DNA from: Conyzicola lurida
Lineage (GTDB): Bacteria > Actinomycetota > Actinomycetes > Actinomycetales > Microbacteriaceae
Length of the DNA stretch: 64,000 nt
Assembly (NCBI RefSeq): GCF_014204935.1
Contig: NZ_JACHMJ010000001.1
Span: 1,488,001-1,552,000, forward strand
Reading direction: 5' to 3'
Shown: one piece after another, positions 1 through 64,000 of the stretch
Numbering within the stretch: position 1 is the stretch's first letter
How the letters are laid out: every line of letters begins with the position of its first letter
Position numbers and translations under genes: made by a program
The notes under the pieces: generated by a model
Database searches by the model: none
Told to the model about the DNA's origin: nothing
Seen by the model: only the letters and a program-made list of their open reading frames with translations

Positions 1-1421
1 GTCTTCTCCTCGCGGTTCTCCGAGTCGAGCAGCCCGTCGTCGAGCAGTCCGTCGTCCTGTGTCTCGCGGTCGAGCGCGTGGTCGCGTTCGAGCTCGAGCG
101 ACGACGCGAGCGCCATCAGGTTCGGCACGCTCGGCAGGAAGATCGACGCGGTCTCGCCGCGGCGACGGGTGCGCACGAAGCGGCCGACGGCCTGGGCGAA
201 ATACAGGGGCGTCGAGGCGGATGTCGCGTAGACACCCACCGCGAGACGTGGCACGTCGACACCCTCCGACACCATGCGCACGGCGACCATCCAGCGGTCG
301 GTGCCCTTCGAGAACACGTCGATGCGTTCGCTCGACTCCTTCTCGTCCGACAGCACGATCGTGGGCGACTCGCCGGTGAGCTTGTGCAGCAGCGCGGCGT
401 AGGCGCGCGCGGTCGTCTGGTCCGTGGCGATGACCAGGCCGCCGGCATCCGGAATCGCTTGACGTACCTCGCTCAGCCGACGGTTCGCCGCCTTGAGCAC
501 GGCGGGGATCCAGTCGCCGCCCGGGTCGAGGGCCGTGCGCCAGGCCTGCGACGTGATGTCCTTGGTGTCGCCCTCCCCGAGGCGGGCCTCCATCTCGTCG
601 CCCATTTTGGTGCGCCACCGCATCTTGCCCGCGTAGGCCATAAAGATGACCGGTCGCACGACGCCGTCGGCGAGGGCTCGGCCGTAGCCGTAGTTGTAGT
701 CGGTGATCGAGGTACGGATGCCCTTGTTGTCGGGCGCGTAGCTGACGAACGGGATCGGCGCGGTGTCGCTGCGGAACGGGGTGCCGGTGAGCGAGAGGCG
801 GCGGGTGGCCGGGCCGAACGCGTCGCGGATGGCGTCGCCCCAGCTGAGCGCGTCGCCGCCGTGGTGAACCTCGTCGAGGATGACGAGGGTGCGCGCCGAC
901 TCGGTGATGGTGCGGTGCAGCAGCGGGCGCACGGCGATCTGCGCGTAGGTGACCGCGATGCCGTGGTAGCGGCGCCCGCCGAAGGCCTGCCCGTTGGCGT
1001 AGGCCGGGTCGAGACGGATACCGACGCGGTGCGCCGCCTCGGCCCACTGGCGTTTGAGGTGCTCGGTGGGGGCGACGACGGTGATGCGGTCGACCTCGCG
1101 GCGCGCGATGAGCTCGGTGGCGAGGCGCAGCGCGAAGGTCGTTTTGCCGGCGCCCGGTGTCGCGGCGGCGAGGAAGTCGCGCGGCTCTTTCTCGAAGTAG
1201 AGGTCGAGCGCCTCGGCCTGCCAGGCACGGAGAGCGCTGGCGGTACCGCGGGCGGCGCGTTCCGGGTAGGAGGGCGAGAGGTGTTCTGCGGCGAAGGTTC
1301 CGACGTGCGGGTGGAATCCGGTACCGGGGAGCGGGACGGCGGTGCCGTCGGCGTTGCGCGGTTCGCTCGGATTCGCGATCTCCGACGCGGCCAGGACCGG
1401 GTTGTCAGAGGGAGTGTTCAC
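1..1421 (-). CDS. DEAD/DEAH-box superfamily II helicase (3' end outside window)
   Basis: About 473 residues of an SF2 ATP-dependent helicase or translocase are visible; the C-terminus lies beyond position 1. Motif I (ATPGAGKT) falls near residues 87-94, motif II (DEVHH) near 183-187, motif III as LTGTPFRSD, and motif VI as QAVGRFVR. Both RecA-like lobes are therefore present. This arrangement resembles the stand-alone type III restriction 'res'-like helicases common in actinobacteria. No methyltransferase or nuclease partner is visible, so a restriction role is not supported. I chose the GTG at 1419-1421 because the reading frame opens there and homologous sequence follows, but no convincing Shine-Dalgarno precedes it. 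The physiological substrate is unknown. Confidence 0.85.
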   Translation of the reverse strand, partial: MNTPSDNPVLAASEIANPSEPRNADGTAVPLPGTGFHPHVGTFAAEHLSPSYPERAARGTASALRAWQAEALDLYFEKEPRDFLAAATPGAGKTTFALRLATELIARREVDRITVVAPTEHLKRQWAEAAHRVGIRLDPAYANGQAFGGRRYHGIAVTYAQIAVRPLLHRTITESARTLVILDEVHHGGDALSWGDAIRDAFGPATRRLSLTGTPFRSDTAPIPFVSYAPDNKGIRTSITDYNYGYGRALADGVVRPVIFMAYAGKMRWRTKMGDEMEARLGEGDTKDITSQAWRTALDPGGDWIPAVLKAANRRLSEVRQAIPDAGGLVIATDQTTARAYAALLHKLTGESPTIVLSDEKESSERIDVFSKGTDRWMVAVRMVSEGVDVPRLAVGVYATSASTPLYFAQAVGRFVRTRRRGETASIFLPSVPNLMALASSLELERDHALDRETQDDGLLDDGLLDSENREEK

Positions 1422-1484
1422 TTGATGTAACTTTACCCGCCGATGCGGGCGGCCGCGTTCGACGGGCATCGGTCGGGGGCCGGA

Positions 1485-2741
1485 TCAGCCGTCGCGGGCG
1501 AAGCCGCGGGCTTCGCTCTCGCGGCCTCGGTTGTTGCCCAGCAGTGATGCCTGCGTCACGCTCCCCCGCCCAAAACGGGCACTCACGGCGTCCATGACGT
1601 CTTCGGCTTCGCGCCATCCGTCGTCGTCGTCCCACAGGCTGACCTGCCCGCCGCCGGCCTCGGAAAGTTGTTCGATCCGGACGCCGACGAGCCGCACCCG
1701 GGCGTGTTCCTTTCCGACGGCGGAGTAGATCTCGCTGACCTCGTCGTAGATGCGCCGGCCGAGGTCGGTGGGCTCGCTCAGGGTGCGCGAGCGGGTGATC
1801 GTGGTGAAGTCGCCGAACCGCAGCTTGAGAACCACGGTGCGTCCCTCGGCGCCGCCGCTGCGCAGGCGCACCGCGACCATGCCGGAGAGGCGGAGCAGTT
1901 CGCGTCGCACGATGGCGGGGTCGGTGACGTCGGTCTCGAAGGTGACCTCGTGTCCGATGCTCTTCTCGACCGCGCGGGGCTGCACCTCGCGCGGGTCGAT
2001 GCCCCACGACAGGTCGTGCAGCTTGGAGCCGGCCGCCTCGCCCACCATGCGCTTCAGCACGTCGACGGGCGACTGGGCCAGGTCGCCGATCGTGCGCAGG
2101 CCGTGACGGGTGAGCGACTCCTCGGTCTTTCCGCCGACGCCCCAGAGTGCGCCGATCGGCAGCGGGTGCAGGAAGGCGATCGTCTCGTCGCGCGGGATGA
2201 CGAGCAGTCCGTTCGGCTTGGAGCGGCTGGATGCGAGCTTCGCCACGAATTTTGTCGCGGCGGCTCCGACGCTGCAGATGAGTCCGGTTTCCTCCAGCAC
2301 GCGGCGACGGAGGAGCGTTGCGACCGTGATGGGGCTGCCGATGTGCTTACGCGAGCCCGCGACATCCAGAAATGCCTCGTCGATGCCGAGTCGCTCGACC
2401 GACGGTGTCAGCTCGTCGCAGATCGCCATGACCATGGCCGAGTAGTGCGAGTACCGGTCGAAGTGCGGCTCGAGCACGATCGCTTGGGGACAACGGCGCT
2501 TGGCGATCGCGAGGGGCATCGCCGAGTTCACGCCGAACTTGCGGGCCTCGTAGGTGGCCGCGGTGACGACGGAGCGTGGGCCGTCGTGCGCGACGATCAC
2601 GGGCTTGCCGCGCAGGTCGGGGCGGTCGAGCAGCTCGACGGAGGCGAAGAACGCGTCCATGTCGACGTGGAGGACGGTCGCCGTGGAGTCATCGACGTCG
2701 ACGGCGCTGGTCTGGCGGCCGCTCCCGTCCTGTTTGCTCAT
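1485..2741 (-). CDS. dinB: DNA polymerase IV (Y-family translesion polymerase)
   Basis: A 418-residue Y-family error-prone polymerase that extends primers across damaged template. The catalytic palm motif DMDAFFASVE lies near residues 27-36 and the second acidic motif (GIDEAFLDV) near residue 115, so both metal-binding carboxylate groups are present. A QVSLW peptide near the C-terminus looks like a beta-clamp binding motif. The length matches bacterial DinB with a little-finger domain. The ATG at 2739-2741 is preceded by a GGGAG stretch. I see no SOS box in the short upstream region. It runs in the same direction as the neighbouring helicase, about 60 bp upstream of it. Confidence 0.93.
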   Translation of the reverse strand: MSKQDGSGRQTSAVDVDDSTATVLHVDMDAFFASVELLDRPDLRGKPVIVAHDGPRSVVTAATYEARKFGVNSAMPLAIAKRRCPQAIVLEPHFDRYSHYSAMVMAICDELTPSVERLGIDEAFLDVAGSRKHIGSPITVATLLRRRVLEETGLICSVGAAATKFVAKLASSRSKPNGLLVIPRDETIAFLHPLPIGALWGVGGKTEESLTRHGLRTIGDLAQSPVDVLKRMVGEAAGSKLHDLSWGIDPREVQPRAVEKSIGHEVTFETDVTDPAIVRRELLRLSGMVAVRLRSGGAEGRTVVLKLRFGDFTTITRSRTLSEPTDLGRRIYDEVSEIYSAVGKEHARVRLVGVRIEQLSEAGGGQVSLWDDDDGWREAEDVMDAVSARFGRGSVTQASLLGNNRGRESEARGFARDG

Positions 2742-2787
2742 ACTCCCATCATCCCAGTCACCGCCGACAACGGCGGGGTGGACGCGA

Positions 2788-2820
2788 AAACGCCCCGCCC
2801 GCAGAAGCGGACGGGGCGTT
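2788..2820 (-). terminator. Rho-independent terminator
   Basis: A 9-bp outer stem (AACGCCCCG / CGGGGCGTT) encloses a further short GC stem with an AGAA loop. Read on the minus strand it is followed by TTTT. It lies just downstream of the small membrane protein gene at 2834-3100 and upstream of dinB, so it separates the two. Confidence 0.75.
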
Positions 2821-2833
2821 GCAGCGGTCGCGG

Positions 2834-3100
2834 TTAGGCGCGACGGCTTCCACGTGTAAGGAGACCGTAGATCAGCAGTACGACGATCGAACCGGCGATG
2901 GCGACGAGCCAGGTCTGGATCGACCAGAACTCTTCCAGTCCGATGCCGAAGAGCGCGCTCCCGATGAAGCCGCCGACGAGAGCACCAACCACGCCGAGGA
3001 CGAGCGTGATGAGCCAGCCTCCGCCCTGCGTGCCCGGCAGAATGGCCTTTGCAATAGCTCCAGCGATCAGGCCCAACACAATCCAGCCAATGATTCCCAT
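2834..3100 (-). CDS. GlsB/YeaQ/YmgE family small membrane protein
   Basis: An 88-residue hydrophobic protein starting MGIIGWIVLGLIAGAIAKAI with three predicted membrane segments and a short basic tail ending RGSRRA. The glycine-rich pattern, including GALVGGFIGSALFG, is typical of the transglycosylase-associated GlsB/YeaQ family, whose members are usually stress-induced and poorly characterised. A longer reading frame extends upstream to 3313, but the ATG at 3098-3100 has a strong GGAGG at the correct distance, so I start there. It is a single-gene unit with its own terminator at 2788-2820. Confidence 0.85.
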   Translation of the reverse strand: MGIIGWIVLGLIAGAIAKAILPGTQGGGWLITLVLGVVGALVGGFIGSALFGIGLEEFWSIQTWLVAIAGSIVVLLIYGLLTRGSRRA

Positions 3101-3264
3101 GACGACCTCCCAGTCGGTCATTATTTCGGTCCCGGGTCTCGGAACCGTCAAACAGCTAAGCAGGTAACCCAATTGGGGGCCAAATGACCTCCCGGTCATT
3201 GCTTGTGCGGTCGACCGTGTGCTAGCGGGTAGCGATCCGTCCGAACCTGATGCACTCTTAAGTA

Positions 3265-4053
3265 ATGACTCAGCAGCACCCGTGGACCAGATATGTGGCA
3301 ATTGGCGACTCATTCACGGAGGGGATCGGCGACCCGGAGCCGGAAAGCCCGGGCGGTTTCCGCGGTTGGGCCGACCGCGTGGCCGAGGTTCTCGCCACCG
3401 GGACCGACGATTTCGCCTACGCCAACCTGGCGATCCGCGGGCGCCTGCTGCAGCAGATCATCGACGAACAGATCGAACCGGCGCTCGAGCTGAAGCCCGA
3501 CCTGATCACCATCTCGGCCGGCGGCAACGACATCATCCGCCCCGGCACCGACCCCGACGAGATCGCGGGCCGGCTCGAGGGCGCCATCGAACGCCTGACC
3601 TCCGAGGGAGCGACCGTGGTGCTGTTCAACGGACCGGACATCGGCACGACGCCCGTGCTCGGCCGTCACCGCGGCAAAGTAGCGATCTACAACGAGAACG
3701 TGCGCGGCATCGCCCAGCGTCACGACGCGATCGTCGCCGACATGTGGCCGCTGCGTGAGCTGCGTGACACCCGGATGTGGGCGCCCGACCGGCTGCACTT
3801 CTCCCCCATCGGCCACCACACCATCGCGCGCATGGTGCTCGCCACCCTCAACGTGGAAAATGACCTCGAGCCCTACGTGCCCGAACCCCTGCCGGCGCGC
3901 TCATGGCGGGAGGCACGCGTGGGCGACCTCGGCTGGGCGCGTGAGCACCTGATGCCCTGGGTATTGCGGCGCATCAGGCACCAGTCGTCGGGCGACAACG
4001 TGACGGCGAAGCGTCCGGCCTGGCCCGACCGCGACGTCACGCTGGACATGTGA
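3265..4053 (+). CDS. SGNH/GDSL-family hydrolase
   Basis: A 262-residue SGNH esterase or lipase fold. Block I is GDSFTEG (catalytic Ser), block III is AGGND, and block V is DRLHFSPIGH, which contains the Asp and His of the triad. No signal peptide is visible, so it is probably cytoplasmic. The family acts on small ester or acyl substrates, but the substrate cannot be deduced here. The gene ends in a strong terminator shared with the convergent desaturase gene. Confidence 0.88.
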   Translation: MTQQHPWTRYVAIGDSFTEGIGDPEPESPGGFRGWADRVAEVLATGTDDFAYANLAIRGRLLQQIIDEQIEPALELKPDLITISAGGNDIIRPGTDPDEIAGRLEGAIERLTSEGATVVLFNGPDIGTTPVLGRHRGKVAIYNENVRGIAQRHDAIVADMWPLRELRDTRMWAPDRLHFSPIGHHTIARMVLATLNVENDLEPYVPEPLPARSWREARVGDLGWAREHLMPWVLRRIRHQSSGDNVTAKRPAWPDRDVTLDM

Positions 4054-4088
4054 AAAGAGGGACCGAGCTCAGCTCGGTCCCTCTTTTT
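4053..4088. terminator. Bidirectional terminator between SGNH hydrolase and desaturase
   Basis: Perfect inverted repeat with 16-bp arms (left arm AAAGAGGGACCGAGCT) followed by a T-run on the plus strand and, by symmetry, an equivalent on the minus strand. It sits between convergent genes ending at 4053 and 4098. Confidence 0.9.
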
Positions 4089-4097
4089 CGCTCGTTG

Positions 4098-5231
4098 CTA
4101 GCGGCCGAACCGCATCGCGGCCGGGCAATCGAACGGGTCTCCGCCGGCGGAGAGTCCGACGCGGTTGAGGTAGGCGATCACGATCGCGTACGACTCGAGC
4201 ACGTTGGCTTCCGTGTAGAGGATGTTCTTGCTCTGGCAGTATTCCTTGGTGATCTCGCGGGCACGCTTGAGGTGCGGGCGCGGCATGCTCGGGAACAGGT
4301 GGTGCTCGATCTGGTAGTTGAGGCCGCCCATGAAGATGTTCATGTACCAGCCGCCACGGATGTTGCGGCTCGTGAGCACCTGGCGGCGCAGGAAGTCGAC
4401 CTTGCTGTCTTTGGGGAGAACCGGCATGCCCTTGTGATTGGGAGCGAAGGACGAACCCATGTACAGGCCGAAGACGGCGAGCTGGACACCGAGGAACGCG
4501 AAGCCCATGCCGACCGGCATCACGAGGAAGACCGCGGTAATGAAGACGGCGTGGCGCACCGCGAGCAGCACGATCTCGAGCGAACGCTTGTCGACCTTGC
4601 CGGGCGAGAAGACCGTCTTGAACGCGTGCTGGTGGAGGTTGATGCCTTCGAAGATCAGCACGGGGAAGAACAGCCAGCCCTGGCGGCGGGCGAGGAAGGT
4701 GGTGACGGGGTGCGCGACCTTGGCCGCGTGCTCCTTCGTGAAGACGATGAAGTCCGTCTCGATGTCGGGGTCTTTGCCCATCGTGTTCGGGTTCGCGTGG
4801 TGACGCGTGTGCTTGGTCATCCACCACGAGTAGCTGATGCCGACGAACAGGTCGGCGAGTACGCGGCCGGCGAGGTCGTTGGCCTTGCCGGACTCGAAGA
4901 CCTGACGGTGGCTGGCCTCGTGCGCCATAAAGGCGTACTGGGTGAACAGGATGCCCATCACGCCCGCGAGGATGAGCGTGTACCAGGTACCGCTCAACAT
5001 CACGGTGCCGACCCACGCCGCTGCCATGAGCAGCGTGATGACGGCGAAGTTGAGGATGTAGAACGTGCGCTTGCGGTGCAGAAGACCGGCGTCACGGATG
5101 GTGTGCAGGAGGGCGGAAAATTCCGACACGGGATTGGAGAGTCCGCGCTGTCCCGTTTTGATCACACGGGGAGACGGAGATGCTGCTGAATTCGTCACTG
5201 GACCTCGATGGTCTATCGACTTCCCAGTCAC
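4098..5231 (-). CDS. Membrane fatty acid desaturase
   Basis: A 377-residue integral-membrane di-iron acyl desaturase. The three histidine boxes are present: HEASHRQ, HTRHH and QIEHHLFP. Several hydrophobic segments lie between them. It resembles the acyl-lipid or linoleoyl-CoA type desaturases that adjust membrane fluidity in actinobacteria; the regiospecificity cannot be told from sequence. The start is uncertain. The frame opens at a GTG (5229-5231) without a clear ribosome site, while a second GTG at 5196-5198 has a GAGGT just upstream and may be the real start. No reductase or ferredoxin partner is adjacent. Confidence 0.9.
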   Translation of the reverse strand: MTGKSIDHRGPVTNSAASPSPRVIKTGQRGLSNPVSEFSALLHTIRDAGLLHRKRTFYILNFAVITLLMAAAWVGTVMLSGTWYTLILAGVMGILFTQYAFMAHEASHRQVFESGKANDLAGRVLADLFVGISYSWWMTKHTRHHANPNTMGKDPDIETDFIVFTKEHAAKVAHPVTTFLARRQGWLFFPVLIFEGINLHQHAFKTVFSPGKVDKRSLEIVLLAVRHAVFITAVFLVMPVGMGFAFLGVQLAVFGLYMGSSFAPNHKGMPVLPKDSKVDFLRRQVLTSRNIRGGWYMNIFMGGLNYQIEHHLFPSMPRPHLKRAREITKEYCQSKNILYTEANVLESYAIVIAYLNRVGLSAGGDPFDCPAAMRFGR

Positions 5232-5335
5232 GGAGGTTGAGCATGAGCTCTGGCGGATGTTCGTCAGTCTAGGTGGCGACGCTGAGAAACCAATGCACGA
5301 CGCGACGGCTATTATTCCCGACGGATGTCGGGTAT

Positions 5336-6562
5336 TTAGAAGAGCGCGGCGGGGTTGGTCAGGCGCCAGAACGCTCCGGGATCGTCGATCGTCGAGGCGA
5401 GTTCGAGGGGCACCACGATGCGCTCGTCGCCGACGGTGAACGTCACGTCACCGACATCCGCCCCCTTCTTCGCCACGCCGACCTCGTCGGTCTCGATCGC
5501 CGAGGTCACGGGGGTGTCGGCCCAGACGACGACGCTCGTGGTCGCCGCGGCAACGAGCGGGGAATCGTCGCCCCACGGCGTGGAATACGTGCCGAACTCC
5601 TGGCCCGCCGAGGTGAGCTGCACCTCGTGGAAGCCCGCCTCGACGTCGGCGAGCAGCGCGCGCACGCTCACGTTGAGGCTCTTGTGGTCGGTGCCGCCGA
5701 GCACGACTCCGACGATCGTGACGGTCTCGCCGCCGACGACGTAGTCGGCCGCGAAGAGGAGGCAGGCGCCGGCCTCGTCGAGGGTGCCGGTCTTGATGCC
5801 GCGGATGCCGTCGATACCGAGTAGCGCGTTGCTGTTGCTGATCTCGCCGAGCACGGGGACCTGTTCGGTGGCGGTGCCGACGATGGCGTTGACGACCGGG
5901 TTCGCCAGGGCGAGTTTGCCCAGCTGCACGAGGTCGCTCGCCGTGCTCACGTTCAGCGGCGACATGCCGGTGGGGTCGCTGATGCTCGTCGAGGCGAGAC
6001 CGTGGTCGGCCAGCCAGGCGTTGGCGACCGGCAGGAACTCGTCCACCGAGCCGAACGCCCAGGTCACGAGGGACTCGGCGTAGTTGTTCGCCGACTCGAC
6101 GAGCATGACGTCCATGACCTGCCGTTGAGTGAGCACCATGCCCGCCTGCACGGGTTCGGTCGCGCCGTTGACCGCCTGGTAGGCGGCCCGGATTGCGACG
6201 TCTTTCGCGGTGAACTCGATGTCGGGGCCGGCGTCGTCGAGCCCGATCGGCTTGGCCTCGAGAACCACGAGGGCCGAGATGATCTTGGTGATGGATGCGA
6301 TGGGTGCGGCCTGGTCGTTGCCACCGGCTCCCAGCACCCCGTCGTACCCGATCGCGCCGACGGCACTCGCCCCGAGGGCGGGCCAGCCGAGGTCGGCGGC
6401 GGGTTGCGCGCCGACGCTGTACGGCTCGATCTCCGCGGCGACCGAGCCGAGCGGGGCGAGCAGCGTCATCGGCAGGTAGAACACCGTGCCGATCAGGACC
6501 GCGGCGGCACCGAAGACCGCCACCCGGCGTCGGCGGAGAATCTGTCGTCGGGTGAGTGCCAT
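5336..6562 (-). CDS. D-alanyl-D-alanine carboxypeptidase (S11 penicillin-binding protein)
   Basis: A 408-residue S11-family serine peptidase that trims stem-peptide D-Ala in peptidoglycan. A basic N-terminus (RRRR) is followed by a hydrophobic stretch at about 14-38, giving a membrane anchor or signal. The active-site motifs are SITK (SxxK), SAN in ESANNYAES, and KTG in GIKTGTL, in the canonical order. It therefore acts outside the cytoplasmic membrane. The ATG at 6560-6562 begins MALTRRQI; no strong ribosome site is visible. It follows the APC permease gene by 14 bp on the same strand and may be cotranscribed with it. Confidence 0.9.
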   Translation of the reverse strand: MALTRRQILRRRRVAVFGAAAVLIGTVFYLPMTLLAPLGSVAAEIEPYSVGAQPAADLGWPALGASAVGAIGYDGVLGAGGNDQAAPIASITKIISALVVLEAKPIGLDDAGPDIEFTAKDVAIRAAYQAVNGATEPVQAGMVLTQRQVMDVMLVESANNYAESLVTWAFGSVDEFLPVANAWLADHGLASTSISDPTGMSPLNVSTASDLVQLGKLALANPVVNAIVGTATEQVPVLGEISNSNALLGIDGIRGIKTGTLDEAGACLLFAADYVVGGETVTIVGVVLGGTDHKSLNVSVRALLADVEAGFHEVQLTSAGQEFGTYSTPWGDDSPLVAAATTSVVVWADTPVTSAIETDEVGVAKKGADVGDVTFTVGDERIVVPLELASTIDDPGAFWRLTNPAALF

Positions 6563-6576
6563 TGGCTAATCGTAAA

Positions 6577-8115
6577 TCAGGCGAACCCGCCATCGACTGA
6601 ACGCAGCGGCGGGTGGTCGGTTTCGGGCACGAGGATCGGCGTCTCGCGGTTGAGGCTCTCGCCCCGGAAGAACGGCTTCGACCCGGCGAAGAAGAACCAG
6701 AGCACCATCAACACCACGCCGAGGGCGAGCGAGCCGATGCCGACCACGAACACCCCCCCGATGCCCCAGATCACCGTGTAGCCGTAATCGGGATCGAACA
6801 TGTCGATCGCCGAGAAGACGAAGGCCGCGGTGAGCATCAGCGCGCCCAGCAGCGGGAAGAGGAACTTGAAGACGACGTTGTGCGCGTTCTGGAAGAGCTC
6901 GCAGCGGAAGTACCAGACGCACGCATACCCAGTGATGGCGTAGTAGAACGCGATCGCGAGACCGAGCGAGAGGATGGTGTCGGAGAGGAAGTCCTCGCTG
7001 ATGATCGTCATCCCCACGTAGAACGCCGTCGCGACGACGCCCATCACGATGGTGGAGAACCCCGGCGTCTGGAACTTCGGGTGTACCCGGCCGAACCGCG
7101 TGGGCAACGCCTTGTACGCGGCCATCGCCAGGGTGCCCCGCGCCGTCGGCAGGATCGTCGTCTGGGTCGACGACACCGCAGAGACCATCACCGCGATCAC
7201 CAGCAGCCAGGCCCACGGGCCGAACAGCACGTCCTTGAGGGCGAAGAAGACGTCCTCCGCGTTGGTCTCGTTGCCGAGCCCGACCCCCGAAGTGCCGAGC
7301 CCCGCGTAGGCCATCGCCGCGACCGTCACGCCGACATAGGTCACGAGCAGGATGACGGTGGACAGGATGGCGGCCCGCCCGGGGATCCGCTCCGGGTCCT
7401 TCGTCTCCTCGTTGAGGGCGAGGCAGGTGTCCCAGCCCCAGTAGATGAACAGCGCGAGCAGCACCGCCTCGACGAAGCCGCTGGTCGAAGTGAAGGCGAA
7501 CGGGTTGAACCAGTCGAGCGTCGGCGGAGTCGCGCCCTCGGGCGCGGTTCCCGTGGCCACGGAGACCACCGCGGCGATCACGAAAACGGCGAGGGCCAGG
7601 TACTGCACGGCGAGCAGCACGTTCTGCAGCTTCTCGCCGATCTCGGTGCCGCGGTAGCTGATGTAGGTCATCACCGCGATGAACAGCACTCCGGTGAGCG
7701 TGACCACGAAGCCGTTCTCGGCGAGCTCCGGGTTCACCAGCAGCCAGAAGTACTTGCCTCCGATCTGCGCGAGATTGGCCAGCACGACCATGCCGGCGAC
7801 GGCCACTCCCCAACCGCCCATCCACCCCACCCAGGGCCCGAACGCCTTGGTCGCCCAGGTGAAGGTCGTGCCGCAGTCGGGCACGGCGCGGTTGAGCTCG
7901 CGGTAGGCGAAGGCGATGAGGAACATCGGCACGAACGCGATGATGAAGGCGATCGGCGCCTGCGCCCCGACCGCGAGCACGACGAAGCCGAGGGTTGCGG
8001 CGAGCGAGTACACCGGGGCGGTCGAGGCCAGCCCGATGACGGTGGAGCCGACGAGCCCGAGCGTGCCGGTCGCGAGTCCCTTGCCGGCGGCGGCAGTGGT
8101 TTTCTGGTCAGACAT
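6577..8115 (-). CDS. APC-superfamily amino acid permease
   Basis: A 512-residue polytopic transporter with roughly a dozen hydrophobic segments. The first helix carries GSTVIGLASTAPVYSLA, matching the APC family's glycine-rich unwound helix 1, and CGTTFTWATKAFGPWVGWM matches the conserved helix 3 region. It probably imports or exchanges an amino acid or polyamine by proton coupling; the substrate is not deducible. The ATG at 8113-8115 is preceded by GAGGGGAG. The C-terminal tail is hydrophilic (RGESLNRETPIL...). Confidence 0.88.
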   Translation of the reverse strand: MSDQKTTAAAGKGLATGTLGLVGSTVIGLASTAPVYSLAATLGFVVLAVGAQAPIAFIIAFVPMFLIAFAYRELNRAVPDCGTTFTWATKAFGPWVGWMGGWGVAVAGMVVLANLAQIGGKYFWLLVNPELAENGFVVTLTGVLFIAVMTYISYRGTEIGEKLQNVLLAVQYLALAVFVIAAVVSVATGTAPEGATPPTLDWFNPFAFTSTSGFVEAVLLALFIYWGWDTCLALNEETKDPERIPGRAAILSTVILLVTYVGVTVAAMAYAGLGTSGVGLGNETNAEDVFFALKDVLFGPWAWLLVIAVMVSAVSSTQTTILPTARGTLAMAAYKALPTRFGRVHPKFQTPGFSTIVMGVVATAFYVGMTIISEDFLSDTILSLGLAIAFYYAITGYACVWYFRCELFQNAHNVVFKFLFPLLGALMLTAAFVFSAIDMFDPDYGYTVIWGIGGVFVVGIGSLALGVVLMVLWFFFAGSKPFFRGESLNRETPILVPETDHPPLRSVDGGFA

Positions 8116-8145
8116 CGTCGTCTCCCCTCGGGTGGTACCGCGATA

Positions 8146-8958
8146 TTACTTGATGCGCACCGTGTACAGGGCGACGGCGCTGGCGGCCGCGACGTTGAGC
8201 GAATCGACGCCGTGCATCATCGGAATCGTCACGACCGTATCGGCGTTCTCGAGGGCGGCCCGGCTCAGTCCGTCACCCTCCGACCCGAGCAGCATGGCCA
8301 CCTTGTGAGGGGCGGATGCCGCAAAGGCGTCGAGTTCCACGGCATCGTCGGCCAGCGCGAGTGCCGCGATGTGGAAGCCCGCGTCCCGCAGCAGGTCCGC
8401 GCCCTCCGGCCACTCGGGCAGGCGGGTCCACGGCACCTGCAGCACGGTGCCCATGCTCACCCGCACGCTGCGGCGGTAGAGCGGGTCGGCGCAGCGCGGG
8501 GTGATCAGCACGGCGTCGGCACCGAGGCCCGCGACCGAGCGGAAGATCGCGCCGATGTTCGTGTGGTCGACGATATCCTCGAGCACGACGACGCGGCGGG
8601 CGCCCTCGAGCAGCTCGGCCACGGGCAGCAGCTCGGGCCGGTGCATCGACGCGAGCGCTCCGCGGTGCATGTCGAACCCGGTGAGCTGCTTGAGCAGCTC
8701 GGGAGCGCCGACGAAGACGGGTACGTCGTCGAATCCGGTGTCGGCGAGCAGCGCTTCGACGTCGGGCAGCCACTGTTCGATCAGCAGGAAGGACCGAGGG
8801 CGGTGCCCGGCGGCGAGAGCGCGGCCGATCACCTTCGTCGACTCGGCGATGTACAACCCGCCTGCCGGTTCGCTCACGCGTCGCAGCGCGACATCCGTCA
8901 GAGATCTGAAGTCACGCAGTTCGTCGCGCTCGAGGTCGGTGATTCTCTCGATGCGCAT
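8146..8958 (-). CDS. SpoU/TrmH-family RNA 2'-O-methyltransferase
   Basis: A 270-residue SPOUT-class methyltransferase. The three SAM-binding knot motifs are present: NIGAIFRSVAGLGADAVLI (motif 1), LLGSEGDGLS (motif 2) and the SLNVAAASAVALY end (motif 3). The N-terminal domain before about residue 100 is the usual substrate-recognition extension. It probably methylates a ribose in rRNA or tRNA; the target is unknown. The frame stays open upstream to 9036, but homology begins at the ATG at 8956-8958 (MRIERITDLER), so I start there. It is divergent from the sirtuin gene. Confidence 0.88.
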   Translation of the reverse strand: MRIERITDLERDELRDFRSLTDVALRRVSEPAGGLYIAESTKVIGRALAAGHRPRSFLLIEQWLPDVEALLADTGFDDVPVFVGAPELLKQLTGFDMHRGALASMHRPELLPVAELLEGARRVVVLEDIVDHTNIGAIFRSVAGLGADAVLITPRCADPLYRRSVRVSMGTVLQVPWTRLPEWPEGADLLRDAGFHIAALALADDAVELDAFAASAPHKVAMLLGSEGDGLSRAALENADTVVTIPMMHGVDSLNVAAASAVALYTVRIK

Positions 8959-9094
8959 ACAACGGTGTCCAATTCTGGTCGGGATGTCGGGTGTGGGATG
9001 CCGCCGACAGCGAACACTGACAGCTATCGGAAACATAACGGTAAAGCGGAGCGTTTACTCTGGGACTAGCTTCACTACCGGGAAGAGAAAACGC

Positions 9095-9949
9095 GTGACA
9101 ATTCCGTACGTCCATTCTCCCGTGTCCCACACCGACACGCAGACGCAGCTCGACGCCGCCGTCGACGTGCTGCGCGGACGGCGGATCGCGTTGCTCACCG
9201 GCGCCGGGCTCAGCACCGACTCGGGAATCCCCGACTACCGCGGAGCCGGAGCCCCCGTGCGCACCCCCATGACCTTCTCGCAGTTCCTCGGCGACGTGAA
9301 CTTCCGCAAGCGCTACTGGGCCGGAAGCCACCTCGGCTGGAAGCGGTTCGCCGCCGCCGCGCCGAACGCCGGGCACACCGCGATCGCCGACCTCGAGGCC
9401 GCAGGCCTGGTCAACGGCGTCATCACCCAGAACGTCGACGGCCTGCACCTGCGTGCGGGATCGCAGCGCGTCGTCGACCTGCACGGTTCGATGGACCGCG
9501 TGCGCTGCCTCACCTGCGGCCAGTACTACGCGCGCGGCGACATCGCGGCCCGGCTCGCGGCCGCCAACCCGTGGATCGAGGGCGACGACCTGCCCCTCTC
9601 CCCCGACGGCGACGTGCAGATCGCCTCGGTGGACGATTTCGTGGTGCCCGAGTGCAGCGTCTGCGGCGGGCTGCTCAAGCCCGACGTGGTGTTCTTCGGC
9701 GAGTTCGTGCCGGTCGAGAAGTTCACCGAGGCCTCCGCGCTCGTGCAGCGCGCCGAGGCGTTCGTGGTCGCCGGGTCGTCCCTGATGGTCAACTCGGGTA
9801 TCCGCCTGCTCGACCAGGCGGTCAAGAAGAAACTCCCGGTCGTCATCATCAACCGCGGTGTCACCAAGGGCGACTCGCGCGCTGTGGTTAAGATCGAAGC
9901 AGGAACCTCGGAGACGCTCGTCTCGCTCCTGACGAGGCTCGGCGCCTAG
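9095..9949 (+). CDS. Sir2-family NAD-dependent protein deacylase
   Basis: A 284-residue sirtuin. Motifs in order are GAGLSTDSGIPDYRG (NAD binding), TQNVDGLH, the catalytic His in LHGSMD, and four zinc-ligand cysteines as CLTC and CSVC about 45 residues apart. FFGEFVP and GSSLMV complete the Rossmann domain. It removes acyl groups from lysines using NAD. The frame remains open far upstream, but the GTG at 9095-9097, preceded by GGAAGAG, gives the expected length. The phosphatase gene follows 46 bp downstream on the same strand. Confidence 0.92.
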   Translation: MTIPYVHSPVSHTDTQTQLDAAVDVLRGRRIALLTGAGLSTDSGIPDYRGAGAPVRTPMTFSQFLGDVNFRKRYWAGSHLGWKRFAAAAPNAGHTAIADLEAAGLVNGVITQNVDGLHLRAGSQRVVDLHGSMDRVRCLTCGQYYARGDIAARLAAANPWIEGDDLPLSPDGDVQIASVDDFVVPECSVCGGLLKPDVVFFGEFVPVEKFTEASALVQRAEAFVVAGSSLMVNSGIRLLDQAVKKKLPVVIINRGVTKGDSRAVVKIEAGTSETLVSLLTRLGA

Positions 9950-9995
9950 CCCAGCCGTCAGCCCGCCTACGGTTCCCGCTACCGAGGGACCGCTC

Positions 9996-10622
9996 ATGAC
10001 GTTGATCTACCTCGTCCGCCACGGCGAGACGGACTGGAACCGAGAACGCCGCATTCAGGGCAGTACCGACATCCCGCTGAACGACACCGGCCGCGCGCAG
10101 GCCGCGACCACCGGACGGCTGCTCGCCACCCGCGAGTGGGACGGCGTCTACGCCAGTCCGCTTTCGCGCGCCTACGAGACCGGCGCGATCATCGCGCGCG
10201 AGCTGGGGCTGCCCGAACCGGGAGTGGTCCCGGACCTGGTCGAGCGCAACTACGGCTTGGCCGAGGGCCTCACCGGCGACGAGATCGACGCGCGCTTCCC
10301 CGACGCCGTGCCCGGCCGGGAAACCCGCGAGGAGGTCGCCGCACGCGCGCTGCCCGCGCTCGTCAGTCTCGCCGAGCAGCACCCCGGCGAGTCGATCGTG
10401 GTCGTCAGCCACGGCGGCCTCATCCGCACCGTGCTCACCGAGGTCGCAGGGGCCGCGCACACCGAACCGATCCGCAACGGCTCCGTGCACAGCTTCCGGC
10501 ACACCGACGGCACCCTCGACCTCATCGCGTTCGACGACCCGATCGAGGTCGAATCGCTCGACTGCGCGACCGAGGACATCGAGGACCAGAACGCGGTCGA
10601 GTCGCGGGAGTCGCTGGTCTAG
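9996..10622 (+). CDS. Histidine phosphatase family protein (phosphoglycerate mutase-like)
   Basis: A 208-residue histidine phosphatase. The catalytic RHGE motif (His about residue 9) opens the protein and the second active-site His lies in VVSHGGLI; SPLSRAYETG is the conserved arginine region. Such proteins are often annotated as cofactor-dependent phosphoglycerate mutases, but small actinobacterial ones are usually broad phosphatases, so I do not assign gpmB. The start ATG is preceded by GAGGG. The C-terminal 25 residues are acidic and not conserved. Confidence 0.87.
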   Translation: MTLIYLVRHGETDWNRERRIQGSTDIPLNDTGRAQAATTGRLLATREWDGVYASPLSRAYETGAIIARELGLPEPGVVPDLVERNYGLAEGLTGDEIDARFPDAVPGRETREEVAARALPALVSLAEQHPGESIVVVSHGGLIRTVLTEVAGAAHTEPIRNGSVHSFRHTDGTLDLIAFDDPIEVESLDCATEDIEDQNAVESRESLV

Positions 10623-10628
10623 GGCGCG

Positions 10629-11567
10629 CTAGTTCGCCCGCGTCGCGGGCGCTTCGTCGGTCTCGTCGGCGAGCCGGCCCACGCCGAGGAAGTCGACGAT
10701 CATCCCGGCGGCTTCCCGGGACTTTTCATAGTGGATGAGGTGGCCGACGTCGGGGATGATGTGCAGCGTCGCGTCCGCCATCTGGTCACGCAGCTGCTCC
10801 ATCTGTTCGACGGTGGTGATCGCGTCGTACTCGGCGCCGATCAGCAGGGTCGGCATGGTGAGACCGTCGGCGACCGACCGCACGTCGTTGCTGATCGAGG
10901 CGTCGAAGCCGTCGACCACGGTCTGCCGGTCGGAGAAGCGGCCGAAGTAGGTGTGGTGCTGGTCGTGGACGAAGCGGCGCAGCGTTCTGTCCTTCGTCTT
11001 CACGAGCGCGAGGCTCATAAAGCGGATGACGAGCCAGTTGTCGAGCAGCCAGTGCCCGGCCTTCTCGGGCAGGGCCATCGCCAGCCGGTAGTAGAGCACG
11101 GTGCCCTTGGTGAGGAACCGGTTGGGTCCTTCGAGAGCGGAGGCGGCGATCGGGTTGACGAGGATGAGCTTCGGGGTGCGTACCAGGCCGGTCGAGACCG
11201 CGGTCGCGGTGACCATCGACCCGAAGGAGTGGCCGAGCACGACCGCGCTGCCGTTGAGCCCCAGGGCGTCGAGGAACCCGGCGTACCAGTCGGCGTAGCC
11301 GGGGATGTCGTGCTTGCGCTCGGTCATCGCCGTCGACTCGCCGAAACCGGGCAGGTCGGGACCGATGATGCGCACGTCGCGCAGCTGCGCGATCACCGGT
11401 TCGAGGCCGTGGTGTTCGCCGCGGTACCCGTGTGAGATCACGATCGTGGTCGCCGCGTCATCCGGCCCGTAGACCCAGTAGTGGGTCTCGCTGCCCAGCA
11501 CTCTGACGACGTCGCGGCGGATGGGGAGGGCACCGAGCAGGGCCGCGAAAGGGGATTCAACGTTCAT
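10629..11567 (-). CDS. Alpha/beta hydrolase
   Basis: A 312-residue alpha/beta-hydrolase fold protein. The nucleophile elbow is GHSFGS, the oxyanion region is SHGYRGE, and the catalytic His is probably in DVGHLIHYEK near the C-terminus. DLPGFGES is the conserved strand 4 loop. No signal peptide is seen. Substrates of this fold are too diverse for a specific function. It converges with the histidine phosphatase gene, with only 6 bp between the two stop codons. Confidence 0.85.
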   Translation of the reverse strand: MNVESPFAALLGALPIRRDVVRVLGSETHYWVYGPDDAATTIVISHGYRGEHHGLEPVIAQLRDVRIIGPDLPGFGESTAMTERKHDIPGYADWYAGFLDALGLNGSAVVLGHSFGSMVTATAVSTGLVRTPKLILVNPIAASALEGPNRFLTKGTVLYYRLAMALPEKAGHWLLDNWLVIRFMSLALVKTKDRTLRRFVHDQHHTYFGRFSDRQTVVDGFDASISNDVRSVADGLTMPTLLIGAEYDAITTVEQMEQLRDQMADATLHIIPDVGHLIHYEKSREAAGMIVDFLGVGRLADETDEAPATRAN

Positions 11568-11659
11568 CCCGGACAGTCTAAGGTTTCCGGCCGATGCACT
11601 CCCCTAGACTCGATCGACGCGGGGTTTTCCGCGCCACGCGTTCGATTCCGAGGAGCCCC

Positions 11660-13384
<1,725 letters not shown>

Positions 13385-13393
13385 AGTGACGGC

Positions 13394-14083
13394 ATGAGCA
13401 ACTCATGGTTTAACACACTCGGCGTCTTCGACCTCGAGACCACCGGTATCGACGTCGAGACGAGCCGCATCGTCTCCGCCCACGTGGGCGTCATCGGACC
13501 CGACGGCGCGGTCCTCGAGGAACGCGCGTGGTTGGCCGACCCCGGCATCGAGATCCCGGCTCAGGCGAGCGCCGTGCACGGCATCACAACCGAGCGGGCG
13601 CGGGCCGAGGGCCGGCCGGCCGCCGAGGTCGTGGCCGAGATCATCGCCGAGCTCGAGGCGCTCGTCGCCCGCGGCATCGCGATCACGATCTACAACGCGC
13701 CCTACGACCTCTCCCTGCTGCACCACGAAGCCGTGCGCCACGGCGTCGCTCCCTTGCACGAGCCCCTCCCGATCATCGACCCGCTCGTTCTCGACCGCGC
13801 CGTCGACCGGTACCGCAAGGGCAAGCGCACGCTGGAGGCGGCGGCGTTGGTCTACGGCGTCGACCTCACGGACGCGCACGATGCCGGAGCGGACGCCGTC
13901 GCGGCGGGCCGCATCGCCCAGGCGCTGGCCGGCCGCTACGGCGACCAGCTCGACATCGACGGGGCCGACCTGCACGCGCTGCAGGTCGGCTGGTGCGCCG
14001 AGCAGTCCGCCAGCTTCCAGGACTATATGCGCCGGACTAAAGACCCGACCTTCACCGCATCGGGGGCGTGGCCGCAGCGCTGA
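13394..14083 (+). CDS. DEDDh 3'-5' exonuclease
   Basis: A 229-residue DnaQ-like exonuclease. ExoI is FDLETTG (Asp and Glu), ExoII includes the Asp in YNAPYDLSLL, and ExoIII is HDAGADAVAAG, giving all DEDDh catalytic residues. It is a stand-alone domain, similar to the epsilon subunit or other proofreading exonucleases, but it may equally act in RNA or DNA turnover. It begins 9 bp after treS. No polymerase-binding motif is evident. Confidence 0.85.
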   Translation: MSNSWFNTLGVFDLETTGIDVETSRIVSAHVGVIGPDGAVLEERAWLADPGIEIPAQASAVHGITTERARAEGRPAAEVVAEIIAELEALVARGIAITIYNAPYDLSLLHHEAVRHGVAPLHEPLPIIDPLVLDRAVDRYRKGKRTLEAAALVYGVDLTDAHDAGADAVAAGRIAQALAGRYGDQLDIDGADLHALQVGWCAEQSASFQDYMRRTKDPTFTASGAWPQR

Positions 14084-14097
14084 GCACTGCACAGGCG

Positions 14098-14126
14098 TTG
14101 CTCACACAGCGTTGCTACCGTTGATA
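14098..14126 (+). promoter_or_regulatory. Putative sigma-70 promoter of gdx
   Basis: TTGCTC (14098-14103) and TTGATA (14121-14126) are separated by 17 bp, about 20 bp before the riboswitch aptamer begins. The match to consensus is moderate and rests on position as much as on sequence. Confidence 0.35.
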
Positions 14127-14147
14127 ACGTGGTCGCGCGAAGCGGCC

Positions 14148-14188
14148 CCGGACGACGGATCAGTACCCGGAGAGCGACAAGACTGGCC
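14148..14188 (+). promoter_or_regulatory. Guanidine-III (ykkC-III) riboswitch aptamer
   Basis: The 41-nt segment matches the guanidine-III pattern as I recall it from the Thermobifida fusca RNA: CCGGACGA at 14148-14155, GTACCCGG at 14163-14170 and GACAAGAC at 14176-14183. The CCGG blocks at 14148-14151 and 14167-14170 can pair as the pseudoknot helix, and CAGT (14161-14164) pairs with ACTG (14182-14185) as helix P1. The ribosome site of the downstream SMR transporter starts two to three bases after the aptamer, which suggests translational control. The downstream gene is the expected guanidinium exporter. Confidence 0.85.
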
Positions 14189-14202
14189 ACAAGGGAAGAG
14201 TC

Positions 14203-14526
14203 ATGTCGTGGATCGTTCTTATCCTGTCGGGCGTACTGGAAGCCGTCTGGGCCACCGCCCTCGGTAAGTCGGAGGGTTTCACCAGACTCTGGCCGTCGGT
14301 GGTCTTCGGAGTCGGCCTCGTGCTGAGCATGGCCGGCCTCGCCTTCGCCATGCGCGACATCTCCACCGGCACCGCCTACGCGGTGTGGGTCGGCATCGGC
14401 GCCTCGCTCACCGTGCTCTACGCGATGTTCTTCGGTGGCGAGCCCGCCTCGGTGGTGAAGATCCTCCTGGTGCTCGGCATCGTCGCCTGCGTCGTCGGGC
14501 TCAAGCTCGTCGGAGGCGAGCACTAG
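14203..14526 (+). CDS. gdx: Guanidinium exporter of the SMR family
   Basis: A 107-residue, four-helix SMR protein of the SugE/Gdx subtype. Key Gdx residues are all present: Glu13 (proton/substrate site), Trp16, Ser42, Tyr59 and Trp62. These distinguish guanidinium exporters from the polyaromatic-cation EmrE subtype. It works as an antiparallel dimer, exchanging guanidinium for protons. There is a single gene, so a homodimer is expected. It lies immediately behind a guanidine-III riboswitch, with AAGGG as ribosome site, and ends in a strong terminator. The older name is sugE. Confidence 0.92.
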   Translation: MSWIVLILSGVLEAVWATALGKSEGFTRLWPSVVFGVGLVLSMAGLAFAMRDISTGTAYAVWVGIGASLTVLYAMFFGGEPASVVKILLVLGIVACVVGLKLVGGEH

Positions 14527-14540
14527 GCGACGGGTGCACG

Positions 14541-14576
14541 AAAAAGGGCGGCGAGCCGAAGCTCGCCGCCCTTTCG
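14541..14576. terminator. Bidirectional terminator between gdx and rpmE2
   Basis: Perfect stem with arms AAAGGGCGGCGAGC and GCTCGCCGCCCTTT around a CGAA loop, with A-tract and T-tract on the two sides. It separates the convergent gdx and L31B genes. Confidence 0.9.
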
Positions 14577-14591
14577 TCTCGTGCTGAGGGA

Positions 14592-14840
14592 CTACTTGTT
14601 GAAGCCCTTGTAGCGCGAGTTGAACTTCTCGACGCGGCCCGCGGAGTCCATGATGCGCTGCTTGCCCGTGTAGAACGGGTGCGAAGCGGAGGAGATTTCC
14701 ACGTCGATGACCGGGTAGGTCTCGCCGTCGAGCTCGATCGTCTTGTCGCTGGACACCGTCGAACGGGTCAGGAACGTCTCACCGGAGGCGAGGTCGCGGA
14801 ACACAACAGCGTTGTACGTGGGGTGGATGTCGGTCTTCAT
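14592..14840 (-). CDS. rpmE2: 50S ribosomal protein L31 type B
   Basis: An 82-residue type B L31, opening [20 protein letters not shown]. It lacks the CxxC zinc motif of ordinary L31, which is the mark of the zinc-independent paralogue. In many bacteria such genes are induced by zinc limitation through Zur. The AT-rich upstream stretch contains no clear Zur palindrome, so regulation is open. The ATG at 14838-14840 has AAGGA upstream. Confidence 0.95.
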
Positions 14841-14933
14841 GGATTTTCCTTGTGGTTTCGTCGAGCGTCAAAATGAAAAAGTCTGTGAGGCGGGCACACG
14901 AATATGCCGAGCCAAAGGCCTAGCCTACCAGAA

Positions 14934-15716
14934 CTAGAGTGCGCGGGCCGCGAATCTGCCGTCGTGTCGTTCGACGGTGATGTCCATACCGAAGGTGGCG
15001 CTCAGGTTCTCGGCGGTGATCACCTCGTCGAGCGGTCCGGCAGCCTGGATGCGGCCGTCCTTGAGCAGCAGCGCGTGGGTGAAGGCCCGCGGGATCTCTT
15101 CCACGTGGTGTGTCACCATCACGATGCCGGGCGCCTGCGGCGAGCTGGCATAGCCGCCGAGCAGCTGCAGGAGCTCTTCGCGCGCTCCGAGGTCGAGGCT
15201 CGCGGCCGGCTCGTCGAGCAGCAGCAGTTCGGGGTCGGTCATCACGGCACGCGCGATCTGCACGCGCTTCTGCTCGCCCTCGCTGAGGCTGCCGAAGCGG
15301 CGTTCCTCGAGGTGGTCGAGCTTCCACTCCGCGAGCACACGACGCGCGCGGCGTGAGTCGATGTCGTCGTACTCCTCGTTCCAGCGGCCGGTGACCGAGT
15401 AGGCGGCGGTGAGTACGACGTCGAGCACCGTCTCGCCGGCGGGCACTTTGCGGGCCAGCGCGGTGGACGCGAATCCGATGCGGGGGCGCAGCTCGAACAC
15501 GTCGACCTTGCCGAGGGTGTCCTCGAGCACCTTGGCGGTGCCGGAGCTCGGGTGGATCGACGCCGAGGCGATCGACAACAGCGTGGTCTTGCCCGCGCCG
15601 TTGGGGCCGAGCACGACCCACCGCTCATCACTATCCACCGCCCACGTGATCGAATCGAGGATGCGATTTCCGTCACGAACGACGGAGACGTCAGAGAGCT
15701 CTAGAACGCTTGCCAT
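14934..15716 (-). CDS. Stand-alone ABC transporter ATP-binding protein
   Basis: A 260-residue ABC ATPase. Walker A is GPNGAGKTT, the signature is a variant LSEGEQKR rather than LSGGQ, Walker B is LLLLDEPAA, and the H-loop is TTHH-like (VTHHVEEI). The signature variant and length resemble the ModF-like COG1119 group. No permease or binding protein is adjacent, so either it pairs with a distant permease or it acts without transport. It lies 33 bp downstream of the glgA/glgM gene on the same strand. Confidence 0.85.
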   Translation of the reverse strand: MASVLELSDVSVVRDGNRILDSITWAVDSDERWVVLGPNGAGKTTLLSIASASIHPSSGTAKVLEDTLGKVDVFELRPRIGFASTALARKVPAGETVLDVVLTAAYSVTGRWNEEYDDIDSRRARRVLAEWKLDHLEERRFGSLSEGEQKRVQIARAVMTDPELLLLDEPAASLDLGAREELLQLLGGYASSPQAPGIVMVTHHVEEIPRAFTHALLLKDGRIQAAGPLDEVITAENLSATFGMDITVERHDGRFAARAL

Positions 15717-15749
15717 GATGGCTCCAGCTTAGACGTGGCTCCCCGACGA

Positions 15750-16931
15750 TCAGGTGAGCGCCGCGTAGATTTCTCGAGTTCGGTCGGCAATCCGGTCCCA
15801 GCCGAACTCCGATTCGGCGCGGTGACGCCCGGCAGCGCCCATGCGCTTCGCCGCCTCGGGGTCGGAGACCACCTCGGTGAGGGCCGCGGCGAGATCGCGC
15901 ACGAACTTGTCGGGGTCGGTCGGTGTGCCCGTGCCGTCCTCCAGCTGTTCGATGGGCACCAGGCGGCCGGTCACGCCGTCGTCGATGACCTCCGGGATGC
16001 CGCCGGTGGCAGTCCCCACGACGGGTGCACCGCAGGCCATGGCCTCGAGGTTGACGATGCCGAGCGGCTCGTAGATCGACGGGCAGACGAACGTGGTGGC
16101 CTGGGTCAGCACGGCGGAGAGGTCGTGGCGGCTCAGCATCCGGTCGATCCAGACGACGCCGGTGCGCTCCTGCTGCAGGGCGGCGACGCCGGCCTCGACC
16201 TCGGCGAGGATCTCGGGGGTGTCCGGGGCTCCCGCGCAGAGGATGACCTGCACGTCCTTCGGCAGCAGGGCCGCGGCACGCAACAGGTACGGCAGACCCT
16301 TCTGACGCGTGATGCGGCCGACGAAGACGACGGAGGGGCGGCTCGGGTCGATGCCGAGCGAACGCACGAGCTCGGGGTCGTCGACGGGCTTCCACTCCTC
16401 GAGGTCGATGCCGTTGTGCACCACGGTCACCTTCTCCTCGTCGAGGAACGGATACGAGCGGAGGATGTCGCGACGCATGCCGTGGCTCACCGCGATGACG
16501 GTCGCCGCGCCGGCGAACGCCGTGCTCTCGATCCAGCTCGACACGCGGTAGCCGCCACCGAGCTGTTCGGCCTTCCAGGGGCGCAACGGCTCGAGGCTGT
16601 GCGCCGTGACCACGTGCGGAATGCCGTGCAACATCGAGGCGAGATGCCCCGCGGCGTTGGCGTACCAGGTGTGGGAATGCACGAGATCTGCTCCCGCGAC
16701 ATCCTGAGCGATCTGCAGGTCGACACCCAGGGTGGCGAGGGCAGGATTGGCGGTTTTCAGCTCGCCGGGAACCAGATACGAGAAGACGTTTTCCTCGTCG
16801 CGGGGCAGCCCGAAGGCCCTCACACGAACGTCGAGCGCGGGGCGCAGGGCGCGGACGAGTTCTGCAACGTGTACGCCGGCGCCGCCGTACACCTCCGGTG
16901 GATACTCACGTGAAATTAGATCGACTCGCAT
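15750..16931 (-). CDS. glgM: Actinobacterial glycogen synthase / maltose-1-phosphate synthase (GT4)
   Basis: A 393-residue GT4 glycosyltransferase starting [20 protein letters not shown], the hallmark of the actinobacterial GlgA type. The mycobacterial representative uses ADP-glucose and glucose-1-phosphate to make alpha-maltose-1-phosphate (GlgM) for the GlgE pathway. The nucleotide-sugar site is in the C-terminal half ([21 protein letters not shown]). It is divergent from glgC, whose product supplies ADP-glucose, with 45 bp between the starts. Classic GT5 GlgA is a different family, so glgM is preferred to glgA, though both names are used. Confidence 0.85.
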
Positions 16932-16976
16932 GGTCTGACGCTAGTACAGCTACGCTCACTCGCATACTCTGTAGCA

Positions 16977-18218
16977 ATGGCGTCGAAGAAGATCTTTGGA
17001 ATTGTGCTCGCAGGTGGAGAAGGAAAGCGGCTGATGCCGCTCACCGCAGACCGGGCTAAGCCCGCGGTCCCCTTCGGAGGCGGCTACCGGCTGATCGACT
17101 TCGCGCTGAGCAACCTGATCAACTCCGGACTCACCAAGATCGTCGTGCTGACCCAGTACAAGTCACACAGCCTCGACCGTCACATCTCGCAGACCTGGCG
17201 TCTCTCCGGCCTGCTCGACGCGTACGTCGCGTCGGTGCCCGCCCAGCAGCGGCTCGGCAAGCGCTGGTTCAGCGGCTCGGCCGACGCGATCCTGCAGAGC
17301 CTCAACCTGCTGCGCGACGAGAAGCCCGACATCGTCGTGGTCGTCGGTGCCGACCACGTGTACCGCATGGACTTCAGCCAGATGATCGAGGCGCACATCA
17401 ACTCCGGCCGCGGTCTCACGGTCGCCGCCATCCGCCAGCCGATCGCACTCGCCGACCAGTTCGGGGTCATCGAACTCGACAAGGACGACCCCACCAAGAT
17501 CGCGGCGTTCCTCGAGAAGCCGCAGGACGCCGAGGGTCTCGCCGACTCCCCCGGCGAGGTGCTCGCCTCGATGGGCAATTACATCTTCGACGCCGACATC
17601 CTCATCGACGCGGTGCTGCGCGACGGCGAACGCAGCGACTCCAACCACGACATGGGCGGCGACATCGTGCCCGACTTCGTGTCGCGCGGCGCCGCGAGCG
17701 TCTACGACCTCAACCAGAACGACGTGCCCGGGTCGACCGACCGCGACAAGTACTACTGGCGTGACGTCGGCAGCATCGACTCGTTCTTCGAGGCGCACCA
17801 GGACCTGATCTCGGCGCTCCCGATCTTCAACCTGTACAACCGCGAGTGGCCGATCTTCAGCCAGCAGCTCAACTCGCCGCCCGCCAAGTTCGTGCGCGAC
17901 GCGCGCGGCTACCTCGGCACCACGATCGACTCGATCGTCTCGCTCGGGTCGCTGCTCTCCGGCGCCCACATCGAACGCAGCGTGCTCGGACCGTGGACGA
18001 CGGTGGAGTCCGGCGCCATGGTCGTCGACTCCATCGTCTTCGAGCGCGCCCGCATCGAACCGAACTCCGTCGTGCGTCGGGCTATTCTGGACAAGGACGT
18101 GGTCATCGAAGCCGGCGCCCACGTGGGTGTCGATGCCGATTCCGATCGAGCGCGGGGCCTCACGGTCACCGACTCCGGAATCACGATCGTCGGCAAGGGC
18201 GTCCGCGTCTCCCCCTAG
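16977..18218 (+). CDS. glgC: Glucose-1-phosphate adenylyltransferase
   Basis: A 413-residue ADP-glucose pyrophosphorylase. The N-terminal nucleotidyltransferase signature is [25 protein letters not shown]; the ADP-glucose site includes [11 protein letters not shown] and FLEKP. The C-terminal third is a left-handed beta-helix with hexapeptide-like repeats. It makes ADP-glucose from ATP and glucose-1-phosphate for glycogen or maltosyl glucans. It is divergent from the GlgM-type synthase. Length and motifs are normal for the family. Confidence 0.96.
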
Positions 18219-18273
18219 TTCCTCACGGCTCGGCCCCGCGGCCACGTCCGTTTTTGAAAGGCCCCAACGCGCC

Positions 18274-18912
18274 ATGGCCCGGTTTCTCGTAGTTCTCGAC
18301 GTCGACTCCACCCTCATCGAGAACGAGGTGATCGAGCTGCTCGCCGAGGAAGCCGGCACCCTCGACGAGGTCGCGGCCATCACCTTCCAGGCGATGAACG
18401 GCGAGCTCGACTTCGAGCAGAGCCTGCGCTCGCGCGTCGCGACCCTGCGCGGCCTTCCCGTGAGCGTGTTCACGGATGCCGCGGCGAAGATCACCATCAC
18501 GGCCGGCGTGCCCGAGATGGTGGCGGCCGTGCAGCTGAACGGCGGCCGCGTCGCCGTCGTGTCGGGCGGCTTCCACGAGGTGCTCGACCCCATCGCGGAA
18601 GCGCTCGGTCTCGACCACTGGCGGGCCAACCGGCTCGAGGTCGCCGAGGGCTACCTGACCGGCGGCCTCGTCGGCCCGATCATCGACGCGAAGGCCAAGG
18701 CCGACACCCTGCGGGAGTGGGCCGGCGAGTTCGGCATCCCGCTGAGCCAGACCGTCGCGGTCGGCGACGGTGCGAACGACCTCGAGATGATGGCCATCAC
18801 CGGCCTCTCCGTCGGGTTCGACGCCAAAGCGCCGGTGCGCGACGAGGCACACGTGCTCATCGACGCGCGCGACCTCAGCCAGATCCTGCCCCTGTTGGGA
18901 TTGCGGGGCTAG
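18274..18912 (+). CDS. serB: Phosphoserine phosphatase
   Basis: A 212-residue HAD phosphatase. The DVDSTLIENEVIELLA start holds the nucleophile motif DxDST, typical of phosphoserine phosphatase; VVSGGFHEV is motif II and VGDGANDLEMM is motif IV. It carries out the last step of serine synthesis. There is no N-terminal ACT domain, so this is the short form. The frame is open further upstream, overlapping the end of glgC, but homology starts at the ATG at 18274, with GAAAGG about 12 bp before it. Confidence 0.9.
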   Translation: MARFLVVLDVDSTLIENEVIELLAEEAGTLDEVAAITFQAMNGELDFEQSLRSRVATLRGLPVSVFTDAAAKITITAGVPEMVAAVQLNGGRVAVVSGGFHEVLDPIAEALGLDHWRANRLEVAEGYLTGGLVGPIIDAKAKADTLREWAGEFGIPLSQTVAVGDGANDLEMMAITGLSVGFDAKAPVRDEAHVLIDARDLSQILPLLGLRG

Positions 18913-18946
18913 AGCGCTTTCGACAGGCTCGACCCACCTTCTCGCG

Positions 18947-19669
18947 CTAGTGACCCATCCCGAGACCGCCGTCGACGGGGATGACCGCACCCGAGATGTA
19001 CGCGGCGTCGTCGCTCGCGAGCCAGGTGATCACCTTGGCGACCTCGGACGGGGTGGAGAAGCGTCCCGCGGGGATCGACTTCTTGTAGGCGGCCTGCGTC
19101 TCCTCGGGCAGCACCGAGGTCATGTCCGACTCGATGAAGCCGGGCGCCACGACGTTCGCGGTAATGCCCCGCGAACCGAGCTCGCGCGTCACCGAGCGGG
19201 CGAGACCGATGAGGCCGCTCTTCGACGCCGAGTAGTTGATCTGTCCCGACGAGCCGAGCAGCCCGACGACGCTCGACACGAGGATGATGCGCCCGAAGCG
19301 GGCCTTCATCATTCCCTTCGAGGCGCGCTTCACCACGCGGAAGGCGCCGGTGAGGTTGGTGTCGATGACGTCGGTGAAGTCTTCCTCGGTCATGCGCACG
19401 AGCAGGAGGTCGCGGGTGATACCCGCGTTAGCGACGACCACCTCGACCGGGCCGTAGGCCGCCTCGACCTCGCTGAATGCGGCATCCAAGCTGGCTGCAT
19501 CGGTCACGTCGGCCGTGACGGTGAGGGATCCCTCGGGACCCTGGCCCGAGCGGGCCGTGACCGCGACGCGGTGGCCGAGGGCGAGGAACTCTTCCGCGAT
19601 GGCGAGGCCGATGCCGCGGTTGCCTCCCGTGACGAGGACGGTGCGGGGCGTGGGGGGTGCAAAAGTCAT
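18947..19669 (-). CDS. fabG: 3-oxoacyl-[acyl-carrier-protein] reductase
   Basis: A short-chain dehydrogenase of about 240 residues. The cofactor motif is GGNRGIG, NAG is at VVANAG, and the catalytic set is Ser (SSVVG), Tyr and Lys (YSASKSG). The VIDTNLTG and YISGAVIPVDGG segments match FabG closely. It reduces beta-ketoacyl-ACP in type II fatty acid synthesis, although it lies apart from other fab genes here. A GTG two codons upstream (19673-19675) is an alternative start. It converges with serB and diverges from the DUF3099 gene. Confidence 0.88.
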   Translation of the reverse strand: MTFAPPTPRTVLVTGGNRGIGLAIAEEFLALGHRVAVTARSGQGPEGSLTVTADVTDAASLDAAFSEVEAAYGPVEVVVANAGITRDLLLVRMTEEDFTDVIDTNLTGAFRVVKRASKGMMKARFGRIILVSSVVGLLGSSGQINYSASKSGLIGLARSVTRELGSRGITANVVAPGFIESDMTSVLPEETQAAYKKSIPAGRFSTPSEVAKVITWLASDDAAYISGAVIPVDGGLGMGH

Positions 19670-19704
19670 GCGCACCAGCCTACTGTCAGCAGGAAAGGAC
19701 TTAA

Positions 19705-19730
19705 GATTGAACGATAAGGGTCGTTCGATC
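19705..19730. promoter_or_regulatory. Inverted repeat between fabG and DUF3099 gene (candidate operator)
   Basis: Arms GATTGAACGA and TCGTTCGATC are separated by 6 bp and differ from perfect symmetry at one position. The element lies in the 78-bp divergent intergenic region and lacks a following T-run, so an operator is more likely than a terminator. The regulator is unknown. Confidence 0.35.
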
Positions 19731-19747
19731 CCCCGAGAGCTCAGGCA

Positions 19748-20065
19748 ATGAAGACCACGCAGTCAATCACGACGCTTCCGCCGTCCCCCGCCGACGACCG
19801 GCACAAGCGCATGCTCACCTACACGATCGCGATGTCGGTGCGTGTGGTCTGCGTGTTCCTCCTCTTCGTGGTGCACGGCTGGTGGCTGCTCGTGGTGGCC
19901 CTCGGCGCGGTGCTGCTCCCCTACTTCGCGGTCGTGCTCGCCAACAACGTGAGCGGCGGCACGCCGGCCGACGTCGTGCGTCCCGGAGCCATCGTGCCGG
20001 TGCGTCCTCCGCAGTCGACCACGCGTCGGGATGACGCGGCGCAGAGTTCCGGGAACGACGAGTGA
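19748..20065 (+). CDS. DUF3099 family membrane protein
   Basis: A 105-residue protein with two membrane segments (about residues 28-44 and 46-66) and a proline-rich, hydrophilic tail. The pattern ITTLPPSPADDRHKRM followed by two helices matches the actinobacterial DUF3099 family, which has no assigned function. It overlaps the next small gene by 4 bp, so the three genes up to the SURF1 gene form a tight operon. Confidence 0.85.
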   Translation: MKTTQSITTLPPSPADDRHKRMLTYTIAMSVRVVCVFLLFVVHGWWLLVVALGAVLLPYFAVVLANNVSGGTPADVVRPGAIVPVRPPQSTTRRDDAAQSSGNDE

Positions 20066-20295
20066 TCGGCGGCTCGACCACCGAACTGCGCTGCTCACGG
20101 GCGGGTTGCCGGGAGGACGCGACGTTCAACGTGAACTGGCGCAACCCGCGCATCCACACGGTGGACCGCGTCAAGGTCTGGCTCGCCTGCGACGAACACG
20201 GCGAATACCTACGCGACTACCTCGACACCCGGGGCTTCCCCGTGGTCGTCACCCCGCTGGGCGTCAGCGTCGGATCCGTGGGAGAGAAGGCATGA
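20062..20295 (+). CDS. Small conserved Cys/His protein (often mislabelled acetone carboxylase)
   Basis: A 77-residue protein with the pattern LRCSRAGC near the N-terminus and ACDEH near residue 43. The two Cys and the Cys-x2-His spacing suggest a single metal site. Similar small proteins in Microbacteriaceae carry the name acetone carboxylase in databases (from memory), but it is far too small for that enzyme. Start GTG at 20062 overlaps the DUF3099 stop, and its stop overlaps the SURF1 ATG (ATGA), so translation is coupled. Function unknown. Confidence 0.8.
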   Translation: MIGGSTTELRCSRAGCREDATFNVNWRNPRIHTVDRVKVWLACDEHGEYLRDYLDTRGFPVVVTPLGVSVGSVGEKA

Positions 20296-21134
20296 ACAAC
20301 TGGAGATTCGCGCTCACCTGGCGCTGGGGCCGCTATCTCGCCCTCGCCGTGGTCTTCGCGATCGTCTGCGTCTGCCTCGGCTTCTGGCAGCTCGCCCGGC
20401 GCGATACCGCCCTGGCCGAGCTCGACCGCATCGACACCAACTACTCGGCCGAAGCGGTGCCGCTGACCGGCGTGCTCGACTCGCTCGACGCCTTCGAGAT
20501 CGACCAGAAGTGGACACCGGTCACCGTCACCGGCACGTACCTCAGCGACGAGGAGCTGCTCGTGCGCAACCGCCCGTACAACGGCGGTCCCGGCTTCGAG
20601 GTTCTCACCCCCCTGCGTCTCGAGAACGGCGACATCTTCATCGTCGACCGCGGTTGGCTGCCGACCGGTCGCGACCAGGACTCCCCCGACGAGGTTCCCG
20701 CGGCGCCGACCGGTCTTGTGACCGTCGAGGCTCGCCTGAAGCCCGGCGAGCCGACCCTGCGTGGCCGCTCGGCGCCCGAGGGACAGATCGCCACCATCCA
20801 GCTCGACGACATCCAGAAGGCTCTCGACGAGCCCACCTACACCGGTGCGTACGGACTGATGGTGACCGAGGACCCGGCTCCGGCCGAGCGTCCGGTCGCC
20901 GCGGCAAAGCCCGCACGCGACGAGGGACCGCACCTGTCGTACGCGTTCCAGTGGTTCGTGTTCGCCATCTTCGGCTTCCTCGGGCTCGGCTACGCGCTTC
21001 GACAGGAGTACCGCCTGGTCAACGAGGACGACCCCGACGAGATGGAGCGCGCCGAGGCACGCCGGGTCAAAGACGCGGCGCGCACGCGAACCGACGCCGA
21101 GGTCGAGGACGCGCTGATCGACGCAGGGCGCTAA
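20292..21134 (+). CDS. SURF1 family cytochrome oxidase assembly protein
   Basis: A 280-residue protein with membrane segments at about 15-33 and near residue 220-240 and a large extracytoplasmic loop between, the SURF1 topology. The family helps to assemble heme-copper cytochrome oxidase. FWQLARRD after helix 1 and the FIVDRGWLP segment are typical. The start at 20292 overlaps the preceding stop codon and follows GGAGAGAAGG. It fits with ctaA and ctaB elsewhere in the window. It converges with the ABC-F gene 6 bp away. Confidence 0.9.
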   Translation: MNNWRFALTWRWGRYLALAVVFAIVCVCLGFWQLARRDTALAELDRIDTNYSAEAVPLTGVLDSLDAFEIDQKWTPVTVTGTYLSDEELLVRNRPYNGGPGFEVLTPLRLENGDIFIVDRGWLPTGRDQDSPDEVPAAPTGLVTVEARLKPGEPTLRGRSAPEGQIATIQLDDIQKALDEPTYTGAYGLMVTEDPAPAERPVAAAKPARDEGPHLSYAFQWFVFAIFGFLGLGYALRQEYRLVNEDDPDEMERAEARRVKDAARTRTDAEVEDALIDAGR

Positions 21135-21140
21135 GGCCCG

Positions 21141-22745
21141 TTAAGCGAGCGTGATCAGGTCGAGGTAGTCGGCGTTCCAGTGGTCTTCCACGCCGTCCGG
21201 CAGGATGAGCACGCGCTCGGGGTTGAGCGCCTCGACGGCGCCCTCGTCGTGGCTGACCAGGACGACGGCGCCCGAGTAGTTCGCGAGCGCGTCGAGGATC
21301 TCGAAGCGGCTGGCCGGGTCGAGGTTGTTGGTCGGTTCGTCGAGCAGCAGCACGTTGGCGCCGGAGACCACGATCATCGCGAGGGCGAGACGGGTCTTCT
21401 CTCCGCCGGAGAGCACGCCGGCCAGCTTGTGGCCGTCGTCGCCGGTGAACAGGAACGAGCCGAGGACGCGGCGCGCTTCCATCTCCGTGATGCTCGGCGA
21501 CGAGGAGACCATGTTCTGCAGCACGGTGCGCTTGACGTCGATCGTCTCGTGCTCCTGCGCGTAGTAGCCCACACGGAGCCCGTGGCCCGGTTCGATCTGG
21601 CCCGTGTCGGGCTTGTCCACGCCGGCGAGCATGCGCAGCAGCGTGGTCTTTCCGGCACCGTTGAGACCGAGGATGACGACCTTCGAGCCGCGGTCGATCG
21701 CGAGATCGACGGAGGCGAAGATCTCGAGCGAGCCGTAGCTCTTGCTGAGGTTCGACGCCATCAGCGGCGTGCGGCCGCAAGGAGCGGGCTCGGGGAAGCG
21801 CAGCTTGGCGACGCGTTCCACCGAGCGCACCTCGTCGAGGCCGGCGAGCAGCTTCTCGGCGCGGGCGACCATCTGGTGCGCGGCGGCGGCCTTCGACGCC
21901 TTGGCGCCGAACTTCGCGGCCTGGGTCTGCAACACGGACGCCTTCTTCTCGGCGTTGGCGCGCTCCTTCTTGCGGCGCTCCTCGTCGGAGGCACGCTGGC
22001 GCAGGTAGTTCTTCCAGCCCATGTTGTAGACGTCGATGACCTGGCGGTTGCCGTCGAGGTAGAACACCTTGTTGACGGTCTCTTCCACGAGAGCAATATC
22101 GTGGGTGATCACGATCAGACCGCCCTGGAAGCTCTTCAGGTAGTCGCGGAGCCAGACGACCGAGTCCGCGTCGAGGTGGTTCGTCGGTTCGTCGAGCAGC
22201 ATCGTGTCGGCACCCGAGAAGAGGATGCGCGCGAGCTCGATACGGCGGCGCTGTCCGCCGGAGAGGGTGGAGAGCGGCTGGTCGAGGATCCGGTCGGGCA
22301 GGCTGAGGTTGCTGGCGATGGAGGCGGCCTCGGCCTCGGCGGCGTATCCGCCGAGGGCCGTGAAACGCTCTTCGAGGTTGCCGTACTTCTTCATCGCGGC
22401 CGCGCTGATCGCGGCATCCGGGCTCGCCATGTCTGTCATGGTCTTGTTCATGCCGATGAGCAGCGTTCCCAGACCGCGGGCGTCGAGGATGCGCGTGCGC
22501 GCGAGGTCCTCGGGATTGCCCGAACGCGGGTCCTGCGGGAGGTAGCCGATCTCGCCCGAGCGCTCGATACGGCCGCCGGCCGGCTGCAGTTCGCCGGCGA
22601 GGGTCTTGGTGAGTGTCGTTTTGCCCGCACCGTTACGCCCGACCAGACCGATCTTGTCGCCCTTGTCAACGCGGAAGTTGACCTCATCCATGAGCACTCT
22701 GGCGCCCACGCGTAGTTCGAGATCGTGAACGGAAAGCACAGGCAA
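21141..22745 (-). CDS. ABC-F family ATP-binding protein
   Basis: A 534-residue protein with two fused ABC domains and no membrane segments. Walker A motifs are GRNGAGKTT (first half) and GLNGAGKTT (second half), both with LSGGQ/LSGGE signatures (STLSGGQRRR, LSGGEKTR) and LLDEPTNHLD/LLDEPTNNLD. The linker between them (about residues 235-300) is lysine and alanine rich. ABC-F proteins act on ribosomes to resolve stalls or protect from antibiotics. It resembles housekeeping actinobacterial members rather than a known resistance protein. Confidence 0.92.
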   Translation of the reverse strand: MPVLSVHDLELRVGARVLMDEVNFRVDKGDKIGLVGRNGAGKTTLTKTLAGELQPAGGRIERSGEIGYLPQDPRSGNPEDLARTRILDARGLGTLLIGMNKTMTDMASPDAAISAAAMKKYGNLEERFTALGGYAAEAEAASIASNLSLPDRILDQPLSTLSGGQRRRIELARILFSGADTMLLDEPTNHLDADSVVWLRDYLKSFQGGLIVITHDIALVEETVNKVFYLDGNRQVIDVYNMGWKNYLRQRASDEERRKKERANAEKKASVLQTQAAKFGAKASKAAAAHQMVARAEKLLAGLDEVRSVERVAKLRFPEPAPCGRTPLMASNLSKSYGSLEIFASVDLAIDRGSKVVILGLNGAGKTTLLRMLAGVDKPDTGQIEPGHGLRVGYYAQEHETIDVKRTVLQNMVSSSPSITEMEARRVLGSFLFTGDDGHKLAGVLSGGEKTRLALAMIVVSGANVLLLDEPTNNLDPASRFEILDALANYSGAVVLVSHDEGAVEALNPERVLILPDGVEDHWNADYLDLITLA

Positions 22746-22879
22746 AGTCCAATTGTTTAGGCGCGTTGCTACAACGCAGAAGAAGGGGGTGAGACAGATA
22801 GTCTACTTGTGCGGAGACAAAAGCTTTCTGCCCCCGCACCGCCTGCTTTTCGACTGCCGCACATTCCCTAGGAGCGTTC

Positions 22880-23488
22880 ATGACGACACTGACCCTGGCC
22901 ACCGGCCGCCCGACCCTGGCCGACCGCCTGTTCAGCCGCAGCCTCGTCACCGACGCCGTGCTCATCACCGCCGGCGCCGGTCTCACCGCGATCGCCGCCC
23001 AGGTCGTCGTCCCGCTCTACCCGGTACCGATCACGGGCCAGACGGCGGCCGTGCTCATCGTCGGCGCCGCTCTCGGCGCCACCCGCGGCGCACTCGCAAT
23101 GGCGCTGTACGCGGTGCTCGGCCTGTTCCTCCCCGTCTACAGCGAGGGCTCGCAGGGCATCGAGATCGTCCTCGGCCCGACCGGCGGCTACATCGTCGGC
23201 TTCATCTTCGCCGCGGCCCTCACCGGCTACCTCTCACAGCGCCAGTGGGAGCACAAAATCGTCGGCGGCATCGCCGCGTTCATCGCCGGCACGGTCGTGA
23301 CCTTCGTGGTCGGACTCCCCTGGCTCTCCGTCGCCCTCGGCCTGAACCTCGAGCAGACGCTGCAGGCCGGCCTGTACCCGTTCCTCATCGGCGGAATCGT
23401 CAAGGCCGTCTTCGCGGCCGCCGTCATGCGCGTCGTCTGGCTCGGTATCCACCGCTCCGACCGCCGCGCGGCGAACGAGACCCGCTAG
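22880..23488 (+). CDS. bioY: Biotin transporter substrate-binding subunit BioY
   Basis: A 202-residue membrane protein of the ECF S-component family. PLYPVPITGQTAAVLIVGA and LGPTGGYIVGF are BioY-specific segments; six hydrophobic helices are expected. It binds biotin and works with an ECF ATPase/T-subunit module, which is not in this window, or possibly alone. It is divergent from the ABC-F gene and has its own terminator. A GCGTTG/CAACGC repeat at 22763-22777 lies upstream, but I do not recognise it as a BioQ or BirA site. Confidence 0.93.
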   Translation: MTTLTLATGRPTLADRLFSRSLVTDAVLITAGAGLTAIAAQVVVPLYPVPITGQTAAVLIVGAALGATRGALAMALYAVLGLFLPVYSEGSQGIEIVLGPTGGYIVGFIFAAALTGYLSQRQWEHKIVGGIAAFIAGTVVTFVVGLPWLSVALGLNLEQTLQAGLYPFLIGGIVKAVFAAAVMRVVWLGIHRSDRRAANETR

Positions 23489-23505
23489 GTCCGACGCTCG
23501 TCCGA

Positions 23506-23538
23506 AGGCCCCCGTCACGTCGACGGGGGCCTTTTTTC
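23506..23538 (+). terminator. Rho-independent terminator of bioY
   Basis: Stem AAGGCCCCCGT/ACGGGGGCCTT followed by a TTTTTT tract, 18 bp after the bioY stop codon. Confidence 0.9.
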
Positions 23539-23610
23539 GCCGGCCGGATGACGCGGCGAAACGGTCGCCAAAAAGTGAGTGATTCGTCAGGCAATTGATA
23601 CGATCGCCTC

Positions 23611-24423
23611 ATGGAAAGCCACACGTCGCCACGGTTTGCGGTGGTCATCGACGATGACGCCGACATCCGTCAGCTGCTCGTGGAGGTGCTCACCCAGGCC
23701 GGCTTCCAGGCCATTCCGACGAGCAACGGCCTCGACGGTATCGCGGCGGTCAAGGAGTACGACCCGCTGATCACGACGCTCGACGTGAACATGCCGGGCA
23801 TGGACGGTTTCGAAACCGCCAAGCGTGTGCGGGCGTTCAGCCCCACCTACATCGTGATGCTCACCGCCCTCGAGGACGAGATCGACACGCTCCAGGGCCT
23901 CGAGGCGGGCGCCGACGACTATTTGGTCAAACCCTTCCGCCCCCGGGTACTACGCGCACGCATCGAGGCGATGCTGCGGCGGCCGCGCGGGATCGACAGC
24001 TCCGGCAATCTCATCGACGCGACGGGGCCGCAGCCCACGCTGCCTGCCGCACCCGTCATGGCCTCGCGTCCCCCCGTCGAGGACGAGCCCGGGTGGGTCA
24101 CGCACAACGGGCTGCGCCTGAACGCGGAGATCCGTGTCGTCACCGTCTCGGGCCTCGAGGTCGACCTCACGCGCAGCGAATTCGACCTGCTCGCGGCGCT
24201 GCTGCAATCGCAGCGCCGGGTACGAACGAAGCCCGATCTCGCGCTGATCCTGCGAGGTGCGAGCCCCACCGTGAGCGCCGTGGTCAGCGAAGCCGACAAG
24301 CGGGCGATCGAGGTGCACATGGGCAACCTGCGCAAGAAGCTCGCCGACAACGTGGCCGCGCCGCGGTGGATCGAGACCGTGCGCGGTGTCGGCTACCGCC
24401 TCACCGCGCCCGAAGCGCCGTAA
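23611..24423 (+). CDS. OmpR-family response regulator
   Basis: A 270-residue two-domain regulator. The receiver domain (about 10-125) has acidic pocket IDDDAD, the phosphorylatable Asp58 in LDVNMPGMDG, the Thr/Ser at MLTA and the Lys in VKPF. A variable linker of about 55 residues leads to a winged-helix DNA-binding domain with the OmpR signature VHMGNLRKKL and IETVRGVGYRL. It converges with the histidine kinase/GGDEF pair on the other strand (8 bp between stops), which makes that kinase its likely partner. Confidence 0.9.
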   Translation: MESHTSPRFAVVIDDDADIRQLLVEVLTQAGFQAIPTSNGLDGIAAVKEYDPLITTLDVNMPGMDGFETAKRVRAFSPTYIVMLTALEDEIDTLQGLEAGADDYLVKPFRPRVLRARIEAMLRRPRGIDSSGNLIDATGPQPTLPAAPVMASRPPVEDEPGWVTHNGLRLNAEIRVVTVSGLEVDLTRSEFDLLAALLQSQRRVRTKPDLALILRGASPTVSAVVSEADKRAIEVHMGNLRKKLADNVAAPRWIETVRGVGYRLTAPEAP

Positions 24424-24430
24424 CCGCCGG

Positions 24431-25549
24431 TCAGCTGCGGGTGGTCGCCCGGCGCTCGGCGATCGAGCGGAGTTCGTCGTACTCGTAGCCGGCGCCGTCG
24501 GTGGTGACGACCCCGAAGACGGCGACCGGGCGCGCGCCCACGTTCGGGTCGATCGGCGCTTCGGCGAGTGCGGTCAGGACCCGTTCGCCGAGTTGGCGGG
24601 GCTCCCCCACCGGCGGCGTCGGCGTCAGGATAGCGAAGCGCCGCGAGGAGATGCGGCCGATGAGACTCGTGGTCGGTACGTGGTCGCGCGCGACCATGCC
24701 CACGGCGTCGACGGTGCGGTCGCCGTAGTCGCTCCCGAGAGCGATGTTGACGTGTTCCAGGTTGTCCACCTCGAGCACCACGAGCGCGAGGGACTCGTGG
24801 CGCCGCTCGGCACGGCGCAGCCACTGTACGGCCTGGCCCTCGAACTGCGCGCGCGTGGTGAAACCGAGAGCGGGGTCGACCTCCGGTCCCGCGGTGAGCG
24901 TGCGGTCGCCACCCCGGGTGGCCTGGAGCACGGACATCGCGATCGACGCGAGGGTGATGAAGACGATGTTGACCAGAGTGGTGTTGGGGGTGCCGAAGTA
25001 GACGGTGAAGACGTCGCTGTGCTGGCCGAGAATCAGGATGACGCCGCAGCGCACCAGGTAGAACAGGGAGACCCCCGCGAATACGACGGCGAGGATGCGC
25101 CCGTTGACCAGGACCCGAAGCCGAGCGCGAAGGGTCTCCGAACTCGCCAGCCCCGCGAAGACGGCGATCGCGATGAACATCTCGGCCGCGCCGGCCCACG
25201 CACCGCCCTCGCTACCGCGGACGAAGGCGGAGGCGAAGACCAGCGCCGACACCAGCGCCACGACCCAGAGCCGGGGTGGCCGCTCGTTGAACGCGCGGCA
25301 CCCGCTCCACATGGCGCCGAGGGCGAAGACCAGAGCCGCGTTGCCGATTCCGATGACCCACCACGCGCCGGGGCTCGCGGCCCAGATCGCGTAGGCGATG
25401 GTGGCGAGCATTCCGGCGACGAAGCCGAGCGACCAGAGCCGCGCGACCAGGTCGGCGCGGTGCACCAGCGTGCTGATGATGAACGAGGTGCCGGAGCTGA
25501 CGACGATGAGGCCGCTCGCGTAGAGCAGGGTGAGGAGATCGAGCTGCAC
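24431..25549 (-). CDS. Membrane protein with degenerate GGDEF domain
   Basis: A 372-residue protein with about seven to eight hydrophobic segments in residues 1-215 followed by a C-terminal domain with GGDEF-like layout. DPALGFTTRAQFEGQ stands where active cyclases have DxLTGLxNR, and DNLEHVNIALGSDYGDRTVD aligns with the DxFKxxND...GD region. The signature loop reads GRISSRRFAIL, so GG(D/E)EF is lost and diguanylate cyclase activity is unlikely. It could be a sensor or scaffold. It starts 3 bp after the histidine kinase stop, so the two are cotranscribed. Confidence 0.8.
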   Translation of the reverse strand: MQLDLLTLLYASGLIVVSSGTSFIISTLVHRADLVARLWSLGFVAGMLATIAYAIWAASPGAWWVIGIGNAALVFALGAMWSGCRAFNERPPRLWVVALVSALVFASAFVRGSEGGAWAGAAEMFIAIAVFAGLASSETLRARLRVLVNGRILAVVFAGVSLFYLVRCGVILILGQHSDVFTVYFGTPNTTLVNIVFITLASIAMSVLQATRGGDRTLTAGPEVDPALGFTTRAQFEGQAVQWLRRAERRHESLALVVLEVDNLEHVNIALGSDYGDRTVDAVGMVARDHVPTTSLIGRISSRRFAILTPTPPVGEPRQLGERVLTALAEAPIDPNVGARPVAVFGVVTTDGAGYEYDELRSIAERRATTRS

Positions 25550-25552
25550 GGG

Positions 25553-27193
25553 TCAGTCTTTCTGTTTCACGGGGAGGACGAAGGTGAACGTGCTTCCGAC
25601 GCCCACCTCGCTGGTGACGGAGAGGCTGCCGCCGTGACGGCGGGCGATGTCGCGGCTGATGCCGAGACCGAGGCCCGTGCCGACGACGGACGAGTCGCGC
25701 GCGGTGCCGGCGCGGAAGAACGGGTCGAACAGGTGGGCCTGGTCGTCGAGCGAGACACCCACCCCGGTGTCGGTCACGGCGACGACGACCGTGTCGTCGA
25801 CCGGCCGCACGTCGACCGAGATCGCCCCGCCCGATCGGTTGTACTTCACCGCGTTCGTCAGCAGGTTGTCGATGACCTGGCCGACACGGACCGGGTCGGC
25901 TTCGGTGACCGCGGGCCCGGGGATGTCGACCTCGATCGTGATGTCGCGCTTACGGGCGGCCAGGTTCACGGATTCGATCGCAACCCGCGCGATGGCGGCG
26001 ACGTCGCACCGCTCCGGAGAGATCGTCAGGGTGCCGTCCTTGTCTCCGGCCGCTTGCAGCAGATCGGTGACGAGGGCGAGCATCCGCTCGGAGTTGCGCG
26101 CGGCGATCTCGATCATCCGCTTGGTGTCGTCTTCGAGTTCGGGGGCGTCCACGGCGAGTTCGAGGAATCCGATGATGGACGTGAGCGGGGTGCGCAGCTC
26201 GTGGCTGACCGACGCGCCGAGGTTCTCGCGGGCGCTGATCGCCTCGAGTTCGAGCGTGGTGTCGCGGACGACGACGACCCCGCCGTCGGCTTCCCCGGCC
26301 AGGTTGGTGATCTGGCGCGCGGTCGCGGAGTAGGCGCCGCGGGCCTCGCCCGGTGCGCCGACCCAGTAGACGACGTTCTCGAACTCTTCGCCGGCGAGGG
26401 CACGGTGGTAGGGACGTTCGACCTCGGTGAAGGGGGTCGTGCGGTCGGCGTGGTAGATGACCGGGTGGACGAGGGCGGACTGTGGGGCCCCGAACTCGCG
26501 GAGCGACCGGCGGTGCGCGTCGTTCATCAGGGTGGGCGCGCCGTTGCGGTCGAAAGCGATCACGCCGAACTCGACGGCGTTGATAATCTCGTCGAGCACT
26601 CGCTCCTGGTTGCGCGCGCGGACGAGCGCCGATTCGACGAGCGCGGACTGCTGCCGCAGGAGGACTCGTTGGCTCGTGCTGCGTCGGCTCGTGGCGTAGG
26701 TCGTCGTCGAGATGAAGACGAGGGTCATCGGCAACAGCACCTGCGTACCGAAGTCGGCGCTGCTCAGCGGTTCGCCGCTGACGACACGCAGCGTCCAGAG
26801 CAGACCGACCGAGAGCACGACGCCGCCGACGGCGCCCGCCAGCTTGTAGTTGCGGGCGAGCCAGATCACCGGCAGCACCAGGAAGAGCACGGAGCCCAGC
26901 TGTGGCTCGGCTTCGCGCACGCCGACGATCGCGACGATGTCGAGAACGGGCAGCAGCGCGGCCCATTTCTTGCGCTCCGGCGTCCAGTGCACGAGAAGTG
27001 CCACGCCGGTGAGGACGAAGACGAGCAGGATGGCGCCGAAGAAGAGCGGTTCCTCGAAGGCTGTCGGTTGCACGGCGAATACCACGGCCGCGAACGCGAG
27101 CAATGCCGCCGAGATCAGCAGCTGGCTGTTCAGGATGTAGCGTCCCAGTCGCCCGGGAGGTGCGACGACCGTCGCCGATTGTGGTGGAGCCAT
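25553..27193 (-). CDS. Membrane sensor histidine kinase with PAS domain
   Basis: A 546-residue kinase. Five to six hydrophobic segments cover about residues 20-180, followed by a coiled linker, a PAS-like domain (about 205-315) and the HisKA box SHELRTPL with phospho-acceptor His331. The ATPase domain has N-box NLLTNAVKYN, G1 DTGVGV, F-box FDPFFRA and G2 GTGLGLGI, so it looks active. It is the first gene of a two-gene unit with the degenerate GGDEF protein and faces the response regulator gene. The signal is unknown; the multi-helix input resembles intramembrane sensors. Confidence 0.9.
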   Translation of the reverse strand: MAPPQSATVVAPPGRLGRYILNSQLLISAALLAFAAVVFAVQPTAFEEPLFFGAILLVFVLTGVALLVHWTPERKKWAALLPVLDIVAIVGVREAEPQLGSVLFLVLPVIWLARNYKLAGAVGGVVLSVGLLWTLRVVSGEPLSSADFGTQVLLPMTLVFISTTTYATSRRSTSQRVLLRQQSALVESALVRARNQERVLDEIINAVEFGVIAFDRNGAPTLMNDAHRRSLREFGAPQSALVHPVIYHADRTTPFTEVERPYHRALAGEEFENVVYWVGAPGEARGAYSATARQITNLAGEADGGVVVVRDTTLELEAISARENLGASVSHELRTPLTSIIGFLELAVDAPELEDDTKRMIEIAARNSERMLALVTDLLQAAGDKDGTLTISPERCDVAAIARVAIESVNLAARKRDITIEVDIPGPAVTEADPVRVGQVIDNLLTNAVKYNRSGGAISVDVRPVDDTVVVAVTDTGVGVSLDDQAHLFDPFFRAGTARDSSVVGTGLGLGISRDIARRHGGSLSVTSEVGVGSTFTFVLPVKQKD

Positions 27194-27260
27194 CGAACGG
27201 CGCTACTGTGTCGGGCTACGGAACGGGCTGCACGAAGCTGCCGCCGCCGCCCGGGTCTGA

Positions 27261-27590
27261 CTACATCGCAAAGCCGAGAGCGCGCATCATGTCGCGGCCG
27301 TCGTCGGTGATCTTTTCGGGGCCCCACGGCGGCATCCACACCCAGTTGATGCGGAACGCGTCCACGACCCCGTCGAGTGCCTGTGCCGTCTGTTCCTCGA
27401 GCACGTCGGTGAGCGGGCAGCCGGCGCTCGTGAGCGTCATGCTGATGATGAGTGCGGTGTTCTCGTCGTCCCAGGTGAGGTCGTAGATCAGACCGAGGTC
27501 GACGATGTTGACCCCGAGCTCGGGGTCCATCACGTCTTTCAGCGCCTCTTCGACCTGGTCGAAGAGTGCGGGTGCGAGTGCGGTGGCCAT
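27261..27590 (-). CDS. sufT: MIP18/DUF59 family iron-sulfur assembly protein
   Basis: A 109-residue DUF59 protein with DVMDPELGVNIVDLGLIYD near the N-terminus and a conserved Cys in TSAGCPLTD. SufT-type proteins help to mature or insert Fe-S clusters. It is the last gene of the SUF operon, 4 bp after sufC, which supports the name. Confidence 0.9.
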   Translation of the reverse strand: MATALAPALFDQVEEALKDVMDPELGVNIVDLGLIYDLTWDDENTALIISMTLTSAGCPLTDVLEEQTAQALDGVVDAFRINWVWMPPWGPEKITDDGRDMMRALGFAM

Positions 27591-27594
27591 GGCT

Positions 27595-28359
27595 CTACGC
27601 TACGCCGGTCGTCGAGACATAGCGATCGTAGCCCTCGTCTTCGAGGCGGTCGGCGAGCTCGGGCCCGCCTTCTTCGGCGACGCGGCCGTCGACGAAGACG
27701 TGCACGAAGTCGGGCTTGATGTAGCGCAGGATGCGCGTGTAGTGCGTGATGAGCAGGAGGCCCAGCCCGGTGTTGTCCTTGGCCCGGTTGACGCCCTCCG
27801 ACACGATCTTGAGCGCGTCGACGTCGAGGCCGGAGTCGGTCTCGTCGAGGATGGCGAACTTCGGCTTGAGCAGCTCGAGCTGGAGGATCTCGTGGCGCTT
27901 CTTCTCGCCGCCGGAGAAGCCCTCGTTGACGTTGCGCTCGGAGAATGCTTTGTCCATGCGCAGGTCGGTCATGGCTTCCTTGACCTCCTTGAGCCACGGG
28001 CGGAGCGCCGGGGCCTCGCCGGCGATGGCGGTCTTCGCGGTGCGCAGGAAGTTCGAGACGGTGACGCCGGGGATTTCGACCGGGTACTGCATCGCGAGGA
28101 AGAGGCCGGCGCGGGCACGCTCGTCGACACTCATGGTGAGCACCTCGACGCCGTCGAGCGTGACGGAGCCACCCTCGACGTGGTACTTCGGGTGGCCGGC
28201 GATCGTGTACGCCAGAGTGGACTTGCCGGAACCGTTGGGTCCCATGATGGCGTGGATCTCGCCCTCGGCGATCGACAGGTCGACGCCCTTGAGGATCTCC
28301 TTGGTGCCCTGCTCGGTCTCGACGCTGACGCGGAGGTCTTTTACTTCCAGTACTGACAT
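27595..28359 (-). CDS. sufC: Fe-S cluster assembly ATPase SufC
   Basis: A 254-residue ABC ATPase. Walker A is GPNGSGKST, the signature is the SufC-specific FSGGEKKR, and ILDETDSGLDVDALK is the Walker B/D-loop typical of SufC. It powers the SufBCD scaffold on which Fe-S clusters are built. It lies 25 bp after the Rieske gene in the operon. The VLEVKDLRVSVE start and length are normal. Confidence 0.96.
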   Translation of the reverse strand: MSVLEVKDLRVSVETEQGTKEILKGVDLSIAEGEIHAIMGPNGSGKSTLAYTIAGHPKYHVEGGSVTLDGVEVLTMSVDERARAGLFLAMQYPVEIPGVTVSNFLRTAKTAIAGEAPALRPWLKEVKEAMTDLRMDKAFSERNVNEGFSGGEKKRHEILQLELLKPKFAILDETDSGLDVDALKIVSEGVNRAKDNTGLGLLLITHYTRILRYIKPDFVHVFVDGRVAEEGGPELADRLEDEGYDRYVSTTGVA

Positions 28360-28384
28360 GGTGTTGTTCCTAAAGCGTGTGGGT

Positions 28385-28726
28385 TCAGACGGCGAGCGAG
28401 TCGCGGTCGATAGGGGTGGGGTCGATGAATACCTCGTCGTCGACGATCGTGACCGTGTAGACGGGTACCGGCTCGTAGGCCGGGAGTGTGAGGGGCTTGC
28501 CGGTCGTCAGCTCGAACTTGGAGCCGTGGGCCCAGCACTCGAGGGTGTCGTCTTCGACGAAACCCTCCGCGAGCGAGATGTCGCCGTGGGTGCAGGTATC
28601 GCCGAGGGCGTGCACGTCGCCGGCGGAGTCCATCACGACCGCGATCGGCTTGCCGTCGACGACCACGCGCAGCGCGGCACTCGGCGACAGCTCCGATCTC
28701 GAGCAGACCTTTGTTGCGGGAGACAC
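28385..28726 (-). CDS. Rieske [2Fe-2S] ferredoxin-like protein in the SUF operon
   Basis: A 113-residue Rieske domain. Cluster ligands are in CTHGDISL and CWAHGSKF, the C-x-H ... C-x2-H arrangement. It resembles the ferredoxin subunit of non-heme iron oxygenases, but no oxygenase is present. In actinobacteria this gene commonly sits between sufD and sufC, and it may donate electrons during cluster assembly (inference). Its GTG start shares one base with the sufD stop codon (TAGTG), indicating coupled translation. Confidence 0.9.
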   Translation of the reverse strand: MSPATKVCSRSELSPSAALRVVVDGKPIAVVMDSAGDVHALGDTCTHGDISLAEGFVEDDTLECWAHGSKFELTTGKPLTLPAYEPVPVYTVTIVDDEVFIDPTPIDRDSLAV

Positions 28727-29934
28727 TACTGCGCTCCCCCGTTCGCCGACCGGCCGAGCTCCTCGTCGATCGAGATCTGGAGGCGCTGCTCGAGTTCGGG
28801 CTTGCCGATCTTCTGGATGATCTCCGTGAGGAAGCCGAGCACGACGAGGCGACGAGCCTCGTGCTCGGTGATTCCGCGGGCCTGCAGGTAGAAGAGCTGC
28901 TCGTCGTCGAAGCGGCCGGTGGCACTCGCGTGCCCGGCACCGAGGATGTCGCCGGTCTCGATCTCGAGGTTCGGGATCGAGTCGGCACGCGTGCCCTCGC
29001 TGAGCACGAGGTTACGGTTCTGCTCGTAGCTGTCGGTGCCCGCGGCCTGCGCACCGATGAGGACGTCGCCGACCCACACCGTGTGGGCGCCGGTGCCCTG
29101 GAGCGCGCCCTTGTAGTTGACGCGGCCCTTGGTGTTCGCACCCTCGTGGTGCATGTAGACACGCTGCTCGAGGTGCTGGCCGGCGTCGGCGAAGTACAGG
29201 CCGAAGAGCTCGCCGTCGGCGCCCTCACCGGACAGTGCGACGGACGGGTTGACCCGGACGACCTTGCCGCCGAGGGAGACGACCACGTGACGGAAAGTCG
29301 CGTCGCGGCCGACCGTGGCGAAGTGGGTGGCGAGGTGGATCGCGTCGTCGGCCCACTCCTGCACGGAGACGACCGTGAGATGGGCGCCGTCTTCGACGAC
29401 GATCTCGAGGTTCTCCACCAGTTGGGCATCGCCGGTGTTGAGCAGGATGACGCGTCCGTGGCTGTGCTTCTTCGCCGTGATCACCGTGTGGGCGCCGCGC
29501 GCGGCGGTGCCGAGGAGCGAGCGGGAGATGGTGATCTCCGAGGGCTCCTCGCCGGTCACGGTGATGGCGAGAGCCTTCTCGAACGAGTTCCACGCGTTGG
29601 CGGAAGACTTCTCTTCCGCCTGCCCGGCGAGCCCGACGCTCGCGTGGGTGCGGTCGATCCACTCGGCGTCGACGCCCTCCGTCTCGGTGGCGAGGAACGC
29701 GTACGGCGAGCCGTCGAGCTCGCCGTCGATGAGCGGGCGCACCAGGTCGACGGGAGTGAGCTTCCACTCGGCCTCACGGCCGTTCACCTCGGGGTGCTCG
29801 GTGGGAACATTCGACTTGAAGCGGGCCGAGCGGGTCTGGACGGGGACGAAGGCGCCCTCGGGGGCGTCCCAGCCGCCGTCGCTGTGCGCCGTGGCGCCGT
29901 GCTGGACTGTGGTTTCGGGTGTGACGACGGCCAT
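28726..29934 (-). CDS. sufD: Fe-S cluster assembly protein SufD
   Basis: A 402-residue SufB/SufD-family beta-helix protein. The C-terminal DEEQ-like stretch DDEQLFYLQARGITEHEARRLV and SHASATGRFD-type region (GHASATGRFDDEQ) match SufD. It forms the SufBC2D complex with SufB and SufC. It starts directly at the sufB stop codon and is followed by the Rieske gene. Confidence 0.94.
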   Translation of the reverse strand: MAVVTPETTVQHGATAHSDGGWDAPEGAFVPVQTRSARFKSNVPTEHPEVNGREAEWKLTPVDLVRPLIDGELDGSPYAFLATETEGVDAEWIDRTHASVGLAGQAEEKSSANAWNSFEKALAITVTGEEPSEITISRSLLGTAARGAHTVITAKKHSHGRVILLNTGDAQLVENLEIVVEDGAHLTVVSVQEWADDAIHLATHFATVGRDATFRHVVVSLGGKVVRVNPSVALSGEGADGELFGLYFADAGQHLEQRVYMHHEGANTKGRVNYKGALQGTGAHTVWVGDVLIGAQAAGTDSYEQNRNLVLSEGTRADSIPNLEIETGDILGAGHASATGRFDDEQLFYLQARGITEHEARRLVVLGFLTEIIQKIGKPELEQRLQISIDEELGRSANGGAQ

Positions 29935-31353
29935 TTAGCCTACGGATCCTTCCATGCTCATCTCGATGAGCTTGTTGAGTTCGAGGGCGTACTCCATCGG
30001 GAGTTCGCGTGCGATCGGCTCGATGAAGCCGCGCACGATCATGGCCATTGCCTCGTCTTCGGGCATGCCCCGCGACTGCAGGTAGAAGAGCTGTTCCGCG
30101 CTCACGCGGGAGACGGTCGCCTCGTGGCCGAGCTGTACGTCGTCGACGCGGATGTCGATCGCCGGGTAGGTGTCGGACCGCGAGATGGTGTCGACCAGGA
30201 GTGCGTCACAGCGGACGGTGTTCGCGGAGTGGTGGGCTCCGGCATCCACCCGTACTTCGCCACGGTAACCGGCGCGGCCACCACCGCGGGCGATCGACTT
30301 CGAGACGATCGACGACGTCGTGTACGGCGCCATGTGGATCATCTTGGCGCCGGCGTCCTGGTGCTGGCCGGGGCCCGCGAACGCGACGGAGAGGGTCTCG
30401 CCCTTGGCGTGCTCGCCCATCAGGTAGATGGACGGGTACTTCATGGTGACCTTGGAACCGATGTTGCCGTCGATCCACTCCATGGTTGCGCCCTCGTGCG
30501 CGATGGCGCGCTTCGTGACGAGGTTGTAGACGTTGTTCGACCAGTTCTGGATCGTCGTGTAGCGGACGCGCGCGTTCTTCTTCACGATGATCTCGACCAC
30601 GGCGGAGTGCAGCGAGTCGCTCTTGTAGATCGGGGCGGTGCAGCCCTCGATGTAGTGCACGTACGAACCCTCGTCGGCGATGATCAGCGTGCGCTCGAAC
30701 TGGCCCATGTTCTCCGTGTTGATACGGAAGTAGGCCTGCAGCGGGATCTCGACGTGCACGCCCTTGGGGACGTAGACGAACGAGCCGCCGGACCACACGG
30801 CCGTGTTCAGAGCGGCGAACTTGTTGTCGCCGGCCGGGATGACGGTGCCGAAGTACTCCTGGAAGATCTCCGGGTACTCCTTGAGGGCGGTGTCGGTGTC
30901 GAGGAACAGCACACCCTGCGCTTCGAGCTCGGCGTTGATGGTGTGGTACACCACCTCCGACTCGTACTGCGCGGCGACACCGGAGACGAGACGCTTACGT
31001 TCGGCCTCGGGAATACCGAGCTTCTCGTAGGTGTCCTTGATGTCGTCGGGGAGGTCTTCCCACGTCTGCGCCTGCTTCTCGGTGGAGCGGACGAAGTACT
31101 TGATGTTGTCGAAGTCGATGCCGGACAGATCGGCACCCCACGTCGGCATCGGCTTCATGCCGAAGAGTTTGAGGCCCTTGAGCCGGTTCTTGAGCATCCA
31201 CTCGGGTTCGCTCTTCAGATTCGAGATGTCGGTGACGACTTCCTCGTTGATGCCGCGGCGGGCGGATGCGCCAGCAGCGTCGGAGTCGGACCAGCCGAAC
31301 TCGTACTGTCCAAGACTGTTGAGTTCCGGGCGATCGATCAGCACGTCAGTCAT
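29935..31353 (-). CDS. sufB: Fe-S cluster assembly protein SufB
   Basis: A 472-residue SufB scaffold protein. SVVEI-like and [20 protein letters not shown] segments, and GCTAPIY with its Cys, are typical. The C-terminal [21 protein letters not shown] matches SufD pairing regions. The ATG at 31351-31353 has AAAGAGG five bases upstream, so I prefer it to the longer frame reaching 31410. It is first in the sufB-sufD-Rieske-sufC-sufT operon. No sufR lies upstream, and sufS/sufU are not in the window. Confidence 0.95.
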
Positions 31354-31424
31354 AGTTACCTCTTTCCTACCGGCAGCAACCAAGGTGGTCGCTACGGTAT
31401 TCCGACACACAGCGAATTACCGGG

Positions 31425-31448
31425 GACACTCAACGATCGTTGACTGTC
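31425..31448. promoter_or_regulatory. 24-bp near-perfect palindrome upstream of sufB (candidate operator)
   Basis: Arms GACACTCAACGA and TCGTTGACTGTC are complementary at 11 of 12 positions with no spacer. The central 14 bp (31430-31443) are perfectly symmetric. The site is 72-95 bp upstream of the sufB start and about 190 bp upstream of ctaA, in the 285-bp divergent region. It resembles a dimeric repressor site. The regulator is not identified. Confidence 0.45.
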
Positions 31449-31638
31449 GTGTGGGCGATGGTCACGGTACAAATCGACTGACCGGACGGGTGCGATGAGC
31501 ACCGATCGTCCTGCATAGACTTGACCGAGACAAGCGGGTGTTGACCCCTCGTCTTCATCGACTCCCCTGGCATGGGCTGCGTTCTGCGAACCTGTCAATC
31601 TTATAGGGAGAACTCGCGAATAACAGGAGGAAACCGCT

Positions 31639-32619
31639 GTGAATGCCGCCGCGTCATCGATCACGACGCTCTGGTCGCGTTTCCGCTCGATTCTCCCCGC
31701 GGCGGTCGACGCCCGGGTGAAGTTCTTCGCGTGGGCATCGCTCGCCGTTCAGGTGCTGTTGATCGGCACCGGCGGTGCCGTGCGCCTGACCGGTTCCGGG
31801 CTCGGCTGCCCGACCTGGCCGCAGTGCGTTCCCGGCTCGTTGACCAACACGCCCGAGATGGGTATCCACGGCCTGATCGAGTTCGCGAACCGAGCCCTCA
31901 CCGGGGTCGTCGTGATCATCGCGATCCTCGCGTTCCTCTCTGTCATCCGTTTCCGTGCCGAACGGCGCGACCTGTTCGTGCTCACCCTGCTGCAGGGTCT
32001 GAGCATCCCGCTCCAGGCGGTCATCGGCGGCATCACCGTGCTCACCGGACTCAACTCCTACATCGTCGGCCTGCACTTCGTCGTGTCGATCGTGCTCGTC
32101 GCCCTCACCGCGATGCTCATCTTCCGCGTCTACTACGGGCCGCGTGGCTCGGTGAAGCCGATGCCGGCCTGGTACCTCGCCCTCACCCACGTGACGTCGT
32201 TGTTCGTCGCCATCACCGTGGTGGTCGGAATTCTGACCACCGGATCGGGACCGCACGCGGGCGACGCCGACACCCCGCGCAACGGGCTCGACACGGACTT
32301 CCTGCAGCACCTGCACTCCTGGCCCGCCTACATCGTGCTCGGCGCGACGGTGCTGCTCGTGCTCGGCGCGTTCACCGTCTCCGGTGCCACCGTCCGGCTG
32401 CGACGGTTCACGATCGCGCTGCTCCTCGTCGAGCTCGCGCAGATCACCGTGGGCATCAGCCAGGCGCGCCTCGGCCTGCCCGAGCTGCTGGTCGGCATCC
32501 ACATGGTGCTCGCCGGGGTGCTGGTCGCCGCGATGACCGCCGTGGTGCTGTCCCTGCGGGTTCCGGCGGAGCTGCCCGCCGCGGCATCCGACTCGGACCT
32601 TCTGACGGACGCACGTTAG
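31639..32619 (+). CDS. ctaA: Heme A synthase
   Basis: A 326-residue, eight-helix COX15/CtaA protein that oxidises heme O to heme A for aa3-type cytochrome oxidase. Heme-ligand histidines occur in MGIHGLIEFANR, GLHFVVS, LQHLHSW and VGIHMVLAG. TGSGLGCPTWPQC is the conserved extracellular loop with a Cys pair. The GTG start is preceded by a perfect AGGAGG. It is divergent from sufB and convergent with ctaB. Confidence 0.95.
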   Translation: MNAAASSITTLWSRFRSILPAAVDARVKFFAWASLAVQVLLIGTGGAVRLTGSGLGCPTWPQCVPGSLTNTPEMGIHGLIEFANRALTGVVVIIAILAFLSVIRFRAERRDLFVLTLLQGLSIPLQAVIGGITVLTGLNSYIVGLHFVVSIVLVALTAMLIFRVYYGPRGSVKPMPAWYLALTHVTSLFVAITVVVGILTTGSGPHAGDADTPRNGLDTDFLQHLHSWPAYIVLGATVLLVLGAFTVSGATVRLRRFTIALLLVELAQITVGISQARLGLPELLVGIHMVLAGVLVAAMTAVVLSLRVPAELPAAASDSDLLTDAR

Positions 32620-32634
32620 ACAACAGGTGTCGAA

Positions 32635-32655
32635 GGACACGCCCGGGGCGCGTCC
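32635..32655 (+). terminator. Possible weak terminator hairpin after ctaA
   Basis: GC-rich stem (GGACACGCCC paired with GGGGCGCGTCC, one mismatch) 15 bp after the ctaA stop. There is no T-tract, so it may only stabilise the 3' end. Confidence 0.3.
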
Positions 32656-32692
32656 TGGCCGGAGAGTTCTGCGTACTTCTTAGAAATACGTC

Positions 32693-33613
32693 TTAGAAGG
32701 GCAGCAGCGGGTCGACACCGACCGCGATAAACAGCAACGTCAGATAACTGATCGAGCTGTGGAAGACGCGCATCGGCGTCACGGTGTCGTGGCGGATCGC
32801 CTGGCTGTAGAGGTGGTGCGATTCGTAGATGAACCAGGCACCGGCGGCCACCGCGACGACCGAGTAGACGACGCCCATGTTCGCCACCGGGATGAGCAGC
32901 AGCGAGCAGGCGACGGTTGCCCACGCGTACAGGATGACCTGGAGGCCGACGATCGTGCGGCCGCGCACCACGGCGAGCATCGGCACGCTCGCGGCCGCGT
33001 AGTCGTCGCGGTACTTCATCGAGAGCGGCCAGTAGTGCGGCGGCGTCCAGAGGAAGATGACCATAAACAGGATGACGGGGGCCCAGGTGAGCGAACCGGT
33101 GACGGCAGCCCAGCCGATGAGCACCGGGAAGCAGCCGGCGATTCCGCCCCAGACGATGTTCTGCTCGGTGCGGCGCTTGAGCCAAAGCGTGTAGACGAAG
33201 ACGTAGACCAGGATCGCGGCGAGCGAGAGTGCCGCGGCGAGCCAGTTGGTGAACACGGCGAGCCAGGCGATGGATGCCACGCCGATGACCCAGGCGAAGA
33301 CGAGGGCTTCGCGGTCGGAGAGCTCTCCCGTGACGAGCGGACGCTTCTGCGTGCGCTTCATCAGGCGGTCGATGTCACGGTCGATGTAGCAGTTGAAGGC
33401 GCTGGCCGAGCCGGCACTCAGGGATCCGCCGATCAGGGTGGCGATGACGAGCCAGAGGCTGGGCAGTCCGCCCTGCGCGAGGATCATGACCGGAGCGGTC
33501 GTGACGAGCAGCAGTTCGACCACGCGCGGTTTCGTCAGGGCCACGTATGCCTTCGCCTTACGGGCGAAACCGATCCTCGTGGTGGCGGGTCGGCTCTCTA
33601 CGGCTACGTCCAT
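32693..33613 (-). CDS. ctaB: Protoheme IX farnesyltransferase (heme O synthase)
   Basis: A 306-residue UbiA-family prenyltransferase with about eight to nine membrane helices. The prenyl-diphosphate motif [15 protein letters not shown] and the second aspartate-rich loop [14 protein letters not shown] are present. It makes heme O from heme B, the substrate of CtaA. I start at the ATG at 33611-33613; an upstream TTG at 33631 is in frame, but unlikely. It is divergent from tkt. Confidence 0.95.
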
Positions 33614-33955
33614 GACTCCTCTAACTCGCAATGTGCACAGGTCCTCCCAATTCTACGTGCACTCGGCCTCGAGACTTGCTGCGCGGTAGCCTCTCCGACC
33701 CATTTTCTCGGCGCAAGGGCAAGCACCGACTCCCCCCACACTCCCTATACTTGAATGTGCTTGCCACCCGTCGGCAAGAAATCCCCGGACCCTCAGTTGT
33801 TTTGAGTTGCCCATGGGATCCGGCGGCCGTGCCGAAGACGACACAGTGCTGGGTCTGCCTGTTATGGGCTACCAGCAGCACGCGGCAAGCGAACAAACCT
33901 CTCCGCAGTGATCGCTGTGATCCGCTGCTGTGCAATATGAAGGGTCATCAAACAC
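33614..33955. other. 342-bp divergent intergenic region between ctaB and tkt
   Basis: No protein or RNA gene is visible. It contains GGCAAGCAC (33718-33726) and its exact inverse GTGCTTGCC (33757-33765), followed by another GGCAAG at 33773-33778. A TATACT -10-like hexamer (33746-33751) lies inside the repeat, but no good -35 is found at the right distance. It presumably holds the promoters for both flanking genes. Confidence 0.6.
33718..33765. promoter_or_regulatory. Perfect 9-bp inverted repeat flanking a -10-like hexamer
   Basis: GGCAAGCAC and GTGCTTGCC are separated by 30 bp, with TATACT between them. The layout could be a pair of operator half-sites over a promoter for tkt or ctaB. Support is by position and symmetry only. 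Confidence 0.3.
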
Positions 33956-36049
33956 GTGGCAGCTTTCCAGTGGGATTCCATTGACAACAAGGCAGTAGAC
34001 ACCGCCCGCATTCTGGCGGCGGACGCCGTGGAGAAGGTTGGAAACGGTCATCCCGGCACCGCAATGAGCCTTGCCCCGGCCGCCTACCTCCTCTTCCAGA
34101 AGATCATGCGCCGCGACCCGAGCGACAACGAGTGGATCGGTCGCGACCGCTTCATCCTGTCGGTCGGCCACAGCTCGCTGACCCAGTACATCCAGCTCTA
34201 CTTCGGCGGCTACGGCCTCGAGCTCGACGACCTCAAGGCGCTCCGCACCTGGGGCTCGCTCACCCCCGGCCACCCCGAGTACGGCCACACCGACGGTGTC
34301 GAGATCACCACCGGCCCGCTCGGCCAGGGCCTCGCCTCGGCCGTGGGCTTCGCCTACGCCGCCCGCTACGAGCGTGGCCTGTTCGACCCGGAGGCCGCCC
34401 CCGGCACGAGCCCGTTCGACCACTTCATCTACACGATCGCCGGCGACGGCGACCTCCAGGAGGGCGTCACGAGCGAGGCTTCGTCCCTCGCCGGCCACCA
34501 GGAGCTCGGCAACCTCATCGCGATCTACGACTCCAACCAGATCTCGATCGAGGACGACACCAACATCGCCTTCACCGAAGACGTGCACGCGCGCTACCTC
34601 GCCTACGGCTGGGACGTGCGAGTCGTCGACTGGAAGAAGACCGGCGAATACGTCGAAGACGTCGCCGAGCTGAACGACGCGATCGAGGCCGCCAAGGGCG
34701 TCACCGACAAGCCGTCGCTCATCATTCTCAAGACCATCATCGGATGGCCGAGCCCGAAGAAGCAGAACTCCGGCAAGATCCACGGCTCCGCACTCGGCGC
34801 CGAAGAGCTCGCCGGCGTCAAGGCCGTCCTCGGCTTCGACCCGGAGCTGTCGTTCGACGTCGACCCCGAGGTCATCGCGCACACCCGCAAGGCGATCGAG
34901 CGTGGCCAGGCGCAGCACGCCGAGTGGACCGAGCAGCTCGAAGCATGGGCGACCGCGAACCCCGACAAGAAGGTCCTCCTCGACCGCGTCCTCACGGGCG
35001 AACTGCCCGAGGGCGTCGAAGCGGCACTCCCCGTCTTCGAGGCCGGTACCGAGGTCTCGACCCGCGCGGCTTCCGGCAAGGTCATCAACGCCCTCGCCGG
35101 CGTGATCCCCGAACTGTGGGGCGGCTCGGCCGACCTCGCGGAGTCGAACCTGACCACCATCAACGGCGCCGGATCGTTCGTGCCCGAGAAGTGGTCGACC
35201 CACGAGTGGTCGGCCAGCGCCACCGGCCGTGTGCTCCACTTCGGTATCCGCGAGCACGCCATGGGCGCCATCCTCAACGGCATCGTCCTGCACGGCAACA
35301 CCCGCCCCTTCGGTGGAACGTTCCTCATCTTCAGCGACTACATGCGGCCCGCCGTGCGTCTCGCCGCGCTGATGAAGGCACCGGCGATCTACGTCTGGAC
35401 GCACGACTCCGTCGCGCTCGGCGAAGACGGCCCCACCCACCAGCCGATCGAGCAGCTCGCGACCCTTCGCGCCATCCCCGGTCTTGACATCGTGCGCCCC
35501 GGCGACGCGAACGAGACCGCGTGGGCCTGGAAGACGATCCTCGAGCGTCGTGAGGGACCGGCCGGTATCGCGCTGACCCGCCAGAACATCCCCGTGTTCG
35601 CACGTGGCGAAGGCGAGGCCAGCGGCGAGACCTTCGCGTCGGCCAAGTACGTCGCCCAGGGCGCCTATGTTCTCGCCGAGGCGCCGAACGGCATGCCCGA
35701 CGTGATCTTCATCGCCACCGGTTCCGAGGTGCAGATCGCCGTCGAGGCCCGTGAGGTACTCAAGGCCGAGGGCATCAACGCCCGCGTCGTATCCGCTCCG
35801 AGCCTCGAGTGGTTCGAAGAGCAGACCGCCGAGTACCGCGAGTCGGTCCTCCCCGCCTCGGTCACCGCCCGCGTGTCGATCGAAGCCGGAATCAGCCTGA
35901 CCTGGGACAAGTACGTCGGCGATGCCGGCCGTAGCGTCTCGATCGAGCACTTCGGTGCATCGGCCGACTACAAGACGCTGTTCCGCGAGTTCGGAATGAC
36001 CACTGAGGCTGCAGTCGCGGCCGCCAAGGATTCGCTCGCCGCCCTCTAA
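33956..36049 (+). CDS. tkt: Transketolase
   Basis: A 697-residue thiamine-diphosphate enzyme of the non-oxidative pentose phosphate pathway. The TPP motif [25 protein letters not shown] and the HPEYGHT, GPLGQG and [11 protein letters not shown] segments are diagnostic. It starts at a GTG ([10 protein letters not shown]) with AAGGG about 13 bp upstream, a wide spacing. It heads the operon tkt-tal-pgi-zwf-opcA-pgl, with 32 bp to tal. Confidence 0.97.
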
Positions 36050-36081
36050 GCGGCCCAGCAAACAGAGAAGAAGAGATAATA

Positions 36082-37194
36082 ATGACGAACACCACCCCCA
36101 CCGCCGACCTGTCGGCCGCCGGTGTCAGCATCTGGCTCGACGACCTCTCCCGTGAGCGCATCGCGTCCGGCGGACTCGAGAAGCTGATCGCCGAGCGCAA
36201 CGTCGTCGGCGTCACCACGAACCCGACGATCTTCGCCGGTGCACTCGCCAAGGGCGAGGCCTACGACGAGCAGGTCGCCCTGCTCGCCAAGGCCGGCACC
36301 AACGTGACCGACGCGGTCTTCGAGATCACCACCGACGACGTGGCAGCAGCCAGCGACGTCTTCCGCTCGATCTACGACACCACCGCCGGTTTCGACGGCC
36401 GCGTGTCGATCGAGGTCGAGCCCGGCTTCGCGCACGACGCCGCAGCGACAATCGCCCAGGCGAAGCAGCTCTGGGCCAAGGTCGACCGCCCGAACGCGCT
36501 CATCAAGATCCCCGCGACGATCGAGGGCCTCGAAGCCATCACCGAGACGATCGGCGCCGGCATCAGCGTCAACGTCACGCTGATCTTCAGCCTCGAGCGC
36601 TACCGCGAGGTCATCAACGCGTACCTCTCCGGTCTCGAGAAGGCACAGGCCGCCGGCATCGACATCTCGACCCTGCACTCGGTCGCCTCGTTCTTCGTGT
36701 CGCGCGTCGACACCGAGATCGACAAGCGTCTCGACGCTGTCGGGACCGACGAGGCCAAGGCCCTCAAGGGCAAGGCCGGCGTCGCCAACGCGCAGCTCGC
36801 CTACGAGGTCTACCAGGGTGCATTCGCCACCGAGCGTGCGCAGGCCCTCCTCGCGGCCGGCGCCAACAAGCAGCGCCCCCTCTGGGCCTCGACCGGCGTC
36901 AAGGACCCCGCCGTCCTCGACACCACGTACGTCGTCGAGCTCGTCGCACCCGAGGTCGTCAACACGATGCCCGAGAAGACGCTCGAAGCGACCTTCGACC
37001 ACGGCGTCATCGCCGGCGACTCGATTACCGGCTCGTACGCGGCGGCCAACGCCGTGCTCGACGCCGTCGCCGCCCAGGGCATCTCCTACGACGAGGTCAC
37101 CGCACTGCTCGAGAAGGAGGGCGTGGAGAAGTTCATCGTCTCCTGGAACGAACTGCTCGACACCGTTACGGCAGCGCTCGAAGCTGCAAAATGA
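36082..37194 (+). CDS. tal: Transaldolase
   Basis: A 370-residue transaldolase of the longer actinobacterial type. [12 protein letters not shown] near the N-terminus and the Schiff-base Lys in [10 protein letters not shown] are diagnostic. It transfers a dihydroxyacetone unit between sugar phosphates. The stop overlaps the pgi start by 4 bp (ATGA), giving translational coupling. Confidence 0.97.
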
Positions 37195-38789
37195 GCGTCA
37201 GAATCGCGGTGAGCGGCGCAGCCAAAGAGGCTGTCGACCGCATCGTGCCCCAGCTGGTGAGCGATCTGATCGCCACCCGCATCACGGGGCTCGACGCGAG
37301 CATCTGGGGCGCCGACGCTGAGGAAGAGGCGTCCAAGCGCCTCGGGTGGACCGAGTCTGTCTCGGTCTCCGCTCCGCTGGTGCCACAGATCCTCGCTCTC
37401 CGCGAGGAGCTGGTCGCGGCCGGCGTCACCCACTTCGTGCTCGGGGGCATGGGCGGCTCGTCGCTCGCCCCCGAGGTCATCACGAGGACGGCCGGCGTCG
37501 AGCTGACCGTGCTCGACGCCACCGACCCCGGCCAGGTGCTCAGCGCGTTGAACGACCGCCTCGAGACGACCGCCGTGGTCATCTCGTCGAAGTCGGGCGG
37601 CACGACCGAGACCGACAGCCAGAAGCGCGTCTACGAGAAGGCGTTCCGCGACGCGGGGATCGATCCCGTCGAGCGCATCGTCGTCGTCACCGACCCGGGC
37701 TCTCCGCTCGACGTCGCAGCGCGCGCCGACGGCTACCGCGTGTTCAACGCCGACCCGACCGTGGGAGGGCGCTACTCGGCCCTCACCGCGTTCGGACTCG
37801 TGCCGTCCGGACTCGCCGGCGTCGACATCCAAGCCTTGCTCGACGAGGCCGACGCCATGTCGTACTCGCTCGCGCTCGACGAGGCCGACAACGCCGGTCT
37901 GATCTTGGGCGCCGCGATCGCCGGAGCCGTTCCGCTGAAGGACAAGCTCGGAATCGTGTCCGACGGGACCCACATCGTGGGTCTCGGCGACTGGATCGAG
38001 CAGCTGATCGCGGAGTCGACCGGGAAGGACGGCAAGGGAATCCTGCCCGTCGTCCTGTCCACCGACTCCCCCGAACTCGACGAGAACCTCGCAGATCTGC
38101 AGATCATCCGCCTCGTCGCGGACTACAAGGCGACCGAGCACCTCAACGAGGGCGACATCGAGATCACCGGCACCCTGGGCGCGCTCCTGCTCACCTGGGA
38201 GTACGCGGTGGTCGTGGCGGGACGCCTTCTGGGCATCAACCCCTTCGACCAGCCCGACGTCGAGTCGGCGAAGATCGCCACGCGTGGCCTCCTCGACGCC
38301 CGCCCCGAGCCCGTCGCCCCGGCATTCGTCGACGGCGGCATCGAGGTGCGCGGCACGGAGACCGTGCTGGCCGGGGTTTCTGACCTGGCCGGCGCCGTGG
38401 CATCCGTCTTGTCGACTCTGGGAACAGACGGTTACGTCTCGATCCAGGCCTACCTGGACCGTGTGAAGTACCCGGAGCTCGAGCAGACGCGCAACCTCGT
38501 TGCCGCCCGCGCCGAGCGCCCCGTGACCTTCGGCTGGGGACCTCGGTTCCTGCACTCGACCGGCCAGTTCCACAAGGGCGGCCCGGCGGTCGGCGTCTTC
38601 ATCCAGATTACCGAGATTCCGGATGTCGACCTCGCGATCCCGGAACGCCCGTTCACCTTCGGCCAACTCATCCAAGCCCAGGCGGCCGGCGACGCGAGTG
38701 TTCTCGCCGAGCACGGCCGTCCGGTGCTCACCATCACGCTCACCGACGCGGAAGCGCAGCTTCCCGCGCTCATCGCAGCGCTGAGCTAA
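37191..38789 (+). CDS. pgi: Glucose-6-phosphate isomerase
   Basis: A 532-residue phosphosugar isomerase. The SIS-like phosphate-binding segments [12 protein letters not shown] and [11 protein letters not shown] are present, and the C-terminal [18 protein letters not shown] matches the form found beside tal in actinobacteria. In some relatives tal and pgi are fused; here they are separate and overlap by 4 bp. It links glycolysis and the oxidative pentose phosphate branch begun by zwf, the next gene. Confidence 0.94.
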
Positions 38790-38819
38790 CCACACACGTA
38801 GAAAGCACCAAGGAGCTGC

Positions 38820-40361
38820 ATGTCCCCCGTGGATATCACACCGGAATTCAATCCGCTCAGGATTCCTTCCGACCGCCGTCTGAACCGCATCGCCGGCCCG
38901 AGCGCCCTCATCATCTTCGGAGTGACGGGTGACCTGTCGCGCAAGAAGCTGATGCCGGCCGTGTACGACCTCGCCAACCGCGGCCTGCTTCCCCCCGGAT
39001 TCGCGCTCGTGGGCTTCGCCCGCCGCGACTGGGAAGACCAGGACTTCGAAAAAGAGGTCTACGAAGCCGTCAAGCAGTACGCGCGCACTCCCTTCGACGA
39101 GGACGTCTGGCGCCAACTGGCGCTGGGCATCCGTTTCGTCCAGGGCGAATTCGACGACGACGCCGCGTTCGAGCGTCTCAAGGAGACCATCGACGAGCTG
39201 GACCGCGACCGCGGAACGATGGGCAACCACGCGTTCTACCTGTCGATCCCGCCGAAGTCCTTCCCGCAGGTGACCGAGCAGCTCCGCCGCTCGGGGCTCG
39301 CGGAGCAGCAGGAGGGCCACTGGCGCCGCGTCGTCATCGAGAAGCCGTTCGGTAGCGACCTCAAGACGGCCCGCGAACTGAACGACGTCGTCGAGTCGGT
39401 CTTCCCGGCCGACAGCGTCTTCCGCATCGACCACTACCTCGGTAAGGAGACGGTGCAGAACATCCTCGCGCTGCGCTTCGCCAACGAGATGTACGAGCCG
39501 ATCTGGAACGCCAACTACATCGACCACGTGCAGATCACGATGGCCGAGGACATCGGCGTCGGCGGCCGTGCCGGCTACTACGACGGCATCGGCGCAGCCC
39601 GCGACGTCATCCAGAACCACCTCCTGCAGCTCCTCGCCCTCACGGCGATGGAGGAGCCCATCTCGTTCAACGCCGCAGACCTGCGCGCCGAGAAGGAGAA
39701 GGTGCTCGCCGCCGTCAAGCTGCCCGCCGACCTGAGCACCTCGACCGCGCGCGGCCAGTACTCCGGCGGTTGGCAGGGCGGCGAAAAGGTCGTCGGCTTC
39801 CTCGACGAAGACGGCATGAACCCCGAGTCGCTCACCGAGACCTTCGCGGCGATCCGCCTCGACATCGGTACGCGCCGCTGGGCCGGTGTGCCGTTCTACC
39901 TCCGTGCCGGCAAGCGCCTCGGCCGCCGCGTCACCGAGATCGCGGTCGTGTTCAAGCGCGCCCCGCAGAACCTGTTCGCGGAGAGCCAGACCGGCACCCT
40001 CGGCCAGAACGCCATCGTGATCCGCGTGCAGCCCGACGAGGGCGTCACGATCCGTTTCGGATCCAAGGTTCCCGGCGCCACCATGCAGGTGCGCGACGTG
40101 ACCATGGACTTCGGCTACGGCCACGCCTTCACCGAGGCCAGCCCCGAGGCATACGAGCGACTCATCCTCGACGTGCTCCTCGGCGACCCGCCGCTGTTCC
40201 CCCGCCACGAAGAGGTCGAACTCTCGTGGAAGATCCTCGACCCGATCGAGGAATTCTGGGAGACGCAGGGCCAGCCCGAACAGTACCGACCGGGCACCTG
40301 GGGCCCGCAGTCCGCCGACGACCTTCTAGCCCGCGACGGCAGAGTATGGAGACGACCATGA
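38820..40361 (+). CDS. zwf: Glucose-6-phosphate 1-dehydrogenase
   Basis: A 513-residue enzyme producing 6-phosphogluconolactone and NADPH. The cofactor motif GVTGDLSRKKLMPA and the active-site peptide RIDHYLGKETVQN are intact. An ideal AAGGAG precedes the ATG. Its stop overlaps the opcA start (ATGA). The gene is third from last in the pentose-phosphate operon. Confidence 0.98.
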   Translation: MSPVDITPEFNPLRIPSDRRLNRIAGPSALIIFGVTGDLSRKKLMPAVYDLANRGLLPPGFALVGFARRDWEDQDFEKEVYEAVKQYARTPFDEDVWRQLALGIRFVQGEFDDDAAFERLKETIDELDRDRGTMGNHAFYLSIPPKSFPQVTEQLRRSGLAEQQEGHWRRVVIEKPFGSDLKTARELNDVVESVFPADSVFRIDHYLGKETVQNILALRFANEMYEPIWNANYIDHVQITMAEDIGVGGRAGYYDGIGAARDVIQNHLLQLLALTAMEEPISFNAADLRAEKEKVLAAVKLPADLSTSTARGQYSGGWQGGEKVVGFLDEDGMNPESLTETFAAIRLDIGTRRWAGVPFYLRAGKRLGRRVTEIAVVFKRAPQNLFAESQTGTLGQNAIVIRVQPDEGVTIRFGSKVPGATMQVRDVTMDFGYGHAFTEASPEAYERLILDVLLGDPPLFPRHEEVELSWKILDPIEEFWETQGQPEQYRPGTWGPQSADDLLARDGRVWRRP

Positions 40362-41362
40362 TTGTCGACCTTCCCGACACAACCACCAGCAAGATCTCGA
40401 AGACCCTCGTCAAGATCCGCGAGGAGGGCGGCGCTGTCGCCCTCGGCCGCGTGCTGACCCTCGTCATCTCGACCAAGCTCGGTGAAGAAGAAGAGGCCAT
40501 CGAGGCCGCCAACGACGCATCGCGCGAACACCCGATGCGCGTCATCGTGATCTCGACCGCCCAGGGCGCGGATGACGCCTCCGACGCCCGCATCGACGCC
40601 CAGATCCGCGTGGGCGGCGACGCCGGCGCGAGCGAGGTCATCGTGGTCAAGGCCTACGGCGACACCGCGAGCGATCAGGAGGGACTCGTCACAGGGCTCC
40701 TCCTGCCCGACGCCCCCGTCGTCGCCTGGTGGCCCGGTGTGGCCCCCGAGAACGCCGCGAAGTCGCCCCTCGGCGTCATCGCCCAGCGTCGCATCACGGA
40801 TGCCGCGTCGAGCTCGAACCCGGCGGCCGCACTCGTGCACGTCGCCGAGACGTACGCGCCCGGCGACACCGACTTCGCTTGGACCCGCCTCACGCTGTGG
40901 CGCGCCCAGCTCGCCGCGGTCCTCGACCAGCCGCCGTACGAGCCGGTCACCGGCGTCACCGTCCACGGTGCTGCCGACTCCCCGTCGACGGTTCTGCTCG
41001 CCGCGTGGCTGCAGCTGCAGCTCAAGATCGACGTGAAGCTCGAGGTGACCAACAAGTCCCACGGCTCCAGCGGAATCCAGGGTGTCGTGCTCGAGCGCGC
41101 CGGCGGAAACATCGAGCTCGAGCGCACGCTCGTGAACGTGGCGACGCTCGTGCAGCCGAACCAGCCGACGCACGACATCTCGCTGCCGCGTCGCAGCCTG
41201 CGCGACTGCCTCTCGGAGGAGCTGCGACGACTCGACCCCGACGATCTGTTCGGCGACGTCATCCAAAGCGGACTCGGCCAGCTCGGCAAGGTCACACCGC
41301 ACCTGCACACGGGTACGATCGCAGCAGTAGAGATCGACGAAAACGGAGTGGCCACCGCGTGA
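40358..41362 (+). CDS. opcA: Glucose-6-phosphate dehydrogenase assembly protein OpcA
   Basis: A 334-residue OpcA-family protein, the redox-responsive or assembly partner of Zwf in actinobacteria and cyanobacteria. The sequence APVVAWWPG and the LRDCLSEELRRLDP tail are typical. The ATG at 40358, with GGAGA upstream and overlapping the zwf stop, is preferred to the ATG four codons earlier and to the much longer open frame. It overlaps pgl by 4 bp (GTGA). Confidence 0.93.
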   Translation: MIVDLPDTTTSKISKTLVKIREEGGAVALGRVLTLVISTKLGEEEEAIEAANDASREHPMRVIVISTAQGADDASDARIDAQIRVGGDAGASEVIVVKAYGDTASDQEGLVTGLLLPDAPVVAWWPGVAPENAAKSPLGVIAQRRITDAASSSNPAAALVHVAETYAPGDTDFAWTRLTLWRAQLAAVLDQPPYEPVTGVTVHGAADSPSTVLLAAWLQLQLKIDVKLEVTNKSHGSSGIQGVVLERAGGNIELERTLVNVATLVQPNQPTHDISLPRRSLRDCLSEELRRLDPDDLFGDVIQSGLGQLGKVTPHLHTGTIAAVEIDENGVATA

Positions 41363-42156
41363 CAGTAGGACGACGGGTGCTCGTGCACCCAGACAAAGCA
41401 GCACTCGCAGCATCGGTAGCCGCGAGATTCATGACGAAGATGGTCGACCTGCTCGACGAGTTCGGTGAAGCAACCGTCGTCCTCACGGGCGGGACCATGG
41501 GCAGCGCGGTGCTGTCCGAGATCAACAACTCGCCGGCACGCGACACGCTCGACTGGTCGCGCGTGCACTTTTGGTGGGGCGACGAGCGTTGGCTCCCCCG
41601 CGGGGACGCCGAGCGCAACGAGACCCAGGCGCGGGAGGCGCTGCTCGACCACCTCGGTCTCGACGGCAGCACCATCCACGCGTTCCCGGCGTCGGACGAG
41701 GGCATCGATCTGGATGCCGCGGCCGAGGTCTACGCTCTGGAACTCGCCGCGCACGCCCACGAGGGTGCGACGCTCCCCCGGTTCGACATCACCTTCCTGG
41801 GTGTCGGCCCCGACGGGCACGTCGCCTCGCTGTTCCCCGAACAGCCCGGTATCCGCGAGACCGAGGCGACGGTGATCGCCGTGCGCAACGCTCCGAAGCC
41901 CCCGCCCGAGCGGCTGTCGCTCACCCTCCCGGTGATCAACTCGTCGACGCGCATCTGGATGGTTCTCGCGGGTGCGGACAAGGCTTCGGCTCTCGGCCTC
42001 AGCCTCGCCGGTGCGAGCATCAACGAGGTGCCCGCGGCCGGCGTCGAAGGACGTCGCAGCACTCTCTACTACGTCGACCGTGAAGCCACGGCCGAGGTTC
42101 CCGAGAACCTCACCGCGACCGAGATCTTCTGGACCGCGGCAGACGCGACCGACTAG
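41359..42156 (+). CDS. pgl: 6-phosphogluconolactonase
   Basis: A 265-residue SOL-type lactonase. LTGGTMG, WGDERWLPRGDAERN, FLGVGPDGHVASLFP and LSLTLPVIN are family motifs. It hydrolyses the Zwf product to 6-phosphogluconate. The GTG at 41359 overlaps the opcA stop. The last 100 bp of the gene are repeated at 42881-42980 as part of the tandem duplication. This copy of the gene is complete. Confidence 0.95.
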   Translation: MTVGRRVLVHPDKAALAASVAARFMTKMVDLLDEFGEATVVLTGGTMGSAVLSEINNSPARDTLDWSRVHFWWGDERWLPRGDAERNETQAREALLDHLGLDGSTIHAFPASDEGIDLDAAAEVYALELAAHAHEGATLPRFDITFLGVGPDGHVASLFPEQPGIRETEATVIAVRNAPKPPPERLSLTLPVINSSTRIWMVLAGADKASALGLSLAGASINEVPAAGVEGRRSTLYYVDREATAEVPENLTATEIFWTAADATD

Positions 42157-42164
42157 ATCCCGCG

Positions 42165-42212
42165 CATACGCAGAAAGGCCGCTACCTTCGGGTAGCGGCC
42201 TTTCTGCGTATG
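42165..42212. terminator. Bidirectional terminator pgl/rbpA, copy 1
   Basis: Perfect inverted repeat with 22-bp arms around a TTCG loop; the core stem is AAAGGCCGCTACC/GGTAGCGGCCTTT. It ends pgl on the plus strand and the rbpA-direction transcript on the minus strand. Confidence 0.93.
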
Positions 42213-42229
42213 TACCTCTGACGCCTGTA

Positions 42230-42597
42230 TCAGGACGAGGGGGCGCTTCCGCGGCGCGCGCGGAGTTGCGAGAGGGCTTCGCCCAAGAGGGACTCGGCTT
42301 CCTCTTCGGTGCGACGTTCCTTCACGTAGGCGAGAGGTGCGTCTTGTAGGGCTCGAGCTTCGCGACGGACGGCGGGTTGTTCTTGTCCCGGCCGGCCGGC
42401 AGACCGCTCTGCGGCGAGTCGATGGTCAGGGGGATCTCGTCGTCGGGCAGGTTAGCCGCGAAGTGGCGGACCGTCTCGTTACCGAGTTCGTCCCAGTAGG
42501 AGATCTGCACGCGCTCGGCGTGATAGCCCCGGTCCTGCTCCCCCATCGGGCCTGCGCCCACACGCGATCCTCGAATCGCACTGCCACCTGAAGCCAC
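42230..42597 (-). pseudogene. rbpA copy 1, frameshifted
   Basis: This equals the intact rbpA at 43054-43419 except for a 2-bp AG insertion near 42333-42338. The frame shifts after KTHL and stops at 42322, replacing the last ~32 residues with SPT. The part lost is the helical C-terminal segment (AYVKERRTEEEAESLLGEAL...), which in RbpA contacts the sigma factor. The remaining product would hold only the N-terminal tail and core. The GTG start (42595-42597) and its AAGGGGG ribosome site are intact. If this is an assembly error, the pseudogene does not exist. Confidence 0.85.
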
Positions 42598-42640
42598 TGT
42601 GCCCCCTTGTTGCCTAGTCGGTATTGCCCGATGAGATTGG

Positions 42641-42886
42641 TTAAGCCCCGTTGAACTTGGTGATGAGGCCAAGCACGACGATCGATGTGATCCAGATCAC
42701 CGCGAGAATGACGGTGATGCGGTTCAGGTTGCGTTCGGCAACGCCGGATGCACCGAGGTTAGACGTCACTCCGCCGCCGAACATGTCGGAGAGACCGCCT
42801 CCGCGTCCACGGTGCAACAGAATGAGGAGCGTCAGCAAGAGACTCGTGATGCCGAGTACAACCTGCAGCGCGACCTGGAGCAGCAC
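42641..42886 (-). CDS. SecG copy 1 (start codon created at duplication junction)
   Basis: An 81-residue SecG, identical to the other copy from residue 3 or 4 on. The duplication removed its own start (VEIL...), but the join supplied an in-frame GTG at 42884-42886, so it reads VLLQVAL. No good ribosome site precedes this GTG and no promoter is copied; expression would need readthrough past the terminator at 42989-43036. Both membrane segments are kept. It may be a functional paralogue, a silent copy, or an assembly artefact. Confidence 0.6.
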   Translation of the reverse strand: MLLQVALQVVLGITSLLLTLLILLHRGRGGGLSDMFGGGVTSNLGASGVAERNLNRITVILAVIWITSIVVLGLITKFNGA

Positions 42887-42980
42887 TCTCTACTACGTCG
42901 ACCGTGAAGCCACGGCCGAGGTTCCCGAGAACCTCACCGCGACCGAGATCTTCTGGACCGCGGCAGACGCGACCGACTAG
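42881..42980 (+). pseudogene. 3' fragment of pgl
   Basis: 100 bp encoding the last 32 residues of 6-phosphogluconolactonase (STLYYVDREATAEVPEN... to the stop), identical to 42057-42156. It has no start or upstream gene and is a by-product of the tandem duplication. Confidence 0.9.
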
Positions 42981-42988
42981 ATCCCGCG

Positions 42989-43036
42989 CATACGCAGAAA
43001 GGCCGCTACCTTCGGGTAGCGGCCTTTCTGCGTATG
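42989..43036. terminator. Bidirectional terminator, copy 2
   Basis: Exact copy of the hairpin at 42165-42212. It lies just past the intact rbpA and should stop the secG-rbpA transcript before it reaches copy 1. Confidence 0.92.
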
Positions 43037-43053
43037 TACCTCTGACGCCTGTA

Positions 43054-43419
43054 TCAGGACGAGGGGGCGCTTCCGCGGCGCGCGCGGAGTTGCGAGAGGG
43101 CTTCGCCCAAGAGGGACTCGGCTTCCTCTTCGGTGCGACGTTCCTTCACGTAGGCGAGGTGCGTCTTGTAGGGCTCGAGCTTCGCGACGGACGGCGGGTT
43201 GTTCTTGTCCCGGCCGGCCGGCAGACCGCTCTGCGGCGAGTCGATGGTCAGGGGGATCTCGTCGTCGGGCAGGTTAGCCGCGAAGTGGCGGACCGTCTCG
43301 TTACCGAGTTCGTCCCAGTAGGAGATCTGCACGCGCTCGGCGTGATAGCCCCGGTCCTGCTCCCCCATCGGGCCTGCGCCCACACGCGATCCTCGAATCG
43401 CACTGCCACCTGAAGCCAC
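43054..43419 (-). CDS. rbpA: RNA polymerase-binding protein RbpA
   Basis: A 121-residue actinobacterial transcription activator that binds RNA polymerase and the principal sigma factor. Its layout fits the family: an N-terminal tail with RGSRVGAG, a small beta-barrel core, a basic linker (KLEPYKTHLAYVKERR) and the C-terminal sigma-interaction helices (EEEAESLLGEALSQLRARR). The GTG at 43417-43419 follows AAGGGGG; the frame is open further upstream, but family similarity starts here. It is 43 bp downstream of secG and ends in a strong terminator. A broken copy lies at 42230-42597. Confidence 0.9.
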   Translation of the reverse strand: MASGGSAIRGSRVGAGPMGEQDRGYHAERVQISYWDELGNETVRHFAANLPDDEIPLTIDSPQSGLPAGRDKNNPPSVAKLEPYKTHLAYVKERRTEEEAESLLGEALSQLRARRGSAPSS

Positions 43420-43462
43420 TGTGCCCCCTTGTTGCCTAGTCGGTATTGCCCGATGAGATTGG

Positions 43463-43711
43463 TTAAGCCCCGTTGAACTTGGTGATGAGGCCAAGCACGA
43501 CGATCGATGTGATCCAGATCACCGCGAGAATGACGGTGATGCGGTTCAGGTTGCGTTCGGCAACGCCGGATGCACCGAGGTTAGACGTCACTCCGCCGCC
43601 GAACATGTCGGAGAGACCGCCTCCGCGTCCACGGTGCAACAGAATGAGGAGCGTCAGCAAGAGACTCGTGATGCCGAGTACAACCTGCAGCGCGACCTGG
43701 AGAATTTCCAC
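43463..43711 (-). CDS. secG: Preprotein translocase subunit SecG
   Basis: An 82-residue SecG with two membrane helices (about 4-25 and 58-78) separated by the conserved LLHRGRGGGLSDMFGG loop. It is part of SecYEG. The GTG at 43709-43711 follows AAAGG. It lies downstream of tpiA in the common gap-pgk-tpiA-secG order, with 114 bp between that include a hairpin and a -10-like TATACT, so it may have its own promoter. Confidence 0.94.
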   Translation of the reverse strand: MEILQVALQVVLGITSLLLTLLILLHRGRGGGLSDMFGGGVTSNLGASGVAERNLNRITVILAVIWITSIVVLGLITKFNGA

Positions 43712-43746
43712 GGGTAACCTTTCGAAGCGGCCGGTGGGCCTCAAGT

Positions 43747-43752
43747 AGTATA
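43747..43752 (-). promoter_or_regulatory. Possible -10 element for secG-rbpA
   Basis: TATACT on the minus strand, 36 bp upstream of the secG start and just after the hairpin. No convincing -35 is seen. It lies outside the duplicated unit, so only the intact secG-rbpA pair would have it. Confidence 0.3.
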
Positions 43753-43758
43753 TCTGCG

Positions 43759-43786
43759 GCGTGGGGACTCGATCGAGCCCCCACGC
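43759..43786 (-). terminator. Hairpin between tpiA and secG
   Basis: 14-bp arms (GCGTGGGGACTCGA and TCGAGCCCCCACGC) with one mismatch and almost no loop. There is no following T-run, so it may be an attenuator, an RNA stability element or a protein site rather than a full terminator. Confidence 0.4.
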
Positions 43787-43825
43787 TTGTCATATTGACG
43801 CAGAATTGTCAGCGAAACAGGCGGA

Positions 43826-44632
43826 TCAGGTGCCGACGTGCTTCTGGAAGCGCGAAATGCTCGCGAATTCGTCGAGATCGAGGCTCGCACCACCGACGAG
43901 GGCGCCGTCGACGTTGGACTCGCGCATGAAGCCCGCGATGTTCACCGCCTTCACGGAACCGCCGTAGAGGATGCGGGTCGCCGCGGCGACGTCCTCGCCG
44001 AGCAGTTCGACCAGCAGTTCGCGCAGCTTGGCGGCGACCTGTTCGGCCTGCTCGGGAGTCGCGGCCTGGCCGGAACCGATGGCCCAGACGGGCTCGTAGG
44101 CGACGACGATGTCGACGGCTCCCGTCACTCCCGCAAGCGCGGCGCGCAGCTGGGCGACGGGGACCGCGCTCGGGCCGTGCTTTTCGAGGTCTTCGGCGGT
44201 CTCGCCGACGCAGATCACGGGAACGAGGTTGTGACGGAGGGCGGCGCCGACCTTGGCGGCGACGACCTCGTCGGTCTCGTTGTGCAGGGTGCGTCGTTCG
44301 GAGTGGCCGATGATGACGTACTGGCAGTCGAGCGCCTTGAGGAAGGCGCCGGAGATCTCGCCGGTGTAGGCACCGGAGTCGTGGGCCGAGAGGTCCTGCG
44401 CGCCGAAGGCGAGATCGAGTTTGTCGGCCGAGATCAGCGTCTGCACGGAGCGCAGATCGGTGAAGGGCGGGAAGACCGCGACCTCGGCCGTGCCGAAGTC
44501 GTGCTGGGCGTCCTTGAGGCTCCACGCGAGCTTCTGGGCGAAGGCGATGGCCTGCAGGTGGTCGAGGTTCATCTTCCAGTTGCCGGCGATGAGGGGCACG
44601 CGCTTGTGCGCCGTGCCGGGTACTACTGCCAT
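43826..44632 (-). CDS. tpiA: Triosephosphate isomerase
   Basis: A 268-residue TIM barrel. Catalytic Lys in GNWKMN, His in IIGHSERR and Glu in AYEPVWAIGSG are all present. It overlaps the pgk end by 10 bp, so the two are cotranslated. Third gene of gap-pgk-tpiA. Confidence 0.97.
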   Translation of the reverse strand: MAVVPGTAHKRVPLIAGNWKMNLDHLQAIAFAQKLAWSLKDAQHDFGTAEVAVFPPFTDLRSVQTLISADKLDLAFGAQDLSAHDSGAYTGEISGAFLKALDCQYVIIGHSERRTLHNETDEVVAAKVGAALRHNLVPVICVGETAEDLEKHGPSAVPVAQLRAALAGVTGAVDIVVAYEPVWAIGSGQAATPEQAEQVAAKLRELLVELLGEDVAAATRILYGGSVKAVNIAGFMRESNVDGALVGGASLDLDEFASISRFQKHVGT

Positions 44633-45837
44633 CCGAGGACCTCCAGTCCAGGCAGACGCTTTCCCTCGAGGAACTCGAGGCTGGCGCCGCCACCGGTTGA
44701 GATGTGACCGAACTGGTCGTCGTCGAAGCCGAGGGCGCGCACGGCGGCGGCGGAGTCGCCACCGCCGACCACGCCGAGGCCGTCGATCTGGGTGAGTGCC
44801 TGCGCTACGGCCTTGGTGCCGGCGGCGAAGGGGGCGAGTTCGAAGACGCCCATGGGGCCGTTCCAGAACACGGTCTTCGACGCGGCGATGACCTCGGCGA
44901 ACCGGGCGGCCGTGTCGGGACCGATGTCGAGGCCGAGGCCCGACGATCCGAACGGGGTGTCTTCGATGCCCGAGGCGGGCGTCGTGACGAATTCGGCGTC
45001 AGCACCGAACTTCGAGGCCACGACGATGTCGGTGGGGACCACGATCTCGACGCCGAGCTTCTCCGCCTCGGCGAGGTAGCCCTTCACGCTTTCGATCTGG
45101 TCCGTTTCGAGCAGGCTCGATCCGACCTTGTAGCCGAGGGCCGCGAGGAAGGTGAAGAGCATGCCGCCGCCGATGAGCAGGGTGTTGACCTTGGGGAGCA
45201 GGGCGCCGATGACGGCGAGCTTGTCCGAGACCTTCGAGCCGCCGAGGACGACCGTGTAGGGCGCCTCGGGGGTACGGGTGAGGCGCTCGAGCACCTCGAG
45301 CTCGGCCTGGATGAGGAGTCCGGCGGCGCTCGGCAACAGGGCGGCGATCTCGAAGACGCTGGCCTGCTTGCGGTGCACGACCCCGAATCCGTCGGACACG
45401 TACGCGTCGGCGAAGGCGGCGAGCTTGCCCGCGAACTCCTCGCGCTCGGTATCGACCTTGCTGGTCTCTCCCGGGTTGAAGCGGAGGTTCTCCAGCAGGA
45501 CGATGTCGCCGTCGGCGAGGCCGGCGACGGCCTCCTCCGCAGCGGAACCGACCGTGTCGCTCGCAAAGACGACGCCCTTGCCGAGGAGCTCGCTCAGTCG
45601 CTGGGCGACCGGAGCGAGGCTGTACTTGGCCTCCGGCGCGCCGTCGGGTCGCCCGAGGTGGGAGACGACGACGACGCGGGCGCCGGAGTTGATCAGGGCG
45701 TTGAGCGTCGGGAGAGAGGCGCGAATGCGGCCGTCGTCCGTGATCTGTCCGTCTTTCAACGGGACGTTCAGATCACAGCGGACGAGCACGTTCTTGCCGC
45801 TCAGGTCACCGAGGCTGTCAATGGTGCGAAGCGACAC
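44623..45837 (-). CDS. pgk: Phosphoglycerate kinase
   Basis: A 404-residue kinase. The substrate-binding RCDLNVPLKDG, HLGRPDG, the ENLRFNPGE stretch and the C-terminal GGGDSAAAVRALG and STGGGASLEFLEG motifs are complete. It lies 22 bp after gap and overlaps tpiA. Confidence 0.97.
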   Translation of the reverse strand: MSLRTIDSLGDLSGKNVLVRCDLNVPLKDGQITDDGRIRASLPTLNALINSGARVVVVSHLGRPDGAPEAKYSLAPVAQRLSELLGKGVVFASDTVGSAAEEAVAGLADGDIVLLENLRFNPGETSKVDTEREEFAGKLAAFADAYVSDGFGVVHRKQASVFEIAALLPSAAGLLIQAELEVLERLTRTPEAPYTVVLGGSKVSDKLAVIGALLPKVNTLLIGGGMLFTFLAALGYKVGSSLLETDQIESVKGYLAEAEKLGVEIVVPTDIVVASKFGADAEFVTTPASGIEDTPFGSSGLGLDIGPDTAARFAEVIAASKTVFWNGPMGVFELAPFAAGTKAVAQALTQIDGLGVVGGGDSAAAVRALGFDDDQFGHISTGGGASLEFLEGKRLPGLEVLGWQ

Positions 45838-45859
45838 GGTCGTTGGTTCCTGGTTCTGA

Positions 45860-46882
<1,023 letters not shown>

Positions 46883-46920
46883 TCAGGCGCCGGATGACGC
46901 ACAGGTGGTGGATTACTGCG

Positions 46921-46957
46921 GTAAAAGGGGCGGAACCGTTGTGCGGTTCCGCCCCCG
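46921..46957 (-). terminator. Terminator of sodA
   Basis: Stem arms GGGGCGGAACCG (46927-46938) and CGGTTCCGCCCC (46944-46955); the minus strand continues with TTTT. It lies about 14 bp after the sodA stop and separates sodA from gap. Confidence 0.88.
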
Positions 46958-46970
46958 CGAAGTCTCTGGT

Positions 46971-47597
46971 TTAGGAGAGGAGGAACAGGCCCGGGGTCTG
47001 CGCGCGGGCGGCGTCGAAACGAGCCTGTGCGTTCTCCCAGTTGGCGATGTTCCAGAACGCCTTGACGTAGTCGGCGCGCACGTTCTTGTAGTCGAGGTAG
47101 TAGGCGTGCTCCCAGACGTCGAGCATCAGGATCGGCACGATGCCCGCGGGGAGGTTGCCCTGCTGGTCGAAGAACTGGACGATGATGAGGCGTTCGCCGA
47201 AGGTGTCCCACGCGAGGACGGACCAGCCGGAGCCCTGCACGCCGAGTGCGGTGGCGGTGAAGTGCGCGGTGAACTTGTCGAACGAACCGAAGTTGTCGTC
47301 GATGGCGGACGCGAGGTCGCCGGTGGGCTTGTCGCCACCGTTCGGCGAGAGGTTCGTCCAGAAGATCGAGTGGTTGATGTGGCCACCGAGGTTGAAGGCG
47401 AGGTCCTTCTCGAGCTTGTTGACATTGGCGAGGTTGCCGGAGTCGCGCGCTTCTGCGAGCTGCGCGATGGCGGTGTTGGCACCGGTGACGTAGGTCTGGT
47501 GGTGCTTGCTGTGGTGCAGCTCCATGATGGCGCCGCTGATGCTGGGCTCGAGGGCCGCGTAGTCGTACGGGAGTTCGGGAAGGGTGTAATCAGCCAA
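46971..47597 (-). CDS. sodA: Superoxide dismutase (Fe/Mn family)
   Basis: A 208-residue Fe/Mn superoxide dismutase. Metal ligands are in [20 protein letters not shown] and the [13 protein letters not shown] motif. The start codon is TTG (47595-47597), with AGGAG seven bases upstream and family similarity beginning exactly at that codon ([13 protein letters not shown]). It is a single-gene unit with its own terminator, placed between whiA and gap. Metal type (Mn versus Fe) cannot be settled by eye. Confidence 0.95.
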
Positions 47598-47755
47598 AAT
47601 ATTCTCCTAGCGAATAGGCCACGAACAGAGCGTTCGCTGGGGCCGGGGTAACGAATCCAGTGTACTCCCGACAACCATCCAGTCCCGGTGCGGGAACGGA
47701 TCCAGTCGAGAAACACACAGGTTTCAGGTCGATTCAGGACTCAGGTCCCGATCGT

Positions 47756-48736
47756 TCAGACATCGTCCATGTCGGGCGGGAGGTTCGCGTCGGTGCCGGG
47801 GATGTCCAGGTCGCTCGCGCGCTTGTCGGCCATGGCGAGGAGGCGGCGGATGCGGCCCGCGACGGCGTCCTTCGTCATGGGCGGGTCGGCGTGGTGGCCG
47901 AGCTCGTCGAGGCTCGAGTCACGGAATCGCAGTCGCAGCTCCCCCGCGTACCGCAGGTGCTTCGGCGTGGTGTCGTCGAGGATCTCGAGCGCGCGCTCCA
48001 CCCGGGCGCAGGCGGCGACGGCGGCCTGCGCGCTGCGGCGGAGGTTGGCGTCGTCGAAGTTGACGAGACGGTTCGCGGTGGCGCGCACCTCGCGGCGCTG
48101 GCGAAGCTGCTCCCAGGCCTCGACGCTCGCGGTCGCCCCCATGTGCACGAGCATGGTGCCGATCGCTTCGCCGTCGCGGATGACGACGCGGTGCACGCCG
48201 CGCACCTCGCGGCTCTTCGCGGCGACGCCGAGACGGCCCGCAGCGCCGACGAGCGCCATCGCCGCCTCGTTGCCGGGGCAGGTGATCTCGAGTGCGGCCG
48301 AGCGGCCGGGGTCGGTGAGCGATCCTGCGGCGAGGAACGCCCCGCGCCAGATGGCGGCGACCTCCTCGCGCGAGCCGGTGGTGAGCTTGTTCGGGAGTCC
48401 GCGGATGGGACGGCGGCGCGCGTCGAGCAGGCCGGTCTGGCGGGCGAGGGTCTCGCCGCCCTCGACGACGCGGACGACGTACTGGTTGGTGCGGCGCGTG
48501 CCGGACGCGGGGATGACCGCGGCTTCGCTGCGGACGCCGTAGAGCTCGGCGAGGTCCTTGCGGACGCGGCGTGCCACGTGCGGCGAGTCGAGCTCCGACT
48601 CGACCGCGATGCGGTTGGAGATCATGTGCAGCCCGCCCGAGAACCGCAGGATGGTCGCGAGTTCTGCAGCGCGCACCGTGGTCTTGCTGACCTCGAGCCG
48701 CGCGAGTTCGTCTTTGACGTCGGCCGTTAATGCCAC
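47756..48736 (-). CDS. whiA: Sporulation/cell-division regulator WhiA
   Basis: A 326-residue WhiA protein with N-terminal degenerate LAGLIDADG-like domains and a C-terminal helix-turn-helix (about 235-310). [25 protein letters not shown] and [14 protein letters not shown] are family signatures. It is a DNA-binding protein affecting division in non-sporulating actinobacteria. It lies 46 bp after rapZ; the gene yvcK, usually found between them, is absent. Confidence 0.94.
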
Positions 48737-48782
48737 TGATTACTCTCTTTTCTCGTTGGAGAATGCTGGGGCGACTGGCGCG

Positions 48783-49658
48783 CTACTCGCGGCCGAGGTC
48801 GCGGTGCTTCACGCTGACGGCAACGCCAGGCAGGCCGCGTAGCAACGTCGCAAGTTCTTCAGCGACGGCCACCGATCGGTGTTTGCCCCCTGTGCATCCA
48901 ACTGCGATCGTAGCGTGTCTCTTGTTCTCACGCTGATAGCCGGCCAGCACCGGAGCGAGGGCTGCGGCGTAGGAATCGACGAATTCGCGGGCGCCCTCCT
49001 GCCCCAGCACGAACTCGCTGACCTCGGCGTCGAGACCGGTGTGGGGCCGCAACTCGGGGATCCAGAACGGGTTCGGAATGAAGCGCGCGTCGGCGACCAG
49101 GTCGGCGTCGGCGGGCAGTCCGTACTTGAAACCGAAACTCAGGATGGTGACCTGCGCGCCGGGCGTTTCGGCCTTCGCGAACTTCTCCTGGATGCTCGTC
49201 GCCAGCTGGTGGATGTTGAGTTCCGACGTATCGACGACGATGTCGCTGCCGGACCGGAGTTCTTCCATCAGCTTGCGTTCCGCGGTGATGCCGTCGAGCA
49301 GTGTGCCGTCGTCTTGCAGAGGGTGCGGTCGCCGCACCTGCTCGAAACGCCGCACCAGAGCGGCATCCGTCGCATCGAGGAAAAGCACGCGCACCTGGGC
49401 GTTCTCGCGCAGCGTCTCGACCGCTTCCTGCACGTCGGCGAACAGCTTGCCGCCGCGCACGTCGACGATCGCGGCGATGCGCGGCAGGGCGTTGCCCGCG
49501 TGCTGTGCGAGTTCGACCAGTGGGCGCAGCATCTGCGGCGGCAGGTTGTCGACGACGTACCAGCCGAGGTCCTCCAGCGCGTTGCCGACGGTGGAACGGC
49601 CGGCGCCGGACATCCCGGTCACGATGAGCAGCTCTTGGGCGTCGCTCGTGGTGGTCAT
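48783..49658 (-). CDS. rapZ: RNase adapter-like nucleotide-binding protein RapZ
   Basis: A 291-residue P-loop protein of the RapZ/YvcJ family. Walker A is [10 protein letters not shown], and [23 protein letters not shown]-like ([10 protein letters not shown]) and [10 protein letters not shown] are conserved. In E. coli RapZ controls glmS mRNA via small RNAs; in actinobacteria the role is unclear. It sits in the conserved uvrC-rapZ-whiA row. Confidence 0.93.
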
Positions 49659-49727
49659 CGGTATCGAACCTTCGTCTGGATAGGCCTATGTGTTCGCATT
49701 AGTTATCAAGGATAGCGACAGCGCGCC

Positions 49728-51647
49728 TCACGGGTTACGCAGACCGTCGACGATCTGCTGCGCGAGCGACGGTCCGATGCCCTTGACCTCGGTGATGGCG
49801 GCGGCGTCGGCGGCGCGCAGGCGCGTGACGGAGCCGAAATGCTTGAGCAGTTCGCTGACGCGTGCCGGGCCGAGGCCGGGGATGTCGGCGAGCTTCGACG
49901 TGATGTCCGACTTGCGCTTCTGGCGCTGGAACGTGATGGCGAACCGGTGCGCCTCGTCGCGGATGCGCTGGAACAGGAAGAGCGCGTCGCTGTTACGCGG
50001 CAGGATCACGGGGTAGTCGGAGTCGGGCAGCCAGATCTCTTCCAGTCGCTTGGCGATGCCGCAGAGCTGGATGCCGGTGACGCCCGAGTCGTCGAGGGCA
50101 CGCTGGGCGGCCGCGACCTGGGGCTGCCCGCCGTCGACGATCAACAGGTTGGGGCGGTAGGCGAAGCGCTTGCGCTCGACCGTGACGTCGTCTCCCCCGA
50201 CGACCACCGTGGCGTCGGTCGACAGCGCGATGGCGGCCTCGGCGGCGGCGCCGGCGTCGGGTTCGTCCTCGAGGTGCGCGAGGCGGCGCATGAGCGTCTG
50301 GTAGATCGACTCGGTGTCGTCGGTGGAGTCGGCGATCGAGAAGCGGCGGTACTGGTCTTTGCGGGGCAGGCCGTCTTCGAAGACCACCATCGAGGCGACG
50401 ATGTTGGTGCCGCTGAGGTGGGAGACGTCGTAGCACTCCATGCGGAGCGGCGCGTCGGTCATACCGAGGGCCTCTTGGATGTCGGCGAGGGCCTGTGACC
50501 GGGCGACGAAGTCACCGCTGCGGCGGGTCTTGTAGAGCATCAGGGCGTTGCGGGCGTTGGTCGACACCGTGAGCGCGAGTGCGGCCTTGTCGCCGCGCTG
50601 GGCGACGCGCAACGCGACCTTGCCGGGCGTGGTGCGGATGTCGGTGAGGAACATCTCGAGCTCGGCGGTGTCGTCGGGCAGCGCCGGAACGTAGATGTCG
50701 CGGGGCGGCTCCTGGTCGCCGTACGCGTTCTGCAGCACCGTGTCCACGAGCTCGGGCAGTTCGAGGTCGAGCTCTTTGTCGACGACCCAGCCGCGCACAC
50801 CGCGGATACGGCCGCCGCGCACGATGAACTGCTGCACAGCAGCGGCGAGTTCGTCGTGGGCGATGCCGAAGATGTCGGCGTCGACCTCGTCGCTGAGCAC
50901 GACGCTGCTCTTCGACAGGGCGTTCTCGAGCGCGGAGAGCTGGTCGCGGTAGCGGGCCGCGGACTCGTAGTCCATCTCCTGCGACGAGGCCATCATCTTC
51001 TTCGAGATCTCGGCCGTGTAGCGGGTGTCGTTTCCGCCCATAAACGAGGCGAAGTCGAGCGCGATCGACTTGTGGTCTTCCTTGCTGATGCGGCCCACGC
51101 AGGGTGCGGCGCACTTGCCGATGTCGCCGAGGAGGCACGGGCGGCCGGTCTGCTCCGCGCGCTTGTAGGTCGCGTCGGAACACGAGCGCATCGGGAACGC
51201 CTTGAGCATCAGGTCGACAGTCTCGCGGATCGCCCACACCTTCGTGTACGGGCCGAAATACCGGGCGCCCTTAAGGTTCTTGTTGCGTGTGACGAGCACA
51301 CGCGGCACCGGTTCGCCGAGGGTGATCGCGAGGTACGGGTACGACTTGTCGTCCCGGAACTTCACGTTGAACGGCGGGTCGAACTCCTTGATCCAGGTGT
51401 ACTCGAGCTGCAGCGCCTCGAACTCGCTGCCGACGACCGTCCACTCGACGCTCGACGCGGAGAGCACCATGCGCCGGGTGCGCTCGTGCAGGCTGCGCAG
51501 CGGCTGGAAGTAGTTCGCCAGCCGCGCGCGCAGACTGTTGGCCTTGCCGACGTAGAGCACGCGCCCGCCGTCGTCACGGAAGCGGTAGACGCCGGGAGCG
51601 GTAGGGATCTCCCCCGCTTTCGGGCGCCAACTGACGGTTTCACTCAT
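49728..51647 (-). CDS. uvrC: Excinuclease ABC subunit C
   Basis: A 639-residue nuclease of nucleotide-excision repair. Domains are GIY-YIG (GVYRF...VLYVGKA, about 19-45), a Cys-rich region, the UVR domain (about 205-240), the RNase H-like nuclease domain (about 390-540) and a C-terminal helix-hairpin-helix pair ([21 protein letters not shown]). It follows uvrA by 17 bp. Confidence 0.97.
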
Positions 51648-51664
51648 GGGCCGACTCGCACCGC

Positions 51665-54547
<2,883 letters not shown>

Positions 54548-54591
54548 TCTATTCGAGCTGGAAAATGTGGGTGGTACTCGGGAGGGTCGTG

Positions 54592-56661
54592 CTACGAGAG
54601 GTGGCCCGCGGCTTCCATCTGCCGCAGTTCCTTCTTCAGATCGGACACCTCGTCGCGCAGCCGGCCGGCGAGCTCGAACTTGAGTTCTCCGGCTGCGAGC
54701 AACATCTGGTCGTTGAGGTCGCGGATGATCGCCTCGAGCTCGTTCGCCCCCGCCGCGGCCTTGCCGTGCTGGCGTAGGTTCGGCGTGGGCGACTTCTTGC
54801 GGCCGTCGCCGCGGCCGGAGAGCAGCGCCGCGGTGTCGGCGTTCTCGCGCTCGAGCGCGTCGGTGATGTCGGCGATCTTCTTGCGCAGCGGCTGCGGATC
54901 GACGCCCTTTTCGAGGTTGTAGGCGATCTGCTTCTCACGGCGGCGGTCGGTCTCCTCGATCGCGCGCTTCATCGAGTCGGTGAGCACGTCGGCGTACATG
55001 TGTACCTCGCCCGAGACGTTGCGCGCCGCGCGACCGATCGTCTGGATGAGCGACGTCGACGACCGGAGGAAGCCCTCTTTGTCGGCGTCGAGGATCGCGA
55101 CGAGCGACACCTCGGGAAGGTCGAGGCCCTCACGCAGCAGGTTGATGCCGACCAGCACGTCGTAGACGCCCTGGCGCAGTTCGGTGAGCAGCTCGACGCG
55201 GCGCAGGGTGTCGACGTCGGAGTGCAGGTAACGCACGCGCACGCCCGCCTCGCCGAGGAACTCGGTGAGCTCCTCGGACATCTTCTTGGTGAGGGTCGTC
55301 ACCAGCACGCGCTCGTTGCGCTCGACGCGCACCTTGATCTGCTCGAGCAGGTCGTCGATCTGGCCCTTGGTCGGCTTGATGACGATCTGCGGGTCGAGAA
55401 GGCCGGTCGGGCGGATGATCTGCTCGACGACGGAGTCGGTGATGCCCAGCTCGTACTTGCCGGGGGTCGCCGACAGGTAGACGCGCTGGCCGACCCGGTC
55501 GAGGAACTCGGGCCACTTGAGCGGGCGGTTGTCGAGCGCGCTCGGCAGGCGGAACCCGTGCTCGACGAGCGTGCGCTTGCGGCTGGCGTCACCCTCGTAC
55601 ATCGCGCCGATCTGCGGAACGGTGACGTGCGACTCGTCGATGACGACGAGGAAGTCGTCGGGGAAGTAGTCGATGAGGCAGTGCGGCGCTTCGCCGGGCA
55701 TGCGTCCGTCGATGTGCGCCGAGTAGTTCTCGATGCCGTTGCAGAAGCCGATCTGCTCCATCATCTCGAGGTCGAAGGTGGTGCGCATGCGCAGACGCTG
55801 TGCCTCGAGCAGCTTGCCCTGCTTCTCCAGCTCGGCGAGCCGCATGGCCAGCTCTTCTTTGATCGTGCCGATGGCGCGGTGCATAACGTCGGTACCGGCC
55901 ACGTAGTGCGATCCGGGGAACACCGAAACGGCGTCGAGCTTCTTGACGATGTCGCCGGTGAGCGGGTGGAGCGAGTAGAGCGCCTCGATCTCGTCACCGA
56001 ACATCTCGATGCGGATCGCGAGTTCTTCGTACATCGGGATGATCTCGATGGTGTCGCCGCGCACGCGGAAGTTGCCTCGGGAGAAATCGACGTCGTTGCG
56101 CTGGTACTGCATCGACACGAACTTGCGGATGAGAGTCTCGCGCGGGATCTGCTGGCCCACCTGCAGGGCGACCATCGCCTCGAGGTAGCCCTCGGGCGTG
56201 CCGAGGCCGTAGATGCAGGACACGGTCGACACCACGACCACGTCGCGTCGGCTGAGCAGCGAGTTGGTGGTCGAGTGGCGCAGACGCTCGACCTCGGCGT
56301 TGATCGACGAGTCCTTCTCGATGAAGGTGTCGGTCTGCGGCACGTAGGCCTCTGGCTGGTAGTAGTCGTAGTACGAGACGAAGTACTCGACGGCATTGTT
56401 GGGCATCAGCTCGCGGAACTCGTTGGCGAGCTGGGCCGCGAGGGTCTTGTTGTGCGCGAGTACGAGGGTGGGCCGCTGGACCTGCTCGATGAGCCAGGCC
56501 GTCGTCGCGGATTTGCCGGTACCGGTCGCACCGAGCAGCACGACGTCGGTCTCGCCGGCGTTCACACGGCCCGCGAGCTCCCGGATCGCGGTGGGCTGAT
56601 CGCCGCTCGGGACGTACTCGCTGACAACCTCAAAGGGGCGGACGGCGCGCGTGGGTTCCAT
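54592..56661 (-). CDS. uvrB: Excinuclease ABC subunit B
   Basis: A 689-residue helicase-like damage verifier. Walker A is [14 protein letters not shown], the beta-hairpin region is [21 protein letters not shown], motif II is VIDESHV and motif VI is QTIGRAARN. The C-terminal UVR domain (about 640-680) binds UvrC. It lies 9 bp downstream of coaE. Confidence 0.98.
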
Positions 56662-56670
56662 TCCACCAGC

Positions 56671-57303
56671 TTAGGCTCGGCCACCGACATTGCGCTGGAC
56701 GGTGCCCCGCACCCGCTCGTACAGGGCGTCGGCCTGGTCGAGCGTCTGCTGCAGGGTGCCGTTGCTGTCGATCACGACATCGGCCATCGCGAGCCGTTCG
56801 GCATCGCTGGCCTGCGAGTTGATGCGGTGGCCGGCTTCCTCGGGAGTCAGTCCCCTGATCGAGACCAGCCGGTCGAGCCGGGTGGCGGATGACGCGTCCA
56901 CCACCACCACGAGGTCGAAGGTGATCGGGCGGTCGGCGGCGGCCTCGGCGAGCAGCGGCACGTCGTAGACGACGACCGCGTCCGGGTCTGCGCGCTCGGC
57001 GGCCTCGAACAGCTCGCGTGCCCGCCGCCACACCGCGGGGTGCGTGATCGCGTTGAGGGCGAGCCGCTCCCCCGGGTCGGAGAAGATCACGGCGCCGAGG
57101 GCCGCTCGGTCGAGAGCTCCGTCGGGCGCGATGACCGCGGGGCCGAACCGTTCTGCGATGGCCGCGAGCCCCGGCGTTCCCGGCTCGACGACCTCGCGCG
57201 CCAGTTTGTCGGCATCCACCACCACCGCTCCGAGCTCGCCGAGACGACTGGCCACCGCGGATTTTCCGGACGCGATTCCCCCGGTGAGACCGATCAGATA
57301 CAT
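56671..57303 (-). CDS. coaE: Dephospho-CoA kinase
   Basis: A 210-residue kinase for the last step of coenzyme A synthesis. The P-loop is GLTGGIASGKS, with DADKLAREVV and THPAVW as conserved segments and the LID near RGLTPEEAGHRI. The ATG at 57301-57303 starts directly at the family's first residues (MYLIGLTGG); the longer frame up to 57390 is not supported. No clear ribosome site is present. Divergent from the DUF4126 gene. Confidence 0.94.
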   Translation of the reverse strand: MYLIGLTGGIASGKSAVASRLGELGAVVVDADKLAREVVEPGTPGLAAIAERFGPAVIAPDGALDRAALGAVIFSDPGERLALNAITHPAVWRRARELFEAAERADPDAVVVYDVPLLAEAAADRPITFDLVVVVDASSATRLDRLVSIRGLTPEEAGHRINSQASDAERLAMADVVIDSNGTLQQTLDQADALYERVRGTVQRNVGGRA

Positions 57304-57340
57304 GCCCGCAATGCTAGCCTCGCAAGCGGGAGGAATAGGA

Positions 57341-57931
57341 ATGCTCGAGATTCTCACGGGAACGGGACTGGCCGCCGCCGCCGGTCTCAACGCCTACATT
57401 CCGCTCCTGTTGCTCGGGCTCGGCGCCCGCTTCCTCGATGTCATCACCCTGCCCGCCGGGTGGGTCTGGCTCGAGAACGAGTGGGTCCTCGGCATTCTCG
57501 GGGTGCTGCTCGTCATCGAATTCTTCGCCGATAAGATCCCCGCCGTCGACTCGGTCAACGACGTCATCCAGACGGTCGTGCGGCCGGCGTCGGGCGGCAT
57601 CGTCTTCGGCAGCGGCTCCGCGAGCGAAACGGCTGCGGTGACCGACCCCGCCGCGTTCTTCGAGTCGAACCAGTGGGTACCGATCGTCACCGGCGTCGTC
57701 GTAGCGCTGCTCGTACACGGGGCGAAGACCGCCGTTCGACCGGCACTCAACGTGGCGACCTTCGGCCTCGCCGCGCCCGTCGCGAGCTTCTTCGAGGACG
57801 TCAGCAGCGTGTTCCTATCGCTGTTCGCGCTCGTCATCCCGGTGCTCGTCGTCGTGGCGATCGTGGGGCTGGTGGTGCTGTTCGTCGTTCTGATGCGGCG
57901 GTACCGGCGGTCGCGGGCGGGCGTCGCTTAA
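57341..57931 (+). CDS. DUF4126 domain membrane protein
   Basis: A 196-residue protein with about five membrane helices. The opening MLEILTGTGLAAAAGLNAYIPLLLLGL and the loop NEWVLGILGVLLVIEFFADKIP ... DSVNDVIQT fit DUF4126, a family without known function. GGGAGGAATAGG precedes the ATG. It is the only plus-strand gene in the last 20 kb, placed between coaE and rpsA. Confidence 0.87.
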   Translation: MLEILTGTGLAAAAGLNAYIPLLLLGLGARFLDVITLPAGWVWLENEWVLGILGVLLVIEFFADKIPAVDSVNDVIQTVVRPASGGIVFGSGSASETAAVTDPAAFFESNQWVPIVTGVVVALLVHGAKTAVRPALNVATFGLAAPVASFFEDVSSVFLSLFALVIPVLVVVAIVGLVVLFVVLMRRYRRSRAGVA

Positions 57932-57932
57932 C

Positions 57933-57979
57933 GACGGACGGCCGCCACCCGCGCTGAGCGCGAGTGACGGCCGTCCGTT
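57933..57979. terminator. Bidirectional terminator between DUF4126 gene and rpsA
   Basis: Outer arms ACGGACGGCCG (57934-57944) and CGGCCGTCCGT (57968-57978) with an inner GC stem around TGA. It lies between convergent genes ending at 57931 and 57991. T-tracts are weak. Confidence 0.7.
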
Positions 57980-57990
57980 ACTCCGGTGGA

Positions 57991-59451
57991 CTAGGAGTTG
58001 TTGCTCAGCTTCTCGCGAAGAGCCGCGAGCGACTCGTCGTCCGCGAGCGTGCCGGCCGAAGCCGAGTCGCTCGAGAAGGTCGACGCGCCCGAGGGGACGT
58101 CGCTCGAGGAGGTGTTGTTCTCCTCGAGGGCTGCGGCTGCAACCTGCTTCTTGTGAGACTCCCAACGAGCCTGGGCTGCAGCGTACTGCTGCTCCCATGC
58201 CTCGCGAGCGGACTCGAAGCCTTCCTTCCACTCCTGGGTCTCCGGGTCGAATCCGTCCGGGTACTTGTAGTTGCCGGCTTCGTCGTACTCGGTGAGCATT
58301 CCGTAGAGTGCGGGGTCGAACTCGGTGCCCTCGGGGTCGACGCCCTCGTTCGCCTGCTTCAGCGAGAGGCTGATGCGGCGACGCTCGAGGTCGATGTCGA
58401 TGACCTTGACGAACACCTCGTCGCCGACCGAGACAACCTGCTCGGCGAGTTCGACGTGCTTGCCCGAGAGCTCGGAGATGTGGACGAGGCCCTCGATGCC
58501 CTCTGCGACGCGGACGAACGCGCCGAAGGGAACGAGCTTCGTGACCTTACCCGGTGCAACCTGTCCGATTGCGTGGGTGCGGGCGAATACCTGCCACGGG
58601 TCTTCCTGCGTGGCCTTGAGCGACAGCGACACGCGCTCGCGCTCGAGGTCGACCTCGAGGATCTCGACGGTGACTTCCTGGCCAACCTCGACGACCTCGG
58701 AGGCGTGCTCGATGTGCTTCCACGACAGCTCGGACACGTGGACGAGACCGTCCACGCCGCCGAGGTCGACGAACGCACCGAAGTTGACGATCGACGAGAC
58801 GACACCCTTGCGGACCTGGCCCTTGGCGAGGTTCGCAAGGAACGTGGTGCGGCTTTCGCTCTGCGTCTGCTCGAGCAGGGCGCGGCGCGACAGCACGACG
58901 TTGTTGCGGTTCTTGTCGAGCTCGAGGATCTTGGCCTCGATCTCCTGGCCCAGGTACGGGGTCAGGTCGCGAACGCGGCGAAGCTCGATGAGCGAGGCGG
59001 GAAGGAAGCCACGGAGACCGATGTCCACGATGAGGCCACCCTTGACGACCTCGATAACGGAACCGGTGACGATGCCGTCCTCGTCCTTGATCTTCTCGAC
59101 GTCGCCCCATGCACGCTCGTACTGAGCGCGCTTCTTCGACAGGATGAGGCGGCCTTCTTTGTCTTCCTTCTGGAGGACGAGGGCCTCGACGGTGTCGCCG
59201 ACCTGGACGACCTCGCTCGGGTCGACATCGTGCTTGATGGAGAGTTCGCGGGAGGGGATTACACCCTCGGTCTTGTAACCGACGTCGAGGAGGACCTCGT
59301 CACGATCGATCTTGACGACGGTACCTTCGATGAGGTCTCCGTCGTTGAAAAACTTCAGCGTCTTTTCGACCGCTGCAAGGAAGTCTTCTGCGGATCCGAT
59401 GTCATTGATCGCGACCTGCTTGGGTGCCTTGGCGGGCGTTACGAGTGTCAT
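57991..59451 (-). CDS. rpsA: 30S ribosomal protein S1
   Basis: A 486-residue S1 with four S1 RNA-binding repeats (about 36-105, 122-188, 209-277, 294-363), each with the VGDxV/FGAFVxxxxxxGLVHxSE pattern. The acidic, alanine-rich C-terminal tail (after about 385) is normal for actinobacteria. Upstream of coaE in the conserved order. It promotes mRNA binding to the 30S subunit. Confidence 0.97.
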   Translation of the reverse strand: MTLVTPAKAPKQVAINDIGSAEDFLAAVEKTLKFFNDGDLIEGTVVKIDRDEVLLDVGYKTEGVIPSRELSIKHDVDPSEVVQVGDTVEALVLQKEDKEGRLILSKKRAQYERAWGDVEKIKDEDGIVTGSVIEVVKGGLIVDIGLRGFLPASLIELRRVRDLTPYLGQEIEAKILELDKNRNNVVLSRRALLEQTQSESRTTFLANLAKGQVRKGVVSSIVNFGAFVDLGGVDGLVHVSELSWKHIEHASEVVEVGQEVTVEILEVDLERERVSLSLKATQEDPWQVFARTHAIGQVAPGKVTKLVPFGAFVRVAEGIEGLVHISELSGKHVELAEQVVSVGDEVFVKVIDIDLERRRISLSLKQANEGVDPEGTEFDPALYGMLTEYDEAGNYKYPDGFDPETQEWKEGFESAREAWEQQYAAAQARWESHKKQVAAAALEENNTSSSDVPSGASTFSSDSASAGTLADDESLAALREKLSNNS

Positions 59452-59583
59452 GTAGTTAGTGCTCCAGTAAGGGCATAAATTAGGCCGTCGGCGAGGGTGA
59501 TGCGGTTATTTCGCCGAAGGCAGGCGGATAGGTGTCACGAATGTGACATTCCAGCATAGCTAATTCCGCGGAGTGATGCGCAA

Positions 59584-61257
59584 CTACGCGCGGAGAGCCG
59601 CTTTCAGCGTGTCGAGGCCGACTCCGCCGATGTCGAGGGCGCGCTTGTGGAACGCCTTGATGTCGAACGCGGCACCCTCGCGCGCGGCCGCTTCGTCGCG
59701 TAGCTGCTCCCAGATGCGCTGGCCGACCTTGTACGACGGCGCCTGTCCGGGCCACCCGAGGTAGCGGTTCACCTCGAAGCGCACGAACTCGGGGCTCATG
59801 TTGACGTTGCGGCCGAGGAAGCCGAACGCGTACTCCCCCGTCCACGGCCCGGACCCGTCGGGCAGCGGCTTCTCGAGGTGCACGCCGATGTCGAGCACGA
59901 CGCGGGCGGCGCGCATGCGCTGCCCGTCGAGCATGCCGAGGCGGTCGGCGGGGTCGTCGAGGTAGCCGAGCTGCTCCATCAGGCGCTCGGCGTAGAGCGC
60001 CCAGCCCTCGGCGTGGCCGCTGGTGCCCGCGTTGCGGCGCCAGGTGTTGAGCGTCGCCTTGTTGTACACGGCCTGACCGATCTGCAGGTGATGGCCGGGG
60101 ACCCCCTCGTGGTAGACCGTGGTCAACTCGCGCCAGGTGTCGAACTCGGTGACGCCCTCGGGCACGCTCCACCACATCTGGCCGGGACGGGAGAAGTCGT
60201 CGGTGGGGTTGGTGTAGTAGATGCCGCCCTCCTGGGTGGGGGCGATCATGCACTCGAGCCGCTTCACCAGATCGGGGATGTCGAACTGGGTGCGCGACAG
60301 TTCTTCGACCGCGCGGTCGCTCGTCTCCTGCATCCAACGCTGTAGCGCGTCGGTGCCGTGCAGCTTGCGGGCCGGGTCGCCGTCGAGGAACGCGATCGCC
60401 TCGAGCACGGACGCCCCGGGCTTGATCTCTTTCGCGATGGCTTCCTGCTCGGCCGTCATGCGCGCGAGCTCCTCGATACCCCACTCGTAGGTCTCGTCGA
60501 GGTCGACGGTCGCGCCGAGGAACCCGCGCGAGGCGAGGGCGTACAGCTCGCGGCCCACCGCGTCTTTCTGCTGGGCGCGCGGCGCGAGCTCGTCGTTCAG
60601 AAAGTCGACGAGCGAACCGTATGCGTCCGCGGAGGCGCGGGCTCCGTCATCCAGCTCGCTCTTCAGGCTTGTCGGGAGTTCGTCGTCGCCGGCCCGTGCG
60701 TTCTTCGCCAGTTCGAAGAAGAATCCGGATGTCGCGAGCTGCTTCTTCGCTTGGGCGACGACCTCCACGACCTGGCGGATCGCGGGCGTGTTGCCGGCGC
60801 CGATGCCGGACCGGAGCGACTCGATGTAGCCGGCCATGGCTTCGGGCAGGTTTCTCAGCCGGGTGGCGACGTGCGACCAGTCGTCGACGGTGTCGGTGGG
60901 CATGAGGTCGAAGATGTCGCGCAGTTCTTGCGCGGGACTCGCGATGACGTTGAGGTCACGCTGGTCGAAGCCGGCCTCGTGCTTGTCGATGGTGAGCTGG
61001 AGTTCGCGGGCGAGGTCCATCTTGGTGACCTCGTCGACGGCGTCGACCGGCGTGGCGGCCGTGATCTGCGCGAGCGCGGCCCTCGTGTGAACGATGGCGT
61101 TCTCGGCTCCGGCGGGCGAGTAGTCGGCGTACTCGCCCTCGCGTCCGGGACGCCCGAGGTAGACGCCGAGCTCGGGGTAGAGCTCGAGCTGGGTGTCGAC
61201 CCAGGTCTCCGCGATCTGGTCGACGGTCGTGGGGGTGCGTGGTGTCGCGTCGGTCAT
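59584..61257 (-). CDS. DUF885 family protein (putative metallopeptidase)
   Basis: A 557-residue, alpha-helical DUF885 protein. The zinc-type signature is VYHEGVPGHHLQ near residue 380, and NAGTSGHAEGWALYAERLM follows, matching the second half of the metallopeptidase-like site. No signal peptide, so probably cytoplasmic. Substrates are unknown. It lies 6 bp after the HPr gene and could be cotranscribed. Confidence 0.87.
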   Translation of the reverse strand: MTDATPRTPTTVDQIAETWVDTQLELYPELGVYLGRPGREGEYADYSPAGAENAIVHTRAALAQITAATPVDAVDEVTKMDLARELQLTIDKHEAGFDQRDLNVIASPAQELRDIFDLMPTDTVDDWSHVATRLRNLPEAMAGYIESLRSGIGAGNTPAIRQVVEVVAQAKKQLATSGFFFELAKNARAGDDELPTSLKSELDDGARASADAYGSLVDFLNDELAPRAQQKDAVGRELYALASRGFLGATVDLDETYEWGIEELARMTAEQEAIAKEIKPGASVLEAIAFLDGDPARKLHGTDALQRWMQETSDRAVEELSRTQFDIPDLVKRLECMIAPTQEGGIYYTNPTDDFSRPGQMWWSVPEGVTEFDTWRELTTVYHEGVPGHHLQIGQAVYNKATLNTWRRNAGTSGHAEGWALYAERLMEQLGYLDDPADRLGMLDGQRMRAARVVLDIGVHLEKPLPDGSGPWTGEYAFGFLGRNVNMSPEFVRFEVNRYLGWPGQAPSYKVGQRIWEQLRDEAAAREGAAFDIKAFHKRALDIGGVGLDTLKAALRA

Positions 61258-61263
61258 CGCTGG

Positions 61264-61533
61264 CTATTCCTTGTCGAGGTCGGTCTCGAGCACGGCGGCG
61301 AGGGCGGCGATCGCCTCGTCGGCTCCGTCTCCCTCGGCGGCCAGGGTCACGACCTCGCCGTGGCCGATGCCCAGGGAGAGCACGCCGAGAATACTCGCGG
61401 CGTTGACCGAGCGGCCAGCGGCCGACGTGAGGGTGACCGTGGTGCCGGTCGCGGCGGCGGCCTGGGCGAACAGCGATGCGGGGCGGGCGTGCAGTCCGAC
61501 GCTCGAGGCGACGGTGACGGTGCGTTCTGGCAT
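61264..61533 (-). CDS. ptsH: Phosphocarrier protein HPr
   Basis: An 89-residue HPr. The phosphorylated His is in SSVGLHARPAS (about residue 15), and the regulatory Ser region is NAASILGVLSLGIGHG. It passes phosphate from enzyme I to EIIA. Enzyme I is not in the window. Lies 38 bp after the EIIA gene. Confidence 0.94.
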   Translation of the reverse strand: MPERTVTVASSVGLHARPASLFAQAAAATGTTVTLTSAAGRSVNAASILGVLSLGIGHGEVVTLAAEGDGADEAIAALAAVLETDLDKE

Positions 61534-61571
61534 GTTCTGCTCCTCGTGTTCAGGGTGGTGGATCGGTCTGC

Positions 61572-62033
61572 TCAGCGGGCGGGGCCGCCGGCGAGGATGG
61601 CGGCGATCTCCGCGGGGGTGGTCGCGGTGCGCAGGGCGGCCGCGGAGTCGGCGTCGAGCAGCACGCTCGCGAGCCGCGAGAGCAGGCCGATGTGTCCCCT
61701 GCCCTTGGCGGCGAGGCCGATGACGATGTCGACGCTCTCGCCGTTCCAGTCGACCGGTTCGGCGAGCTGCAGAAGCACGAGGGCGTTGCGCGTCACGGTG
61801 CCCTTCGACGCGAGGGTGCCGTGCGGAACCGCGATGCCCTCCCCCACGTAGGTCGACACCGTGCCCTCCCGCTCGAGCATGGCGGCGGTGTACTCGGGAC
61901 CGACGGCGCCCGCGGCGACGAGCGCGTCGCCCGCCTGGCGGATCGCGTCGTCGCGGTCGGCGGCGCTCGCGCCGAAGCGGATCGAGTCGGCCGGGAGGAG
62001 GTCGGACAGGGACGGGGTGTCGGTGGTGGCCAT
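61572..62033 (-). CDS. PTS EIIA, fructose/mannitol type
   Basis: A 153-residue EIIA domain. The active-site His is in GEGIAVPHGTLASKGTV near residue 70, and MLEREGTVSTYVGEG precedes it, as in mannitol and fructose EIIA. It accepts phosphate from HPr. No EIIB or EIIC is nearby, so the sugar is undefined. The ATG at 62031-62033 is chosen as the first family-like Met; no ribosome site is evident. It starts 5 bp after the polA stop. Confidence 0.88.
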   Translation of the reverse strand: MATTDTPSLSDLLPADSIRFGASAADRDDAIRQAGDALVAAGAVGPEYTAAMLEREGTVSTYVGEGIAVPHGTLASKGTVTRNALVLLQLAEPVDWNGESVDIVIGLAAKGRGHIGLLSRLASVLLDADSAAALRTATTPAEIAAILAGGPAR

Positions 62034-62038
62034 GGTGA

Positions 62039-64000
62039 TCAGTGCGCCGCGGCGTCCCAGTTGGCGCCCGTGCCTACCTGCACCTCGAGCGGCACCCGCA
62101 GTTCGGCGGCCCCGCCCATGCGGGCACGGACGATCGCGGTGAGGGTCTCGAGTTCGTCGTCGGCCACCTCGAAGACCAGTTCGTCGTGGACCTGCAGGAG
62201 GAGGCGCGACCCGAGTTGCTGGTCGCGCAGGTCGGCTGCGACATCCAGCATCGCGATTTTCAGGATGTCGGCGGCCGAGCCCTGGATCGGCGCATTGAGC
62301 GCTGCACGCTCGGCGTTCTCGCGCAGCACCCGGTTGGACGAGTTGAGGTCGCCGAACGGGCGTCGGCGGCCGAAGATCGTCTCGGTGTAGCCGTCGACTT
62401 TGGCCTGCTCGACGACATTGCGCAGGTAGTCGCGCACGGCGCCGAAGCGGTCGAAGTAGTCGGTCATCAGCTTGCGGGCCTCGCTGGACTCGATGCGCAG
62501 CTGCTTCGAGAGTCCGAACGCGCTCAGACCGTAGGCGAGCCCATACGACATGGCCTTCACCTTGGTGCGCATGAGCGGCGTGACGTCGGCGGGCTCGACG
62601 CCGAAGACGCTGGAGCCGACGAACCGGTGGAGGTCTTCGCCCTCGTTGAACGCGGTGATGAGGCCCTCGTCGCCCGACAGATGGGCCATGATGCGCATCT
62701 CGATCTGCGAGTAGTCGGCGGTGAGCAGGGTGGTGAAGTTCTCGCCCTTTTCGAACGCCGAACGGATTTCGCGGCCGACGGAGGTCTTCACGGGGATGTT
62801 CTGCAGGTTTGGGTCGTTCGACGAGATGCGGCCCGTGCTGGTGCCGGTCTGGTCGTACGTGGTGTGCACGCGGCCGTTCGCGTCGACGGCCTTCTCGAGC
62901 GTCTCGACGATCTGCTTGAGCTTGGTGGCGTCGCGGTGCTTGAGCAGCAGGTCGAGGAAGGGGTGCGGTGCCTGTTCCTGCAGGTCGGTGAGGCTCGCGG
63001 CATCCGTGGAGAAGCCGGTCTTGTTGGCCCGGGTCTTGGGCATGCCGAGTTCTTCGAACAGCACCTGCTGCAGCTGCTTGGGCGAGCCGAGGTTGACCTC
63101 GCGGCCGATCTCCGCGTAGGCGCGGGTGGCGAGGTCGGCGCTCACGTTGGTGAGTTCGCCCGAGAGCTTCGTGAGGATCTGCTGGCTGACCGTGATGCCG
63201 TCGAGTTCCATCGTGGCGAGCACGGGCACGAGGGGAAGTTCGATCTCGTCGAGCACCTTGCGGTCGGTCTGGGCGAGCTTCTCGGCCAGGTACTCGGTGA
63301 CGCGGAGCACGTACCAGGCCTCGGTCGCGATGCTCACTGCGTCGGTGTCGGGCACGAGCTGGTTGGGGTCGGCCTGCGGGAGGCGTTCGCCGAGGAAGTC
63401 GTAGACCTGGCTGGCGAGGTCGTCGGCCTTGCCGGCGGGCTTGAGCAGCCAGGCCGCCAGGCTCGTGTCGAAGGCGATGCCGGCGAGATCGAGGCCCGAG
63501 CGGCGCAGGGCCTTGAGCTGCTGCTTCGACCCCTGCAGGTACTTGGGCGCGTCGCTGGCCAGCCAGTTCTCGAGGGCGACGTAGTCGGGGCGGTCGGTCT
63601 CCCACGGCACGTAGGCGCTGTCGGTGGCCGAGGCGATCCCGAGGCCGGTGACCCTGCCGACGAAGGTCTCGACGCGCAGGCCGAGGGCGATCGTGCCGTG
63701 CGCCGACTGGGTGTCGAGCCACTTGGCGAGCTCCTCGTCGACCATGGTGCGCACGGGCGGGATGCCCGTCTCTTCGACCTCGGCGGTGGGAACGGACGAA
63801 CCGTCGGATTCGCTCAGCTGGCCGTCTTCGCCGGCGAGCTTGATGACGCGCTCGAGCAGGGTCTTGAACTGCAGCTTGTCGAAGACGGCGCGCACGGCGG
63901 CCTCGTCGATCGGCTGGCGCTCGAGGTCGGCCGGGCCGAACGGCAGGTCGACGTCGGTCAGCAGGTGGTTGAGCTTGCGGTTGCGGATGGCGCGGTCTTT
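62039..64000 (-). CDS. polA: DNA polymerase I (N-terminal part outside window)
   Basis: 654 codons of PolA; the frame runs off position 64000, so the 5' nuclease domain is missing only because of the window edge. Polymerase motifs A (DYSQIEMRIMAHLSGDE), B (RTKVKAMSYGLAYG) and C (VHDELVFEV) are intact. In the 3'-5' exonuclease domain the DxE motif is replaced by GLRVE, so proofreading is probably lost, as in many actinobacterial PolA proteins. AGIAFDTSLAAWLL keeps the later Asp. Confidence 0.96.
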   Translation of the reverse strand, partial: KDRAIRNRKLNHLLTDVDLPFGPADLERQPIDEAAVRAVFDKLQFKTLLERVIKLAGEDGQLSESDGSSVPTAEVEETGIPPVRTMVDEELAKWLDTQSAHGTIALGLRVETFVGRVTGLGIASATDSAYVPWETDRPDYVALENWLASDAPKYLQGSKQQLKALRRSGLDLAGIAFDTSLAAWLLKPAGKADDLASQVYDFLGERLPQADPNQLVPDTDAVSIATEAWYVLRVTEYLAEKLAQTDRKVLDEIELPLVPVLATMELDGITVSQQILTKLSGELTNVSADLATRAYAEIGREVNLGSPKQLQQVLFEELGMPKTRANKTGFSTDAASLTDLQEQAPHPFLDLLLKHRDATKLKQIVETLEKAVDANGRVHTTYDQTGTSTGRISSNDPNLQNIPVKTSVGREIRSAFEKGENFTTLLTADYSQIEMRIMAHLSGDEGLITAFNEGEDLHRFVGSSVFGVEPADVTPLMRTKVKAMSYGLAYGLSAFGLSKQLRIESSEARKLMTDYFDRFGAVRDYLRNVVEQAKVDGYTETIFGRRRPFGDLNSSNRVLRENAERAALNAPIQGSAADILKIAMLDVAADLRDQQLGSRLLLQVHDELVFEVADDELETLTAIVRARMGGAAELRVPLEVQVGTGANWDAAAH

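Follow-up and report, generated by a model that had tools for sequence, protein, structure and literature searches.

The assembled chromosome of Conyzicola lurida carries a direct tandem duplication of a segment that holds the 3′ end of pgl, a hairpin, rbpA and secG, present as two abutting head-to-tail copies of 824 and 822 bp that differ from each other by a single GA dinucleotide. The duplication lies within a 64,000-nucleotide stretch (bases 1,488,001–1,552,000) of the single-contig genome, and we refer to the whole of this stretch as the window (Table 1). We put at about even the chances that this is a real, young and illegitimate tandem duplication of 822 bp; the principal rival is an artefact of assembly.

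When the GA is removed from copy 1 it becomes exactly copy 2, with zero substitutions in the alignment. The copies agree in every base over their first 278 bp and over their last 547 bp, a repeat search reports them as two ungapped blocks at spacings of 822 and 824, and blastn gives an identity of 99.758% over 825 bp, a length in which the shared G is counted in both copies; chance is excluded as the origin of an 822/824-bp repeat of this kind. One border of the unit is within the 3′ part of pgl and the other is just past the secG start. At the joint a single base is held in common, the G at 42056 and 42880, and the flanks of the breakpoints, taken for 10 bases to either side, are identical at only 4 of 20 positions; a joint with 1 bp in common rules out recombination between long repeats. 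A comparison of 42057–43702 with the whole 3,643,329-bp contig at E ≤ 0.001 found no second site, and the sole extra match is that of the hairpin to its own opposite strand. A preliminary description of this DNA had proposed two abutting copies of about 823 bp that differ by one 2-bp indel, a join with a 1-bp shared G that did not arise from long repeats, and a unit made up of the pgl end, a terminator, rbpA and secG; all of this agrees with what we find, with the lengths now exact and the terminator described as a terminator-like hairpin.

Table 1. Features of the duplicated region, in coordinates of the window
Feature	Position	Strand	Remarks
pgl (6-phosphogluconolactonase), complete	41359..42156	+	PF01182, 233.1 bits; start and stop checked; last 100 bp within copy 1
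Copy 1 of the duplicated unit	42057..42880	+	824 bp; because of the shared G the borders can slide by 1 bp
Hairpin between convergent pgl and rbpA, copy 1	42164..42213		23-pair stem, 4-nt loop; opposite-strand self-match 92%
rbpA copy 1, frameshifted	42322..42597	-	Extra GA near 42332-42335; 91 aa versus 121; C-terminal part out of frame
secG copy 1, open frame	42641..42886	-	New GTG from the joint; V-L-L-Q-V replaces V-E-I-L-Q-V; native upstream region lost
Novel joint between the copies	42880..42881		1-bp shared G
Copy 2 of the duplicated unit	42881..43702	+	822 bp
3′ fragment of pgl (final 32 codons plus stop)	42882..42980	+	In copy 2
Hairpin, copy 2	42988..43037		Identical to the copy 1 hairpin; between rbpA copy 2 and secG copy 1
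rbpA copy 2, intact, native position	43054..43419	-	121 aa; PF13397, 100.9 bits
secG copy 2, intact	43463..43711	-	PF03840, 59.7 bits; GTG start with AAAGG before it
tpiA, upstream neighbour	43826..44632	-	PF00121, 283.8 bits

Read along the minus strand, the order of features is tpiA, secG, rbpA, hairpin, the end of pgl (antisense), secG, rbpA, hairpin and pgl (antisense). Pfam matches confirm pgl, RbpA, SecG and TIM, and the native layout is kept by pgl, rbpA copy 2, secG copy 2 and tpiA, such that every native gene is still found complete at its original position; the closest named match of the pgl protein is in the MAG RYN_93 (Microbacteriaceae), at 90% identity. A consensus scan reported no promoters in 41900–44000, a result that says little because the scan missed the promoters of the native genes too. 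The two terminator-like sites listed in the same interval are at about the level of shuffled sequence (mean 1.2, sd 1.1) and neither of them is the hairpin, and there is no Rfam match at gathering score within 40000–46000.

The extra GA falls inside rbpA and leaves copy 1 with a truncated RbpA, such that there is one whole rbpA in the pair. The domain match in copy 1 is split over two frames (61.7 bits for positions 2–81 of 105, and 26.1 bits for positions 60–105 in the other frame), and no single frame contains the complete RbpA domain. Comparison with other loci identifies the changed copy, because the reading frame is continuous through the GA site in 107 of 107 rbpA matches (among which four loci were fetched twice, and one, L030, has a stop within the aligned stretch); GAGG is therefore the ancestral sequence and copy 1 the one that departs from it. 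In M. tuberculosis, RbpA is reported to be made up of an N-terminal tail, a core domain, a basic linker and a sigma interaction domain (PMC9695777), and if this layout holds here, the product of copy 1 would be expected to lack its sigma-binding end.

A further full-length rbpA paralogue is located at 1,373,208 of the genome and matches the RbpA family at 113.2 bits, as compared to 100.6 bits for rbpA copy 2. This paralogue (L117:1492-1857) adjoins two ORFs, one ppm-like and one lnt-like, which from their sequences we take to be a polyprenol mannosyltransferase gene (ppm) and an apolipoprotein N-acyltransferase gene (lnt). More than one RbpA match is common: a search of 24 other genomes gave two matches in 18, three in one and a single match in five, hence two or more in 19, and one of the five with a single match is 63% complete. 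With rbpA copy 1 frameshifted and truncated and a full-length rbpA also present elsewhere, the earlier proposal that the event duplicates a key transcription factor does not stand.

The preliminary description had also called for a comparison with sister strains; the relatives compared here, sampled at one genome per species, carry a single copy. Among 299 genomes of the family (C. lurida included, one genome per species, drawn evenly from a larger group), there are two secG matches in C. lurida alone, one in 295 genomes and none in three. Likewise, there is no second rbpA or secG match in any of 109 other loci (105 of them distinct, four having been fetched twice), of which 100 contain all four genes, and the duplication is absent from all five of the same-genus genomes compared. 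The single-copy state across the sampled relatives indicates that the duplication is derived and, with one genome sampled per species, private to C. lurida. We note separately that the distance from pgl to tpiA is 3.1–5.2 kb in three of the loci (L048, L039 and L102), the median for 100 loci being 840 bp, and that extra DNA may have entered there.

Abutting head-to-tail copies, breakpoints without long homology and a single-copy ancestral state are features of a short-joint tandem duplication that are present here. The assembled arrangement may well reflect a real DNA molecule. If so, a break or a template switch would have connected secG, at its 5′ end, with a position within the 3′ end of pgl, and the join would have been made without useful homology, as by Ku/LigD end joining or fork repair. 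The duplication would have come first and the insertion of GA later, with the redundant rbpA copy 1 having begun to decay, and secG copy 1 remaining open but behind the hairpin. The genome encodes Ku (172.5 bits), and joining without homology may thus be available to it. We also count in favor of a real duplication that the copies are identical but for the GA, that the duplication is private on the present sampling, that a smaller case is found in Rathayibacter, and that there is no evident circularisation seam, good base quality and no second repeat of this sort. Counted against it are the nature of the sole difference, an indel that breaks a gene, and a joint at chance level; 80% of random joins in the window have 0–1 bp in common, and the joint therefore bears no mark of any mechanism. 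Mutation accumulation in M. smegmatis is reported to have yielded 856 substitutions as against 207 short indels, and 78.74% of the latter fell within simple repeats (PMC4938668), a spectrum that makes a single indel in a repeat of two units less likely as the first mutation to appear; it could well be a sequencing error.

An assembly artefact, to which we give somewhat less than an even chance, would account for the same observations if two contig or read ends that overlap by about 0.82 kb, or two allelic forms of the stretch, had been placed one after the other and not merged, the true chromosome being single-copy. The extra GA would then stem either from a mistake in whichever end gave rise to copy 1 or from a variant present in the culture. 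Near-identical overlaps of contig ends are described as an assembly fault (PMC4699355, PMC6966772), and the chance-level joint, the partial genes at both unit borders, and a difference between the copies that is of the error type (one 2-bp indel and no substitution) are all consistent with such an origin; the indel moreover breaks rbpA at a site that is in frame in all the matches of other loci, and neither the other 298 family genomes (for secG) nor the 109 other loci show a second copy. Several observations stand against this. The two terminal 15-kb stretches of the contig have no sequence in common; dnaA is at 3,393,031 on the minus strand, and the contig is thus not rotated to dnaA; and the 16S gene of a 16S-23S-5S operon follows 537 bp after the contig start. 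The duplication is therefore not at an evident circularisation seam, and such a seam is not supported as its source, though a seam inside the contig or at another rotation point would escape detection; the position within the contig is also compatible with an internal contig-merge error.

The quality of the surrounding sequence likewise argues against an artefact. There is no N at the joint, and of 61 ORFs of genome G002 that remained after a GC filter, 49 had a match in the window, 47 of them above the threshold of 60% identity (17,361 aa); rbpA is the only split ORF among these 47. No other direct repeats of at least 100 bp within 5 kb of each other occur in the window or in 19 further stretches (380 kb) of the genome. 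The choice put forward in the preliminary description, a young duplication or an assembly error, names the right pair of readings, although the ends of the contig, the position of dnaA and the rrn-adjacent start weaken an error of contig overlap in its circularisation form. An effect of the replication terminus was considered and set aside: a single dif-like site (G000:C1:1363982-1364001) has one mismatch to the 20-mer taken to represent dif (the reversed control has no match), and it is approximately 166 kb from the duplication, too far to say anything, while the GC skew samples are too noisy to place the terminus.

The hairpin between the convergent pgl and rbpA genes is a prominent element of the duplicated unit, and the segment 42150–42225 has a predicted folding energy of −46.9 kcal/mol (z −9.05); it is probably a two-way terminator. 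In other loci the longest perfect stem in the pgl–rbpA gap varies from 4 to 25 bp with a median of 14, and is at least 12 bp in 56 of 96. A perfect tandem duplication of 105 bp with a 1-bp joint is present over the equivalent hairpin in Rathayibacter sp. VKM Ac-2754 (L107:6789-6998), and is also known from the assembly alone. It is conceivable that the hairpin is a fragile site at which forks break or stall, that homology-free end joining then generates duplications that span it, as on at least two occasions in the Microbacteriaceae (822 and 105 bp), and that the frameshift which the redundant rbpA subsequently acquired made most reversions harmful and so locked the C. lurida duplication in. 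We consider this full scenario improbable. The two cases hint that duplications are provoked by the hairpin but do not demonstrate it; in mycobacteria, instability arising from direct and inverted repeats has been described (PMC3519483).

The frequency of close direct repeats of at least 40 bp agrees in direction with duplications provoked by the hairpin, the comparison being a confounded one, with four loci in 98.6 kb of pgl-to-secG interval (L106, L107, L008 and L061) and four loci in 928.8 kb elsewhere (L093, L025, L057 and L081). It was made over 99 loci with pgl, rbpA and secG (101 less the second fetches L005 and L007, with the double L011/L059 kept), in 96 of which pgl and rbpA are less than 1.5 kb apart. 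We give it no weight, because the interval is rich in intergenic DNA, because the L057 repeat lies between secG and tpiA and the L093 repeat just upstream of secG, and because the comparison was made after the Rathayibacter case had been seen. As an observation in its own right, two of the repeats in the pgl-to-secG interval are short tandem arrays, one with a period of about 75 bp in a Naasia MAG (L106:6848-7071) and one with 34- and 51-bp offsets in the same-genus genome G003 (L008:1395-1496).

The duplication could also be a selected one, in which the extra SecG or the truncated RbpA is functional and the second copy has been kept for it. Both secG frames are open, and the joint provides secG copy 1 with a new GTG exactly in phase; its SecG domain is complete in one open frame (PF03840 positions 2–70 of 70, 60.3 bits). 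However, secG copy 1 is without its native upstream region and the AAAGG, with only AGAGA before the new GTG, it is downstream of a very stable hairpin, and a second secG match occurs in none of the 298 further genomes sampled from the family; we regard selection for the extra copy as very unlikely. Tandem copies can be homogenised, and least probable of all is an old duplication held identical by gene conversion, which should have erased the GA difference as well and for which the absence of the duplication from all five same-genus genomes and from the wider set is hard to accommodate.

Tandem duplications are expected to be unstable, and the position of the GA has a predictable influence on how this one would be lost. 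The homology on the two sides of the GA is about 275 bp and about 545 bp respectively (about 820 bp in total), and a collapse keeps the left of copy 1 and the right of copy 2, such that in approximately two of every three collapses the frameshift would persist and only a broken rbpA would be left at this locus. Loss of the duplication would then be slower if this RbpA matters; if it aids fitness, we would expect safe loss to proceed about threefold more slowly than for an unmarked duplication. If the duplication is real, it is seen at an early stage at which one of the duplicated genes has already died, and the dead copy is predicted to bias its loss; if it is an artefact, it illustrates that a single-contig genome can hide an internal false repeat, and annotation of the region would include a pseudogene and a second secG that are both spurious. 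Either way the case is an ordinary one in which nothing points to a new system, and neither outcome would much surprise a specialist.

Among known arrangements, the C. lurida segment resembles the short-joint tandem duplications of bacteria in its near-identical head-to-tail copies, in having no long flanking repeats and in its absence from relatives. It departs from them in being known here from an assembly alone and in the length of its joint, which is 1 bp, whereas a Salmonella survey is described as using joints of at least 11 bp as its cut-off for true duplications (PMC3411829); that survey, by the same account, tested only joints of at least 7 bp, and is therefore a weak guide to joints of 1 bp. 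The direct repeat, the chance-level joint and the indel in one copy are equally those of an unmerged contig-end overlap, from which the arrangement differs in being away from the ends of the contig and from any seam set by rotation to dnaA. The Rathayibacter duplication is only 105 bp long, contains no whole gene, belongs to another genus and has other breakpoints, but it too consists of perfect head-to-tail copies across the hairpin of convergent pgl and rbpA genes, joined at 1 bp.
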